Below, one piece after another: positions 1-64,000 of a stretch of 64,000 nt of DNA (the first letter of the stretch is position 1; each line of letters opens with the position of its first letter). A program made the position numbers and the translations under genes. The stretch is from positions 37,971,989-38,035,988 of the forward strand of contig OY829326.1 in NCBI GenBank assembly GCA_963691655.1, in the 5' to 3' direction. Under the pieces are notes generated by a model. That model saw nothing but the letters and a program-made list of their open reading frames with translations. It was not told the DNA's origin and did not search any database. Source of the DNA: Toxonevra muliebris. Taxonomy: Eukaryota > Arthropoda > Insecta > Diptera > Pallopteridae.

Positions 1-557
1 AAATATTGAGCAGAAAATTAGGATTGTGCTTAGCCGAACATTGAATACCCTACACAACGCTTTGCTTCTTATGGTAGCTTGGTGTAATTATTCATTTCAT
101 TCCATTTTTATTTATTTATCAGCATTTGTTGATGAATTCCTATAAATATTTCCTTTTGATATTGCCATGTGAGGATTTAACTTAAGTTTGAGGTAGGCGT
201 GGTTGTAATCCGAATTTTACCTCGTCCTTATGGATCATCAGTTCATCGTTTGAGTAAAGGAGTAAATTTGGTTCTGGTTCGCCTTTCTATACAGTCCTCG
301 CTGTCTTCTCTAATCTATCACAATTTGCATCCTATACTTTTTGTAATTCCATTTTCATTTTATCTGCTGTCAGCGCTTCATGGATTAAAGTTTTAATTAA
401 GTGATAACATCTTTACTCGGGCTGAAGGAGAATTTATAGTGCAGTGAGTTGATAGAAAATAAAATCAAATGACACGCGTGTGAGGTTTCAAAGTATGTGT
501 GAGTTTATAAGTGTGTGTATAAATGAATAAATAAGTGTAGTGGCGGTAATGCTAAAC

Positions 558-850
558 TTTCGTACCGTTAGGTGAAGGGTGGTGAATTGCACCCCGAAAG
601 TATGCTGTCTTGTTATTAGAATAAACTGATTCAAATAAGAGAATTTTTAATATTAAAAATAAGACCTCAAAAGTATACCGCACATCTATTATTTTGTGTG
701 TAAAAATAGTGCTTTCGTACCGCTAGGAAAAGGGTGGTGAATTATACCCTAAAAATATGCTGCCTTGTTATTAGAATAAAATGAATAAAATAGGTGAATT
801 TTTAATCTGAAAAATAGGACACAACAAGCCCAAAAGTATGCAGCACATAA
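558..850. repeat. Two-copy tandem duplication, unit about 154 bp
   Basis: Copy A (about 558-690) and copy B (about 712-850) share the same order of blocks: CTTTCGTACCG, then AGGGTGGTGAATT, then TATGCTG, CTTGTTATTAGAATAAA and a closing AAAAGTAT followed by a CGCACAT or AGCACAT block. They differ by scattered substitutions and small indels, so the duplication is not recent. No open frame runs through it. It may be part of a larger satellite-like or transposon-derived repeat; only two units are visible. Confidence 0.8.
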
Positions 851-2107
851 CTTATATATCAAAAATGGTTGAGGAATATACTTATGTTTCAATGGAATTT
901 GTGGAATATACCAAACATTTTTTTTATTTATTATATTTTTTATTGTATAGTTTATTTTAGTTTATAGTTTATTCTTCCCTAATTAGAATTGTAAAATAAT
1001 ACCAACATTAGGCGATGTAGACGTGCAAAAAGCGGAGAAAGCGCGTTGAAAATAGAATATGAAAAAAAAAAACACTTGGACCTTGCCTTTTTTGGAATAT
1101 AAAACGAAAACTTTTATAATGAAGTAAACAACAATATGTTAAAGTATGTTATCACATCATGTGACGAGTGCAGAAGGGACTCATTTTAGTTTTTATAAAT
1201 TGTATGAGTCTTTATGTCCATCTAACTTATATGAGCTGCCCCAAATCTGTAGTCATTTGTTGTATCTCTCATCTCTCAGAGCTTTTTTTTCTCGCGTTTT
1301 GATGGTCCTTGCATAACTTTCGGAGCAGTAGTATTTTGCTTTTCCCGGGACTTTACTATAGTGTTGAATGCAGCATCATCCCCATACCTAACAATATTTA
1401 TTCCCTTGTGGGTGAAAATAAATATGTATATGTAATTGAAATTTTCAATCAAACGGATGAACAAATGAACATCGTAAAATCGACTCGAAAGGTGAGGCTG
1501 ATCAAGTTTAAAATTATATGTGCAGGTATATATATATATATATCTGCCACACCTTTTATGTCGATACCCTAAAAAAGAAGCACAAAATGTATTCCCCCCC
1601 ATTAGGTGTAGGGTTTAATTAAGATCAATTCGCTGTAAGCTAAGATTATAATTTGTTTTCTACGTTGTTATTTTTGTTTTAAACTGCGGCTTCTAGAAAA
1701 TAAAAAATTTTGAAAACAAATCTCACAGAAACAATTTTGTTTTTAGTTTTGGGTGGATGTTATTAATATTGTTTTTGTTGTGTTATTATTATTTCTGCGC
1801 TTTTTTTTTTGTTTGTTCTTATTCATATATGTACCTACATACAAATCTACTTTTCAAAATTACAAAAACTCAAAAAGTTAAATAAAACGCAAAATAAATA
1901 TCAAACACACACAAACATGCCTACTTTTTTTTACACACACACATGGATACATATATTTTTGCCAATAAATAAAAATCGAGCTTAATTTCTTGGTTTCTGC
2001 TTTTTCTCTTTTCTTTTATTTTCAATTTATTTTTCTGTTGATTTTTTTTTTTTAGAGAGACTACGTTAAGAATTTAAATTAGTGGTAACGCAAGTTTTCG
2101 ATTTCGA

Positions 2108-2141
2108 GTTTTTTTATTTTTTTGTTTTTTGGCAGGTGAAT
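2108..2141 (+). promoter_or_regulatory. Possible recursive (ratchet) splice site
   Basis: A long T-rich tract ends in GGCAG at 2131-2135 and is followed at once by GTGAAT. That places a 3' splice acceptor directly against a 5' donor, the layout of zero-length exons used for recursive splicing of long fly introns. The donor is weak (GTGAAT rather than GTAAGT), and no flanking exon of the same gene is identified, so this is only a candidate. Confidence 0.25.
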
Positions 2142-5100
2142 TCTTTACTTTTATTTTTTATTTTATATTTCTTTGTTTTGCCCCCAAAGCCAAAGCAGCA
2201 GCAGAAACAGAAACAGCAGCAGCAATTCTTGTTGCTGCTGTTGAAGATTGTTGTGCGCGGCGCAGACAGGGAGGAAACATCAGCGTGTTGTACGTGTACT
2301 ACCAATAGAATCATCAACATCATCACCATCATGCTGATGTGCTGGAACAGAACAGAATGAATAGCAAACAACAAAAACAAAAAAAACAACAAAAACAAAA
2401 TGTTTTCAAAAAAAGTAAAATAAAACAAATACAACAAAAACGCGAATGTGTCCGAAATTTATTTTGAACTTGAGCTTATTGTTAAGAAAAGTTTTTGAAA
2501 TTTTTTTTAGTAAATACATACATATGTATGTGTGTACACACACAAATTTCTATTTAACTTTAAGAACTTTGTTTTATTTTTTATTTCGAGTGTCTATTTC
2601 TATGAATATCTTAACCATATTGCTCAGATTGTGGTCGCTATTTGATATTCTTTAACTTTACTTATATAATGTGCTTGTTTTTATATTGAAATTGTTGTAA
2701 TAAATATGTTAAAAATCACATATCTGAGTGGAATTTTATATTGGTTTAAAAGAATTTGTAAAAATTTAGCATTTTTTGAAAATATGTGAAATTGCGTGTA
2801 AAATGAATGCGTAAATATTTTACGAGAGGAAATATTTTTCAGAAATCGAAAATTCAGTATGACTCAATAAAGAAATCTTTATAGCATCTTTGTTTAGTTT
2901 TTAATGAACTAAACAACTTAAAATTCAAACTATTCCTTTGACTAACTAATTTATAAATTGTTATTGCTAAACTAAAGAGTATTTTAAATTTAATTTAAAT
3001 TCAATCATAGACTCCCCGAGCAAAATAATTTGGCAGCACTTCTGCATATTTCAATTAAGTTTTCGAAATGGGCTTCTTCAATGCCTTCATAATAGTTTTT
3101 CTAACAGAATTTCATCCATAGTTTCTTCAAAAAAAAAAAAAAAAAGTTCTCACTGTTCTTAAAAAATTAAATAGTGATAGTAAGTGCGATAACTTGAAAA
3201 GCTTGCAAGTTAAGTTCATTTAATTTTTTCATATAATTTTTGGTTTCTGGTACTTACTTTTCCTTAAATGAGAATTTCAACTAAAAACTGCGCCTGATTT
3301 TATTGTGGGATTATGAGTTAAGTGCTGCTAAAAATGTTTTGGAAACAGAGTCGAATTGCTTAGGTAAGGTTTTAATCAAAGTTAAGCAGCTACGACACCC
3401 ATTTCATATCCATATCTCCTCCTGTGAAATTCACAGTTATTTTTACCTTTATGCGGGTTTTATTGAAGCTATCGTTCCAAACGTGAATATAAAGAAGTGT
3501 TTTAAATTAATTTTGACTACTGCGCAGAATGGCTGAGTTCGATACTCGGTATCATTAGCGGATTCTAAGATAGTATTAGCTGATTGAGGATAAACTCTCC
3601 TCCCCTTTTCTTCCCTATGAATATCTCCTTACGAAATCTCAAGATCCGGCAGTGTTCAGCAAAATCGAGACCTCCTCTTGACAAACTTTAAAGTGTGAAA
3701 AATTGTAAATCCCTTCCATTCGATATGATCAAGTCCTAAACTGAATGTTATGCAATAATAGAGGAAAAATAAACTTATTGGTTAAGTTCTTTATCGGATT
3801 GCAACTCTTCGACATTTCAAAATACCGTTAGTTAAAGTAGCATACATTTTATTGCCCCAATACCACGAGTCCCCTTTCCTTTCATTTCGATGGTTTTTAA
3901 TAATTTTCCGTTATCACGATCCTACAGAATAATTGGTTAAGAAAAGTAACAAACATTCTTCGGGAAAAACATATATTCTTCCAAGGGGGGTAACCTAAAC
4001 AGCCAACCTGCCGCAAACCTCTCTTTTCCCCAACTAGAATTTCAACATCCATATATGAAAAAAGTTTTCGCATTTTAGAGGCCCGTTAACTTTACTGCGG
4101 TAAAAAAAAAATTTTAAAAATTTGTCTGCTTATCGATCCAAATGTTAAGGTTACAATCCCTGTACCTTCACCCTTTAATTTAACTTGTTTACTTAAGTAG
4201 ATATTCATAAGTATGAAATCGTACGACGCACTTTTACTTGTCTACTTCTTTTCTTTCGTTTTCTGTTTCTGCTCTGCTTCTCGAAACATTCAAAATGCTT
4301 TCCACAATTAGTTATAAGTTTTTTCCCCCTCAACATCACCACCTCACCTCCCACTCCTCACCCTTAACGAGATCTTTACGTCAAGTAATCACCATAACAC
4401 TTCAGAGCACATCTCATTCCAGCTCAATCTCAACTATTGAGGCCCCCATACATGTATGTATAAAAATCATATATATTATTACAAATAAAGTACAATGTAT
4501 ATATGTATGTGTTGTAGTATACATATGCATATGTTTATAAGTACAAATTTTTATTTTGTATGTCTTTATATATACATGCATACATACATATGTACATATA
4601 ATTTTCAATTCCAGTTGCCGGTCGGTATGTATGTATGCATATATATAGTTAATTTAATTGACAGTCCTTGAACTTGACTTGAAGTACGCAATGCGTGGCT
4701 CTCACTAGCCCATCACTTTTTCATTTTTCGTGTGCGTGTGTGTGTGTGCGCGTTTGTGTGTCTCTGTGCTTGTGGGATTTTCAAAAAATGTATCTACTTG
4801 TTATTATATTATTATATATTATAAATAATAGTAACGATTTTTTTCACAATTATTCTTATTGTTGTGGTTCTAGTACTTGTTGTTGTTTATATATATATAT
4901 ATATTTTGTTATGTTGCTGTTGTTGTGTCTCAACATAAATTGTTGTAAATAGCAACATAAATGAAATCTCATACTAAATGTTTGTATTCAATTACATATT
5001 TACGTTTTGTTATTCTATTTCTCTATTTAAATTTACACTTAGTTTTTTCCTTTTTATAGTTCTGCTGCTGGTATTGCTCTCTAGTGTAGTTTACAATAGC

Positions 5101-7269
5101 CTACAGTGGGCAATTTCAAAAACACATTTCAAAAAACGAAATGTGCGTGCTCATGCTTACGCACACATACATAGGTATACGTAAAATTATGTACAGCATA
5201 TACTATATTTATGTAGAGTTATGTATTCTTAAAAATTTAGCAAATGAATTTTGTGTGCGTATTTGTGTATTGTTGCTATAATAAATTTTGATTTAATTTA
5301 CGAGTAATTTTTTGAAAGCGAACGTACGTCGTTTTCTGTCCATCTGTCTGTTTGCCTTCCCCTATCCGTCTCACTCTCCCCCATTTTCAATCGATCTTTG
5401 CAATGCGTGCTTTTATCGAGTTATCGATTGCGTAGCAATTTTATATATTTTTCTCTTCTCTGCCTCTTTTTTTCTCTCTCTCTCTCTCTGTCTCTACATC
5501 TATTTTGTAGCTACTTTTGTTTGTATTATTGATGAATGAAAATGAAGTGTAGCCGCAAATTAGAAAGCTTATAAGACAAATTGGCTTATTTTGAGCCTAT
5601 TCGCCAAATTTATTATTAAAAATAAAAGTTCAAAAACAAACAAAAATAATAATAATAATAGATATTTACTAGAAACTCGTAAGCGTGCGTACTTTTAATT
5701 TAGTACCTATGAGTTTCTTAGCTGGTTTACGTGCCACTTTGGGAAAAACAATAAACTTTTAATTTGAATATGGTTTTCACTTTTCTTTTAGACCGATATT
5801 TGAATCAAATTCCGAAAGTTGAAACTTCAAAAAGACAGTTTTACCGACTTAAAGTGGGTGACCTAACACCCAGCACTGTAATACAAATACTACACAATGA
5901 ACTTAATATGCGAATAAGAATATGCTGGCGTTGACGTAGGTAAAAATAGGTAAGGATTCGCGTTACACAACAACAATAACAGAAGAGTAGTTTTTTCATT
6001 TTAGCATTCAAACAACATAAACTTGTTGAACAATAGAGTAGTTTTTTCCCATTTTAACACTCAAACAAGACAGAATCGTTAAACATTAGATTGGTTTTAT
6101 CATTTTAACATTCAATCAGTACAGAATTGTTCGCAATCAAATACGCGGAAAGAGAAGAATGTTGTAAAGTTAAATGTGGGGGCACAAAATGTGCTTCCAA
6201 TCCACTTATTACTCTTTATTACACCAGCGAATTTGAAGATATCGGCAAGAAGAGGAAATAATTGTTTCTATTTCAAAAATGTTTTCAGCTCAATCGGCTT
6301 CATAACCCAATCTCTTTCCCTCAACTACATCTTTTAGTGCTTTGTCATAATTGTAATATTTTTGCAAATTTTCTTTCCTTTACCTCATTGCTTAGGTGTT
6401 TTTGGATTCAACACCAAATCTCAGAGCCCAATGTTTTTCAAGTCCATACCCTTAAAATCTAAGCGTAGCACACTGGTCGAAATCACTGATCAAGCGACAT
6501 TTAATATGAAATTTAAAAGTTTTAAATCGATAAATGTTTTGAATTGTATCGATTACTGATACTCCACTGAGCAAATTACAGTTTTTACTTTTGTTTTGCT
6601 TTCAATATTCGCACAGCTGTTAGCTGTCAAATGTAACATACGTTGCAGCAAGTGCATTGAAAGAATTCGGCGCCTAATTACCCAGTGTATGTTTTTTACC
6701 AATATTAAATTAGTTGATTAATAAATTTTATTAGTTAAAGTTTTTATTGAATGCAGAAGGTATGTATTTACTAAAAAATAAATGTTTGTGACGTGTGTTT
6801 ATCGAGTTTAATAGAAATAAATTGTAGTAGTTAACATTTGTGGTAGCATATTTGAAGTGCTATATACCATAGTTTTGTGGAGTGTATCTTTTGGGATCCA
6901 AGTCGATCCGGTCGAATTCTTGTATTGTTTATTAACTTGGCTTATTGTAATTGTGAAACGACCAGAATGATCTGCCCGTTCTTGCCCGTTTATTGGTTAT
7001 TATATTTTTTAGGCACAATGAATGTTTCCAAACGCATACTTTTTTTTAATGAATACTTCTCTCTGGAACATTTTCGGCTGTGAAGGCCCACGTATTTGAT
7101 AATATAATAGACGAAATAAATTGTGAGGAGGAGCAGTGCTGAGAAATAAATAAGAAATTGAGAAACTTCATAAGCAAAGTAGTAGAAAAGTGGAAGAACT
7201 GCAACATAACGTTATCGAATTTTACCTCTGGAACCTAAGTCAACAAATTTTTACAGCTTGTAAATATTA

Positions 7270-7452
7270 AACCACGATGCTGACATCATAAATAATGGCC
7301 CGCCCCCAATTGACATGATGTCAGAAGAAGCCCAGGAATAGCGAAATAAAGATTTAAGCAATTTGGGGCAGCAAAAGGAAAACAGAATGGAGGATTTAAT
7401 GCACTCATTTCTATTCTCTTCTAACCCTCTCATATCCACGCTCACCAAATGA
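7270..7452 (+). pseudogene. Coding relic, transposon-associated type, one in-frame TAG
   Basis: One frame reads as about 60 codons of complex, charged sequence. The segment SEEAQE is followed by TAG (7339-7341), then RNKDLSNL, and near the end FLFSSNPLISTL before TGA at 7450. There is no initiator Met and the upstream frame is broken, so this is a fragment. The SEEAQE-x-RNKD and SSxPxISxL patterns resemble uncharacterised, highly repeated proteins seen in insect genomes that I believe are transposon-linked; that link is from memory and unverified. It is followed about 700 bp downstream by another coding-like relic. Confidence 0.4.
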
Positions 7453-8782
7453 CCTTCTAGCTATTGAAGTTATATCCATATTTCTAAAGACGAATTCACT
7501 ATGTGCAAAGAACTTTTAAAACTTTGAACGCGCTTTTCACAAAGCTGTATTTCCAAAGTCGATGAGCAAGATTTCTTAAAAACGGCTCAACCGACCAGCC
7601 TCAAATTTTTACACAAGCTTTATAAATATATTTTTAAGTATTTGATTGAAGGATTTACATATTTTCCAATTAGTATTTATTATTTTATAAACCATTTAAG
7701 GTCAAAATTTTCATCAAAAATCAAAACTTTTTTTGCGAAACCGCTATTTTGTTAAAAATAGTATTTTAATCATTCCCTCGATCAATTACTACTGAAAAAA
7801 TACTTTTCATTAAGTAGATCTTTTTGGTTTTTTTCATTTTGGATGATCCGATCCAAAGATATCATGGTCTAAGCAAAGCCCTTTTTTTTAAATAACTTCC
7901 TGGAAATAACCTACAAGGGCTCTAATCAAAGATGAAAAAGTACTTTCCGTTTGTGACACAAAAAAAAAAAAGAAAGCCAAAACACAACCCTTTCAGAACG
8001 CGATATTTACTAAGCTATGCTCAATCGCATATTTCAAGGCTTTGTTAATCTTCGTTAAAGATCGTAAGTTCTTGTTGTTAAGCTTATACTGCTGAGTTTA
8101 AAGGTTTCTGATATATGTAAGTCAAATAGTTTCCGGGTGTAGACCCGAATGATGAATGCTCTGTATCCCTTTCCACAACCACTGCTGCAGCTGCCGAAAA
8201 CCCAGGCGAGAAAGGAAAACATCTATTTTCCGATGCATTTCTCCTGAACCTCCCTGAAGAGATTGTTAAAGGAACTGCTATCATACCTAAACTTCCTAAT
8301 GTAGGTATAGACAAAACTAGATAATAGCTAAAACAAGATAGATAATATCAATATTATTCTTTAAAGCTTATGCCTACCACACTCATTTGATTTCATTCAA
8401 TCATTTTCTAAAATTACTCTCTAATGGATTTCCGAAAATTATGGATCACGAATTTAAATTCGGCAGGTTGTGGGGGATTCTTTTCTCATCACTATAATCT
8501 GAACGACAATGTATTCTTATCTCATTAATATTCCATTATGAGTATTGCAATTTTTGTAACTCCGTTCCAAGAACAGCAGAATTATTCTACCCAATAATTG
8601 GGTTAGAGTGAAGCACAATACATTCAAAAAGTAAGCATGTTCAATAATATTTGAATTAATTATATGCACCGTCGACCCCGGTTAATTAAACCCCGCTTAG
8701 TTATGTTTATCACCCAATTCTCTTTTCATAATCCGTCATATTTCTTATCATAAAAATCTTTCTTCAAAATTAAATCTATTGG
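7453..8782. other. Decayed AT-rich DNA, no gene except the 8130-8324 segment
   Basis: The stretch has mixed, non-simple sequence typical of old repeats, but I could not assign a family. No further open frame has convincing composition. Confidence 0.5.
8130..8324 (+). pseudogene. Unrecognised 64-codon open segment, possible exon or relic
   Basis: The plus frame is open from just after TAG (8127-8129) to TAA (8322-8324), with ordinary amino-acid composition: it begins FPGVDPNDE, has a short Ala run, then LPEEIVKG, and ends VGIDKTR. The upstream AAATAG could act as a weak splice acceptor, but it lacks a polypyrimidine tract. There is no Met near the start. I do not recognise the protein. A final exon of a host gene or a fragment of the same mobile element as 7270-7452 are both possible. 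Confidence 0.3.
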
Positions 8783-8889
8783 GCAATTCACAAAGTGTCT
8801 TAATTGGTGTCATATCCTGTCATTTGTCATAAGTTCTCTCATTTTTCATACAAAATTATACGACAGTATATGACAGCTTGTGAATCGAC
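8783..8889 (+). mobile_element. Short palindromic MITE, copy 1
   Basis: The ends form imperfect terminal inverted repeats: AATTCACAAAGTGTC on the left and the complement of GATTCACAAGCTGTC on the right. The interior holds TGTCATTTGTC and TTTTTCATACAAAATTATACGA, which recur in the same order at 42365-42472, about 33.6 kb away. There is no coding capacity. At about 107 bp with inverted ends this is a non-autonomous DNA element; the transposase family is not known. Confidence 0.65.
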
Positions 8890-9883
8890 TAATATATTAT
8901 ATTTATAAGCAGATTTTACTATTTCCACGCACTTTAACTTTTATCAAATTAATCAAATTTATAATAATACTGCTTGTTTATTTCATTTCTTCATTAATGT
9001 ATTCATGACATTTGAAATACTTATTATACTTCCTCTTCAGAGAAACTCTCTCCAACCCTTATCAGCATATATTCGTTTTTTTCAGAAATTCTTTTCCGAT
9101 TGACCCACGCAATTTTTTTGCATTGCTTTTAAAATAAATATTTCTTTAGTTTAAAAATTTATTAATAAACTTGAAAGAAATATCCACCGAATAATGAAGG
9201 AATGACGAAACCATGCGTATCTGGCGTACATAAATATTGCGTATCTATGACGTAGCAAGTGATAGAGAAAAACACAAATATTTTTTTTTTTTCGTTATCA
9301 GTTAAGATTTTAAAAATAACTAAAAATTTCGTATCGAAATATTACAAGTCATAATCTCTCGAAACGGGGAAAAAATAAAACAAAACTAAATAAGTTTTCT
9401 ACTTTGATTTTTCTGTGTCAATGAACTCATATGAACTATTTTCACATTTTTTTTTTTCTTCAATGTTTTCGATTTTAGTTTAGTTTAGTTTCATTTTGTT
9501 TGGTGTATGTTTTAGAGATAATGTACTCTCGCTCTCTCTATCTCTCTTTCTCTATGCTTTATATATTTTATTTAGAATGCGTTATCTCGACAAAATGTTC
9601 AAATCGTTTTTTCTAATTTTGAAGATAAAAGTGAAAATGATACATACGAATTCGTTCGGTTGTGTTTACATGTAAAAAAAAAAGTTTAGCAAATGAGCAG
9701 CAAAGAAGAGCAAATTTAATGAAGAGCTAATGGCAGTGCAAGAGAATTAAGAGTTTGAGTAGAGGAATGGGAATAAGATGCATTTAACGAGACAATTTTC
9801 TCGCATTCAGAAGACACACAAAATTTACAACTGTTGTGTGTATATTCGCCATTGTTGCGAATAAGCATGTTGTGTCTTCTGAA

Positions 9884-10020
9884 CGGCGTGGTTCATTAAC
9901 TGTCAAAGCCAGAAACCTGCGTCGTGCGGTTTACAGTAAACTTCACGCAGCCGCCAATTTTTGCTTGCTGTCGGCCGTAATTTATCGGCTAAACCGTACA
10001 CGCCGTGCAAATGAAGTGAA
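9884..10020. other. GC-richer island with short palindromes
   Basis: This stretch is clearly less AT-rich than its surroundings. It contains the perfect palindrome GTTTACAGTAAAC, a CGGCTAAACCG near-palindrome and several GCCG/CGGC pairs. An open frame runs through it (9836-10222, 128 codons), but the second half of the translation is low-complexity and unconvincing. It could be the structured subterminal part of the surrounding inverted-repeat block, or a regulatory segment. Confidence 0.25.
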
Positions 10021-10335
10021 GATTATTAGAAAGATAAAGTTGATTGTAATAGGATTATTAAAAATATTAAGTATATTTAAGTATTTTTATAGCAACTGCC
10101 GAATCAAAAAGGGATGTCAGCTACCAGTCGCCGTTTTAAATTTATCAAACCGAGCTGTAGCTTTTTTATTTTTCCGCGAGGGGTCAAATAAATTTTATGA
10201 AATTAACGTATTTTTTAAATAAATTTTTTTCGATTTGCCTACCTATTATTCAGCACAGTTGGTAGTACTATCTCAGTGCTACTGATAATCATGCGCCAAG
10301 CGCCAAAACGGAATGACGTGTCCATATGTCAAACG

Positions 10336-10640
10336 AAGAGGACCTCGTTAGTCTAGTGGATAGTGCACTAGACTTTCATCCAGAAGGTCGCAGGTTCGAT
10401 TCCCGTTTTGATCTGGTGGTTAATTCTCATAAACTTCTTATATTCACTAAGTGGATGAGAATTATAAGAAAGTGTACAAGTACACACCTTGGTTGGTAAT
10501 GGCAAAACCACCGAGCTGATAAAAAATTGCCACAGCCATTCGGAATCGGCGTTAAACTGTAGGTCCTACCATCGCCATTGTGGTCTAGTGTCAGAGTGTC
10601 AGACTCTTGCCTCTGGAGACCCGAGTTCAAGTCTCGGCTT
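10336..10640 (+). repeat. tRNA-Glu-derived SINE, copy 1 (two tRNA-like modules)
   Basis: The head reads like tRNA-Glu. An A box (TAGTCTAGTGG, near 10349) is followed by CTTTCATCCAGAAGG in the anticodon region and a perfect B box, GGTTCGATTCC, near 10393. The acceptor ends do not pair, so it is a SINE head and not a tRNA gene. The body contains AAGTGTACAAGTACACACCTTGG and ATCGGCGTTAAACTGTAGGTCC, both shared with the minus-strand copy at 33484-33782. A second tRNA-like module closes this copy (TGGTCTAGTGT ... GAGTTCAAGTCTC, about 10580-10640). SINEs are copied by a LINE reverse transcriptase and transcribed by RNA polymerase III. Confidence 0.85.
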
Positions 10641-11662
10641 GGGTATGTTTCTTATCTATCTTTCTTTCTTGGGGCTTTGTTACAATAGATCTTATAGGTC
10701 GCAGTGCCTGACTTTCGAGTCGTCCTTCCTTCAAATAATAATAATAATATATTAAACGAAGTATGAATTTCAAAACAGAGCAGTGCTGCCAAACCTTGGA
10801 TTTCAATATTTACTAGAGCTCCTAAAACACGCGTTCATTAGATTTAATTAAGTTATTGATTAAAGTATATGAGTTTATTTAAAGCTTATTTGAATATATA
10901 CATGTAGCCCTAAAACTTACATATTCTCATGACATTGCCAGACCAGTTTATTAAAAACTAAATTATTCTAAAATGAAAAAATGGGCCAAATCACATAATC
11001 AAATTTTGGTGACAGCCAAATGAAATTGTTTTTTCCAGAATTGAACACTGAGCAAATGAAAATGAGAACGCAAAATAAAAGAAAAAATATTATTGAGTGA
11101 CTTAAACAGTGTTGAAAATAAAAGCACTGAAAAACCACAGCTATTTTAAGGAATAAATTAAATTACTCTTTTCGAAAAAGAAAACTATAAACGCACTATA
11201 AACTACAAAATTTTCTTTTTTATTGCATTTACTTTCGATTTTTCTTAAATTTTTTTCCATCGTTGCTTCCCTTTTCCTTCTCTTTTCAACTATCTATTTC
11301 ATAAAAATAAAAATTATGAGGGAGCAATGTCCCCTCTTGTCTCTATGAAGCTATGGCTATGTCAAACCGACGTCGAATACAAATGAACGGCGCGGGCTTC
11401 TTCTGTGAACTGACGAAGTTTGAGACCACATGCCAACAGTTGTGCTGATCGTAAACTCATAACTACATGTTCAGAAGAAACGCTCCCCTCAGTTGCGCCT
11501 CGGTTGTGTCTTCTGGATGCGACTAATGTCACAAAGAAATTAGTTTAATGAATAGAATATTAACATTTGCGAACAAGAGTTGTTAGAGAAACTAGCAACA
11601 GAGTATATACCAAACTCTTCTAAAATCGCAACGTTTTCCAAATAAATTTTGTTTTTAAATAT

Positions 11663-11668
11663 TTTATT
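11663..11668 (-). terminator. Polyadenylation signal of the left peptide gene
   Basis: AATAAA on the minus strand lies about 84 nt downstream of the TAA stop of the 11752-12084 gene, a suitable distance for its 3' end. Confidence 0.55.
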
Positions 11669-11751
11669 TCTTGACACTATTTAAAAAAAAAAATAATTTA
11701 AACTTATAAATACAAATTATCTATACACGATTTCAAAGTAATTATTTTGCA

Positions 11752-12084
11752 TTAAAAACGATATGATCCTGAAATGCCGCCACCATAATTATTTTGATTA
11801 TAATCGAAATTTCTGGTTGCCTGAGCATGTGCATTCACATTGAAACGTCCATCGTCACTGCGATATAGATTATGATTGTATTGCGCCGAAGCTGTTCTGC
11901 CAAATTGATCAGAACTGTAACCAATGTCCAATGAACCACCACCTGGAGAGCGAACTTGACGTATTAGTAAAGGCGCGTCATAAACAAGATCAGCGTCATC
12001 CAGATGCAATTCATAGTCCAGGGGTGTGGCTGCAGCCAAAGCTATGCAGCAGAAGACCAACAATAAAACACACTTGGTTGACAT
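11752..12084 (-). CDS. Secreted antimicrobial-peptide-like precursor, attacin/edin-like
   Basis: The 110-codon open frame has the layout of a fly immune peptide precursor. Residues 1-20 form a hydrophobic signal peptide starting MSTKC. A short acidic propiece follows (about 21-41), then a furin-type site RQVR at 42-45, releasing a 65-residue mature peptide beginning SPGGGSLD and ending GSYRF. The mature part is rich in Gly, Asn and Tyr, without cysteine, like the attacin/diptericin/edin group; assignment within that group is uncertain. The frame is open upstream to 12198, but the Met at 12084 is preferred because it directly precedes the signal peptide and the longer stretch overlaps the TATA box and 5' leader. 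Expression in fat body and secretion to haemolymph are expected from the family. No intron is needed. It lies head-to-head with a paralogue at 13138. Confidence 0.8.
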   Translation of the reverse strand: MSTKCVLLLVFCCIALAAATPLDYELHLDDADLVYDAPLLIRQVRSPGGGSLDIGYSSDQFGRTASAQYNHNLYRSDDGRFNVNAHAQATRNFDYNQNNYGGGISGSYRF

Positions 12085-12180
12085 GGTTTTGCTGTTAGAT
12101 TTTGAAAATGAATTTAAATGAAACTGTATTGAGTTTGTAGACTTCAATTGAACTATTGAATGATGATGATTTGAATGGCA

Positions 12181-12290
12181 TTTTATACTTGTACTCAAAG
12201 TTTTAGAGATTGTGAAAAATTTAATCTAATTTTGCAGGGATTCACTTTTCGAAAAGAGATAAGAAAATTTTAAACCGAGCGGGAATCACA
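12181..12290 (-). promoter_or_regulatory. Immune-type promoter of the left peptide gene
   Basis: Reading in the gene direction, a kappaB-like site TGTGATTCCC (12281-12290), a GATA site CTTATCT (12257-12263) and a TATA box TATAAAA (12181-12187) precede the start codon. The expected transcription start is about 12150-12158, giving a leader of about 70 nt. Paired Rel/kappaB and GATA sites close to a TATA box are the known layout of fly antimicrobial-peptide promoters. The kappaB sequence (GGGAATCACA on the other strand) departs from the usual consensus in its last three bases. A related TGTAATTCCC (12415-12424) and GGGGAATTCAT (12350-12360) lie further upstream. Confidence 0.55.
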
Positions 12291-12978
12291 ATATGCAAAA
12301 ACCACCAAGAAGATTTTTTTGTGTCTTAATCTATTCACCAAGTACTTTCGGGGAATTCATATTTATTTTATTTTCTTTCTTCGTTTAATATAATGCAAAT
12401 TTCAAATATCTAATTGTAATTCCCTTTCACGACCTTGGTGATATATTTTGGGTCTATGAATCAATAACAAAAAAAAAAAACAATTGAAAGCTGATAGTTT
12501 ACAAAAAGCAAAGCAGTTCGATTTACTTAAAAAAGAGTGTTTTTTGTTTCTATTTTTGCTTTCTTCGGTACGCGCTGAATTTCAGGGATATGCAAGAAAC
12601 TGCATTTGAAATTGTCTTGTTCGATAATTTTGGTTTTAAATCTCTTAAAATTGTAATTAAAACTTTTCCGATTCTTCAAAAAATTTTTATATCTTCATGA
12701 TATTTCTGAGCAATTTTTCCTGAATAACTCTGAGGTTTGACTTGACCCGAAAAAGAAAAAACTGACGTTGCCGTACTATAGTATTAAATCTTCCCTTTTA
12801 TATACATATAATTTATCTAGAAGAAAAGTTCCCAAAATGTGGTTTGAAGTTTAGTAAAGACTTCAGTTTAGTGAACAAATCTCTAATGTAATAAAAAACA
12901 GTTCTTAACAATAAATATAAAAGTTGGAAGAAATTGTTTGTTCCTCCGACAAAGAACATATAAAAGCAATTTAAAATT

Positions 12979-13049
12979 CTTATCACTTTAAAATGTGATT
13001 CCCTCTACTGCTGTTATTCAGTGACTGAAGCTTGAAATTGACTATAAAA
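12979..13049 (+). promoter_or_regulatory. Immune-type promoter of the right peptide gene
   Basis: The same 10-mer TGTGATTCCC occurs at 12994-13003, in the same orientation relative to its gene as in the left-hand promoter. A GATA site CTTATCA lies at 12979-12985 and a TATA box TATAAAA at 13043-13049. Transcription should start near 13070-13080, about 60 nt before the ATG at 13138. Sharing of an identical 10-mer by two divergent paralogues supports common induction by a Rel-family factor; this is inference from sequence only. Confidence 0.55.
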
Positions 13050-13137
13050 TGAGAAAAATCTCTAGTGAAAAAGCACAGTTCATCAAAAGTATTTCAGTAA
13101 ATTAAATCTACAGAACAACAAAACTAAAAAAACCTAA

Positions 13138-13452
13138 ATGGCCAACAAGTGTATCTTCCTGTTAATTTGCTGCTGCATCGCTGTAACCATGGCGCAATCC
13201 TTCGATGCCTACTATCCAATTCCAACTAGGCCACTATTGGTACGTCAGGCACGCTCACCTCAGGGAGGATCGGTTGATCTCCGGTACCATCAGGATCGAA
13301 CAGGCAAATCAGCTTCCGTAGATGTCAATAAGAATCTTTACACTAGCGGCGATAAACGTTGAACTGTTGATGCTTATGGAAGTGCCAGTAGACATTTCGA
13401 TCAAAACCGTAATGATTATGGCGGTGGTGTTCGTGGTTCTTATCATTTTTAA
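13138..13452 (+). pseudogene. Paralogous antimicrobial-peptide-like gene interrupted by one in-frame TGA
   Basis: The frame starts MANKC with a signal peptide to about residue 20, a short propiece, and a furin-type RQAR at 36-39 followed by SPQGGSVD. It meets TGA at 13360-13362 (codon 75). The same frame then continues open for 29 codons to TAA at 13450-13452, ending YGGGVRGSYHF. The segment after RQAR, counting the stop as one position, is 65 codons long and aligns with the left-hand paralogue without a gap. TGA falls at mature position 36, where the partner has Phe, and 16 of the 29 residues after it are identical. This is therefore one nonsense change in an otherwise preserved gene. A 74-residue truncated product, a polymorphic null allele, stop readthrough or a sequencing error are the alternatives. 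Promoter elements are intact. Confidence 0.8.
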
Positions 13453-13562
13453 TAAACAAATCCTTTATAAAGACTTGAGAATCCTTAAGTTTATTACAAT
13501 TGTATGCCATATTCTCGTATACATACATTTATACGTATCTATGTATGTATTTTTAAAATAAA
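13451..13562 (+). terminator. Polyadenylation signals of the right peptide gene
   Basis: AATAAA overlaps the natural stop (13451-13456), and a second AATAAA lies at 13557-13562. Either could define the 3' end. Confidence 0.5.
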
Positions 13563-14162
13563 ATAACCCACATTTTGAAAAAGTATAACCTTGTGTGCAT
13601 TTATTCAGTTCAAAGACCTCAAATTATAAATACATATTCATTCATTGTATATATACCTACGTAAGTTGCTATTGTCAACGTACTTACAGTAGTACTGAGT
13701 ATTATTAAATACCGTATACATACATAGAACTTAAATTTATGACTAGGGCTTTTTATCGATTTTTAAATTAAGGAACAACGAAAAGGGAAAGTAATTCATT
13801 ACAGTCACGCAACTCGTCATTGTGCTTCATAGAAAATGTTCAACGTATGCAATTAAAGTGACACACCCACTTGGGAGGTTAAAAAACAACAACAACAACA
13901 ACACCGGCAAAAAACAAAAACGAAAAAATCAATTGTGTGCAATGACGAAAAGTGCTCGTAAATGCATTCACACACACATATACACATGTGCAAATATATC
14001 TACACATACATACATACATACTTGTATACACTGAAAAAAAATTGTGTCTTCTATTTTAAATATTTTTAAGCAGGACGACATATTATAAAAGTTTTATAGC
14101 TTGATTTATATTTCTTATTTCTGAGTAAATGTCCAGTCTACTGACTGCCGAAAAATATAAAC

Positions 14163-14315
14163 CATGGCAGAACTCTCTTTTTTACTTCTGGGCTCTAGTG
14201 TCATATTAAAAATCATATTGTGCGCATAACGTTGGTTTGTATTTCATGACTTCATAGTTTGACAGTTAAGTTTATTTTCCATCCCGGCTCCGCCCACCTC
14301 TATTATTCTGCCATG
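14163..14315. mobile_element. Possible 150-bp MITE
   Basis: CATGGCAGAA near 14163 is matched by its exact complement TTCTGCCATG near 14309, bounding about 150 bp with no coding capacity. The arms are only 10 bp, so a chance pairing cannot be excluded. Confidence 0.25.
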
Positions 14316-14601
14316 ACAGAAACATATAAAGAGATTGGTTCAATCATTGCACTATGGGCCAGAAGGTAACTTTTTTTGGCATACAATCAAAAACGGCAGA
14401 TATGTCGCTGAAACTTTGCTCACTTCGCTTCTGATGTTGTACAGATAATTTAAAAATAATAAAAATAGACGTGATCACTGCACTGCCACGCCCATCTTCC
14501 ACAGAACAAAAATAATAAAAACACTTAATTTTATAGGAATGATCAGTTTCTAATAGAAATAATAAACCTTCTAGGGGGATAAAGGATTTGGGGTTCAGAT
14601 G

Positions 14602-14826
14602 TCAACCTTTTCTTATTTTTTGCCGTTTTGTCGGCCAAGTCATAGCTTCTTTTATTACATATCTCAAATTTGGCTCATTTGAAGTTTGGGCTGACAAGGT
14701 ATCGACATGAGCCAGTAACTGCGTGTTACCTTGTTGCTGTGAAGTAATTTCTGAATCATGATTTCTTTTTAACCGATCATTTGCTTCACTGTAATTGCGA
14801 TGAGGTCTCTTCCATTCTCTAACCAA
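14602..14826 (-). pseudogene. Unrecognised short coding-like segment
   Basis: The 74-codon minus frame has varied, charged composition (segments RPHRNYSEANDRLKRNHD, LSAQTSNEPNLR, WPTKRQKIRKG), unlike the low-complexity open frames elsewhere. No signal peptide or known motif is visible, and neighbouring frames are broken. A fragment of a transposase or a host exon is possible; I cannot name it. Confidence 0.3.
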
Positions 14827-16029
14827 GCATTAAGAAGAACTTCATTCTGGAGCTTAAAAACAATTTTTCTTAGGAACTCGCAATTGAAAGTAGTCATCAC
14901 AGCATTTTACCACATATACACTTCATGGACTGCCATGGACTTCACAATATTTTTTTCTTCCACAGAACACAAACACGATTTCAGAATTTGCAAACAAAAA
15001 CTTTACACATTCAAGTAATTATTTTTCACTTATGATCAACACAAAATACGAAATAGTAATAAATTTTTATTTTACATACCTATGTTCTTATTATCCATTT
15101 TCCAGAAAAAACTGTTTTTAAATGAATTTATAAAAATTTCCCCAACGAATTTCAATAAATTTTAATTCAACAAAACGTCAAACCACAGGGAGCTTTAATT
15201 GCCAACTTTGGCAGCGCCCCAAATAGACAATATTTCCACCACCCTAAAAAAAAGTATTTTTTGAAATACTCAGAGTATTTTCTTTCTATATACAACATTT
15301 TTGTTTGCAAATTTTAACAACAACAAATCATCGACATCGATAGTGGAAAAATGTTTCGATTCATTTTCAATAATGCTTTATGTTTTGTAAAATGTGGATC
15401 AGTATATTTACTACAGCCAAATTTTTTTGATTCGTAAAAATCGTAGAAAGCACGAAAGCTATTGAAAATAACCCCTTCACCCCTGTAATTGTTTTGTTTT
15501 GACTCATGTAAATATCTTAGTTTAATTTATAGAGTGTATAAAAGCATGTGTCATCATAAAAAGTAAGGGTATTGAACTAATCGAAGGGCTTTCTCCATTT
15601 CCTATGAATGTGTTTTTTATTATAATGGAAAGTAATAGTTTTTTGATGTGCACTGAAGTATCGTGAATTAATAACACTGTCCGACAAAACACAGCTTTTC
15701 AAAAAATATAAACCACTTCAGAAGCAAAAATAACTAAGATATTTTGGTTTTTATCAGAACTCTTATAACTTTTACCAAAAAATCTTCAAAGTAAGAGTTT
15801 TTATAAACTTTTATTTCGTAAAAAGATGAGAAGTAAGAGTTTTGAAATAACTTTTTTTCTAACTTTTAATTTAAACTCTTACTCAATAATTTTTATTTCA
15901 TAAATACAAAAAGTAAAATTGTAAGAGTCTTTAAAGACTCCTACATATTTTTTGAAATTATTTTTAAAAGTCTTTAGAGACTATTACTTTATTTCTTATC
16001 TCTACTACTATTTTCTAATATTATGAAAT

Positions 16030-16260
16030 TTGGAAATTTTTCAGTGTTAGAAGGGATAGGAGAAAGTAGTGAGAAAAGTGACTAGAAAAGTACTAAAAAA
16101 TATTAGTTACAAATAGTAGTTGAAAAACTAGTGATAAAAATAGTTAAAAATTAGCAAAAAGTAGTTAAAAAATAGTAATAGAAAATAGTAGAAAAAATAC
16201 TAAAAAATAGTGAGAAAAGGTAGTAGTAAAAAATAGTAAGACTCCAAAGACTTTTAAAAT
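16030..16260 (+). repeat. Degenerate low-complexity repeat
   Basis: Short motifs of the type AATAGTAGAAAA and AAAATAGTxA recur irregularly across about 230 bp, giving a strongly purine-biased strand. It looks like a decayed microsatellite or minisatellite. Confidence 0.6.
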
Positions 16261-16675
16261 TTCGAGGTTTAGGAATACTCAAAACTTTTATTTTTCAAAG
16301 CTCTGTCAGAACCTTGTTATTTTTTTGTATTATTATAAAATTTTTCTCCAATAGATTGTTGTAATCTAGCGTATTGACCAATTTTCATGCAACTAAGCCT
16401 ATGTCATTGACCTCTCGTGAATTAAAAGTTGCGGCGAAGTAGTGCCGAACAATATACCTGAAATATTTATCATTTGCTTGAATAGCTAACGGAAAGTTAA
16501 CTCGAGAAGTTAATCATTCCCTCGGACTAGATTATATTCAAACTTCAGAATCAAAGTTCAGCTACAAATTCAAATTGAGAATAAATGATTACTGGGGTAA
16601 GTTGATTCTGTGCCAATGATGCACTGAAACATTTAAGGTCAACGCAAATATCGACCGATATATTTGAGACGTAAT

Positions 16676-16812
16676 GGTAAATGGGCTAGACTACTACGCA
16701 GAGTGCCCGAATTTGAAGCTCGGCGCGGTGAAAAAATTGCCTCACACAACATGAATGAATGCGAAAAGCTCGGCTTAGACTTTCTAAGAGCTGTTGTGCC
16801 ATAAATACGAAA
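16676..16812 (+). repeat. tRNA-like SINE of a second family, full-length-like copy
   Basis: The head GACTACTACGCAGAGTGCCCG followed by a decayed B-box region is shared with 28882-28950 (GGACTACTATGCAAGGTGCCCG). The tail CACAACATGAATGAATGC plus a GAGCTGTxGTGCCATA block is shared with 30177-30245. The copy is short and has lost a clean A box. Family membership rests on these internal matches. Confidence 0.6.
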
Positions 16813-17229
16813 CGACCACTTACATGCTTATTGTTCATTAACATGAGAAGTGGCGGAAAAAGTAATAAAAATAAATTTTACTTTTTCAATTTTTGAGTAG
16901 TTATTCAAATGCATTATTTTAAAAAATTTTACTAGTATCAAAATAAAACCTTACCAACTTACAAACATTTATTTTGAAGTAATTCTTTATACCTCAGATA
17001 CCAATAATTCTGTTCCGCAAATGCCTTTTAAGGGCTCGTCACAAATACTCGATAGGACGCAAGTTTGTTTACTGTAAAGGGTATGCCTGTAAATTTTCCT
17101 TCTCTTAAGAGAGGGGAATTTTCGTTTCTATTATATGTTGCGCCACCGTTTTTACCTAAAAAAGTTAGGAATAATATCAATGTTTTGAAACAAATTTAGA
17201 AAAGTATACGGGACTACAAAGCAGTATGC

Positions 17230-17890
17230 AAGATGTAGAGCGTGGCTAGCAAAGAATGATTAAGTGCAAACTAGAAAATTTCTGGCCCTGGCAAGGTTGT
17301 ATGGATGCACTTAGTACGTGAGCAGGCACTAAATTCTTTTATCTAGCTAACACAGTCGAGAAATTACGGAAAGCCTATTGTGCTCTCTATTGCTGTAAGA
17401 GGGTTTTAGGAAGAAGATGGGGGCTTCAGCCTCAAATTACTTCCTGACTTTACACAACAGTGGTCGGGCCTAATCTTTTTTATGGATATACCTTCTGATG
17501 GCCTGCTGCCTAAACCATTGGATAAGGTTAGAAGAACAGCCGCCATATTGATTACTGGGGCCCTCCGTACTACGTCTACAAAAGCTCTTCGCTATCTTTT
17601 ACTGGTTGACAACATCACTCCTGATTAAGCATCAAGCTATGTAAGTGCTCTGCTGCCAAACTCAGTGGCATAACGCGCTGAACTAGGACGAACCTGGGCC
17701 ATACCAAGATTCTAATCCTCGATACGTATGTACCAACTAATGAAAACTATATTTGCTCTACTCCTAATTTAAACAGCAAGGTCTTCACCCATATCCCCAG
17801 TAGAGAAAAATGGTTTAATGACGATATACCAAACTCTAAAATTTATTGTGCCCTCTTTCTAAATGTTTGGTTTTATTCATATGCATATCA
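17230..17890 (+). pseudogene. Non-LTR retrotransposon relic, reverse transcriptase C-terminal region
   Basis: Broken plus frames read EKLRKAYCALYCCKRVLGRR, then WGLQPQITS, GPNLFYG, LDKVRRTAAILITGALRTT and, after frame changes, HIPSREKWFNDDIPNS. This order matches the thumb region of LINE reverse transcriptases and the linker that precedes the RNase H domain in I/LOA-like elements. Several stops and frameshifts make it inactive. A relic of similar type, from the RNase H end, lies in the opposite orientation at 19640-20360. Confidence 0.8.
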
Positions 17891-18099
17891 TATCTATTGA
17901 AATATTAAATTATTCCAATTATAATTAGGTTTCACAAACAAACTTGAAATTCAGTCAATTTCGGTTTTTCTACAATTTGTTTATTTTATTTTTTTTTTGG
18001 GAAAATCCTTAAAAAACTTGAAACATTCATTATATTTCAATAATTACATACACACATTCATTGGATATATGACTCATAATAAAAGTATCCATCGTAACA

Positions 18100-19320
18100 A
18101 AATTTTATGAATACCAACACCAATAGCAACAACAACAAAGCTACATTCACACTAGATATACTACATAAACAAAAACTGCGTTCACTTTCAATGACAACAA
18201 CAACAACTACAAAATATACAACAGTAGACAAAATGCAACAACAACAACATCAGCGAGTATTAATAAAACTGAATACAATTTTGTATGTATGAATGTATGT
18301 ATTGAAAAAAAAAATTCCTTTCCCCTTTTACCACCACAACACAACACTGCCACAACATTCACATACAGTCACAGCCAACTTCACAACAATAATAACAACA
18401 ACAGCAACACAAAATGTTACTTCAATTCATACAACGTCGACGACGCCAACGACAACGACTCTATTGCATCCAACTTCACTTCGCTGCACTGCACTGCATT
18501 GCACTCCCAACATTGACACTGGTAACCAAAGCAGCAAATGTTGCTGCTGCTGCTGCTGATGTTGTTGTTGTATCTGTTAAATGCCATCTTTGTGAATGCA
18601 TTTCACTTTCATTATGATGCAGTTTTCCATTTTAACAATTTGAACGAACATTTTGCAAAACAAGTTAGTACCAACAGAATTTCCCACATTTTTTCCCCCA
18701 TTTTGTGTGTGTTGCATTGTTGTTGATTTTTTTATTTTTATTTATTTTTTTTTTTTTTGCTTGATTGTGTGTTTGTTTTTGTTTCTGTTTTTTTTTTCGT
18801 GTGTAGTGTTGCCAAACGCGTATCATCGTCATTATCATCGGCAAATAACAACAACAACAACAAATCGCATTGAAATTTTTTTGCACCAGGGGCCAACAAA
18901 CAACAAAAACAGCTGACTGACTTCATTGATTGCAACGCAATGCAACGCCACGCTGCAACTATCCAGGTGAGCAAAGCGCGCGAGCGTTTGATTGCAAAAG
19001 CAGCAACAAAATTAAAGAGGTTGTTGGTGCTGTTGTTGTTGCTGTTACAATGTGGAGGCGTTTGTTGTGTTTTTATTTTTATTTATTTTGTTGTTGTTAT
19101 TTTGGAATTTTCTTATACTTTCTTCTAGGATAAAATGCAAGTAACTCTATCAAGATTGAAGATTTTACTTAGTTTTGTTTATTTGTGTTAGTTTTACTAT
19201 TTTTGACATTGAATTGAACTTGACTTTGAGCGTACTTAGTTTTTTTTTTCTTGATTGATTTTTTTTTTTTTTTTGGAAAGTTAAAGCGATTTTTTTTGTT
19301 TTATTTACGTTTGAAGAAAA
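18100..19320. repeat. CAA/CAG and poly-T rich simple-sequence region
   Basis: Repeated CAACAACA, GCTGCTGCTG and long T runs produce many overlapping open frames on both strands with poly-Thr, poly-Leu or poly-Lys translations. None has gene-like composition. A CAG|GTGAGC donor-like site occurs at 18966, but no matching acceptor or exon is evident. Confidence 0.7.
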
Positions 19321-19639
19321 TCTCATTTGAAGTGAAAAATATTTATTTATTCATTTGTGCTTTTGATATTTCATCTTTATTTTATTGTGCTTGATTTAGG
19401 CTAGCAAAAAATAAAATAAATTTGTACTTTATGATTTTTTGAAGGGTTTATTTAAACTAAATTTTTTTGAATTACCATTATCGGATTTTTTCTTCTACAT
19501 GGAATTGACTACTGTAACCAAATTTCCTTCCCAATTACATTATCCCAAACTAACTGCTTCGAAAATTCTAGGTTCTTTGGAAGTACACTCATAGATACTA
19601 AATTTAACCTAAAACTCAATATCGGTCGTAAGGTTGTGT

Positions 19640-20360
19640 AACTCTCTGCAACAGTTGCTTGGTAAGAAAAAAAATTCCTGTATAGACTGATTTTCTGAGC
19701 ACATACAGCTAGTGTATATTAGGTGGATAAAGAAATGAATTGAAGTGGTCGAAATTATACAGCAATCTGCTACCAAGGATTTGGATCCAATAGTAATCTC
19801 TTCGAAATTGGTATATTTGAGCAAATGAGTATCCCAAGCGAATGAATCGATGTTCTCTCATTACACGAACCACATAGTCTCGCTGCATGTGGTCCAATCA
19901 CCCATACATATAATAAAAAGATAAGTAAGGGCTGTTTAGTTTTGGAGGTATTGTTTTGGGACCACAACATTCTTAATGTGACAGGCTTTTGTAATCTGAT
20001 GTTGAGTTATAACAAAAATTATGAGAAAATATCTCCCCCAATTCAGTTTAGAGGAACTAGAATTTGAACTGACTGAGATAAGTCCAACGAGGATCCCTGT
20101 CTAGCCAAGGCATCAGCATACCTTATTTCCACTAAAGTTCCGATAACCAGGAACCCAAATAAGTGTCAAATTGACTTGTTGATCTAGTCTAACAAGGTTT
20201 CTTTCATACTAATTTAGATTTGATAATGTTAGCGACTTGGCCATTAGAGAAAATGGCTACTTCTCGCTCGCTAGGTATATTTACTACAATTAGCCGACTT
20301 GGTTGTTGTTGCTGTTGTAAAAACTTCTGCCTGGGACACTTGAGAAGACTCCAGCGCCTA
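19640..20360 (-). pseudogene. Non-LTR retrotransposon relic, RNase H domain
   Basis: On the minus strand, broken frames give IPSEREVAIFSNGQVANIIK, then LTLIWVPGYRNFSGN, ADALARQGSS and, further on, IGPHAARLCGSCNER and YQFRRDYYW. The WVPGYRN-x-GN ... ADALAR motif is the C-terminal part of a LINE-encoded RNase H domain, and the tail resembles the region before the end of ORF2 in I-group elements. Stops and frame changes throughout show it is dead. Confidence 0.8.
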
Positions 20361-21394
20361 TTCCACAATCAGTTTTATCACAACCAATTACTTACTAGAT
20401 TACTATTTTAGATTGATAGCGGACCTTGTACTAGGGGAAGATGAGATGAACCCGAAACTGTAGGAGAACAGAAAGACTCGGCCGAGGTGCCGTTAAGTAA
20501 AATGATTGTTTTTTCAAAAACTGTAAGTTTTAATAAATTTTTCTTTGGAATACTTTTGAAAAGGGATTTTTGGAATAACCTCAAGGGAACCCGGGCTAGC
20601 CCCATATTTTCACTTTCAGAAAAATTTATATAAAGTACTGTTCAGAATTATATCGCACTTAGTACTCACTATGTTCAAAGCTGAATAACTTCGGCATAAA
20701 TCCAGAGAAATGCATCGGTTCTTTTTATTATAAAAGTCTATTTTATTCTATATTGTTTGAGAAATAAAAATACAAAACAAAAAAAAATATCAAATTTTAT
20801 TTGAAGGACTTTCGGATTTAGTGTACCAATTCCAATTTAGTATACCGCACTTAAACTAATTAATTAGTAATATTTTATTATTTAGTTTTTAGTACGAAGA
20901 AGTGTATTTGTTAATACATCACTACATAAATTTCTTAACAAATATCAGATTTTAAGGACCCCTAATAATATTCAGTTAAATTGAAGGATATCTCTCTCCA
21001 GGAAGTTTTAACTCCAACATTAGGACCATCGTTATAATTGTACTGTTTTCCATAGTTATTCCCTTTACGCTGAAGCCACCCACAACTGATTTCCGTAATG
21101 CTTGATTCGTGTAACTGTGGACGCCAAGGCAAAATTTGAGAATTGTGGCTTACTATATCCGATTTTGCAATTCATGCTGCATGATTCGGAGGGTTATCAT
21201 CAGTAGCGTATCCAGGGGGGTAGGGGGGCTATAGGAGCTGAAGCTCCCCTCCTCCAGAACCCGAAATCTTATACTAAACAGTCATTTTTGATGGACAAAT
21301 CAAAAATATTAAATTTTTCCAAAAAAAAAAGCCATCAGCAGTGAAAAGTATATACTTTCAACAAACGAAAAACTTTAGTTGTTTTTTTGTTGTT

Positions 21395-21532
21395 GTTAAT
21401 TTTCGAAGTATTGACTACTTGTTCCATTTTTTAGTTTAATTTGAAGTAATGTATAAACAGGCTTAAAGAACTATAAATTTAGTCAACACAACAACAGTGT
21501 ATATAGAGACGGCCAAATCAGACGGCCGTTTA
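21395..21532 (-). repeat. Dispersed repeat with GACGGCC palindromic end, copy 1
   Basis: On the minus strand it starts AAACGGCCGTCTGATTTGG, continues with TATATACACTGTTGTTGTG, TTTATAGTTCTTTAAGCCTG and ends GAAAATTAAC. The same blocks occur in order at 57283-57432, 58634-58760 and 59052-59192. It is non-coding and about 140 bp long. Confidence 0.75.
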
Positions 21533-21555
21533 GATTTAAAAATATTATTTTATAT

Positions 21556-22178
21556 TAGCCCTATTCACTCTTTGGAGTAAAGCGCTGAGTAACGGAGTAA
21601 AAAAGTAATGTTTTACTCTAGAGCGTGAACGCCTCTAAAACTAAAAAACTAAAAGGAGTAAAAGTCAAAAAATATATTTTTCATTATTTGTTTACTTTTT
21701 TTCCATTGAAAAAGTTTGTAGTAAAAGTGCAAAAACATCCTTTAATGCTAGAAGCTGTTTGCAAATTTAAGTGTGTTGAAGGTGAAAAGAAGATAAAATT
21801 GATTCGCAATAGTTTTCAAACGTTCTTATAAATAAAAACATGAGTAGAAATTCAAAATTTTTTCATTTCATATTGTTGACAGCTTCTTTTTTATTTTCTC
21901 TGCGATCAATGTTCCCAATTAAAAGCGCCAGGAACAAAACTTTTGTTTTTATTTTTTGTTGTCGTACAAATCGAAAAGTAGGCAACACTAATTTTCTCTC
22001 TTACTCAGAGTAACAGAGTAACAAATATTTTACTAAAGGGTCGAACTAGAGTAAAAGTGTAAAGTGGGAGTAAAAGCAAATGTCGTATATTTTGTTTTTG
22101 TAGAGTAATTTTGCTTTACACTTTTACTCTGTTACTCCGTTAACCAGCACTTTACTCTAAAGAGTGAACAGGGCTATT
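21556..22178. mobile_element. Foldback-type element with 50-bp inverted repeats
   Basis: The left arm TAGCCCTATTCACTCTTTGG (then AGTAAAGCGCTGAGTAACGGAG) is matched on the opposite strand at the right end (TAGCCCTGTTCACTCTTTAG, then AGTAAAGTGCTGGTTAACGGAG). TTATAT flanks both sides. Many GAGTAAA and GAGTAACA motifs fill the subterminal regions. A 68-codon open frame inside (21625-21831) ends in a Lys-rich segment, resembles nothing I know, and may be chance. The transposon superfamily is not determined. Confidence 0.75.
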
Positions 22179-22639
22179 ATATTTCATTTTAATAATAATA
22201 ATTTAATATAAATATTAACCCATTTTTATCTGCCGTTGCGTTTTCGCAGACTATGCGTATCCCATTACGGTATTTGTTAAAAAGGATCTAAAAAATAAAT
22301 TTTTTAAATTGGCTCGTAGAGTTATTAAAATATTTTTCTATTTTTTTTTAACAATCATATTCGTGTTACTAAAATACCAAAATGCAATACTAAAGACTAT
22401 CTGATTGATTTTAACGTTTGAAATATTCCAGGTGTACCGGTCGTTGCTTTTTTGCAACAGGCTGCCCTTGATAACCTAGACGTTCTAAAATTTTCTCAAT
22501 TGGCTAAAAGTGATCAGTGGGATCTCAATAGTCGCCACATATATTTGAAACAATTCATGCCAATAAGAAGCACATTACAGTATAACTGGTTAAAATTTAT
22601 AAATGTCTTACTTTTAGAAAGCTTGAAAATGACCTAGTT

Positions 22640-24020
22640 TTTAGATTGAATTTTGTACTGAATTTTAGTCTGAAATTCGTTTAACTTTTCCGTGTTTGAT
22701 CTGAATTGTGGTTTGATTGTAAGTCAGAATTTTGTTTTATGTTAGTTTGAATTTTAATCTGAATTAGGTTTGAGTTTTGATCCATGTTTGGTCTAAATTT
22801 TGATTTGATTTCCAGCGTTTGATCTGATTTCTGGTCAAAATTTTGGTTTGCTTTTAATTTGTATTTGGCGTTTTTTTAAGCCTCAGTTTTAATCTAACCC
22901 TTAGTTTGAGTTGTGGTAAATATTTTCGTTGGAATTGGCTTGATTTTGATACCATTTTGGTCTAAATTTCGATCCGTAATCGGTCTCAATTTTGTTTTAA
23001 AATTTGGTCTGAATTCGTCTGGAATTTTGGTCTAGTTTTTGTTTAATTTAAGTTAAAATTTTTTGATGTAAATATTTATCAGATATTCCCACAAGTTTTT
23101 GGTTACTATCGTTCGGTATTTGGTGTCGTTTTCGCCTAAAGTTTTGTCTAACTATTGGTCCGAGTTGTGGTCTACATTTTTTTTTGAATTTTGGAATGAA
23201 TTTGAAAACTGATTTTGGTTTTGATTCAGTCTGAATTTTTGGTTTTCAGTCTGAGTTTTGACCTGAATTTGATCTCATTTTGGTCGATTTTTGTTGGAAT
23301 TTTAGTCAGATTCGTTGTCTTTGTTTTTTAACCGGTTGTTGCCCGGTACCCGACAGCGTGTACGGATCTCAATGAAATTTAAAATGTATTGGTTTTTTGG
23401 CCAAATTAAGATATATTTAGATTTTAAGTAATGTATAATGGCTGAAAAACGTATTTTATTTTCCATAAAAATGGTTATGGAGTTGTGAGATCGTAAACTC
23501 ACCACCAGGCCGATATTAATAGTAATATCGGTGCTAAGTGTGATATGAATATATATATTTAGAAATATTTGTTTAAAGTACTATCCAAATAAACTGTTAT
23601 CTTAATTAATTTTTTTTTCGTGTTTTTGGTTCGACCAGAAATGACTTAAAAAATGGAGATGTATCAAACTGTTTCATCAAAAATTTTTCTTAAAGGAAAT
23701 TAAAATTTCTTTAAAATTGTTTTCTCAAAATAGATCATTTAACAATATCAATCCATCAGAAAATTCATAATCAAGATTTTGATCCAGATTTTTGATCTGA
23801 ATTTGGTTCTTTTCTTGGTTTGAACTTCGATTTGAAAAAAGTATATGAATTTTAATTTGAAATTTGGTCAAAATTTCCGCCTAAATTTCTATCCGATTTT
23901 AGTTATAATTTAGGTCTCAGTTTTGTTCCAGTTATTTTTTAATTTTTGACCTGTATTTGGTAAAATTTTTGCACCAGTTTTTGGTCTAGGTCTGGGTTTT
24001 GGTCGATAGTAAGTCTGATA
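22640..24020 (+). repeat. Degenerate minisatellite based on TTTTGGTCTGAATTT
   Basis: Variants of a 12-17 bp unit (TTTTGGTCTGAATTT, TTTTGATCTGAATTT, TTTTAGTCTGAAATT and similar) follow one another through 22640-23330 and again through 23770-24020, separated by about 440 bp of other sequence. The units are strongly diverged in sequence and length. There is no open frame. The array sits inside the 21201-24088 element, so it may be the element's internal body. Confidence 0.8.
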
Positions 24021-25620
24021 TTTATATTTTAAATTAGTAAAATCAGCCCCCCCTCCCCCCCCAATCCCAAATCCTTGAACCGCTACTGGTTATACTTAGA
24101 AAATCAAACTCCATACAAACAAAAAACTCTTGCTAAACCCTCTTAAAACAAAACCTTGATTTATTTTATGATGGTTCCCGAAATATTTTGAATCGAACGG
24201 TATGCTGTCGTGAGGTGGACTGTTTTAAAAATTAAATTTTTGTCAACGAAAAGTTTTCGTTAGGCTAATTCTAGTGAAATAAAAGATCGCAAATAATAGA
24301 AAATCAAAGGCGATTAGTTTTTGCATTGAAAAAATTTAAAAATATGCTCAATTACTCGAGACGAGACAATGATAGAGGTTTTTAAAATAGGCCAGGCACT
24401 AATCGTTAGTGTCGAAATATTTTGGTAATTTTCATAATTTTTCGTGAGGCACCTTAATGTGCATATCATAAATGTAAATATATTCTTTCTATATATCTTT
24501 AGTACATATATCTATGCAAATATCAAAAATACCAATACAATCTCAGCATAGGAAATTCTGTCACTGAGTCAATTGCAAACTGTGGCTGTATGCAAGCACT
24601 GCTGTTATTGTTTCTCCATCATTTTTTGCTTTTTTTCTTTAACTTCTTCAAATGCCCTTCAGTGACTTTTTCGATCGACAGTACCCTCAGCTTCCGCCCA
24701 CCTTCCCCTTCTGCTTATCACAATGTAATTGGTTCAATAACATGTCGACTTTGACATTGAGACTGTAAAAAAAATAAATATTTTTCTTTTCTGTTGAAAT
24801 TGCGTGCATTGCGCGAATTGTGGTCGACAATTTTTGTTTTCTTTCATTTTTGAACAACAACAAAAAACAACAATGCATCTTCAGTGATGCATCAATGCTG
24901 CAGTTGCAGTTGCTGCAAGCATCAGCAATACAAATGATCTTAACGTAATTTACAATAATAAATACATACACACATACATACATATATACTATATACATAA
25001 GAATCTTGTTTTTTAGAATGGTGTAATGTGATCTTGAAAAAGTGTTCTTTTGATTTTTCTTAAGAATATTCCAAGTTTACACTGTGAAAAAAATTATGAT
25101 ATCAAATTTTCACAAAGAATTAACTAACAGATACTCGCATGATATTTTTGATAATAATATTTAAAAAAAAAATAATAATCTTTTCATTCTATGTACTATA
25201 TTCATATGTACATAAGCCTAGCAACGCATCTGCAATTGCAAGTCGACTGAATCTTTCAAAGATATCAAAAAAAAAAACCATGACAAGAAACACGCACGTT
25301 TACATTATACATACACATACACATGGAGTTCTATAAACATATCTGTATATTAAAAACTCTACCCAGTATGAAAAAGTACTTAGTCTTTACAAGTTAAGAG
25401 CAATTTGCAATAGAATTGACAGTTACTCCATCATAAATTCCTTTCATATGTTAATGGACTTTACAGAGGTGGTCATTTTTGATTGACTTAAAAAAAATTA
25501 GTATTGATTAATATTGGTGTAAAAACCATAAATCCGATTTCAAAACCCAGAAAAATTAATGGGAGTGGTTTTATGAAGTGGGAAAAATTATTTGTTGTTT
25601 AACACATATCGTCCCGGTAC

Positions 25621-26300
25621 TAGATGCCATGATCCAATTTGGAAAATTTTCAAAGCGCAATTTCCATATGTCTTCAATAAGAAATTTTTGTACTTAAAAA
25701 AATAGAAAAACATTTTTTTTTTAATTTTAGAGGGTATAGCAGTTTTTGGCTTACCCCAAGGAGATAAGATGACCAGGTATAAAAAAAATCAAAAAATTTT
25801 CTACGCCACATCATGAACAATAAGTATTCTCTGGGATAAAGTGTGTTTAACACGGTGTTTTAGAAATTATTATAAGTTAAAAACAGAAAATATGAATTTT
25901 TGTTGAATTTTGCCTATTACCCCATACATTTTTTTACAAAAGTTTAGTCAGCTGTAGCCTATGAAAAACATATAAGGACATGAGAAGTTATAATTTCACA
26001 TCATTTTTGTAATTTTATCTAAGTGAATTTCTCATTTCAATGCAAAATAATTTATTTTATTATTTTTTGTTTATTTTCAAAACCACTTTCCAAAAAAGTA
26101 TGTCTGTTCACCTGGCCTTGATGTCAGGTAAAATACAATATTTTTAAATTATCTAAATGCAATTTTAAAATCAGTGTATTTAGAAATATTATACCGTGAT
26201 TACTTTTGGAAAAAGTTAAAAAATGTATTTTTCACGAATTTTCAAAGTTGCTGTTCGATTAATCGAACGTTAAGACGATATGAGTTAATGAGCTTTTCAT
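25621..26300 (+). repeat. Unknown dispersed repeat, copy 1
   Basis: The segment shares, in the same order and orientation, many blocks with 35232-35745: GCAATTTCCATATGT, AATAAGAAATTTT, TTATTATAAGTTAAA, TTTTTGTTGAATT, ACAAAAGTTTxGTCAGCTG, TGTTCAC-x-TGGCCTT and ATCTAAATGCAATTTTAAA. Copy 1 has about 130 bp near 25735-25860 that copy 2 lacks. No coding frame is preserved in either copy, and no terminal repeats are evident. Confidence 0.8.
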
Positions 26301-26579
26301 CAATTTGTTTTAAGTAATGAAATATTTTATATAAATATTTAAATTTCTAGCTACTCATAGCTAGTTTCTGTGATACGCATCACAACTCATAACCGATGCT
26401 CCTTTTCAAATTGGAAATATCCTAAACTATTCTGAGCTAATTACAGTAGGCAAGGGACTGTTTTCGTACTTGGAACAATCACTTCTCTAGGTTGCCAATA
26501 TTTTTGTAAGCAACTGAAACTTTTGTTGATTTGATTATTTCTAAATATTTATTATTAGTTGTTGACTTTCTTAACGTTT

Positions 26580-27079
26580 TAATATGCATTTAGGCATGAC
26601 CACTAATGGGCCCAGAGATCCCCTAAGGGAGGATTGTAATTTTTTCGTGCTTATAAAATTTGTTTTTAATTCATGACAGATAATCAATAATAATGAGAAT
26701 TTCATCGATAAGAGGAGTTGGTACCTTCTAAGATCCGGTAGTGCGTACGACTATAAATTTGTCCTAATGTTTTAAAGTTTTCAAGCAACCATGCAGCACT
26801 TTGAAACTTTATTTTACCTTCAATTATCTGTGCGTTTTATCAGATGAGTGATCATTAGGAAAAGACAGCGAGGACCCTATCCTCTTCTATTAAAACAATG
26901 GCTTTCCCAAATTTCAGCTTTACTTTCTTACTTACTTACTATCAAACCATTACCACTTGATCTGAGGTGGTGCGACGGATAGTAAATATCAAACCTACTC
27001 ATTTGTCAAAGATTCGAGATGAATGGGATATTGAGAAGGAACTGTCTTATCTTTTACGCCGAGAGATGTTTTAATTAAG
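26580..27079. other. No gene recognised
   Basis: Mixed AT-rich sequence preceding the Tc1 relic. It may include the element's 5' end, but no terminal repeat was found. Confidence 0.4.
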
Positions 27080-27640
27080 TTTTGTAAGGTACTCCCGAAA
27101 ATTATAGCGAACTTCGACCTGACTGATAGGAACATACTTCGCACATCACGCAAAAATCCTCAATTTACTTCTGCGGAAGTTTTGCTGGAAATCTGGAAAT
27201 ATGCTTTCAAAATGAGCCAAACCCCTCTATAAGAACTGTTAGTCGTCAATTATGGGACTCAGGATTGTAGGAATATCCACTAACTAAGAAACTGCATATC
27301 TCTGACAAGAATAGAAAAAACTGAGTTATATGGGCAAAAAACCTTTTGAAATGGACGAAAAAAACAATAGGATGACGTACTCTGGAGCGACAAAAGCAAA
27401 TTTTTGTTATTCGATACGAATGGTATGAAAAGGATAAGAACAACAAAAACTTGCTTTGGACGCTCCAGTCGTCAGTAATGGAGTAATGCAAGTGTCAACC
27501 TCGCCAAAAATCGGATATACAATCTGATGTGAAACTTGCCAAAATTTAGAAAGGCTAGACTTCCGACTTGAGTAGACAACATCTCCGCTCAAAATTCAGG
27601 CTAAAAGTACATAAGAATAATACAGCCTTTGCCTCATTTT
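27080..27640 (+). pseudogene. Tc1-like transposase relic
   Basis: Broken plus frames read DRNILRTSRKNPQFTSAEVL, the second DNA-binding helix region of Tc1 transposases. Further on they read KKQ-stop-DDVLWSDKSKFLLFD, which is the block around the first catalytic Asp (WSDxSKF). Parts between and after are shifted or shortened, and the remaining DDE residues are not seen. The element belonged to the IS630-Tc1-mariner superfamily and is inactive. Confidence 0.8.
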
Positions 27641-28440
27641 AATTGTTATCGCAAATACAAATATAACTTAGTATATACTGAATTAAATAAATAATTAATT
27701 CTTTTCATAAAATGAGTCAATACTTAGGTACATCTGCACTCGTAAATGTAAGCTTAAAGAAAAAAATCTTTCCTCTTTCCAGTTTTACAACGGACGACAA
27801 TGCACTACAAACATTCAACTTAGAATTTTGTTGCTGTAAAGGCACACTGCAAAAAGAAACCATCTCCTTTTATTTTCGCCACGAACTTAAAGAAGAAAAA
27901 CTTTATTGTTCTGTAGAAAAATTCTTAAGTTCTCTTCTTCTTTGGTGATGAAAGAATGCAAAATATTTAAACAGGATTTTCCAGTTTTGTACAAACATGT
28001 TTTTGTTGTAGGTAGGTATGTATAGTACATATGTATCTATGTATCTTTAGAGAATTAAATTAAAATGTGAAGATGTTTATCTTCTATGCAATCATTGCTA
28101 AACAAAAAACAAAAAAAACTACAAAAAATAACTGAATAAAAAACAAAAATAAATATTTCAAAGAAAAAAAATCTATTTTTATCAACAAGATTCTTGCTAT
28201 GCTGGTACAATAAAAGCGATAGTTTGATAGCTCAATAAAATCAAAAACTAATAATTTTTAATTTAAACTTGATTTTAAACATTTTTACAATTTTTGCCAT
28301 TGAATAAAATTAGCTTGGTTGGAAATAATGAAAAGTATTTTATGCACCGCATAAAAGTAACAAAAACTATAGCAGCAATAATTGCAACAGCAACAATTTT
28401 TTGTTACATTTCACTGATTTTGAAAGTGAACGTTTTCGAA

Positions 28441-28471
28441 TGATGATAATGATGATGATGATATTAATAAT
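28441..28471 (+). repeat. ATG/GAT trinucleotide repeat
   Basis: An interrupted GATGAT run typical of microsatellite DNA. Confidence 0.6.
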
Positions 28472-28881
28472 GAGTTTTTATCTTAGTCAGTGGAATGAAA
28501 AACCAAATATAACTGATATACTTATTATACAGTTCCAGTCAGGGCTTTTTCGGAGGGGAAACGAGGCCCAAATAAAATGAGTGTTAATAACGAAATTTGA
28601 ATCTCAAACTAGTTAAGCCATTTTTTTCTAGTTATTGAGTTCATTTCTCATTTCTATTTTGAGTTATCTTAGCAAATAGCGAAGATCCAACACTTTTTCA
28701 ATAATAGAACAGTAATCCAAATATCAGTCTTGGCACAAACCAGAAAAGAAAGATCTCATAAAATAGAATTGCGAATGCATGCTCTGACTATTGCTTGCTT
28801 AAAAAATTAAGTAGGTACTTGAACAAATTAAATACTCGACTCAATAAAAAACAGTGAGGACTTTAATTAGCCTAAAAAAGT

Positions 28882-29085
28882 TGCCATAACCTTGTGGTTT
28901 AGTGTGCTGGACTACTATGCAAGGTGCCCGGGTGCAATGCTTGGCACGCTAAAAAGTAATTTTTCTATACGGCACCACTTCTTGACTGGCACCACCTCAA
29001 TAGCAAACCTCCAAGAGTAAAAATTGCCTAAGAAAGACCATCGACGTCGTCGTTCGAACTCGGCATTTAACCATAGGTCCCTTGC
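28882..29085 (+). repeat. tRNA-like SINE fragment next to the mariner
   Basis: The head has an A-box-like TGGTTTAGTGT and GGACTACTATGCAAGGTGCCCG as in the 16676 copy. The later part, CGTCGTTCGAACTCGGC-x-TTAA followed by AGGTCC, resembles the body of the tRNA-Glu SINEs at 10336 and 33484. It ends where the mariner C-terminal coding begins. A tail block of the same family reappears on the other side of the mariner, at 30177. Confidence 0.6.
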
Positions 29086-30055
29086 ATTCATAATCAAAAT
29101 ATTAGCCATCGTAAGCTGTGACTTTTCCGTCCCATTCTGGCAATTGATGCATTCTGTCCCAGTTTCCCTTCTTTTGAGGCTAACCATCTATCAAGTCAAT
29201 TTTTCACTTCTTCATACGAATTGAAATGCTGTTCTGATTGAAACAAGTAGTAGTCGGAAGGAGCCAAGGCTGGTGAATTTGTGCAAGTGGGATATAACGT
29301 CCCATTTGGTATTTTCCAAATAGTTTTCAATACCCCGTGCAACATGAGGCCGAGCATTGTCATGTGGAAAAATGATTTCGTCATATTTTGGTCGCTTTTC
29401 TATCAATGCTCGGTTCAATTTGATCAGTTGTTATCGGTATCGTTCATCAATAATCGTTTCCCCAGGTTTTGGCAGTTCATAGTAAACAGCTCCCTTACTA
29501 TCCCACCATATACACAGCAACGTCTTCTTTCCTTGGGTATTGCGTATTGCTTGTGATGTTGATGGGTGATTTGGGTCTATCCCCAACTTTTTGTATTTGG
29601 GATTGTCGAAATAAACCCATTTTTCATCGCCAGCAATAATTCGATGCAAAAACTTCTGTCGTTTTTGCCGTTGGAGTAATATTTCGGAAATGAGTTTTTG
29701 TCTTTCGATGTATCTTTCCTTCAATTCATACAGCACCCATTTTCCTTTCTTAAAGCGTGTGGACTTTAGGAAACACATGCTTGGGAAATTTTCAAAGTTT
29801 TTTTTTTTGTCAATTGCTTTTCAGTTCATCAAGCTATGCTTGCAATTCGGCATCTTCGAATTTTTTCAATGGTTTCCCTCGGTCTTTGTTAATTACGTCA
29901 AAATCTTTTAAAATATCCGTCACAATAACTATCTTCCAACAATTGATAACTTTCAGCAGCCATTTTCTTCAAATCAAAGAAGGTTATCAAAATTCCCGAA
30001 GCTCGCAAAACTTCTTTTTCTGGTACAAAATTCGGCAATCGTAACCAATAACATA
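29085..30055 (-). pseudogene. Mariner transposase relic, irritans-like
   Basis: Minus-strand fragments in order are KKMAAESYQLLEDSY (HTH region), FDVINKDRGKPLKKFEDAEL, YELKERYIERQKL with LLQRQKRQKFLHRI, AGDEKWVYFDNPKYKK with catalytic Asp 1, FPHDNARPHVARG with Asp 2, LAPSDYYLFQS with Asp 3, FNSYEEVKN, and near the end YFDYE. The family is DD34D mariner. The copy has in-frame stops (for example at 29431-29433), frameshifts between Asp 2 and Asp 3, and a deletion between the N-terminal DNA-binding part and the FDV block. Terminal repeats could not be identified. It cannot encode active transposase. Confidence 0.9.
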
Positions 30056-30176
30056 CTAAATTTTATTGACAGATGTCTACTTTCTAAAACACCATATTAG
30101 TTTGACTCGATACAAACCATATACAATAGTTATGCCATCTATTATTCAAATTCGCACTACATATTTATACACTAAC

Positions 30177-30248
30177 TCACACAACATGAATGAATGCTAA
30201 AAGCTTGATCTAAACTCTCCATGAGCTGTAGTGCCATATAAGAAGAAT
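30177..30248 (+). repeat. SINE tail block beyond the mariner
   Basis: CTCACACAACATGAATGAATGC and GAGCTGTAGTGCCATA match the tail of the SINE at 16676-16812. The head of the same family lies on the other side of the mariner (28882), so the mariner may have inserted into one SINE. Confidence 0.6.
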
Positions 30249-32660
30249 AATAAGCAGAAGCCGGCCTTAATTTTGGAGTGATCAGAATGCGGCAAAAATT
30301 TCAGGCATACCAAACCAGACATACGAGTAAAAACGCAATCAAACCTAATGTCACCGTAAGTACCAAATGGGAGGTTGCCGTTGCTGCTATTTGATCAAAC
30401 AAGGTTACGCTAAAGACATTTTTGATAGGATAAGTTTTTTGGGTTATTAGGAAATTATTGATTATTAAAAAAAAAAAACGATTTTTTTAAGAAAAATGTA
30501 ACGCATAGTCAGACGAAGAAACTTAAATCCCTATCAAATGGTGATAGTTTAACGAAGTCAAGCCAAACCTATTCATATTTTTTATACACCACTCTAATAA
30601 TTCTCGCCCACTGTGCGTGCAATTTTATTTATTGCTAACTACTTGCAAATATACTGCAAAATGCACTGTAAATTGTAAATTGTAGAAAATGCAAGTTGTT
30701 TTCGTTGCTGCTGTTAATAGTGCAATCTGTTGTTATCACATTTTGTTGTTGTTGGATTTTGTTTATGTATTTAGAGCTCTTAAATAAACAAGCAGCGCAT
30801 GCGGCTGCAAAAAAAACAACAACGAATCCTCTTTGAATGCCACAGTCGAAATATAAGCAAAAGGCACGACTACACTACAAACAAATACATATGCACGTGT
30901 TTTGGTAGATGTTTGTGTATGTGTGTGTGTATATATATTCATTGCAACAGAGAGAAGGCATGTGCCAACAATACAATATGTTGCCAATGCAAAAGCAATT
31001 GTTTTTGTACCAAAAGTTAAAAACAAAAATAGACAGAAAAATATAAAAACAAAAACAAAAAACCAAAAGCGTTTGCATGTACATTTTTCATTGTACTGCA
31101 GTTAGCAGCGAAAATTTTTATTGCTACTTACTATTTGTATTTATTTATTCTTTTTTTTGGTTTTTGCTTTTGGTTTTTGCACGTTTAAGAATTTAAGAAA
31201 ATAAAACAAAACTACCAGCGCCAAAATATACACACAATAATAAATTACTATTTACAAAAATGTTGGTGCTGTCAACTTGAAGCAGCAGCACCAACAACAA
31301 ATGGCGCATGCAACTGCAATTCGATGCTGCCGTCCGGATTGTTGTGGGTGAAATTGTATCTATGGTGCAATCTAGTTATACAGTTGCACTTCATCTGTAT
31401 CTATGAGTTTCCGTTCCGTCGAGAGTAAAATGAATCTCACATTAGGAGCAAATGAAGCGCAACGATCACAAAAATGTTGCTTGTTAATCTTTTCGAAAAC
31501 ATCTTCTCCTCATTCACTTTTGAATGTATATTGTTCAGTGTCTTTGAGATATTTTAATGTTTATTATTAGTACAACATGATTTAATTTGAGAAAACGTAT
31601 ACAAACTTGTACGAGTTATATGAAACCTTTTTTTTTATACATATGTACTTGCATATATATTACTGTGTAAAACAACAGCAACCGTACTTATTACGTTTTC
31701 ATGACTTTTGTTAATTTTTATTTAAAAGAAAGTAGGTTTAATTTGTTCTTAAATGATTAAATTATATAATGTGAAACTTAAAAGTTTGAAAAAAATGTAA
31801 AAAAAAAAATTATTTAAATAAAATCAAGGAAATATGCCCTTAGAGCTGTGCAAAACAAAAGCAACAAATTTTATGATATTCCTTATTCATTCATACATTC
31901 ATTGTTTCACATCTGCGAGGCATTGGCTTTGCCAACTTGATGAATGTCCTCTTGAGTGCCATTTCCCTCTTTTATTTCAAATCTATCCCACTCTATGTTT
32001 CCAGGTTCCGAAGTAGGTTTCAAGGAGTTAAGCTCGGATGGTAGTGACAACTCATGAAAGAAATGAACCTTTCTCCATGCTAATCAATCTTAAAACAACT
32101 TTAATGTGCGTTTCGAGCAGATTGCATGTCTAAATATTCCACAAACTGACAATTTCCACAGTGGCTAATGAAGTATTTGGGTTTCCGGAGCTTCCCTATG
32201 GATTAGGTGGTCAATATTTAAGTTTTCTTCGTGAAAATGATAAAGACCATGAACAAACTAAACTATTGAAATGCAAAAAATTCCGCCCCCATATTTGCCA
32301 GTGACTTTACAGAACAATGCTTTAGTCGTCCTCCTTTGATTCGTCTAATATGGACTTGTTGAATGACACAAAAGAATTATATCTAGGAAAATTCGATAAA
32401 TTAATGATGTGAATTTTATACCACGATTACCGAAAGAACTCAAGAACCACACAGGCTCAAGCGAGACTCTATGAGGAAATATTCATTCCGAACTGCCATA
32501 ACCTAAAATCAAATGACACAAGCTTTCTGACAAGGAGACAAACTCTTTTCATGGCCATTTGACCCACTCTTTCATATAACCTATATAAAATAAAAAAAAA
32601 ATAAAAATTCATTTAAACCAATTTGTTTAATAATTTCTTTATATTTTTCTTTCTTTACAG
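30249..32660. other. Non-coding, simple-sequence rich
   Basis: The open frames here have low-complexity or cysteine/tyrosine-rich translations caused by TATG, CA and CAA repeats. A stretch at 31260-31440 is less AT-rich and carries CAGCAGCACCAACAAC and a TGCTGCCGTCCGGA core; it may be regulatory or part of an untranslated exon, but nothing identifies it. Confidence 0.5.
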
Positions 32661-32732
32661 CATTTAATAATTTTCAATTGGTTTATACAAAACGCAGCAA
32701 CATCTCTCAGCAGTAGCACAACTAAAAAAGAG
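32661..32732 (+). other. Possible 72-nt internal exon
   Basis: A strong acceptor (TTTTTCTTTCTTTACAG) ends at 32660, and a donor (GAG|GTAATTTT) begins at 32733. The 72 nt between are open in one frame and are a multiple of three, reading NWFIQNAATSLSSSTTKKE near the end. No homology is recognised. It could be a small coding or untranslated exon of a long gene on the plus strand. Confidence 0.3.
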
Positions 32733-32920
32733 GTAATTTTCATTTCATTATTTAAATATTTTCTTCTTCAATTGACAAATTGTCATTTTTATTTAAAGAA
32801 ACGGGGGGAAAATTTTATTTTTCTGCAAATTAAATTTCATTCACACATTTTCGTATTCTCACAATCATTCATTCATTCACTCATTAATTCCATCATTTTC
32901 AATTCATTGCATTCACCATC

Positions 32921-32946
32921 GTCGTCATCATCATCATCATCATCAC
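32921..32946 (+). repeat. ATC trinucleotide microsatellite
   Basis: A run of CAT/CGT units following GTCGTCATC; its translation as poly-Ser in one open frame is an artefact. Confidence 0.7.
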
Positions 32947-33483
32947 TTCAACTCAACTCAGCTCATAATTTTTGCAACATTGTTGTTGTTGTTGCTAGCA
33001 TTTAATTTATGCACTGCACAAATGTAACTGAATATTCTACTAAACTAGTTTTTCCGCTTGCCACTTTACTATTATATAAACAACTACAACTATGTACTAG
33101 TGTACGTCATGTAGACAACCACAACAACAAGAACAACAACCAAACGCAGCAAAAACCAAATTATAACAATAATAATTTACAACAATTGCTTACAATGTAA
33201 TTGTGTGTCAACAACAGCAGCAACAACAACAATAATAACAATAACAAAAAATATAGTGCAATGTTCACACAATCAATCAAAATTTACATACAAAATTTTC
33301 TACTTGTCATACATCAATTGAAAATTGCATATGCAATTGCATATAATCTACTTACATATTTAAGTTTAAAATTTCTTGAAAAACACTTGCTCATATTTAT
33401 TTAATAATAAATTTAATAATAAATATGACCGATTAGCTGATTATTTTGTTAGTAAAATATTTATGGTAGTTCTGAAATTTAAC

Positions 33484-33782
33484 CCTAGATTCATGGTTAG
33501 GTTAGGTTGGAGTGGCTGTCGAGAGACACACTTAGACCTGAAAGGCCCACATACTTGGACTTACAGTTTAACGCCGATTCCGAACGGCGGCGTGGCAATT
33601 TTTTATCGGCTTGCTGGTTTTGCCTTTACCAAGGTGTGTACTTGTACACTTTCTTATAATTCTCATATCCTTTATATTGATTATGAATATAAGACAGTTA
33701 TGAAAATTAACCACCAGACAAAGACGGGAATCGAACCCGAACCTCTAGTGCACTACTCACTAGACTATCGAGGTCGTATGAT
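33484..33782 (-). repeat. tRNA-derived SINE, copy 2
   Basis: On the minus strand the head has an A box (TAGTCTAGTGA) and a perfect B box GGTTCGATTCC (near 33731-33741). The body that follows matches copy 1 at 10336: GTGGTTAATT, AAGTGTACAAGTACACACC, AAAAAATTGCCA and ATCGGCGTTAAACTGTA. The 3' part differs from copy 1 and ends with a GGTTAGGTT-type sequence instead of a second tRNA module. An open frame through the element (33376-33873) has no coding meaning. Confidence 0.85.
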
Positions 33783-34594
33783 ATCTGGTATCATAGTTTT
33801 TAATCATTCCAAAAGAGCACCACTTTTTAAAATTGGTTTTGAGGTAATCTCAATATGTGCAGAGGTTCTGTAATGAGGAATAAGAATCATCGGAAAATAT
33901 TTTAGAGCAACTCGGATCATTGATCCACGAAGTTAGGAAATTTCTTGCCATAAGGCCGATATAGAATTGAATTTGGAATGGATTATTGAAGTCTCAGGAG
34001 TCCAGTATTTGATCCCCAGCAAATGCAGTAAGCTTTTTTTTAAATAAATTTTCTTGCCATTTCTCAGTTAAAACCATTTCTAATGTAATCTAAGTGTCAG
34101 CTTTGACCCAAACCGGATAATAAGACTAATAAAGATTAATCAAACTGAAGCTAGTCAATAGTTATACATTAGGGTGTATCAACAAAACTTTTTTTTAGAA
34201 ATTCAAATTTCAAGCCGATAAAAAATTGTCCCTATACCACTAAAATTTGGTCGAATTGAAAAACATTTAGATCTCTCGAAAGTGGCCTAAAGTTTATAAT
34301 TTTCTTAAGAAAATTGAAATTTCCCATGTATTTTTTTTATAATGAAGGATTAACTTAAACAGATAGGGAGAAGCGTTCAAGTCAACAAAATTTCAATTCT
34401 AAAACGGCCTACTAAGCATGTACCAAACTGACAAGTAAATAAACTGAAGCTGTTATTCCTTTTTACCACATATGTAAAGCCGAGTGGAATACCAAACTTC
34501 TTAAAAGAGACAGGACTAGATAAAGTACTCTAAGCGGGATAATTTTGTAGGTTAGGGTGCAATTAAAAATATTCTCTCTATGCAATACAGAAGC

Positions 34595-34940
34595 CTCACG
34601 AACTGAAGCTCCTGGATCGTATTCAACACCGAGCGATAAAACTAATAAAAGACAGTAAGGCTTCCAGGTCTATTGACTCCTTGAAACATCGTAGCAAAGT
34701 GGCTTGTGTGACTCTGTTCTGCCGGTATTTTCATGGTAGATATGCCGCTGAGATGCGTAAATTGATGCCACCAGTTCATATGCTTACCAGAATAACACAA
34801 ACCGCATGCGGTAGTTACACGTACCACGTGGATACAGTACTCCAACGCTTCACACTTTAGAGAAACAGTTCTTTTCTCTGCCATTCAACGCGTATATGGA
34901 AACCCTCATATCTACTTCTCTCTCTCTTTCCTCCTACCAC
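34595..34940 (+). pseudogene. Jockey-like LINE relic, reverse transcriptase end
   Basis: The plus frame gives LKLLDRIQHRAIKLIKDS, SLKHRSKVACVTLFCRYFHG, PPVHMLTRITQTACGSYTYH and then, after a stop, FLCHSTRIWKP. This is the familiar C-terminal end of Jockey-type ORF2 (LDRIQxRAxxLI ... HRRKV ... FYRYYHG ... PxxxxxTR). Upstream frames are broken and no poly-A tail is obvious, so the fragment is truncated and inactive. Confidence 0.85.
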
Positions 34941-35231
34941 TAAACTATATTTCCTAAAAAGAGTTGATTACAGAATTCATCTGAGAAATTTTTATGTAAA
35001 AAATAAGACTAGATTGCACGAACTTTAAGATTCCCTCAGAACTTCGAAATGCTAGACTCGACCAAGCCCAAAAATCTGGGTAGCCATTTTCTAATAAATA
35101 TTTATCTGAATCGGTATCCGATTTACTTTCGTTATAATCATAGCAAACTAAATTTTAAGATTTTTAATAGCAAGCAACTGTATGCAATTCACTTAATTTA
35201 AATTTGTTATACTGCTAAAAACTTTAACTCA

Positions 35232-35745
35232 TTTTAGACGATCCATGATCAAATTTTAAAAATTTTCAAAACACAATTTCCATATGTGTCTTTAATAAGA
35301 AATTTTAGCGCTTAAAAAAGTAAAAGAAGTTTGTTTCTGAATTTTAGAAGTATTTTAAAAGTTATTATAAGTTAAATACAGCGAAATGTGGAATATGCCT
35401 TTTTGTTGAATTCCTCTGTATTTTTCCATTTGTTTTTTTTTTACAAAAGTTTGGTCAGCTGGAGTTATCATTTGTACATCAAGTTTGTTATTTTATTGAG
35501 GTGAATTTTTTTCATTTCAATTGCAAAATAATTAATTTTAAAATTTTTTGTTAATTTTCAAAACTACCTTCCAAAAAGATATGTTTGTTCACTTGGCCTT
35601 TAAGTCAGATGCAATCTAATATTTTTAAAATATCTAAATGCAATTTTAAAGTCAGTATATATAAAAATGCTAGAGATTTTGACGAATTTTTAAAGTTACT
35701 AGTTGATAAGTCGACCAGTCTGGCCAAAATGGGTTAATGAAAAGC
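35232..35745 (+). repeat. Unknown dispersed repeat, copy 2
   Basis: This is the partner of 25621-26300, in the same orientation and with the same block order but a shorter middle. Both end near a GxGTTAATGA block. It is non-coding. The mobile-element type is unknown. Confidence 0.8.
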
Positions 35746-36398
35746 AGTTTAAGCTTACCAAATCGTATGTAAATCTACAATTCAACTTAATACATTGTGT
35801 AATTGAGATTTGAAGCTTCCTATATCGGAATTTTAGAGCTCAGAGTTTTTACGCTTCTTGTCTGTCACATATACTAATCATGTAATTCTCTTCATTGGGC
35901 CTGGCCTGGCCATAAAGCAGTTTAGGATGGGACTTCTAGAATGCAACTAGTTTTCGAATACTCTCTCGATCAGCGCATTTTTGTAGTGGTTGACGCATAA
36001 AAATAAAAATTGCACTTTGACGTTTAACATTTTGATCCCAATGCGTAGATGGTTTTCGTCAGTCCTGAATCTGTTTTGACCCCCTCCACTGCGTTTCGCT
36101 GGGGATAGGTGTTCATAAAGGTGGAACATAAATTTAAACCGACTACCAACCACGGATCCAAAAAGTACTAATGTGAAGGGTTTTAATTTTTTTCTACCCT
36201 TTCAAATTTATTTTTAATCATGAGCAGAATTGTTTAGTAAAGATTACTTTAGGAATTGAATTCCTCCTCAATTCCAATTACTGTAATTGTTATTGGTAAT
36301 AAACATTTTCAATTCCTTTTTAATTTTCCTTTTAATTTTTTTATCGATTCCATATCAATAGTGGAATCCAATACTGGATTATAATTTGCATTTGAAAA

Positions 36399-37259
36399 TG
36401 CCACCTTGATCAAAAAGTTCCCGAAATTTATTCAGAAAATTAAAAATACAAGTTTATTCATCTAAATCTATATTGTCCCCTTCAAAGTAATCTCCACCGA
36501 CTACAACACACTTATGCCAGCGCTTGATCCAATCCTCGAAACATTTTTTATATTCGGTTTTCGGTATGTCCTTCAGTGCTTCCTGCGATTTTTCCATTAC
36601 TTCCTCTCGGCTGCTGAAACGCGTTCCCCGTAATGGTTTTTTAACTCGTTTGAACAGAAAGAAGTCACAGAGAGCCAAATCAGGTGAATTTGTTGCATTT
36701 TTCGTCAAAAAATTACAAATAATGATGGCACTGTGCGACGGTGCGTTATCATGGTGCAAAATCCACGAGTTTTCTGTCCACAATTCTGGTCTCTTTCGGC
36801 GAATCGCTTCACCCAAACGCCTCATAACGCCCAAATAATACTCTTTGATGGTTAATTTCTTTTACTTTATCAACGTTTTCGTCGGTTTTCGATGTCGATG
36901 GTCTGCCACTGCGTTCATCATCTTCGATAGATTCACGACCACTTTTGAACCGCGAGTACCACTGGTAAACGACCGTTTTCTTTAGAAAATCGTTGCCGAA
37001 ACACTTTTCCAACATTTTCAACGTTTGGGCACCATTAAATCCAATTTAATAAAATTGTAAAAAATCGCCAACACACACAGAGATAGATGTACACTTGGCT
37101 ATGTAACTTTTGCAAATGTCAAGCTATGACGCTAAGATTTAGAGGGAATATAGAACAACAGATGTACCAACTAAACAAAAAAAAAAAAACGGAACTCAAA
37201 TCGGAACGATGGGAGCGCCACACTGTAGTTATTTCGGGAACTTTTTGATCAAGGTGGTA
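36399..37259 (-). mobile_element. Internally deleted mariner with terminal inverted repeats
   Basis: The left end CCACCTTGATCAAAAAGTTC plus CCGAAAT (36401-36427) is repeated exactly, inverted, at 37231-37257, a 27-bp perfect pair flanked by TG on the left and TA on the right, consistent with a TA target. Length is about 860 bp, against about 1.3 kb for a full mariner. Inside, minus-strand fragments are a DNA-binding part (KMLEKCFGNDFLKKT, VYQWYSRFKSGRE, SGRPSTSKTDENV) joined directly to GVMRRLGEAIRRKRPELW and SWILHHDNAPSH. The deletion removed the region with the first catalytic Asp. Confidence 0.9.
36454..37021 (-). pseudogene. Deleted mariner transposase coding relic
   Basis: The N-terminal part (from about 37021) keeps the KMLEKCFG helix, the WYSRFKSG recognition helix and the SGRPSTS linker. 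At about 36835 it switches frame into LGVMRRLGE. The C-terminal part (36454-36834) keeps Asp 2 in HHDNAPSH, Asp 3 in LALCDFFLF and the end RWHKCVVV...GDYFEGDNIDLD. Catalytic Asp 1 (the TGDE block) is missing, and a few residues before PDLAL are lost. The unbroken C-terminal frame suggests a fairly recent copy. Confidence 0.85.
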
Positions 37260-40130
37260 TGTAATTTCTTGACAGAATTGAAAAGGTACTTGAAAACAAA
37301 GGGGTTGCTTTTCCCTTGAGTAATTAATTACATTTGTAAAATTAAATTTAAAAAAATAATTAATTCCGATTGCGTTGGATACCGAAAAGTAATATTGATT
37401 GCGTTTAAGACCCCATTAAGTATTGCTGCAGTAACAAAATCACGCAACAGAATCACGGAATTCGATTTCGCAAAAGTAATTGATTTCACAAGGCAAGATA
37501 AATTCCTCTTTGAGGTATCGCATATTTTAAATTACAATCCAATAGTGAAATTAAGCATTTTTCCAATTCCATCAGAAATGAAATGGAAATCTTAATCATC
37601 AATTGCATTCCCAGGCATGAAGTTAACAGTTCTATTACAAGGAATTGTAATTAGTAATTGATACACTCCCCCCTCCTCCCCCCTGAGCGATGAAAATGAA
37701 AATTCCCTACATTTTGATCGTGAATCATGCTCTCATTAATGCATAAATCAAAATTTATGTTGATCAATGTAGATAACTCATTATTTGTGAATAAAAAAGT
37801 ATGTATATAAGTAAATCCAAGACAAGAAATTGGTGAATATGACAACGCCAACGTCAAAATCAACAACAACTTTGAGACAACATTCATTGAGATAATTACA
37901 TTTGTTTTACATTGCATAAATGATATTAAAAATCGAACAAACCAATAAATTCGAGCATTCAAAGGTGTTCAAGAAAACAATCAACAACAAAAGACAACTA
38001 AAAGTGTCTATGCATAAAAGTCGGTATAAAAAATTGCTCATGCTTACCTTCATTTACGTACATGTATGTATTTATGTGAATCCATCTATGCAAGTGTATG
38101 CATGCGACCCCGTTATTTATGGCATTAAACTAACAGCAGCAACAGCCGAAACCAAAACCAATAACCAACGCAATAAAGCCAAACATGTTGCTGCAACAGA
38201 ACGAATCTCAAGAGAGTAATAGCACCTTGGCTACGGCAAGACACCAACACACAAATACCAGCAACACACACTTGTATATACATATGTATGTATGTGTCAT
38301 TGCACTTGTTGCTATGTATGTATGTATGTATGTATGCATTTATGTGTATATTTATTTTTGTGTTTGTGTATATTTTGCAATAATTTCGTTTTCATTTTTA
38401 ATTTCATTTTCATTTCGCATTTTGATAACATGAATCACAAACAAAACTTGCGCTTAAACATTTATTACTTTACAACGACTAGTATTTATTTGCAGCAGCA
38501 ATAATATTACAATAAAAACAACTATAACATAATGATAATTATCATCGGCAAAAGCAACAACAAAAACAACAACAACAGGATCAACAGCAACATCGATGAT
38601 GGCATTGATCCGTTCAATTGCATTGCAAATCTTTGGTGTCGTCTCGTCTTGTCTCGCCTTGTCTTTATTGATAAATATGTCATTTAGCGTTAGCGCTTAG
38701 TGGTAGAGGGAGTGGAATGGATAAACAAGTATAAAAAATAATACAACAACAAACATGAGGATAGCAACAACCACAGTCGTGCTTGATCATTTTCACTTTC
38801 ACTAATTATGTCACACGATAAAAATGATAATGATGTTGCTCATTCATTTATTTTTATTGTATTTTCCTTAGCTGCTACATGCAACATAGTAAAAAAAACA
38901 AATACGATCATAATAATAAAAATAACATGGTTTTTATTTTATATGCGGAACAACAAAGAAAACCCATTATAAAATACAGCAAAAAACTATAACAACTTGC
39001 AAAAAAAATTTAAAAAAAGCAAAACAAATACAAATACAAAAACCACTAATCAACAAATACATATAAATCCATAGCTGTCTGAGCTTATATTTTTATTTTT
39101 TTAACTCATACGTAATTCATGCAGACATTCAGACAGACATTAATATAGACAGACATTCATACAGACAGACATTATTAAATTCTGAACCTCATTCTTATTC
39201 TCATATTCAAATGTTTCTGCTGCTACTACTTGCTCTTGTTGCTGCCACTGCTCTTTTTACTGTTGCTGCTACTAATTTTATTGCTGCTCTTCAGTCTAGC
39301 GTTGTATGTTATACATACATATATACATATGTACATACATTTTGAAATTGTGTTTTGTTTTTATATGTTTGCTGTCAAAAATATTTGCGCAACATTTTTC
39401 GTATTGTCTTCTGCTCTTTTTATTTTTTATTGTGACAACTTTTCTCATATACCAAAATTGCAAAAAACAGCAATAACACCGAGGACAATCCCTAAAAACA
39501 AAGAATTTTCTATGCATACATACAAAAAACTTTCAAGATTTATGGACACTAGAAAGAATCAACCCTAAAAAAAATTTCTTTTGATTTTTGTAGCCAAAAA
39601 TTAATACATACATAAATACATGCATAATACATACATAAGTATATGTAAGTATATATGTGCATATATAAAAATGTATGTAAATAAACAACCCCTAAATAAA
39701 TTGATTTTTGAGAGCGCAATGGGGCAGCATGAATTCTGTTGTCCTAGTCACAATTTTTGTTATAATATCCACAGATTTACATACATATATGATTGTATAC
39801 GTATATATACGTATATTTTGTATGTATATCTTACTAAATTTCGTTTTAAATATTTATATACATGTTTTATACAGGGGAGAGTCGCAGAAACTGTTATTTT
39901 TAATACATGAAAAATTACGTGAATTAAATATTAAAAAAGGAACATGCTCTAAAGTTTTCTTTAACTTTTTTAACCCTTGAGTGCCCACTGGCCATTGGTG
40001 CCTCAGATTGTATTTCCAGTGTAATTTCGTAGATTTTTAGCTTCATTTTTACTTTATTCGATAAGCTTTCCATACTAATGTTTACTTATTTTTGTCCTTT
40101 TACTCATTTTCTAATATGTTGTATAGATAG
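37260..40130. other. Non-coding, microsatellite-rich
   Basis: CAA, CAG, TATG and CAGA-type simple repeats dominate (for example GACAGACATT repeats near 39120-39175). Open frames translate to Tyr/Ile/Cys-rich low-complexity strings. Nothing gene-like was found. Confidence 0.65.
38312..38336 (+). repeat. TATG tetranucleotide repeat
   Basis: About six TATG units; part of the abundant ATGT/ACAT microsatellite content of the window. Confidence 0.75.
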
Positions 40131-41621
40131 AGTTGCCAACTATACAGGTTTGCCTGAAATCTACGGATTCCCATATTCATTTTAGGACCTGTGGGTTTAA
40201 GTGGAGATTCTATGGATTTTAAATATATTTAAAAATGTATTTGAAAGAATTTTATTTTTCAAAATTGTTATTATGTGTATTTTAACCCGCAAACTCTTTT
40301 AATGAATACGCTCTAATATCTAATCAAACACCCAATCATGTTCAAAATAGTCAAACCATAACATTGTGCAAGAAAAAACACTTTTAAACATTTTTTTCAA
40401 AAAAAAAAAATTAACAAGCCAGGTCATGTTATATTCCTTGTTAAAGAGAAGGAAATAGAGAATTTCTTATAAGAAATCACCAACAAGTTAGCAAATTTGA
40501 TTGGATTTAGCATAGTGACAACCCAGGCATAAGGTGCAATTATTTACTTTTTGAGCCGTTGAGGTAAAATTTTCCCATAATCTTGAAATCCATTACAATT
40601 TTTAAAAATCTAACCACAATTTTTTGAATTTATAAAACTTACTTTTCTAACTTTACTCCTGATTTCATAATAAATCTGGGGTAAAAAGAAATAACAGTTT
40701 AAATTTATTTTTTTCAGCCGAGCTTAATAGATTTGAATAAAAATATTAAAACACTGTTTCAAAAGACTCTATACTCAAATCAAAGACCATTCTTTACACT
40801 CTAACTCCCCAGTCTGCCCCTCTAGACGGACTTTATATAACGTACTAAAACATACATCGGTTTATTTTGTCCGAGATTAACGGTAAACACGTTTGTAGTT
40901 GAAATATGTAGGTAAATGCTGCTATACTTGGCGTCGCTGTGTCACGTGTATTTTAAAAGTTATATCAGTTGAAAGTGAAAATTGGCCAAAATAAGTCATT
41001 TTATATGTAAAAATGTCGTCAAAAATATATGTAATTTTGAAAAATTAAACCAAATTCTAATCCTATTGCATAACAAAAACTATTTTCTTTCGAATTGCAT
41101 TGTGAATGATTTTCTAAAAAGCATTTTCGACAGCACGTGTTAAAAATGAACCGAAATGAAACGACAGATATTTTTTAATTTTCTAACCCTAATTTGAGAT
41201 TTTGAGTAAAATTAAAAAAAATTAGAATGATATGTAATTCAAAAAATTACTTAAAAATAGTGCAAACTTTTATAACCAAAAATATATGACACAATTTTTT
41301 CTGTCTAAAGTCGATTTAGGTATTTTTACCATTAGAAACACTTACACGATTTGATTATTTTTTAGATTATTCCAATCTGATTATTTTTCGCTGATGACAA
41401 ATTGAATTTTAAGATCGGATTGTAAACCTATTTATTATGGATCCGAAAGAAAATACTATCAGTTTCTAGCAAAAATAGTAAAATATTAAGATTTTTCCAA
41501 ATTCTAAATATTTTCTATCATCCAAAATCTCGAAGACTTCTGTAATCATTGACAAATTTATTTATTTAAATAATTATATGGGTAAATCTACGGGTCGGTT
41601 GCTTGAGAAAGTTGGCAACCT
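40131..41621. mobile_element. Anonymous 1.5-kb element with inverted ends
   Basis: The left end AGTTGCCAACTATACAGG, with ATCTACGGATTCCCAT about 20 bp further in, corresponds to the complement of the right end (GGTTGCCAACTTTCTCAAG, then GTAGATTTACCC). The paired blocks are in matching order over about 40 bp, with mismatches. The interior is AT-rich with no preserved coding. It is most simply a non-autonomous or fully decayed DNA transposon. Confidence 0.5.
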
Positions 41622-42364
41622 TAAGAATGTTCCCATTTTTTTGTATTCTTGGGTGCCGGTGGTCGATGAAAATATTCAGTTTTACAAGTGAAAAATATAA
41701 TGTGGAATCAATGTATCTACTCAAATACGAAGTAGATTGTCATCGAGTTCGGAGATCATTGACATTCCTTCTGTACAGATCTTCAAACAAAAGGCACTCA
41801 TCTTTGCTGCAGATTTAACAATAGTTTAACCGACAAGTTAATGGCTGATCAGTAATCTGTGATCGGGTTTTTACAGCTTTTAGAATTTTTAAGCTACCAT
41901 TTTCATACATACTAAATATTAAATATTACTTATTCGGTGTCTGAGAAAACTTGTTTGAAATAATTCGATCCATTAGTCCCATTTTTTTTTTTTTACAACT
42001 AGTTTTTTAGCATGACCCTGCAAAACAAACAGTTAAGAAAAGTAACAAACAATATTCAAGCTAGCACAAGTGTTCTATCACCGCCATTTAGAAGTTAATG
42101 ACTCGAAAAGTCAGCACTTTTCTGAATTTTCACCTTTTATGTATAAATTTCGAAAATATATTGAAAGACAACTAATGGGATTAAATTTTTCTTTTAGTCT
42201 TTGATCTAAAATACTTCTTAAATTCCCATTTGAGTGAGAAAAGTTAATTTTTAATGTAATCAGTGCTGCTCCATTGAATCCGCACAATTTTTGTTAATGA
42301 ACTTAGAAAGTTTTTGCAGATTGTATGCATAATTCCATGCGCATATTATTTGAAAATTATTTGG

Positions 42365-42472
42365 TCAATTCAAATTCTTATTTGGTGTCGTACACTCTCA
42401 TTTGTCGTAAAATCTCTTATTTTTCATACAAAATTATACGATTTTATAACTATACGACAGCTTGTGTACATC
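42365..42472 (+). mobile_element. Short palindromic MITE, copy 2
   Basis: It shares with 8783-8889 the order TTGGTGTC, CTCTCATTTGTC, CTTATTTTTCATAC, AAAATTATACGA and ACGACAGCTTGTG. The left inverted end is more decayed than in copy 1. Confidence 0.65.
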
Positions 42473-42810
42473 CCAATTAAAAATTACTAAAAGGCTTTAG
42501 AAAATATAGAGACTTTCCTTTACATAATGTTTCTATACTCTAGAACCAGATTATGATTCAGTTGAAATGGATTATAACAGTTTACTTGATACTGTATAGT
42601 ACAAAATAGTACAAAACAACGCTACAGTAGTTTAATTTTAATGCTGCCTTCATAAACAGAAGTAGAACTATCATTATTACTGAATCGAGCGGTTTATCAA
42701 CAATACTCAGAAAATATAATGCACAAATGTTAATGCAATCTGCTACTACCATAACTAATACCATTTTACTATTTCTTTGTTTATAAATCTACTACTATTT
42801 TTAAGATTCG

Positions 42811-42830
42811 CTCTCTCTCTCTCTCTCTCT
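42811..42830 (+). repeat. Perfect (CT)10 microsatellite
   Basis: Twenty bases of uninterrupted CT. A second CT-rich run lies at 43471-43500. Confidence 0.9.
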
Positions 42831-45800
42831 TGAACTTAACTCAATTCAGCTCTTTTGTTGCATATTTACTCATTAAGCTCATGGACGGCATCTGAATTGA
42901 ATAGAAGCACTCTCAAATACTCTGTGCAAATTAAAATCACAACAACAACAATAACAAAAAACAGAAATACATTTAGGAGATGAAGCTAAACCAGCTGCAA
43001 TTGAGAGTGAAATGAAATGACGTTGCAAATGTAACATGAAAAATGGAAGGGGCGCGTTAGTAATACAAAATACGAGAAGAGAAGTAGAAGAATAACGAAT
43101 AAAAGAGAAAAATAATAATAAGAAGCAAAAATAATTGAAATTGTACAAAGAAAAGTGAATTGCCGGGCGAGCAATGAAGTCAGTGTGTGCAATAGTTTGC
43201 TATTTAGCAGAGTAAAGCACATTGGCATAGCACAGTCACACACATACACACACACATATTCACTCACATATTGAAACAGAAATTGCAATTTTTAATGCAA
43301 GTGAATGCAATTTGTATATGTTTATGTGTGTGTGTGAAATAGTTGCAGCGCAATCACGCATAATTATGAATATGCGGTATCTTGAATTAATATTGCAATT
43401 ATTTTTAAAGGGTAATTAGAGCAATCGTATGGCATATGCCTCCTCCCTTCTCAAGCCTTCTCTCACAAACTCTCTGTCTCTCTCTCTCTCTCTTTCTTTT
43501 TTCCTCTCTATTCACTGCTTATAGTAGTTAAGTTTACTACATATATGTATGTAAATATATCTACATATTGACATATGCATTAACACATACATTCATAATA
43601 TTATCATATATGTTTGTGTGTATGTGTGTGTGTCTGTGCGCCTGTGACTGACCTATCTCAATGCAATTGCATGTGTCGTTTGCATTTTTTGTTGTTGCTC
43701 GTCTTTGTTGCCACTGCTGCTGATTTTTGCAAAGTTGTTCTCATTTATCTTCGTTTAAGTTGATGTATACATTGTGGTCGTTGTTGCTGTTATTTTTATT
43801 TTCAGTGTGGTTGTTTTTGTTTTTATATAGCGTCACAAAACTATTTTTGCTTTCATACAATTTTTTTTTTTTTTTTTCTTGTGCATTTTTAAATTTTTTT
43901 ACATTTATTTACGTTTAACAACATTTCTGGCAATTGCCACTGCTACATTGCATGCGGCTTCAAGTAAATGTTGTTAACACGCAAATATTTTATGTAGTAG
44001 TGAGTGAGAAATTAACTGCTGCTAATATTTTTGCTGTTATTGTTGACTTTACGGTAGTCATTTCTATTGTAGTTGCATTTAACAAATAATTCTTTGTAAT
44101 TAAAATAATAAATGAGAATGCTGATTACCCTCTTAAGGTTTTTAACTATTTTAATAAATATTTTATAGTCATGGGATAAAATGTGGGTTGAAAAAGGATG
44201 ATGGTGTTAGTGTAGGAATTATTAAACCTAAAAACAAAATATCAAAGCATGAGTAATTTGTTCTATCATTCTTTGATTTCTATTTAATTTTACTTCTCCG
44301 CCAATGAATTTACTCTCTATTGGATACCCTATCATGATAGATTAAAAGATAAAGAACTGGCTGATGAATAGACAAATTCAAACTACTTACTTCATAACCT
44401 TTTTGTGGGATAACCTTGGTTGCAACCTTAATTGGAGACCAAAAAGCAAATTAGTAAGGGAATCCTACTCCTTGGGAAGCACCGAAGCCTTCCACATATA
44501 CATATGTAGGTAAATTGTTCCTTACCTAATAAGCATCATTGCTAGAGTTATAATTATGATCGTTTTCTTCTTGACTCTCTCTCATTCTTTTTAAACTTGT
44601 AAGCTCTTAAGAATGCTATTGGTGATAAATGTGCGTGTTTTTCTTTAAAAAAAAGGCAAATGATTTTTCAAAACTTTCCGTAATTGACTTGAAGATTATC
44701 ATCTCATTATTCCGAAATAATAAAGTGATCAAATTTTTTTTAAAAATTCTATTTCCTAAAAATTCTATGTTTAATAAGCATAATTGAAATTTTTTAAAAA
44801 TACTTAAGGTATATCTATATCGCCCTAATATAACATGGAGATCACTCTGAACGCTGTAAGCACTTTGGATACAGTGAAGGATATTTCATAATTTTTAACA
44901 GTTTTCTTTTTATGTTGTGGAAGTTATGTTTGCATACGAAAAAACGAGGACCTGCGGTTTTACACTGAATCCGAACGTTGAAATAAAAATTTTCTTCTCT
45001 TAAAGATTTTCCATGCAGAAAAATGTGCTCGGTATAGAACCCAAGCAGTCCGAGCAACAATCCAGTACATATAACTTACGCCAAACTATATTTTTTTAAT
45101 ATTTTAATAATTATTTTTTTTACTATTAATAAAATTTCTATCTTTTATTTAAAACTATAGTCTATGACTTTTGCAATATTATTTTCCGTTAACTACTTCT
45201 TTCAATTGAAATTCTTTTCCAAGGATATATCTATGTAAACTTAAATGAAAGTATCTCATTTCGATTTGATTGCATTTTAATTAAGAATTCATTTTTATTT
45301 AATCTACATAAATTTTTTTTCTGTTTGTTTTATGCAAAAGTTCATGACTTTATTTTTGGCTCAAGGCAAACTCAAAGTTCCACCAGATGATAATACAGTA
45401 GTGGCGCATGCATATAATATCAATACAGAATATTGGCAAATAAAGAGAAAAATGTGTATATAAATTAAATGCAATCAATTTGCGTGCAGCTTTTATTTTT
45501 TTAACTTTTTTTTTTTTTTTTTTTGTTTATTTTATTTTTTTATTTTTTAAACCTACATTCAGAAGGTCGATGCATATTTGTTTTCCACATTTGTATGCTT
45601 AAAATGTTTAAAAAGAGGAGTAATTGGCATATAATCAAAAACATATATGTATATTTGTTTACTCGTATTGTAATTGTGTACATATCTACAGTTTCATTGT
45701 TAACAAAAATTAATAAAAATATTGTTTACCATAAAAATTACAGTTTAATATATTCTATAGTCATTGCATCTTCAAGTCAAAAAGTACATACATCCATCAT

Positions 45801-46130
45801 ATTTGTTTAATAAAAATGATTTATTTACACTTAATCGGCACGACATGATTAAAATAGCAGCGGCAAAATAAGGAGTTGATTCACATTTACCGTTATGACA
45901 CGATACGACTGGAACGATGCCAACGAGCAAGCCAATCGCATTCACTTCACAATGTGAACCGAGTAGAAATAAATCAACTGAAGGTACCTAAACGTTGATC
46001 CAGACAGCTCCTGAGAAAATTGTTTGAAACAAAGCATTTATTAAATACTAATCTACATATGAATGGCTATGACAGGACCTAGGATATTTTAATTCCATGC
46101 AATATTAACAAAATGGCGTATTTATTTAGA
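42831..46130. other. Non-coding stretch, no gene recognised
   Basis: Simple repeats (CT, CA, ATGT) and T runs dominate 42.8-44.0 kb. 44.1-46.1 kb is AT-rich unique-looking sequence. Open frames are short and low-complexity. A weak palindromic block at about 45873-45985 (TTCACATT paired with AATGTGAA, GTTGATT with AATCAAC) may be an old MITE. Confidence 0.55.
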
Positions 46131-46137
46131 GGAAACT

Positions 46138-47049
46138 GGGGTATTATGGACCACGGGGAATTGCGGACCAGCGTCATACTTTTCATTTTCATTGTCATCA
46201 GCTCGCCTCATGCTAAGCTCATTTTCCTCATTTTCTTTTTCATATGTTCATAATATTCGCGAAACCTTAAGCCTTCAACACAGACAAGAAATTTTGCATG
46301 AAGATTGCATTGTGTTAATCATAAGCTACCATATTGTAAAAAAGAGCGTTCGGAGAATTACGGACCACTTATGTCGGGGAATTATGGACCACTCAGTTAT
46401 TGACATTTGACTAGCAAACTTCGTGTAAATGATTTCGAATGCAAAATTTAAACACAGCATTAGTTTTTCGACAATATCTAATAGTCTTTTGGTACGAAAA
46501 TAATTTTTCAAATGTTAGTATACAATGTTGAGGTTAGGTTCTCTTCTGTAGACAATTTCGATTACATTTTCAGAAAAAGAGAACATATTTATTATTCAAA
46601 ATTATAATCTCATACATTGGAAAAATTAATCGGTGGAAATCCTTTGCTCTCAATAAGAATATAGGCGAGCTCCACACGATTTTTTCTAAAAAACAAATAA
46701 GTCCGGGACACCACAAAAGAAACAACCATCTTCAACTGATTGTGACTTAGAAGGAGACATCGATTTCTGCATAATTTGTAAGAAAAATATGCCAAAAAAG
46801 ATGAATCGCCAAAATAACATCCATTGCAACGTGTGCAATCGAGCTGTTCACTTGGCATGCGCCGGAATGACTGCAAGTTACTCGACTTGCGAACATTGCG
46901 TTTCGGACTGATTTTTATTGACATTTTTCATTTCATTTCACTTTGTTTCTCTTTAATAATGAGTCTTTTGTCATTTAAAATCAAAAATAAAGTTTTTCAA
47001 CCACATTTTTCCAATTTTAATCAATTTACAAAGTGCTCCGTAATTCCCC
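46138..47049 (+). mobile_element. Pogo-like DNA transposon relic with GGGGAATTxxGGACCA motifs
   Basis: The left part carries four variants of one motif, at 46138 (GGGGTATTATGGACCAC), 46155 (GGGGAATTGCGGACCA), 46352 (GGAGAATTACGGACCACT) and 46376 (GGGGAATTATGGACCACT). The right end has the inverted form AGTGCTCCGTAATTCCCC (47032-47049). Such repeats suit terminal and subterminal transposase-binding sites. Between them lies the C-terminal end of a protein with a PHD finger. The pogo-like assignment is an inference from that finger and the ends; the catalytic domain is missing. Confidence 0.5.
46690..46911 (+). pseudogene. C-terminal PHD-type zinc finger of a transposase-like protein
   Basis: The plus frame is open for 73 codons from after a TAA (46687-46689) to TGA at 46909-46911, without an initiator Met. 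The residues form a C4-H-C3 series: FCIIC, then IHCNVC about 13 residues on, then VHLAC, then TCEHC, with spacing C-x2-C, C-x2-C, H-x2-C, C-x2-C. This matches a PHD or PHD-like finger, here followed at once by the stop. PHD fingers close some insect pogo/Tigger-like transposases. Upstream frames with the catalytic region are gone, so the fragment is not functional alone. Confidence 0.65.
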
Positions 47050-48747
47050 GAGATTTTTCAAAATCGGAAAAACACAATTTTTGCGCCAACTGATGTAATT
47101 TGTATAATTTAAAACAATTTGCCCGAACTGCTGCGACCCAAAGAGAGGTTATTTCTCGTACTACAAATTCGAACTTTGAAAATTTCAGAAAAAATTATTT
47201 TTTTTGCTAGTTTATACAAAAATGTGTATAACTTTTTTATAACTTTTTTTTAATTACAGATTTTCTAATAGTTGGATCAATAAAATGCTACTTCTTGTCA
47301 TAGCTACAGGTATCACAAATCACAAATGGTCATCTTTCTTTACTTTAATAAAAATTATTTAATAACACAGTGCAACAGATATCTTCGAGCCTAAACGAAA
47401 CCTTTAAGATGAATCTTGTCTTCAGAAATCCATACTAACATTTTTTGCAAAATCTTTTCTAGGTATATTTCTAACCATTTCTTTGAAAAATTCCATATAA
47501 GTCCCTTTTAAAAGGGTATTCAAGGGTTAAAATATTCCACAAAAATACTCTTTCAAAAATTTCACAAGGAGTTACCAAAGACAAAAGAACCTACGGGTTG
47601 ATTTTTCATATCCTTTGATGATATTTTTTATTAAATTTGGAAATTTCAATCCACTGCAAAAAAAAATTGTGATGAGGTGAACCAAAACCCAGCTAACTAA
47701 TACTTTCACATGACATAGGTTAGGTTAGGTTAAGGCGTGAAACAATTTCCTGAAAATTGTCGTACAGTGTAATCAGATAGAGGGCATAGCCCTAAATACT
47801 CTTTAAAAATCAAAAACATTTTGAATTGTTCGATTAATATGAATTACTACAAAAGAATGGCAACAGGAATGACTATAAAAATCAAAAAATTTCTCACTTA
47901 GAAAAGTGCACAAAAAAAAAAAAACACCTTGAATCAGGAAGTATGCCTGAAATTCAGTCTACGAATAGTTTGTTCCAAATTGAAAACCTAAAAGTAATCT
48001 TAACCCAGTAATGCCATATAGTGCCACCGTGTCGCTGAGCCGTTCCTGAGACCAGGCTCAAAAACAATTTTTTTCTTAAGTTACTTTCTCGATCTACCTT
48101 CTTTGGCTCTCGCTCGTCCTTAAAGTGTTAAGAAAGAAATAGATAAAGATTTCTACAGAAAAAATAACAGGTTTTATTTCTGTATCAAAGTTAAATGTTC
48201 GAGTCCTCGAAATAGAATACTGTTTACTTGCCAAATTATTTGACAAATCTGTTATATAATCTTTGTTGTAATATCCTATATAAATAATATTATTCTAAAT
48301 TACAATTATGTCTAAGTAAAATAAGCAAATAAATAAATGAACATAGAACTGAAAATGTAAATGTAAAAATACAAATGTTTTTATTTCTTATTTTTATATG
48401 TTCTATTTCCTTCAGCTTAATTCTTTTAAATGTATGTATAATACTTGCATATGTATTCGTAAATGCATCACATTCCACCCATTAATTCTTGTGCGTATTT
48501 TTAAAAATATTTTTTACTTGTTGTTACTGCTGTTGTTGTTCTTGTTGCTGTTGTGGTTGCCGTCGTCGCGACGCGTAGAATGACCCAGTTTTATTTTTTC
48601 TTATATTTTTATAATTTTATTATTGCTTAATTGTCATCTTAGAGAGTAAAATGCACATATATATTTATAATTGTAGCAGCGAAATGTGTGCAGTAAAAAA
48701 ACAAATACAAAACAATTTTTAATTCTTTTTCTTTCTATTTTTTACAG
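47050..48747. other. No gene recognised
   Basis: AT-rich sequence with a short GGTTA repeat near 47718-47731. Translations show no recognised motif. Confidence 0.5.
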
Positions 48748-48804
48748 AATTTAATCCAAATATTGTTAATAAAATTGTTGTACGTACATACATATTTCTA
48801 AAAA
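48748..48804 (+). other. Possible 57-nt internal exon
   Basis: A long pyrimidine tract and TTTTTTACAG end at 48747, and a consensus donor GTAAGTAT begins at 48805. The 57 nt between (a multiple of three) are open in one frame (FNPNIVNKIVVRTYIFLK). The splice signals are among the best in the window, but the segment is short, AT-rich and unsupported by homology. Confidence 0.3.
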
Positions 48805-51800
48805 GTAAGTATCGTAACTTTTGAATTAATTACAATTGAATAAATAAAAATAAAGTTGCCGATAATTATTAAAATAAGCACGAAACAAATATCGTAGTTA
48901 ATATAATTATTCATACAAAGACAAAGCAAATTTAGAGTGCATGTTAAGCGCAGCCTGCACCAACGATGAGCGTTGCCACACATATCGATTTCGTCAAATT
49001 GCCAAATTTTAATATATTCTAATTTTTAATTCTAAATGTTTAGTGTCTTAATAAAATACTAACTTTCATATAAGATTACTTGTGGTTTATACAAATATAA
49101 GATTGCCTACCGTTTCCATGAGCTCATGATGTTGTTGTTAGTTCCTAGGAGTGTTTCTTCCATAAAGATGAACTAGGGCGGCGGCGAATTAGGAACGTCA
49201 TTTTGGAGAGCGACATTTGAAACATTTTTTTTTTTAAAGAAAAAAATAAAAGTTTGATTGCGAAATATGAAAAATAAAACATAACAGAAATATAAAGCTA
49301 GAATAAGTAGCATTTCTAATCATAGTAGTGATGCGGTGTGCACCAGGGTGCTTAAATGCTTAAATTTAAATAAAATTTCACCTAGTTTTGGAGAGAAACT
49401 TTAACAATTTTCTAATAGAATAATATACAGCATTCACTTTAGTCACACCTACTCACAGCATCATAGCTTAGACTGACCGAAACTAAATGTTAAATTTTAC
49501 GTTAAGCGGTTACTTAATTTCCAAGCAAAAAAAATGTTTGTAGTTCCAAAAATATTTGTGTGAGGAATAGTCATTAATAGTGTAAATAATTTTTTTTCAA
49601 AGTAAAACTTCTGTGGCGGCGACTAAACAGGAAACAGAAAGTGGGGACGGAAACTAATAGAAAAAAGAGGAAGATATGAGACGGAAGCCATTAAAATAAG
49701 AAGAAGAACGGGGACAGAAACCAAAAGATAATCCAATTCCACAACCACAATGTTCCCATTTGGGGTTATTACATACCGAAGTGAAAAACAAAAGATGTAG
49801 AAATGAAAAATGTTGAAAATCCCTCAAATTGGTTTGGTATATTTAACATTAATTTACTGGAAACAATTTTTACTTACAAAGAAGAATATTTGTTTTCACA
49901 ATAGAACATAAATGACAGATCTGCAATGAGTGAGAAAGAGATGACTAGATACAATAATATCCAAATAATAGGAATAACCATGGTAGTAGTATTTAGAAGT
50001 AGATGCATTTTTTCAAAAATGCAATGGGTAAAAAAGAGTGAGTTAATGGTAGATTATTAATACTACTTTTATTACTTAGTATTGAATTATAAATTTTATT
50101 TATAATAAAAAAAGTATAAATAATGTTATTTAAATTTGTTTTCTTTATTAGCAAATACCTTGAACATGTTAAGTGTGAAAACATAATATAAAAAGCAGCA
50201 ACTTATTCTTCCTATGCACATTTAATACTATGCAAATTATTTTCTTATAAATTCGCACGTAAAATTTTAACTACGAAAATACAACTCTGCTGCAAAAAGA
50301 AGATTTGTATCAAAACAAATGTTTTTCGAATTGTCAAAGTTCCTCTTACTTATTAAAATGCATCTACCTTCTTAAATCTATATAAATAAAATGCAAGTTT
50401 TAAATTTTATATCCTGCTTTATTATTACAGTGAAATTATTGAAAATATCACTAAAAAAAATCAAAGTTAGACGATATCTAAAATTTATGTAAGAAATATA
50501 TATAAAAAAGAAAACATAAAGCATCTGTATGAATGCGGTCATGTGCAAGGCCGAAAATTTTAATTTATCACAATGCAGTAGCAGAACAAGAAAAAAATGC
50601 GATTGACTGAAAGGGACTTAAGCAATTTTGATTTACGCTTACGATGGGACTAAGTCACTTTTGAAAAAATAATTAATATTAAATAGGTTTTTTGATTTAA
50701 TTAACATTAATTAGGCTTTTTTCTTTTGTTAAACTATTTATTTGTTCGGTCAGTGTGTGTTGCATCAAAAATCTGGAAAATTTTCGTCTATGGCCTTAGG
50801 CACTTGATATGTATCGACTCATATTTACTATTTAAATGCCATGTGCATACATACAATTATCTCTCCCAGTCTGCTGTTATTGCACTTACATATTCCTAGT
50901 CATAAACCAACCAATGAAGTTTCACTTCCATCGAGTGCACTAAGTTGTGCATGTGAGTTTTTTATCATCACTAAGCTAATGAACAATGTTCATTACTTTT
51001 TTCATAAAACCGGGTATCTTATGTGTTTTGTTCTTAATTACCTAATGTATAACAATTCATTGAGTACATGAATTTTTCATAAATTCAATGTGCAAATTTC
51101 TTTATGAAAATTACATTGCACCAATGAAAAAAATTCTTAGAAATTGGTCCAATGAATTTCTTTTATTGACTTAATGTAAATCACTTACGAACTATAGTTT
51201 TCAATTATATTATGAACTTTTTAGTTCATTAAGTATATTGGCCCGCAGTAATTTTATTCCATCCTTAATTATGTGGCCACAAGTGTATCTTACAATTTTT
51301 ATGCATTCGATAAAATATCGTAAGCACGTAATTTTTCTGTTTTTCCCCCCATGTTTCAAGTTCAAATTCCGACAATCTGGCAACATCAAATTCTTCATTA
51401 TTCTCCAAAATTAATTATATATTCACGCAAGTCACTTGCATTGAAAATACATTGAAAATATAATATTTTATGTTTTATTATTGTCATATTCAACAATTTA
51501 CAATGTAAAATGCAATTGTTCATTTCTTTTTAAGCTTAAAAATTCTGCCAAAAATTATTAAGTGGACATAGTGCACATATATGCGCAGAATTTTAATTAC
51601 AACTTTCAGCCACTACATTCTATAGAAATGAATACGAAAGTCATGGAAAAAAAAAATTCCACACGCTTGGCTTCTTTTGTCCACTTGACTTTTAAAGTGT
51701 TTTTTTGTTTTGGTAAATCATTTTTAAAACTTCTTTTTCTATTTACATAAAAAGAAACACAGACGTGGGCGTATCTGAAGTAGGTACACGAAATCATGTT

Positions 51801-54800
51801 TACAATATTCTGTACCAACTTTTTGTTTACGATGTCGAGGTTGTTTATCTTCTATGCCAATCTGTATTATGTTGCTTGTTTTTTTTTTCCTCTATTAACA
51901 CAATAAGTATCTGCAAATAACTTTTTACTTTTGTGTGTGTGTGCTAAAATTTTACTTAGCCAAATTTGTCATGCGTTAATTATGGCGAAATTGTTCAGTT
52001 CAATAGCCACGAAAAATCGAGAAATATGCGAAATATTGGAAAAAAAAGAACAGAAAAAAAGTATTCCATTCTAATGTAAATTTCGACCGAAATGCTAATT
52101 ACGCGCACAATAATTGAAAATGTTCACAAGAATCAATACTCGAGGAAAGAATAAAGAAAACAGAATTCTTTGTATATTTCTTTTCTTTTCTTGAAATGAA
52201 AAATAAAATGAAATTGTTTGTCATAGCGAATAAATAAAGTAGCACTCCGCTTTTAGAAGATTTTGCAAAAATAAACCAAAGATAACCGATTAAGTGTGCT
52301 TAGCTACCGATACCAGACTCTGAAAACCCAGTAAACCAAATGATGTTGAAATGCGTTTGCGTTTAAAATGATCTCGTTTTAATGAGAATTTCTATATGGA
52401 AGATTTAACTAGAAAAAACAGTTAATCATTACTTGTCATCACTTCAAAGTGTTTCAGTTTTTTCAAGTGCTTTTTGAAACTACAATTTCCGGATGAGAAG
52501 CTAATACTCTACATAGCGCCTTCAAACTCCATTGACCACAAAACCACGAGCTCGGGCTTCTTAACCAGCAGAATATATAGAAAGCTCTTCACAGATTATT
52601 CTGCAACAACAAATCAAACCCTCAATCTTTATCGAGTTTATACCAGTTAAAAGTTCTGAATCATTAACATACAAATGTTTGTATGAGCACACACTCCAAT
52701 CCACACATATTTTAATTTCATACGTTAAATTATTCCCTGTGTACAAATTTTTCATTCCGTGATCATTTCCATTATAACGGTGAATGTTATTTTGAAATGT
52801 AACTTAACACCTCATCGTCCCATTGAAGCAAATCATTACGACTAACGAGCAAAAACAAAAAAAAAACACAAAATAAAAACAAAACAAAGATACTTGTGGC
52901 CCCATTCAAAATTGTATAACTAATATAAATGTTTGTGTGTGTGTATGTGTGCAAGGATTCTGACGCCTGCCTAATAACCTCATCATCAACTAAAGAAATA
53001 TCACCAAAACCCAATGATATAAATTCAATCAATCACAACAACAAAAACAACAGCACTAAAAACACAAACGCTTTAACATAAATTCTTTTTGTTATAATCA
53101 ACTTTAGTTTAACTGCAGTTTTCCCCTTAATTTTTCTTCCTCGTGAGCTTGTTTTATTAAATTAACAAACAAAAAATTTAGGTACAGAATTTATTTTTAA
53201 AAAACAACACAACAACGGTATCAAGAAATATTTATTTAAAAGTTAAAAAGTGGGAAAGAGAAATGTTTTATGATTTCACAGTGGAATAAGTTAAAGGATT
53301 TTCAAACAAATTTCTTTGGTAGCTTTGGTGTGCTTTGAATGTGTTATGATAATTTTTTTTCCTTTTTTTAATTTTCATACTCCCTTATCTATTATAAACA
53401 TATTTGATAAAAAAAATTCCGCTTTCTAATAATTAAGCGCATTTTTTTTTACAAAAATAGTGCAAAAGATTTTAATAAATATTTTTGGACTTAGGTTTTT
53501 TGCCGGATTTCAAAGACAAAACATTAAAAAAAAAAAACGACTTAAGCAAAAAATTGCAAGTGTTCGGCACTAATGAAAATGTGGGGAATTTCATCACAAG
53601 TGAACCCACTTTTCAAATCGATCGAGCATAAAGTTTAGTCCTATTGGGCCAAACATTTTTAAAAAGCAGCCCTTGTTTCGGATCTATGTAACTTATCATC
53701 TATTACATTTAGTAAATTTTGTTCTACACGTTTTTAAGATTTTTTCTTAGTCTTTTAAAAAAATATCCAAAATTTGACCTATTTTTTTCAAAATTAAATT
53801 TGTCTGTTTTCTCAAAATGTAATGTTTTTGCTTTTTTTATTACGATTACTGGGACATTCACCTCATATGTAACTACATTTTCCTATCATCAATACAAAGA
53901 GAACTCATTGATACAAGATAACCATCACGTCATGGATGTTTCGAGTTACTCGACATTCATTTTAATAGATAAACAAATTCAGCCTGCTTTAGGACTTCAA
54001 AGTTCTCAAACGGAAAGACCTGAGCTTTCTTTTGAGCAAACAACAAGAAGCCAAAAATATTTTTGGTTTTGAAAAAATTGCTCAAATTTCAAAATTGCTC
54101 AGTTTCAGTATCTGAAACTTGTATACTTTTTTGAAAAAATCATTTATATCCCACTGTCTCACTTCAGAAAGCAATCAATTTTTGGTCGCTTCAAATAAAT
54201 GCATTTAAAAAGAACATTTATTTCTTTTTTTTTTTAGTTTCTTCTTGTATGAATAGCATTTAACATCTTCTTCTGAAAGAAGCGTTGTGTGGTTTTTTTT
54301 TTCTTGCAGCTTTTGATTGAGATTTGCGACTTGGTGCATTCGTGAAATACAATACAGAAACAAACAAGAGAATAAAAAAAAACAATGATGTAAAATGCGT
54401 TTCTGATTGCATTTCATTTCAGTTTTGTCAGTGATATCCTTTAACTTTACTCCTCCCATCTTCTACCCCCTCTCTTTGACTTAAACTTTTTTGTGTTTCA
54501 CAAATTTATGCATTTCTTTTTGAGGTTTCTTGTTAAAGTTTCAATTTTTTTTTTTACTTTCATTTCTTTTTGTTAATTTCTCAAAAATGTCTTCTTTATT
54601 TTCGTATATCTTTTTTTTGTTATTTTGTCAGTAAGAGTTTGTTTCATGTCAAACTTTTTGATATGTTTTTTAATTTTATTTTTCAAGAGGGGATTTTCTT
54701 CTTAATCTGTCAACAGTAGTGGAATTAAATTGCTACAACCAATGCATTAAATCAAATTCATTCCTTTTGATTCAGGTAAAAAAAGAAATCAGCATCTCTA

Positions 54801-57282
54801 TAGAGGATCGAGATTTAGCCTAAATTTTTATTCTTCTGAGGCGCTGTTTTTTGTATGTACCTCGCCCTATTTGTATCACACATAGCCGCCCATGTGTGAA
54901 GGTGTTATGACTATAGAAACCGTTGCGCCATTTTTTATGATAATTTTTTTTTGAAATTGTTTAAATTTTCAATTTAAACGTACGAAGTCAAAATCATGTT
55001 AAATAAACACAGATTTATTCATTTCTTCCGTTTTCTTTTTTTTTGCAAAATTTCACAATTTTTTTTTTTTTTTTGTAACAAAAAGAAATTTTCGAAAAGT
55101 GCACATATTGTTTTTTAATGATTGGCTGTGTAAAAAGTTGCTGTCAGTCCTTGTGTCTTGGACTTTGTCGGCGCACCTTTAGGGTCGGATATTTGATGAA
55201 TCACATTTCGCATTAATTCTTTTCGCATTTTCTTTGTATATACATATTTATTTATTTATTTTTTGACTGTGTGTTCTGTTTATTTTATTATTTTGACACA
55301 ATGAATTTTTTGGCTTGTAGTTGGCTTATATTTAACAAAAAACGAAAAAATTCTGATTCTTTTTGGCTCATTATTTGCGCATGTATTTAAGTACATTATA
55401 AACAATTTTAATGCGAGCCGACTTTATGTTTTCTTTTTTTGTTTGTTTTTTATTTTATGCAATGACGTAAATCTCCACAAGCGGAAGTCTTTCCTTTTCC
55501 TTCTCTATTTCTCTTTCTAATTTAATTGTTTGTTTATTTTGTATATTTTAAATAATTTCAGATTATTCGAGATTTGGGAAAGTTCCTTAAAAATGTAATA
55601 TTAAAAAATGCAAATTTCTTAAAATAAAATTCTCAGTATTTAATGCGCTGAACTATAAAGCTCTACTTTTTGACAAAATAATCCCAAAAATGTTTATAAA
55701 ACGATAAGCTAAAAACTATAAATATTTTCGATAGTGACTGTATCTGAAGGCGGGCAATTCAACCTGAGGAAAACGACAAAACATTCATCCTCTGTATTCA
55801 AAAAAAAAACTTTGAATGTAATGTGTTTCATAATTTCTATGGAAAAAAAATGGAGTCTAGCGCTGGTCTGTTAATAGCTCATAACATATCTTATAACATC
55901 CACCATTAAATTTATTATGCTCGGCCGTCATTTAACGTTTGTTTGAAATTCAAGCGCATTCTCACTATCAGCTAACAACTTTTAAATTTCAATTTCCAAT
56001 CTTTTTCTTACTTATATCCAAGCAATTCTTTACATTTTTCAATATAAATTCAAGTTTAACTGCCACTGAATGAAGAAAAATTTTATAACTTATTATTGTA
56101 GTTGTTGTTGTTGTTTTTTCGCTTTTCCTCTTTTCCGCTTTTCTCTCAATTATTGTTTCTTCTTCTATGCATTTGAGCTACTTCTGTTATTACACGATAT
56201 TGCGCAAGCGCGCAGGTAGTAACTATTGCAAAATAGCAGAAGCAAAAGAAAAACTCATTTCTGTTTTTTTTCTTTCTCTTGCATTTTATTTCTTGCGACT
56301 TGGTTGGTTGGCATTCGTGCAGGCAGATGGAATCATGCAATATCTGACTAACTGGCTGACTGGCTTCAAGTCCAGACATGGTAGCACAAAGGCAAAATAA
56401 TAACATTGAAAGTAAATTGTAGACATTGCAAGCGAGATTACGTTAGCAGTAGCAAAAGCAGCAACAGCAGCAGCATCAGCAAATAGCAACGAGCAAGAGC
56501 AACAAATGGAGGAAGCGCTGCTGCTAGTGCATGTGATGAGAAAAAGTGTTTCAAATGTGGTTTCACTGCACTTTTCACTTTTAACTGTAATATATTACAG
56601 CATTTTGTAGTTATTTCATAATTTTTTTCTTTTTTTTTTTTTGTATAATTGCAGTTAGTTGTTTTGAGGATTAGCTTTGTAGTTATATTTTAAGTAAAGC
56701 GATTATTTAAAAATATTTTGATAAGTCTTGGTAAATTATAAAATTTGGTTTTTAAATTCAAATGTTAAGATAACGTATTAAATAAATGCATAAAAATTAA
56801 AGTAATTATGACGAAGAGGTTATGTCAATCCCATTTTCGGTCTTTGAGTTGGCTTACAATAAAATGCTCGCCAAATTTCCAAACGCTTGATTAGACTATA
56901 AAAAAGCAATATTTTCAGAATAGACTTGTTTGAGACCAAATTGTCTATAAAAAGAAGATCTTCTCCATTCCTTTGATAAGGTTAAGATTATTTTATAAAA
57001 ATTTGGAATTGGAAAAAAGTGTGTAAAAAAAAATGAAAAAAGGCCTTAAGAAATTTTGTATGGAAAGTAATTACAACAAATTTTTTGTGAATAGAAGTGA
57101 TATTTCATAATTTGGGGCATTTTTTAATTTTTAATTTTTGGTTCATATTTCCTTATGATATATAAGAAATGTGACCTCAAATTACGATGAGTTGGCTCCA
57201 AAATATACATATCGCTGTCACAATTTGCTAAACCCTTAACACATATTTTTCAAATTGTACAGGAAAAAAAAACATTCGGATA
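48805..57282. other. Long non-coding stretch
   Basis: I see no gene. Repeated AATGAA/TTCATT motifs occur at 50920-51240. T-rich and CAA/CAG DNA fills 53.3-56.6 kb. The longest open frame (53719-54072, 117 codons) has a Phe-rich start and no recognised domain. The texture fits intron or intergenic DNA. Confidence 0.6.
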
Positions 57283-57432
57283 GTGTATACAGAGACGGGC
57301 AAATCAGACGGCCGTTTCTGTATACACTGTTGTTGTGATGACTACACATATAGTTCTTTTAGCCTGCAACACATTATTTAATGAAGCACATACATGGAAC
57401 AGTAGCCAAGACTTTGAAAGTTAAAAATTAGA
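57283..57432 (+). repeat. GACGGCC-ended dispersed repeat, copy 2, with terminal hairpin
   Basis: GTGTATACAGA at 57283-57293 pairs perfectly with TCTGTATACAC at 57317-57327, enclosing GACGGGCAAATCAGACGGCCGTT, which is itself nearly palindromic. The downstream part, TGTTGTTGTGATGACTAC, TATAGTTCTTTTAGCCTG and GACTTTGAAAGTTAAAA, matches the copies at 21395, 58634 and 59052. In this copy the palindromic end has apparently been flipped relative to the others, giving the hairpin. Confidence 0.75.
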
Positions 57433-57872
57433 TTAAATTTTCCACAGAAACTCATGTTAGTTTTTCATAATTTTGGGGCAATATTTCATTTCAATAATTT
57501 GTGCCTTATTTCATTATGAAAATCTAGATTCATTTTTCACTTAGCCAGTAGTGACAATTAGCATCCGAACGAATAATAGGATTCGATAAAATATTTTGGC
57601 AAAAGACCTAAGGTTCTTCGTATTTAAAATCGAAAATTGTCCTTAAGATTATTCAAAAATTCCTGTAATCCTAATGTTAATCCTAAAAAAATACTACGAT
57701 ATTTCGAATACTATCTGTATCTATTTACTTGAACGTCCACCATTTTATTATTATTTATTTTTTTTGTTGATTCTTTATCTAATTATTCAATACTCAAAAA
57801 AATTAATCAGGTTAATTATATTGATAAATAGGCTTTCTAAACAATAGTGCTAGAATAATACCAAGAGCCTTA

Positions 57873-57941
57873 GAACAAGCAGATCAAATGATCGTTTTGG
57901 AACCGGCTACGGTTCCTCATCAGTGGTGATTGTGATAGTTC
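57873..57941 (-). ncRNA. Type I hammerhead ribozyme, degenerate copy
   Basis: The minus strand keeps CUGAUGAG and a perfect stem II (GAACC/GGUUC with loop GUAGCC). However, the CGAAAC box reads CAAAAC, changing the catalytic G12 to A. Stem I is disrupted (two mismatches in the inner six base pairs), the outer GAACTA arm faces TTGTTC, and stem III has lost its G-C pair. Loss of G12 abolishes cleavage in known hammerheads, so this copy is probably inactive. Confidence 0.85.
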
Positions 57942-58207
57942 CCTCATTTCAAAAACTTATAAAAGTGCAAATATTGTAAAGGAAATGAAAATTACACTGA
58001 ATAGTATTGTTATGGAATACATTTGACATTTGAAAGAATTTACAGTCGTGTGGTTAAAGAGGGCGATTTGATTGTTTCATGCCATTACCCTCAAGATGAC
58101 ACTTTTTGTGTATGCATTCGCCATAATGAACGTCGCTACTGCATTTGTGTTCTTTTATACAGTCGATATGCAGAAGGAATTATTTTTTATATGAGAAAGA
58201 AAAGCGT

Positions 58208-58286
58208 AAGGCCATGCCCTCGCCGGGAATCGAACCCGGAACCTCTGAGATGATAGTCTAGCATTCTACCACTAAACCATCGATGC
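58208..58286 (-). promoter_or_regulatory. tRNA-like Pol III promoter (A and B boxes) within the hammerhead element
   Basis: The minus strand begins GCATCGATGGTTTAGTGG, close to the 5' half of a glycine tRNA. It has a consensus A box TGGTTTAGTGG (58269-58279), a perfect B box GGTTCGATTCC (58226-58236) and the T-arm CCGGGTTCGATTCCCGG. The anticodon arm and acceptor stem do not pair, so it is not a working tRNA gene. The spacing of about 33 nt between boxes suits an internal type 2 Pol III promoter. It starts about 34 nt after the end of the upstream direct repeat. Confidence 0.75.
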
Positions 58287-58367
58287 AATTTTAGTAAAAA
58301 TTTAATTAAATTCAATTGTTAGGCTTTAAATGAACAATGATGCCAGAAGAATTTCAAAAAGTTCATA

Positions 58368-58436
58368 GAACTAGCAGATCAGACGATCGTTTCGGAACCA
58401 ACTACGGTTCCTCATCAGTGATCTTTGTGATAGTTC
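58368..58436 (-). ncRNA. Type I hammerhead self-cleaving ribozyme, complete
   Basis: On the minus strand, 5' to 3': outer stem I GAACUA, internal loop UCACAA, inner stem I AGAUCA, core CUGAUGA, stem II GGAACC, loop GUAGUU, GGUUCC, core GAA, stem III AC with loop GAUC and GU, cleavage base C17 (58382), inner stem I UGAUCU, GC, outer stem I UAGUUC. All conserved core bases are present and every stem pairs perfectly (6 plus 6, 6 and 2 bp). Cleavage is predicted between 58382 and 58381. The stem I internal loop and the hexaloop of stem II are placed for the tertiary contact of natural hammerheads. The 2-bp stem III is typical of retrotransposon-type hammerheads, which often work as dimers. Confidence 0.93.
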
Positions 58437-58633
58437 CCTCATTTGAACAATCTATATAAGTGAAAATACTGTAAAGTAAATGAGAATTACAAATACAGTT
58501 ATTTTCACCGAATAGTATTTTTAAAAGGAACTATTACTACTTCTTTGACACTTGTATTATATATTGGTCAGATTTTCTGACATCTAATACGAACCGTGTC
58601 TGTTTTTCATATGAAAAAATTTTTTGTTTTTTT

Positions 58634-58760
58634 TTGTTGTTGTGATGACTACATTTGTTCATTAAGCCTGTTTATATATAACTTCAATTACTGAATTTAA
58701 TATGAACTTAAGTCATGACTTTGAAAATTAACGTCTAGATTTAATTTTCATAGTCTCCCA
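58634..58760 (+). repeat. GACGGCC-type dispersed repeat, copy 3 (lacks palindromic end)
   Basis: It starts at TTGTTGTTGTGATGACTAC and shares ATTAAGCCTGTTTATA, GAACTTAAGTCATGACTTTG and AAAATTAACGTCTAGATT with copy 4. It lies directly beyond the hammerhead element. Confidence 0.7.
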
Positions 58761-59051
58761 AAAACTATTATAAACTGATCGAATGGGGCTCGTTCAAAAA
58801 AAATTACACCTAGAATCATTTTCTAACACACACTCTCATGTACTAGACTTTCAAATAAAGAACTGTGATGCAGACTAGCTACAATCGGAAAAAACAACAA
58901 CATAAGTATATAGAACGGTAGTGGTAGTTTCTTTCAAAATCTCTATTCAGTGAAGATATTTGGAATCAAATCTGTAATTATGGGTTATGATTTCAAATAT
59001 TAGTAGCTCATATAGGATATTGAAAGATTAAGAAATATCACTAAGATTCCG

Positions 59052-59192
59052 AAACGGCCGACTGATTTGGCCTTCTCAATATGCATTGTTATTGTGATGA
59101 CATTAATTAACGAATTTAACATGAACTTAAGTCATGACTTTGAAAATTAACGTCTAGATTCAATTGTCAGCCTCCTCAAAACTATCATAAAT
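59052..59192 (+). repeat. GACGGCC-ended dispersed repeat, copy 4
   Basis: It begins AAACGGCCGACTGATTTGG, then TTGTTATTGTGATGACATTAA, and GAACTTAAGTCATGACTTTG with AAAATTAACGTCTAGATT, the last two nearly identical to copy 3. Two copies close together suggest local duplication. Confidence 0.75.
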
Positions 59193-62100
59193 CATTTTTT
59201 ATTCTTCTTCTTCTTTTTTAGTATTTTCAATTTGGAAAATTTTTTTTCTTTTATTTTAATAATTTTTAATATAAAAATATCAACAAAGTCACACGTTTTG
59301 GTCCTAGAAAATTGTGTTAGTAAAAATTTCAAAAAGCTAACAGAAATAATTGGCTTCTGTCAAAAAATGCACTTTTGGCCAGATTCTAGTAGCAATTCAT
59401 ATCAGTTTCGACTATTGATTCCTTTAGGCTCCATTCCGAACGCGAACGAAGAAGGTTTTAGGTTATGAAACCACAACTGAGTTATGATCTATTTTTTGTT
59501 GTAAGTATGTAGTTGATTACTTTTCAATTGCAATTGCAATTATTTTCTTTAAACTACGCCTTAAATAAATATTTAACTCCATTTTTATTACTAATAATAT
59601 CAAAAACTGCAGCTCTCGCAACTCCCTTTCTATTACTCTCTTTCGCTCTCACATGTTCACTCCATCTCCAAAAATGTTACTATCTGTGAGTAAAATTATC
59701 TGTCACTTTCCAACTTTCTATCGTTGTTATTGTTTTTTTCGGTGAGTTTATTATTATTATTATTTTTGTTGTTATTTTTTTGTCATACTATTGCGTTTTT
59801 GTGGGTTTATTAAATTGCTTTGTTGTGTGTGTATGTTTTTTTTTGCTGGCTGGTTGTTGTTGCTACTGACTTTGACCTTCACATTGAAATTTGAAATTGT
59901 AGCAAAAATTAAACATACATTCATACAAATAAAAAACTCACAATTTAAGTTTTTTTTTTTTGGAAATTATTATCAAACCACATGAAAAGTTTTGTATGCG
60001 CATATATATTATACATACACACATATACATACATATACTCTTTAAGTGTGTAGGTACTTATATTAATTTGTATATTTAATTTAAATTCTGCTTATAAAAA
60101 GAATCAAATTTTATGTGTTTGTTTTCATAAAAATGCAAAAAATCTACTTTTTAAATTAAATGGAATTGTTTAATTATTTAAATATGTACATGTATGTACA
60201 TAACATATATTAATATTAAACAAGATCTGACGATTAGTTCAAATTTTAAAATCTAGTAGTACGAATGTTGATCTTCGAAATCGATTATTGAGGGGTAGGC
60301 GAAAAAATGTTTAATAGATTGGAATCTTATTCTAGACCTAAGACAAGGTAAAGAGTTCTTCGTTCTCATCTCTTACAATCGCTGGCAGCACATCGGAACT
60401 TAGATTACTTAGTTGTCTAATGGGACAGATATCATCTATGCATGAAAAATGAGGAGATAGATCAAATTCGAGCGTCAAAAAAATAAACTAGCGAAGCTTG
60501 CCCTAGGAATCGTAGATACAAAATCGTTGGTCCCGAACAATTGCGGATAGATTAGGAATCGTACCATTTTATATTTGTATTATGCAGATCAAGATTAAAT
60601 AGCTTAAGTAATCGATAACTAAAAAAAATCGCACCTTTGCGCGACAGGGTGGGACTTGGCACCCTTGTTTTCAAATACAATGCCTTTAATTTGTAATACT
60701 TTTGACAACTTGCGCAATGGGGACAAACATCTTTCAGACGGATCTTAGAGTATATCAAAATTTAATCTTTGCCATCGCGAAACTCAAGACAAACTTTATC
60801 CAATAGTATGCCTCAAAAGAAATTAAAAAAAATCAAAAACGTCATAGCGGAAATACAGAACTTTTATTAAATCCATCAACCAAACAGTTCGGTTCAGAAA
60901 TAGACTAATATTCCTTCATTTGAAAAACAAAAATATAAAGATTTTAATAGAAAATTTTGCAAAAATTCCTCAAGCTTGCTGATATTCCATGTACTTAAGT
61001 GTGTATATATAAATTGCTTAATTATTCTTTCATTTAACTTTTAACTATTATTATTATTTATTAAGATTGACAATGAGCGATTGTCAGAGTGTCATATGGA
61101 AAATGTCAGTCGTATAATTTTATATAAAAAACCATTAATGAATTTTGTGACGGCAAGTAACGTAACACGAAGAGAAAACAAATAAATTGAATAAAAAACA
61201 GCAACAGAAAAAGAAACACACTTATGTAAATGTGTTTGTATTCAAAAAAAAAAAAAAATTATTTGAAATTTTCAACATTATATTTATGCAATGAATCATC
61301 ACGTTTTTCCTAAGAATATGCTGGCAACAGGTTTTTTTTTTTAGTAGTTTTGCAACTCATTATTTGCATAAAATATGCGACAGTATTATGTAATATAACA
61401 AAAACAAAACCAAACGCAACAACAACTATACCAGAAAAAGCAAAACAATTTGCAGCAAACAAATTAAACAAATTTTAAACTGCTTCTCAAACTAAAGAAT
61501 AAGTAGGAAAAAAATATGAAGATAACTTCAAACAAAACAAAGCGCGTTAAAGTGAAGAGTTCAATGTGCTTTACCTGCTGCTGCTGCCTGTTTGTACGTA
61601 TGTGTATACGTGTGTATGTGTGTGTGTGTGTGTAAATGTGCATGCATGCTTCTTGCTTGTTGTCTTCATCATCATCTTCATTTTTTAATCATCATTGGTG
61701 ATGCTTCAACATTAGCAACAGGAACAAAAACAACAACAACAGCGGAAGCCTCATCTTCATGATTTGGTACGAAAGCAGAAGCAGCAGCAGAAGCAAAGTG
61801 TAAAGTAAAAAAAGCAACAACAACAATAAATGCATGTGCGAAAAGAAGCAGAACTCACGCTGAGCCAACAAGAACACTATTGCTATAAGAATAGCTACAA
61901 CAACAACAAGGTGATGACAACAGATACGTTCATACATATGTATACATAGTATGTATGCCTGCAGCCACTCATACACATATGCAGTTTTCTCATCTTCATC
62001 TTCTTGTGCATTCATAAGATACTCTCTTTTATGCCAATGCCAGCGATCTTTGACCACAACAATATTTCAACTTGCAGCAGCCAACAGCAAAAAGGCACCA

Positions 62101-64000
62101 AATTCAGCATTTGCAAGAGGCAGCGTGAGCACAGGTTGCAATTGAACAAACTTAACTGCTTTTGCTGCTTCTGCTGCTGTTGCTGCTGAAGTTAAGGCGC
62201 AAAATGGAAGTTTAAGCATTTGCTGTTGCTGCTACTGACGCTGCTGCTGCATCATGCAGACGCATTTGAATTCGAATAAAGAGAATCTTTTTAGCTACAA
62301 CAAATGCAACAACAACAATAAACGAATTTATGCTTTTCTTCCATGCACATTTCTATTTTGTTTTGGTTTTTTCATTTTTTGCTTTTTGTGGCCAAGTGTC
62401 AAAGAACTTTACTTTTGCTTTAGTTTCAGTTTTATTACCACTTTATGTATTGATGTTGCCGTTGTTGTTGCTAAGTATTTTGCAATATTTAATGTTTTGT
62501 TGTAGCTGCTGCATATGAAGTTACAACTTTTGACGTTGATGTGTTTCAACGCTTCGCTTTTTATTAGAATTAAACGATGTTTTGTTTTTTTGTTCCTTGA
62601 AATATATCTATAGTTATATATTAAAAAAAAAAAAATTAAAGATTACTGCTCATTGATATCCTGACCCTGAAATTGTTTCTTTTTTCTATCCATTTCTGCT
62701 TTGTAAATAATTTTTTGATTCAACGGCATTAAAGTCAAACTTAAACTTTAACTTAATTTTGCATCTTAATCTATTTATGCATAACATTTATGGTATTCTT
62801 TATGGTTTGTTTTGCATGTCAGCAGTGAAATATTTTGAGGAATTTAAAGCCCTTAAAAATTTCAAAGAAGTTATTTACACGAATTTTCGATAAAAGCGTA
62901 AAATACATGCATACATACGTAAATTATTCACTTGAAAATGTTTTCAAAAAGTCAACAATGAAGGTTAAAATAGAAGAATCAGGACAAGCAGACCCTAGTT
63001 TCGAGAGATAATTTTGTTATTGAAAGTTTTTTCTAAATGATGTGTGATTTTGCATCTTTTTTCAAAGAATTTTCTAAGCCAATGAATCTGAACACCAGTA
63101 CGATTTTTCTTACACCAAGTTTGAAAAATCACCAAAAATACATTTTAAAATATATTCCAAAAATAATCACTCTTTTTATAATGAGTGCTCAACAAAAAAC
63201 GAATTTATTCTTTTTTTTATAATGAGTGTCGAAATGTTATATTCGAGACATTGGCTTTTAAAAATTTTCAAAATTGGGTCATGAGTTCTGGTACATGTTC
63301 AAAATGGGTTAAGTACTTATAAAGAATACCATAAATTTCATGACGGATACCTATAATTTATACAAAAAAAAAATAAGAACGAGCTCCACGAAATGCCAAC
63401 AAATATATAAAAAAAAAATTTAAATAAACTGAATTTTGCATAAAATACGACAACTTAGATCAGATTTCATTCCACATACTTTATTAACATTTTCTTTACT
63501 TTTAGTTTTCGTTATAATTTTTTCTACAAAAATCTTCCCTGACCTTGAAATATTCATTTCAATGTCTAATACTGTGTATTATTTTTTGCCCAATTTCATT
63601 GGCAATTTTTATTATTTTTATGACACTTCAATAAATTTCATCAATCAGCAATATCATATTCAATCAACTCAATCATCATTTTCAACACATTTTCAATATT
63701 GGATACGATTCATTTATTTTTCTTTTCTTGCCTTTTCAATACAAATTATTCAAATGTAAGCACTTGAAATGACATTGCTGCAGATATGATTTCATATTCA
63801 ATATTTATGTTCTCGTATACGAGAGCTGCCAACAATTGTATGAAAATAGTAAAACTTACCTTTGATTTTTGCGGCCCGGGCATAAAACGGTTTATTTGCA
63901 TTTAAATACTCGTATAAAGGTGAGCCGTTCCATGCCAATAGAATCAAACATGCAATTTTCTATATGACTCGTGTAAAAAACAATTATAATGCAATCAAAG
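59193..64000. other. Non-coding, simple-sequence rich
   Basis: CAG/CAA, TG (61611-61632) and T-rich repeats recur. A block at 61079-61120 (TGACAAT paired with ATTGTCA, then GTCGTATAATTTTATA) shares its last part with the MITE at 8783 on the opposite strand and may be a fragment of it. 60.3-60.8 kb is less simple but yields no recognised protein. No gene is found. Confidence 0.6.

Follow-up and report, generated by a model that had tools for sequence, protein, structure and literature searches.

What looks like a complete self-cleaving ribozyme in the DNA of a fly raises the question whether the motif is genuine and, if so, what kind of genetic element carries it. The window, a stretch of 64,000 nucleotides of Toxonevra muliebris, contains the motif on the minus strand at 58368..58436, where the sequence-only reading had placed a complete type I hammerhead; the coordinates, stems, type and cut (58382/58381) all proved correct. 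Core and stems are intact upon re-derivation by script and in an alignment to the Rfam model RF00163, and direct reading and the script agree that 20 of the 20 pairs on the minus strand, from 58436 to 58368, are canonical. The core runs as CUGAUGA, stem II, GAA, stem III and then C17, which corresponds to the conserved CUGANGA...GAAA...UH arranged between three stems with stem I open. Stem II consists of 6 bp (GGAACC/GGUUCC) with the loop GUAGUU, and stem III of 2 bp (AC/GU) with the loop GAUC. Stem I is in two parts, an inner one of 6 bp (AGAUCA/UGAUCU) and an outer one of 6 bp (GAACUA/UAGUUC), with the internal loop UCACAA/GC. From this structure we infer catalytic activity with cleavage after C17 (58382), the predicted cut lying at 58381..58382 of the minus strand. 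The short stem III and its tetraloop together form the palindrome ACGATCGT (58383..58390, minus strand). A palindromic stem III has been described in repeat hammerheads of Aedes and elsewhere (PMC3088659, PMC6466107, in the parts dealing with these motifs), and by analogy the stem III and loop ACGAUCGU could form 8 bp between two copies, giving a double hammerhead.

The probability that such a structure arises by accident was estimated with a generic type I descriptor, which matches the window once, at this motif. Among 800 random sequences of 128 kb, generated by a second-order Markov model trained on the window, a match was found in 11 when at least 4/2/4 bp were demanded in stems II/III/I, in 2 at 5/2/5 or more and in 0 of 800 at 6/2/6 or more, a count that takes into account neither the outer 6-bp stem I nor the genomic copies described below. 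With the laxest filters, an 86-base query scored 24.7 bits with RF00163 (Hammerhead_1), for which the gathering threshold is 34, at an E-value of 1.7e-4 for 86 bases; the alignment spans all 45 model positions, including the stem III region, and contains 0 non-standard pairs. No hammerhead was reported in an Rfam scan of the window at gathering thresholds, in an E-value search of 1 kb, or in 12 pooled loci with other copies (27 kb, E up to 0.5), and a genome-wide search with RF00163 gave no match at E≤0.001, 14 control genomes being equally silent. By structure, the motif belongs to the type I hammerheads; its score lies below the threshold of the curated Rfam model. We retain the type I label because a gathering score is the curator's threshold and not a structural feature.

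The sequence-only reading had proposed to give up the ribozyme should no covariance-model hit exceed the threshold, and 24.7 against 34 bits is formally such an outcome. We do not judge it to be a refutation, since the RF00163 match is full length and the evidence from the repeat family is independent of it. A chance look-alike without ribozyme function would agree with the unreached gathering score, with the lack of a match in the 12 other loci and with the minimum-energy fold of this copy, which differs from the hammerhead (−22.0 vs −15.4 kcal/mol, tertiary contacts left out). Such an accident is nevertheless highly improbable, given the absence of 6/2/6 matches from all 800 random windows, the sub-threshold alignment over the full model, and the presence of a descriptor-complete hammerhead in 37 of 87 distinct genomic loci (duplicates removed, each locus scanned whole).

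These loci belong to a repeat family. The motif had been presented as a locus, and it turns out to be one among hundreds of copies; the link to retroelements that had been suggested at the same time holds, as the repeat around the motif occurs in many copies and shows target-site duplications. The genome-wide search for further copies that had been advised, carried out over 491 Mb in 96 contigs, returned 422 exact matches to the 21 bases 3' of the cut and 191 exact matches to the 34-base core, with 0 for the reversed-pattern controls. Viral contigs gave 0 matches to the core. For closer study 90 rows, representing 87 distinct places, were fetched: the 40 best-scoring loci, a choice biased toward long copies, and 50 loci that were chosen by the exact 21-mer after the cut in the order of their position, all of which lie on contig C1. 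A descriptor-complete hammerhead is present in 20 of the 40 best-scoring loci and in 19 of the 50 positional ones. In an alignment of 37 of the 43 rows with the motif (two inverted pieces and four rows with deletions or truncation were left out) the mean column identity is 96%, and the copies are too alike for covariation to be read from it.

Divergence was determined for 59 loci covering the middle of the unit, from which 3 duplicates had been removed. They comprise two subfamilies of 31 and 21 loci, and the 7 that fall outside both were compared with subfamily 2. Copies deviate by approximately 4% from the subfamily majority, namely 3.8% within the hammerhead and 4.3% outside, which suggests that the family may be fairly young. 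Equal divergence inside and outside the hammerhead is as expected for neutral decay following insertion, and these 59 loci show no sign that the hammerhead has been under selection since insertion. The majority sequences of the two subfamilies differ at 0 of 69 hammerhead columns and at 4 of 148 columns outside, a weak difference (Fisher p 0.31).

The anatomy of the repeat is best seen in locus L013, which contains a full unit of 483 nt whose two ends fall on one position of the cycle. Closure of the unit on itself also occurs in L014, L025 and the tandem dimer L102. Direct repeats are found inside three copies: 70 bp at a distance of 450 nt in L014, 73 bp at 468 nt in L025, and 64 bp at 413 nt in L046. 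In L102 two hammerhead cores, 384 nt apart, are joined through the same unit junction; neither of the two passes the full descriptor, stem III having a C-A mismatch. These copies exceed one unit, as would follow from a circular or multimeric RNA template. The units of L013, L025 and L102 contain no plus-strand frames of 40 or more amino acids from an ATG, and none of that size from an ATG appears when the L013 unit is read as a circle, minus-strand frames of 46 and 47 amino acids occurring in L025 and L102 only. On the forward strand of the same three units there was no match to one strict consensus each for the Pol III box A and box B, the internal promoter elements of tRNA-derived SINEs. A non-coding repeat of a few hundred nucleotides with a type I hammerhead, one of the features of metazoan non-LTR retrozymes, is what the 483-nt L013 unit represents, three copies having been tested for frames.

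The ends of the copies provide more information on how they were made. The 3' ends are clustered, at approximately unit positions 476–483 and 60–73, with the matching end of the second subfamily near 456, whereas the 5' ends are spread across the unit, indicating variable truncation, with clusters near 120 and 136–141. The cluster at 136–141 comprises L012, L016, L018, L023, L064, L074 and L086 and lies near AAAAACAGACACGG; in some copies it is situated downstream of a TATATAAA-like stretch. It is possible that this cluster marks a transcription start. Of 87 loci, 8 have target-site duplications that measure 8 bp or more, as compared to 0.93 on average (at most 4) when the flanks are permuted, and exact flanking repeats of at least 12 bp occur at 3 of 87 loci versus 0 with permuted flanks; both counts were made on 87 of the 90 rows after removal of three duplicate places. 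At least 7 of the 90 rows (L013, L017, L028, L032, L074, L090, L098) have an inverted piece of the unit abutting the 5' end. Head-to-head inverted copies were also seen in L078 and, by eye, in L095, and in several such copies the junction lies inside or beside the hammerhead. Clustered 3' ends, variable 5' ends, duplications and 5' inversions are marks of target-primed reverse transcription (TPRT). The family thus has the 5' truncation, clustered 3' ends and target-site duplications of SINE/TPRT-type elements, with the duplications being clear in a minority of the loci (8/87).

Close neighbours are rare. Among 100 listed 21-mer sites of the 422 there are no same-strand pairs less than 1 kb apart, and among 100 listed core sites of the 191 there is one, the dimer L102. 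This near-absence implies that, among the listed sites, intact motifs seldom stand in tandem, although damaged neighbours would escape such a count. Among the places listed or fetched, the copies are mostly single and dispersed.

Taken together, these properties make it probable, with good confidence, that the motif is a type I hammerhead in a non-coding, non-autonomous retroelement of approximately 480 nt, of the kind known as metazoan retrozymes. The best reading is that of a SINE-like element, a retrozyme in an unusual dispersed form. Its cycle would start with transcription of a genomic copy. The hammerhead would then cut multimeric or circular transcripts at C17, either alone or as a double hammerhead formed via the palindromic stem III, and joining of the ends would yield a circle of approximately 480 nt, as suggested by the closure of the unit on itself and the over-length copies. 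Finally, a borrowed reverse transcriptase would copy the RNA at nicked DNA in a target-primed reaction that starts at preferred 3' sites and stops at variable 5' points. This last step is supported by the clustered 3' ends, the 5' truncation, the target-site duplications and the 5' inversions. For animal retrozymes, the repeats are described as carrying no motif that reveals the helper enzyme (PMC7761336, as far as its treatment of these repeats goes). With over-length copies present in a genome that has few tandems, a circular template is the simplest explanation, a tandem source locus being the alternative. The copy ends, target-site duplications, inversions and over-length forms among the fetched copies can be regarded as a record of the copying mechanism, and the family resides, with hundreds of copies, in a fly, a kind of host in which RNA work is tractable.

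Several observations speak against this reading: close tandems are rare, the hammerhead decays as fast as the remainder of the unit, its fold is less stable than alternatives, outer stem I is rarely predicted to form in context and the Rfam scores stay below threshold. Furthermore, the cut shows no excess of 5' ends: 2 of the 90 rows, both of them positional loci, start no more than 3 nt away. Cleaved linear RNA has therefore left no mark, which is expected if intact circles are copied and equally if the ribozyme plays no part. The latter would apply if the repeat is a SINE-like element that amplifies through linear RNA, with the hammerhead as a passenger whose cleavage is irrelevant and with over-length copies derived from a rare tandem source. 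The lack of a 5'-end excess at the cut site, the equal decay, the existence of one tandem dimer (L102), and the predicted displacement of outer stem I by an upstream hairpin, discussed below, all fit such a passenger. The hammerhead being identical in both subfamily majorities argues against it, weakly in view of the p value of 0.31, and so does a comparison of the copies in the window itself, where the hammerhead has been better kept than its surroundings. On balance we consider the passenger explanation unlikely.

The latter comparison concerns two copies. Copy A (58291..58625, minus strand), which carries the motif, corresponds to approximately positions 121–479 of the 483-nt L013 unit and is 82–96% identical to its 39 best other matches. 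Copy B (57812..57996, minus strand) is 79% identical to copy A and 79–83% identical to its 39 other scored genomic matches, and these low values identify it as an old copy. Its hammerhead (57873..57941, minus strand) is broken: the core G12 is changed, and inner stem I and stem III are mispaired. Between A and B there are 9 mismatches in the 69 positions of the ribozyme stretch versus 39 in 134 positions of the flanks (p 0.014). The possibility that A and B form one recent tandem dimer was ruled out, since B is 79% identical to A and 79–83% identical to copies elsewhere, whereas A reaches 82–96%. Two small pieces of an L013-type unit lie nearby, a fragment at 59206..59246 on the minus strand (unit 38–78, 98%; L048 4195–4235) and an inverted one at 58904..58954 on the plus strand (unit 216–266, 90%; L048 3893–3943).

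The upstream hairpin mentioned above is predicted at approximately 58424..58540 on the minus strand, its left arm including TAATAGTTCC at 58527–58536. Predictions that include the surrounding sequence let the 5' strand of outer stem I pair instead with a segment about 100 nt upstream, with a probability above 0.5 in 17 of 22 intact copies, and outer stem I itself exceeds 0.5 in 1 of 22; the 22 were drawn from the 37 intact loci, the others having failed a stricter pattern or having no upstream sequence. Shuffled upstream controls, 60 mononucleotide shuffles for each of two copies, gave none as good. Folding as a circle, applied to one copy, the L013 unit, gives a predicted energy of −103.8 as compared to a shuffle mean of −73.7 (sd 5.7; z = −5.3), with 0 of 200 shuffles as low. 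By competing for outer stem I, the upstream hairpin may hold the ribozyme in check, and the same prediction can be read against ribozyme activity in context. A more specific scheme, which we put forward tentatively and regard as conceivable rather than probable, is that a built-in hairpin swaps partners with the outer half of stem I in a SINE-like retrozyme whose ribozyme-made RNA circle serves directly as the template for TPRT. If this were true, the partner swap would toggle the ribozyme between a closed-circle form and a cutting form, and copying of the circle would yield dispersed, 5'-truncated and sometimes over-length copies.

A different origin of the repeat would be from a Penelope-like element, either as a derivative that is non-autonomous or as a solo terminal repeat, moved by a Penelope reverse transcriptase. 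Penelope-like elements likewise combine a hammerhead with a retroelement and partial tandem copies, and the genome contains 148 matches to their reverse transcriptases, in several identity classes and some with open frames of 827–866 amino acids, as well as one broken element with both a reverse transcriptase and a GIY-YIG domain. One of the 148 matches lies at G000:C2:62220143-62220922. Penelope terminal repeats carry minimal hammerheads, and Penelope elements often have inverted 5' ends. A partial tandem arrangement is known for them as well, according to the account in PMC11167929. However, no hammerhead was found in the 5' regions of three long-frame elements (L103–L105) or around the broken element (L051), parts of L104 and L105 reading N, and the unit has no significant similarity to these sequences (best E 0.018, matches of at most 22 bases), a comparison that covers about 5 of the 148 places. 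Moreover, Penelope hammerheads usually lack helix III and tertiary contacts, as far as they are characterized in PMC6155905, whereas in copy A stem III is present with 2 bp and stem I consists of two parts. Penelope-like elements also encode a reverse transcriptase with GIY-YIG, whereas the unit described here closes on itself and has no long frame. A Pfam search for GIY-YIG gave 2 matches, one of them SLX1-like by eye; almost all of the 148 reverse-transcriptase matches escaped it. By eye, no reverse-transcriptase-like piece was seen in 38 frames near the copies, one of which was among seven proteins scanned. A Penelope origin appears improbable to us; a Penelope enzyme as the helper is possible.

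It is of interest to compare the retrozyme-like element with systems described before. Metazoan non-LTR retrozymes (Cervera and de la Peña 2020, PMC7229834) are likewise short non-coding repeats with a type I hammerhead and a self-paired circle, and insects are among the hosts named in that description, so that the kind of element itself is already known. The sections on their organization give repeats of 150–450 bp and RNAs of approximately 170–400 nt, as compared to the unit of approximately 480 nt found here, and tandem copies, whereas those in T. muliebris are mostly single, dispersed and 5'-truncated, with some inverted. The departures from described retrozymes are the length of the unit and the dispersed, truncated and sometimes inverted copies. 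Transcripts and circles are reported there for metazoan retrozymes, whereas the present family is described from its genomic DNA. Another dipteran example is the repeat hammerhead of Aedes aegypti (Perreault et al. 2011, PMC3088659), which by its description also has a short palindromic stem III; according to the part of that paper on its activity, the Aedes RNA that was tested showed no cleavage. The type III hammerheads of Diptera, as presented for Rhagoletis, Musca, Hermetia and D. pseudoobscura (PMC7936874), resemble copy A in that an internal loop interrupts helix I and differ in topology, with stem III open instead of stem I. A higher fly with a type I hammerhead in a dispersed element did not turn up in the open-access papers searched, among which most subscription articles are missing, and on this weak evidence such an element may be new.

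Some further sequences in the window deserve mention. Directly 3' of copy A lies a tRNA-like sequence (58215..58286, minus strand). It was considered as a part of the element and rejected, because the matches of other copies end before it. Similar tRNA-like stretches occur at 10345–10566 (+), 10574–10645 (+) and 33557–33775 (−); the first and the last of these share a body that is 77% identical and resemble tRNA-derived SINEs. A second repeat family is present near the hammerhead copies, at 59097–59191, 58678–58774 and 57310–57442 (−), and also at 21393–21531 (+). It is recognizable by a TCATCACAACAACA-like stretch, and one copy has a hairpin-like sequence around GAAACGGCCGTCTGATTTGCC. Mariner-type remnants were noted at 36454–36861 (−), named by eye only and without a Pfam match, and at 29431–29820 (−), where a transposase remnant matches Pfam Transposase_1. 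An attacin-like frame at 11752–12225 (−) matches Pfam Attacin_C below the cut-off and supports a fly host, since an alignment that covers 70% of the frame shows 61% identity to a protein of the stalk-eyed fly Teleopsis dalmanni.
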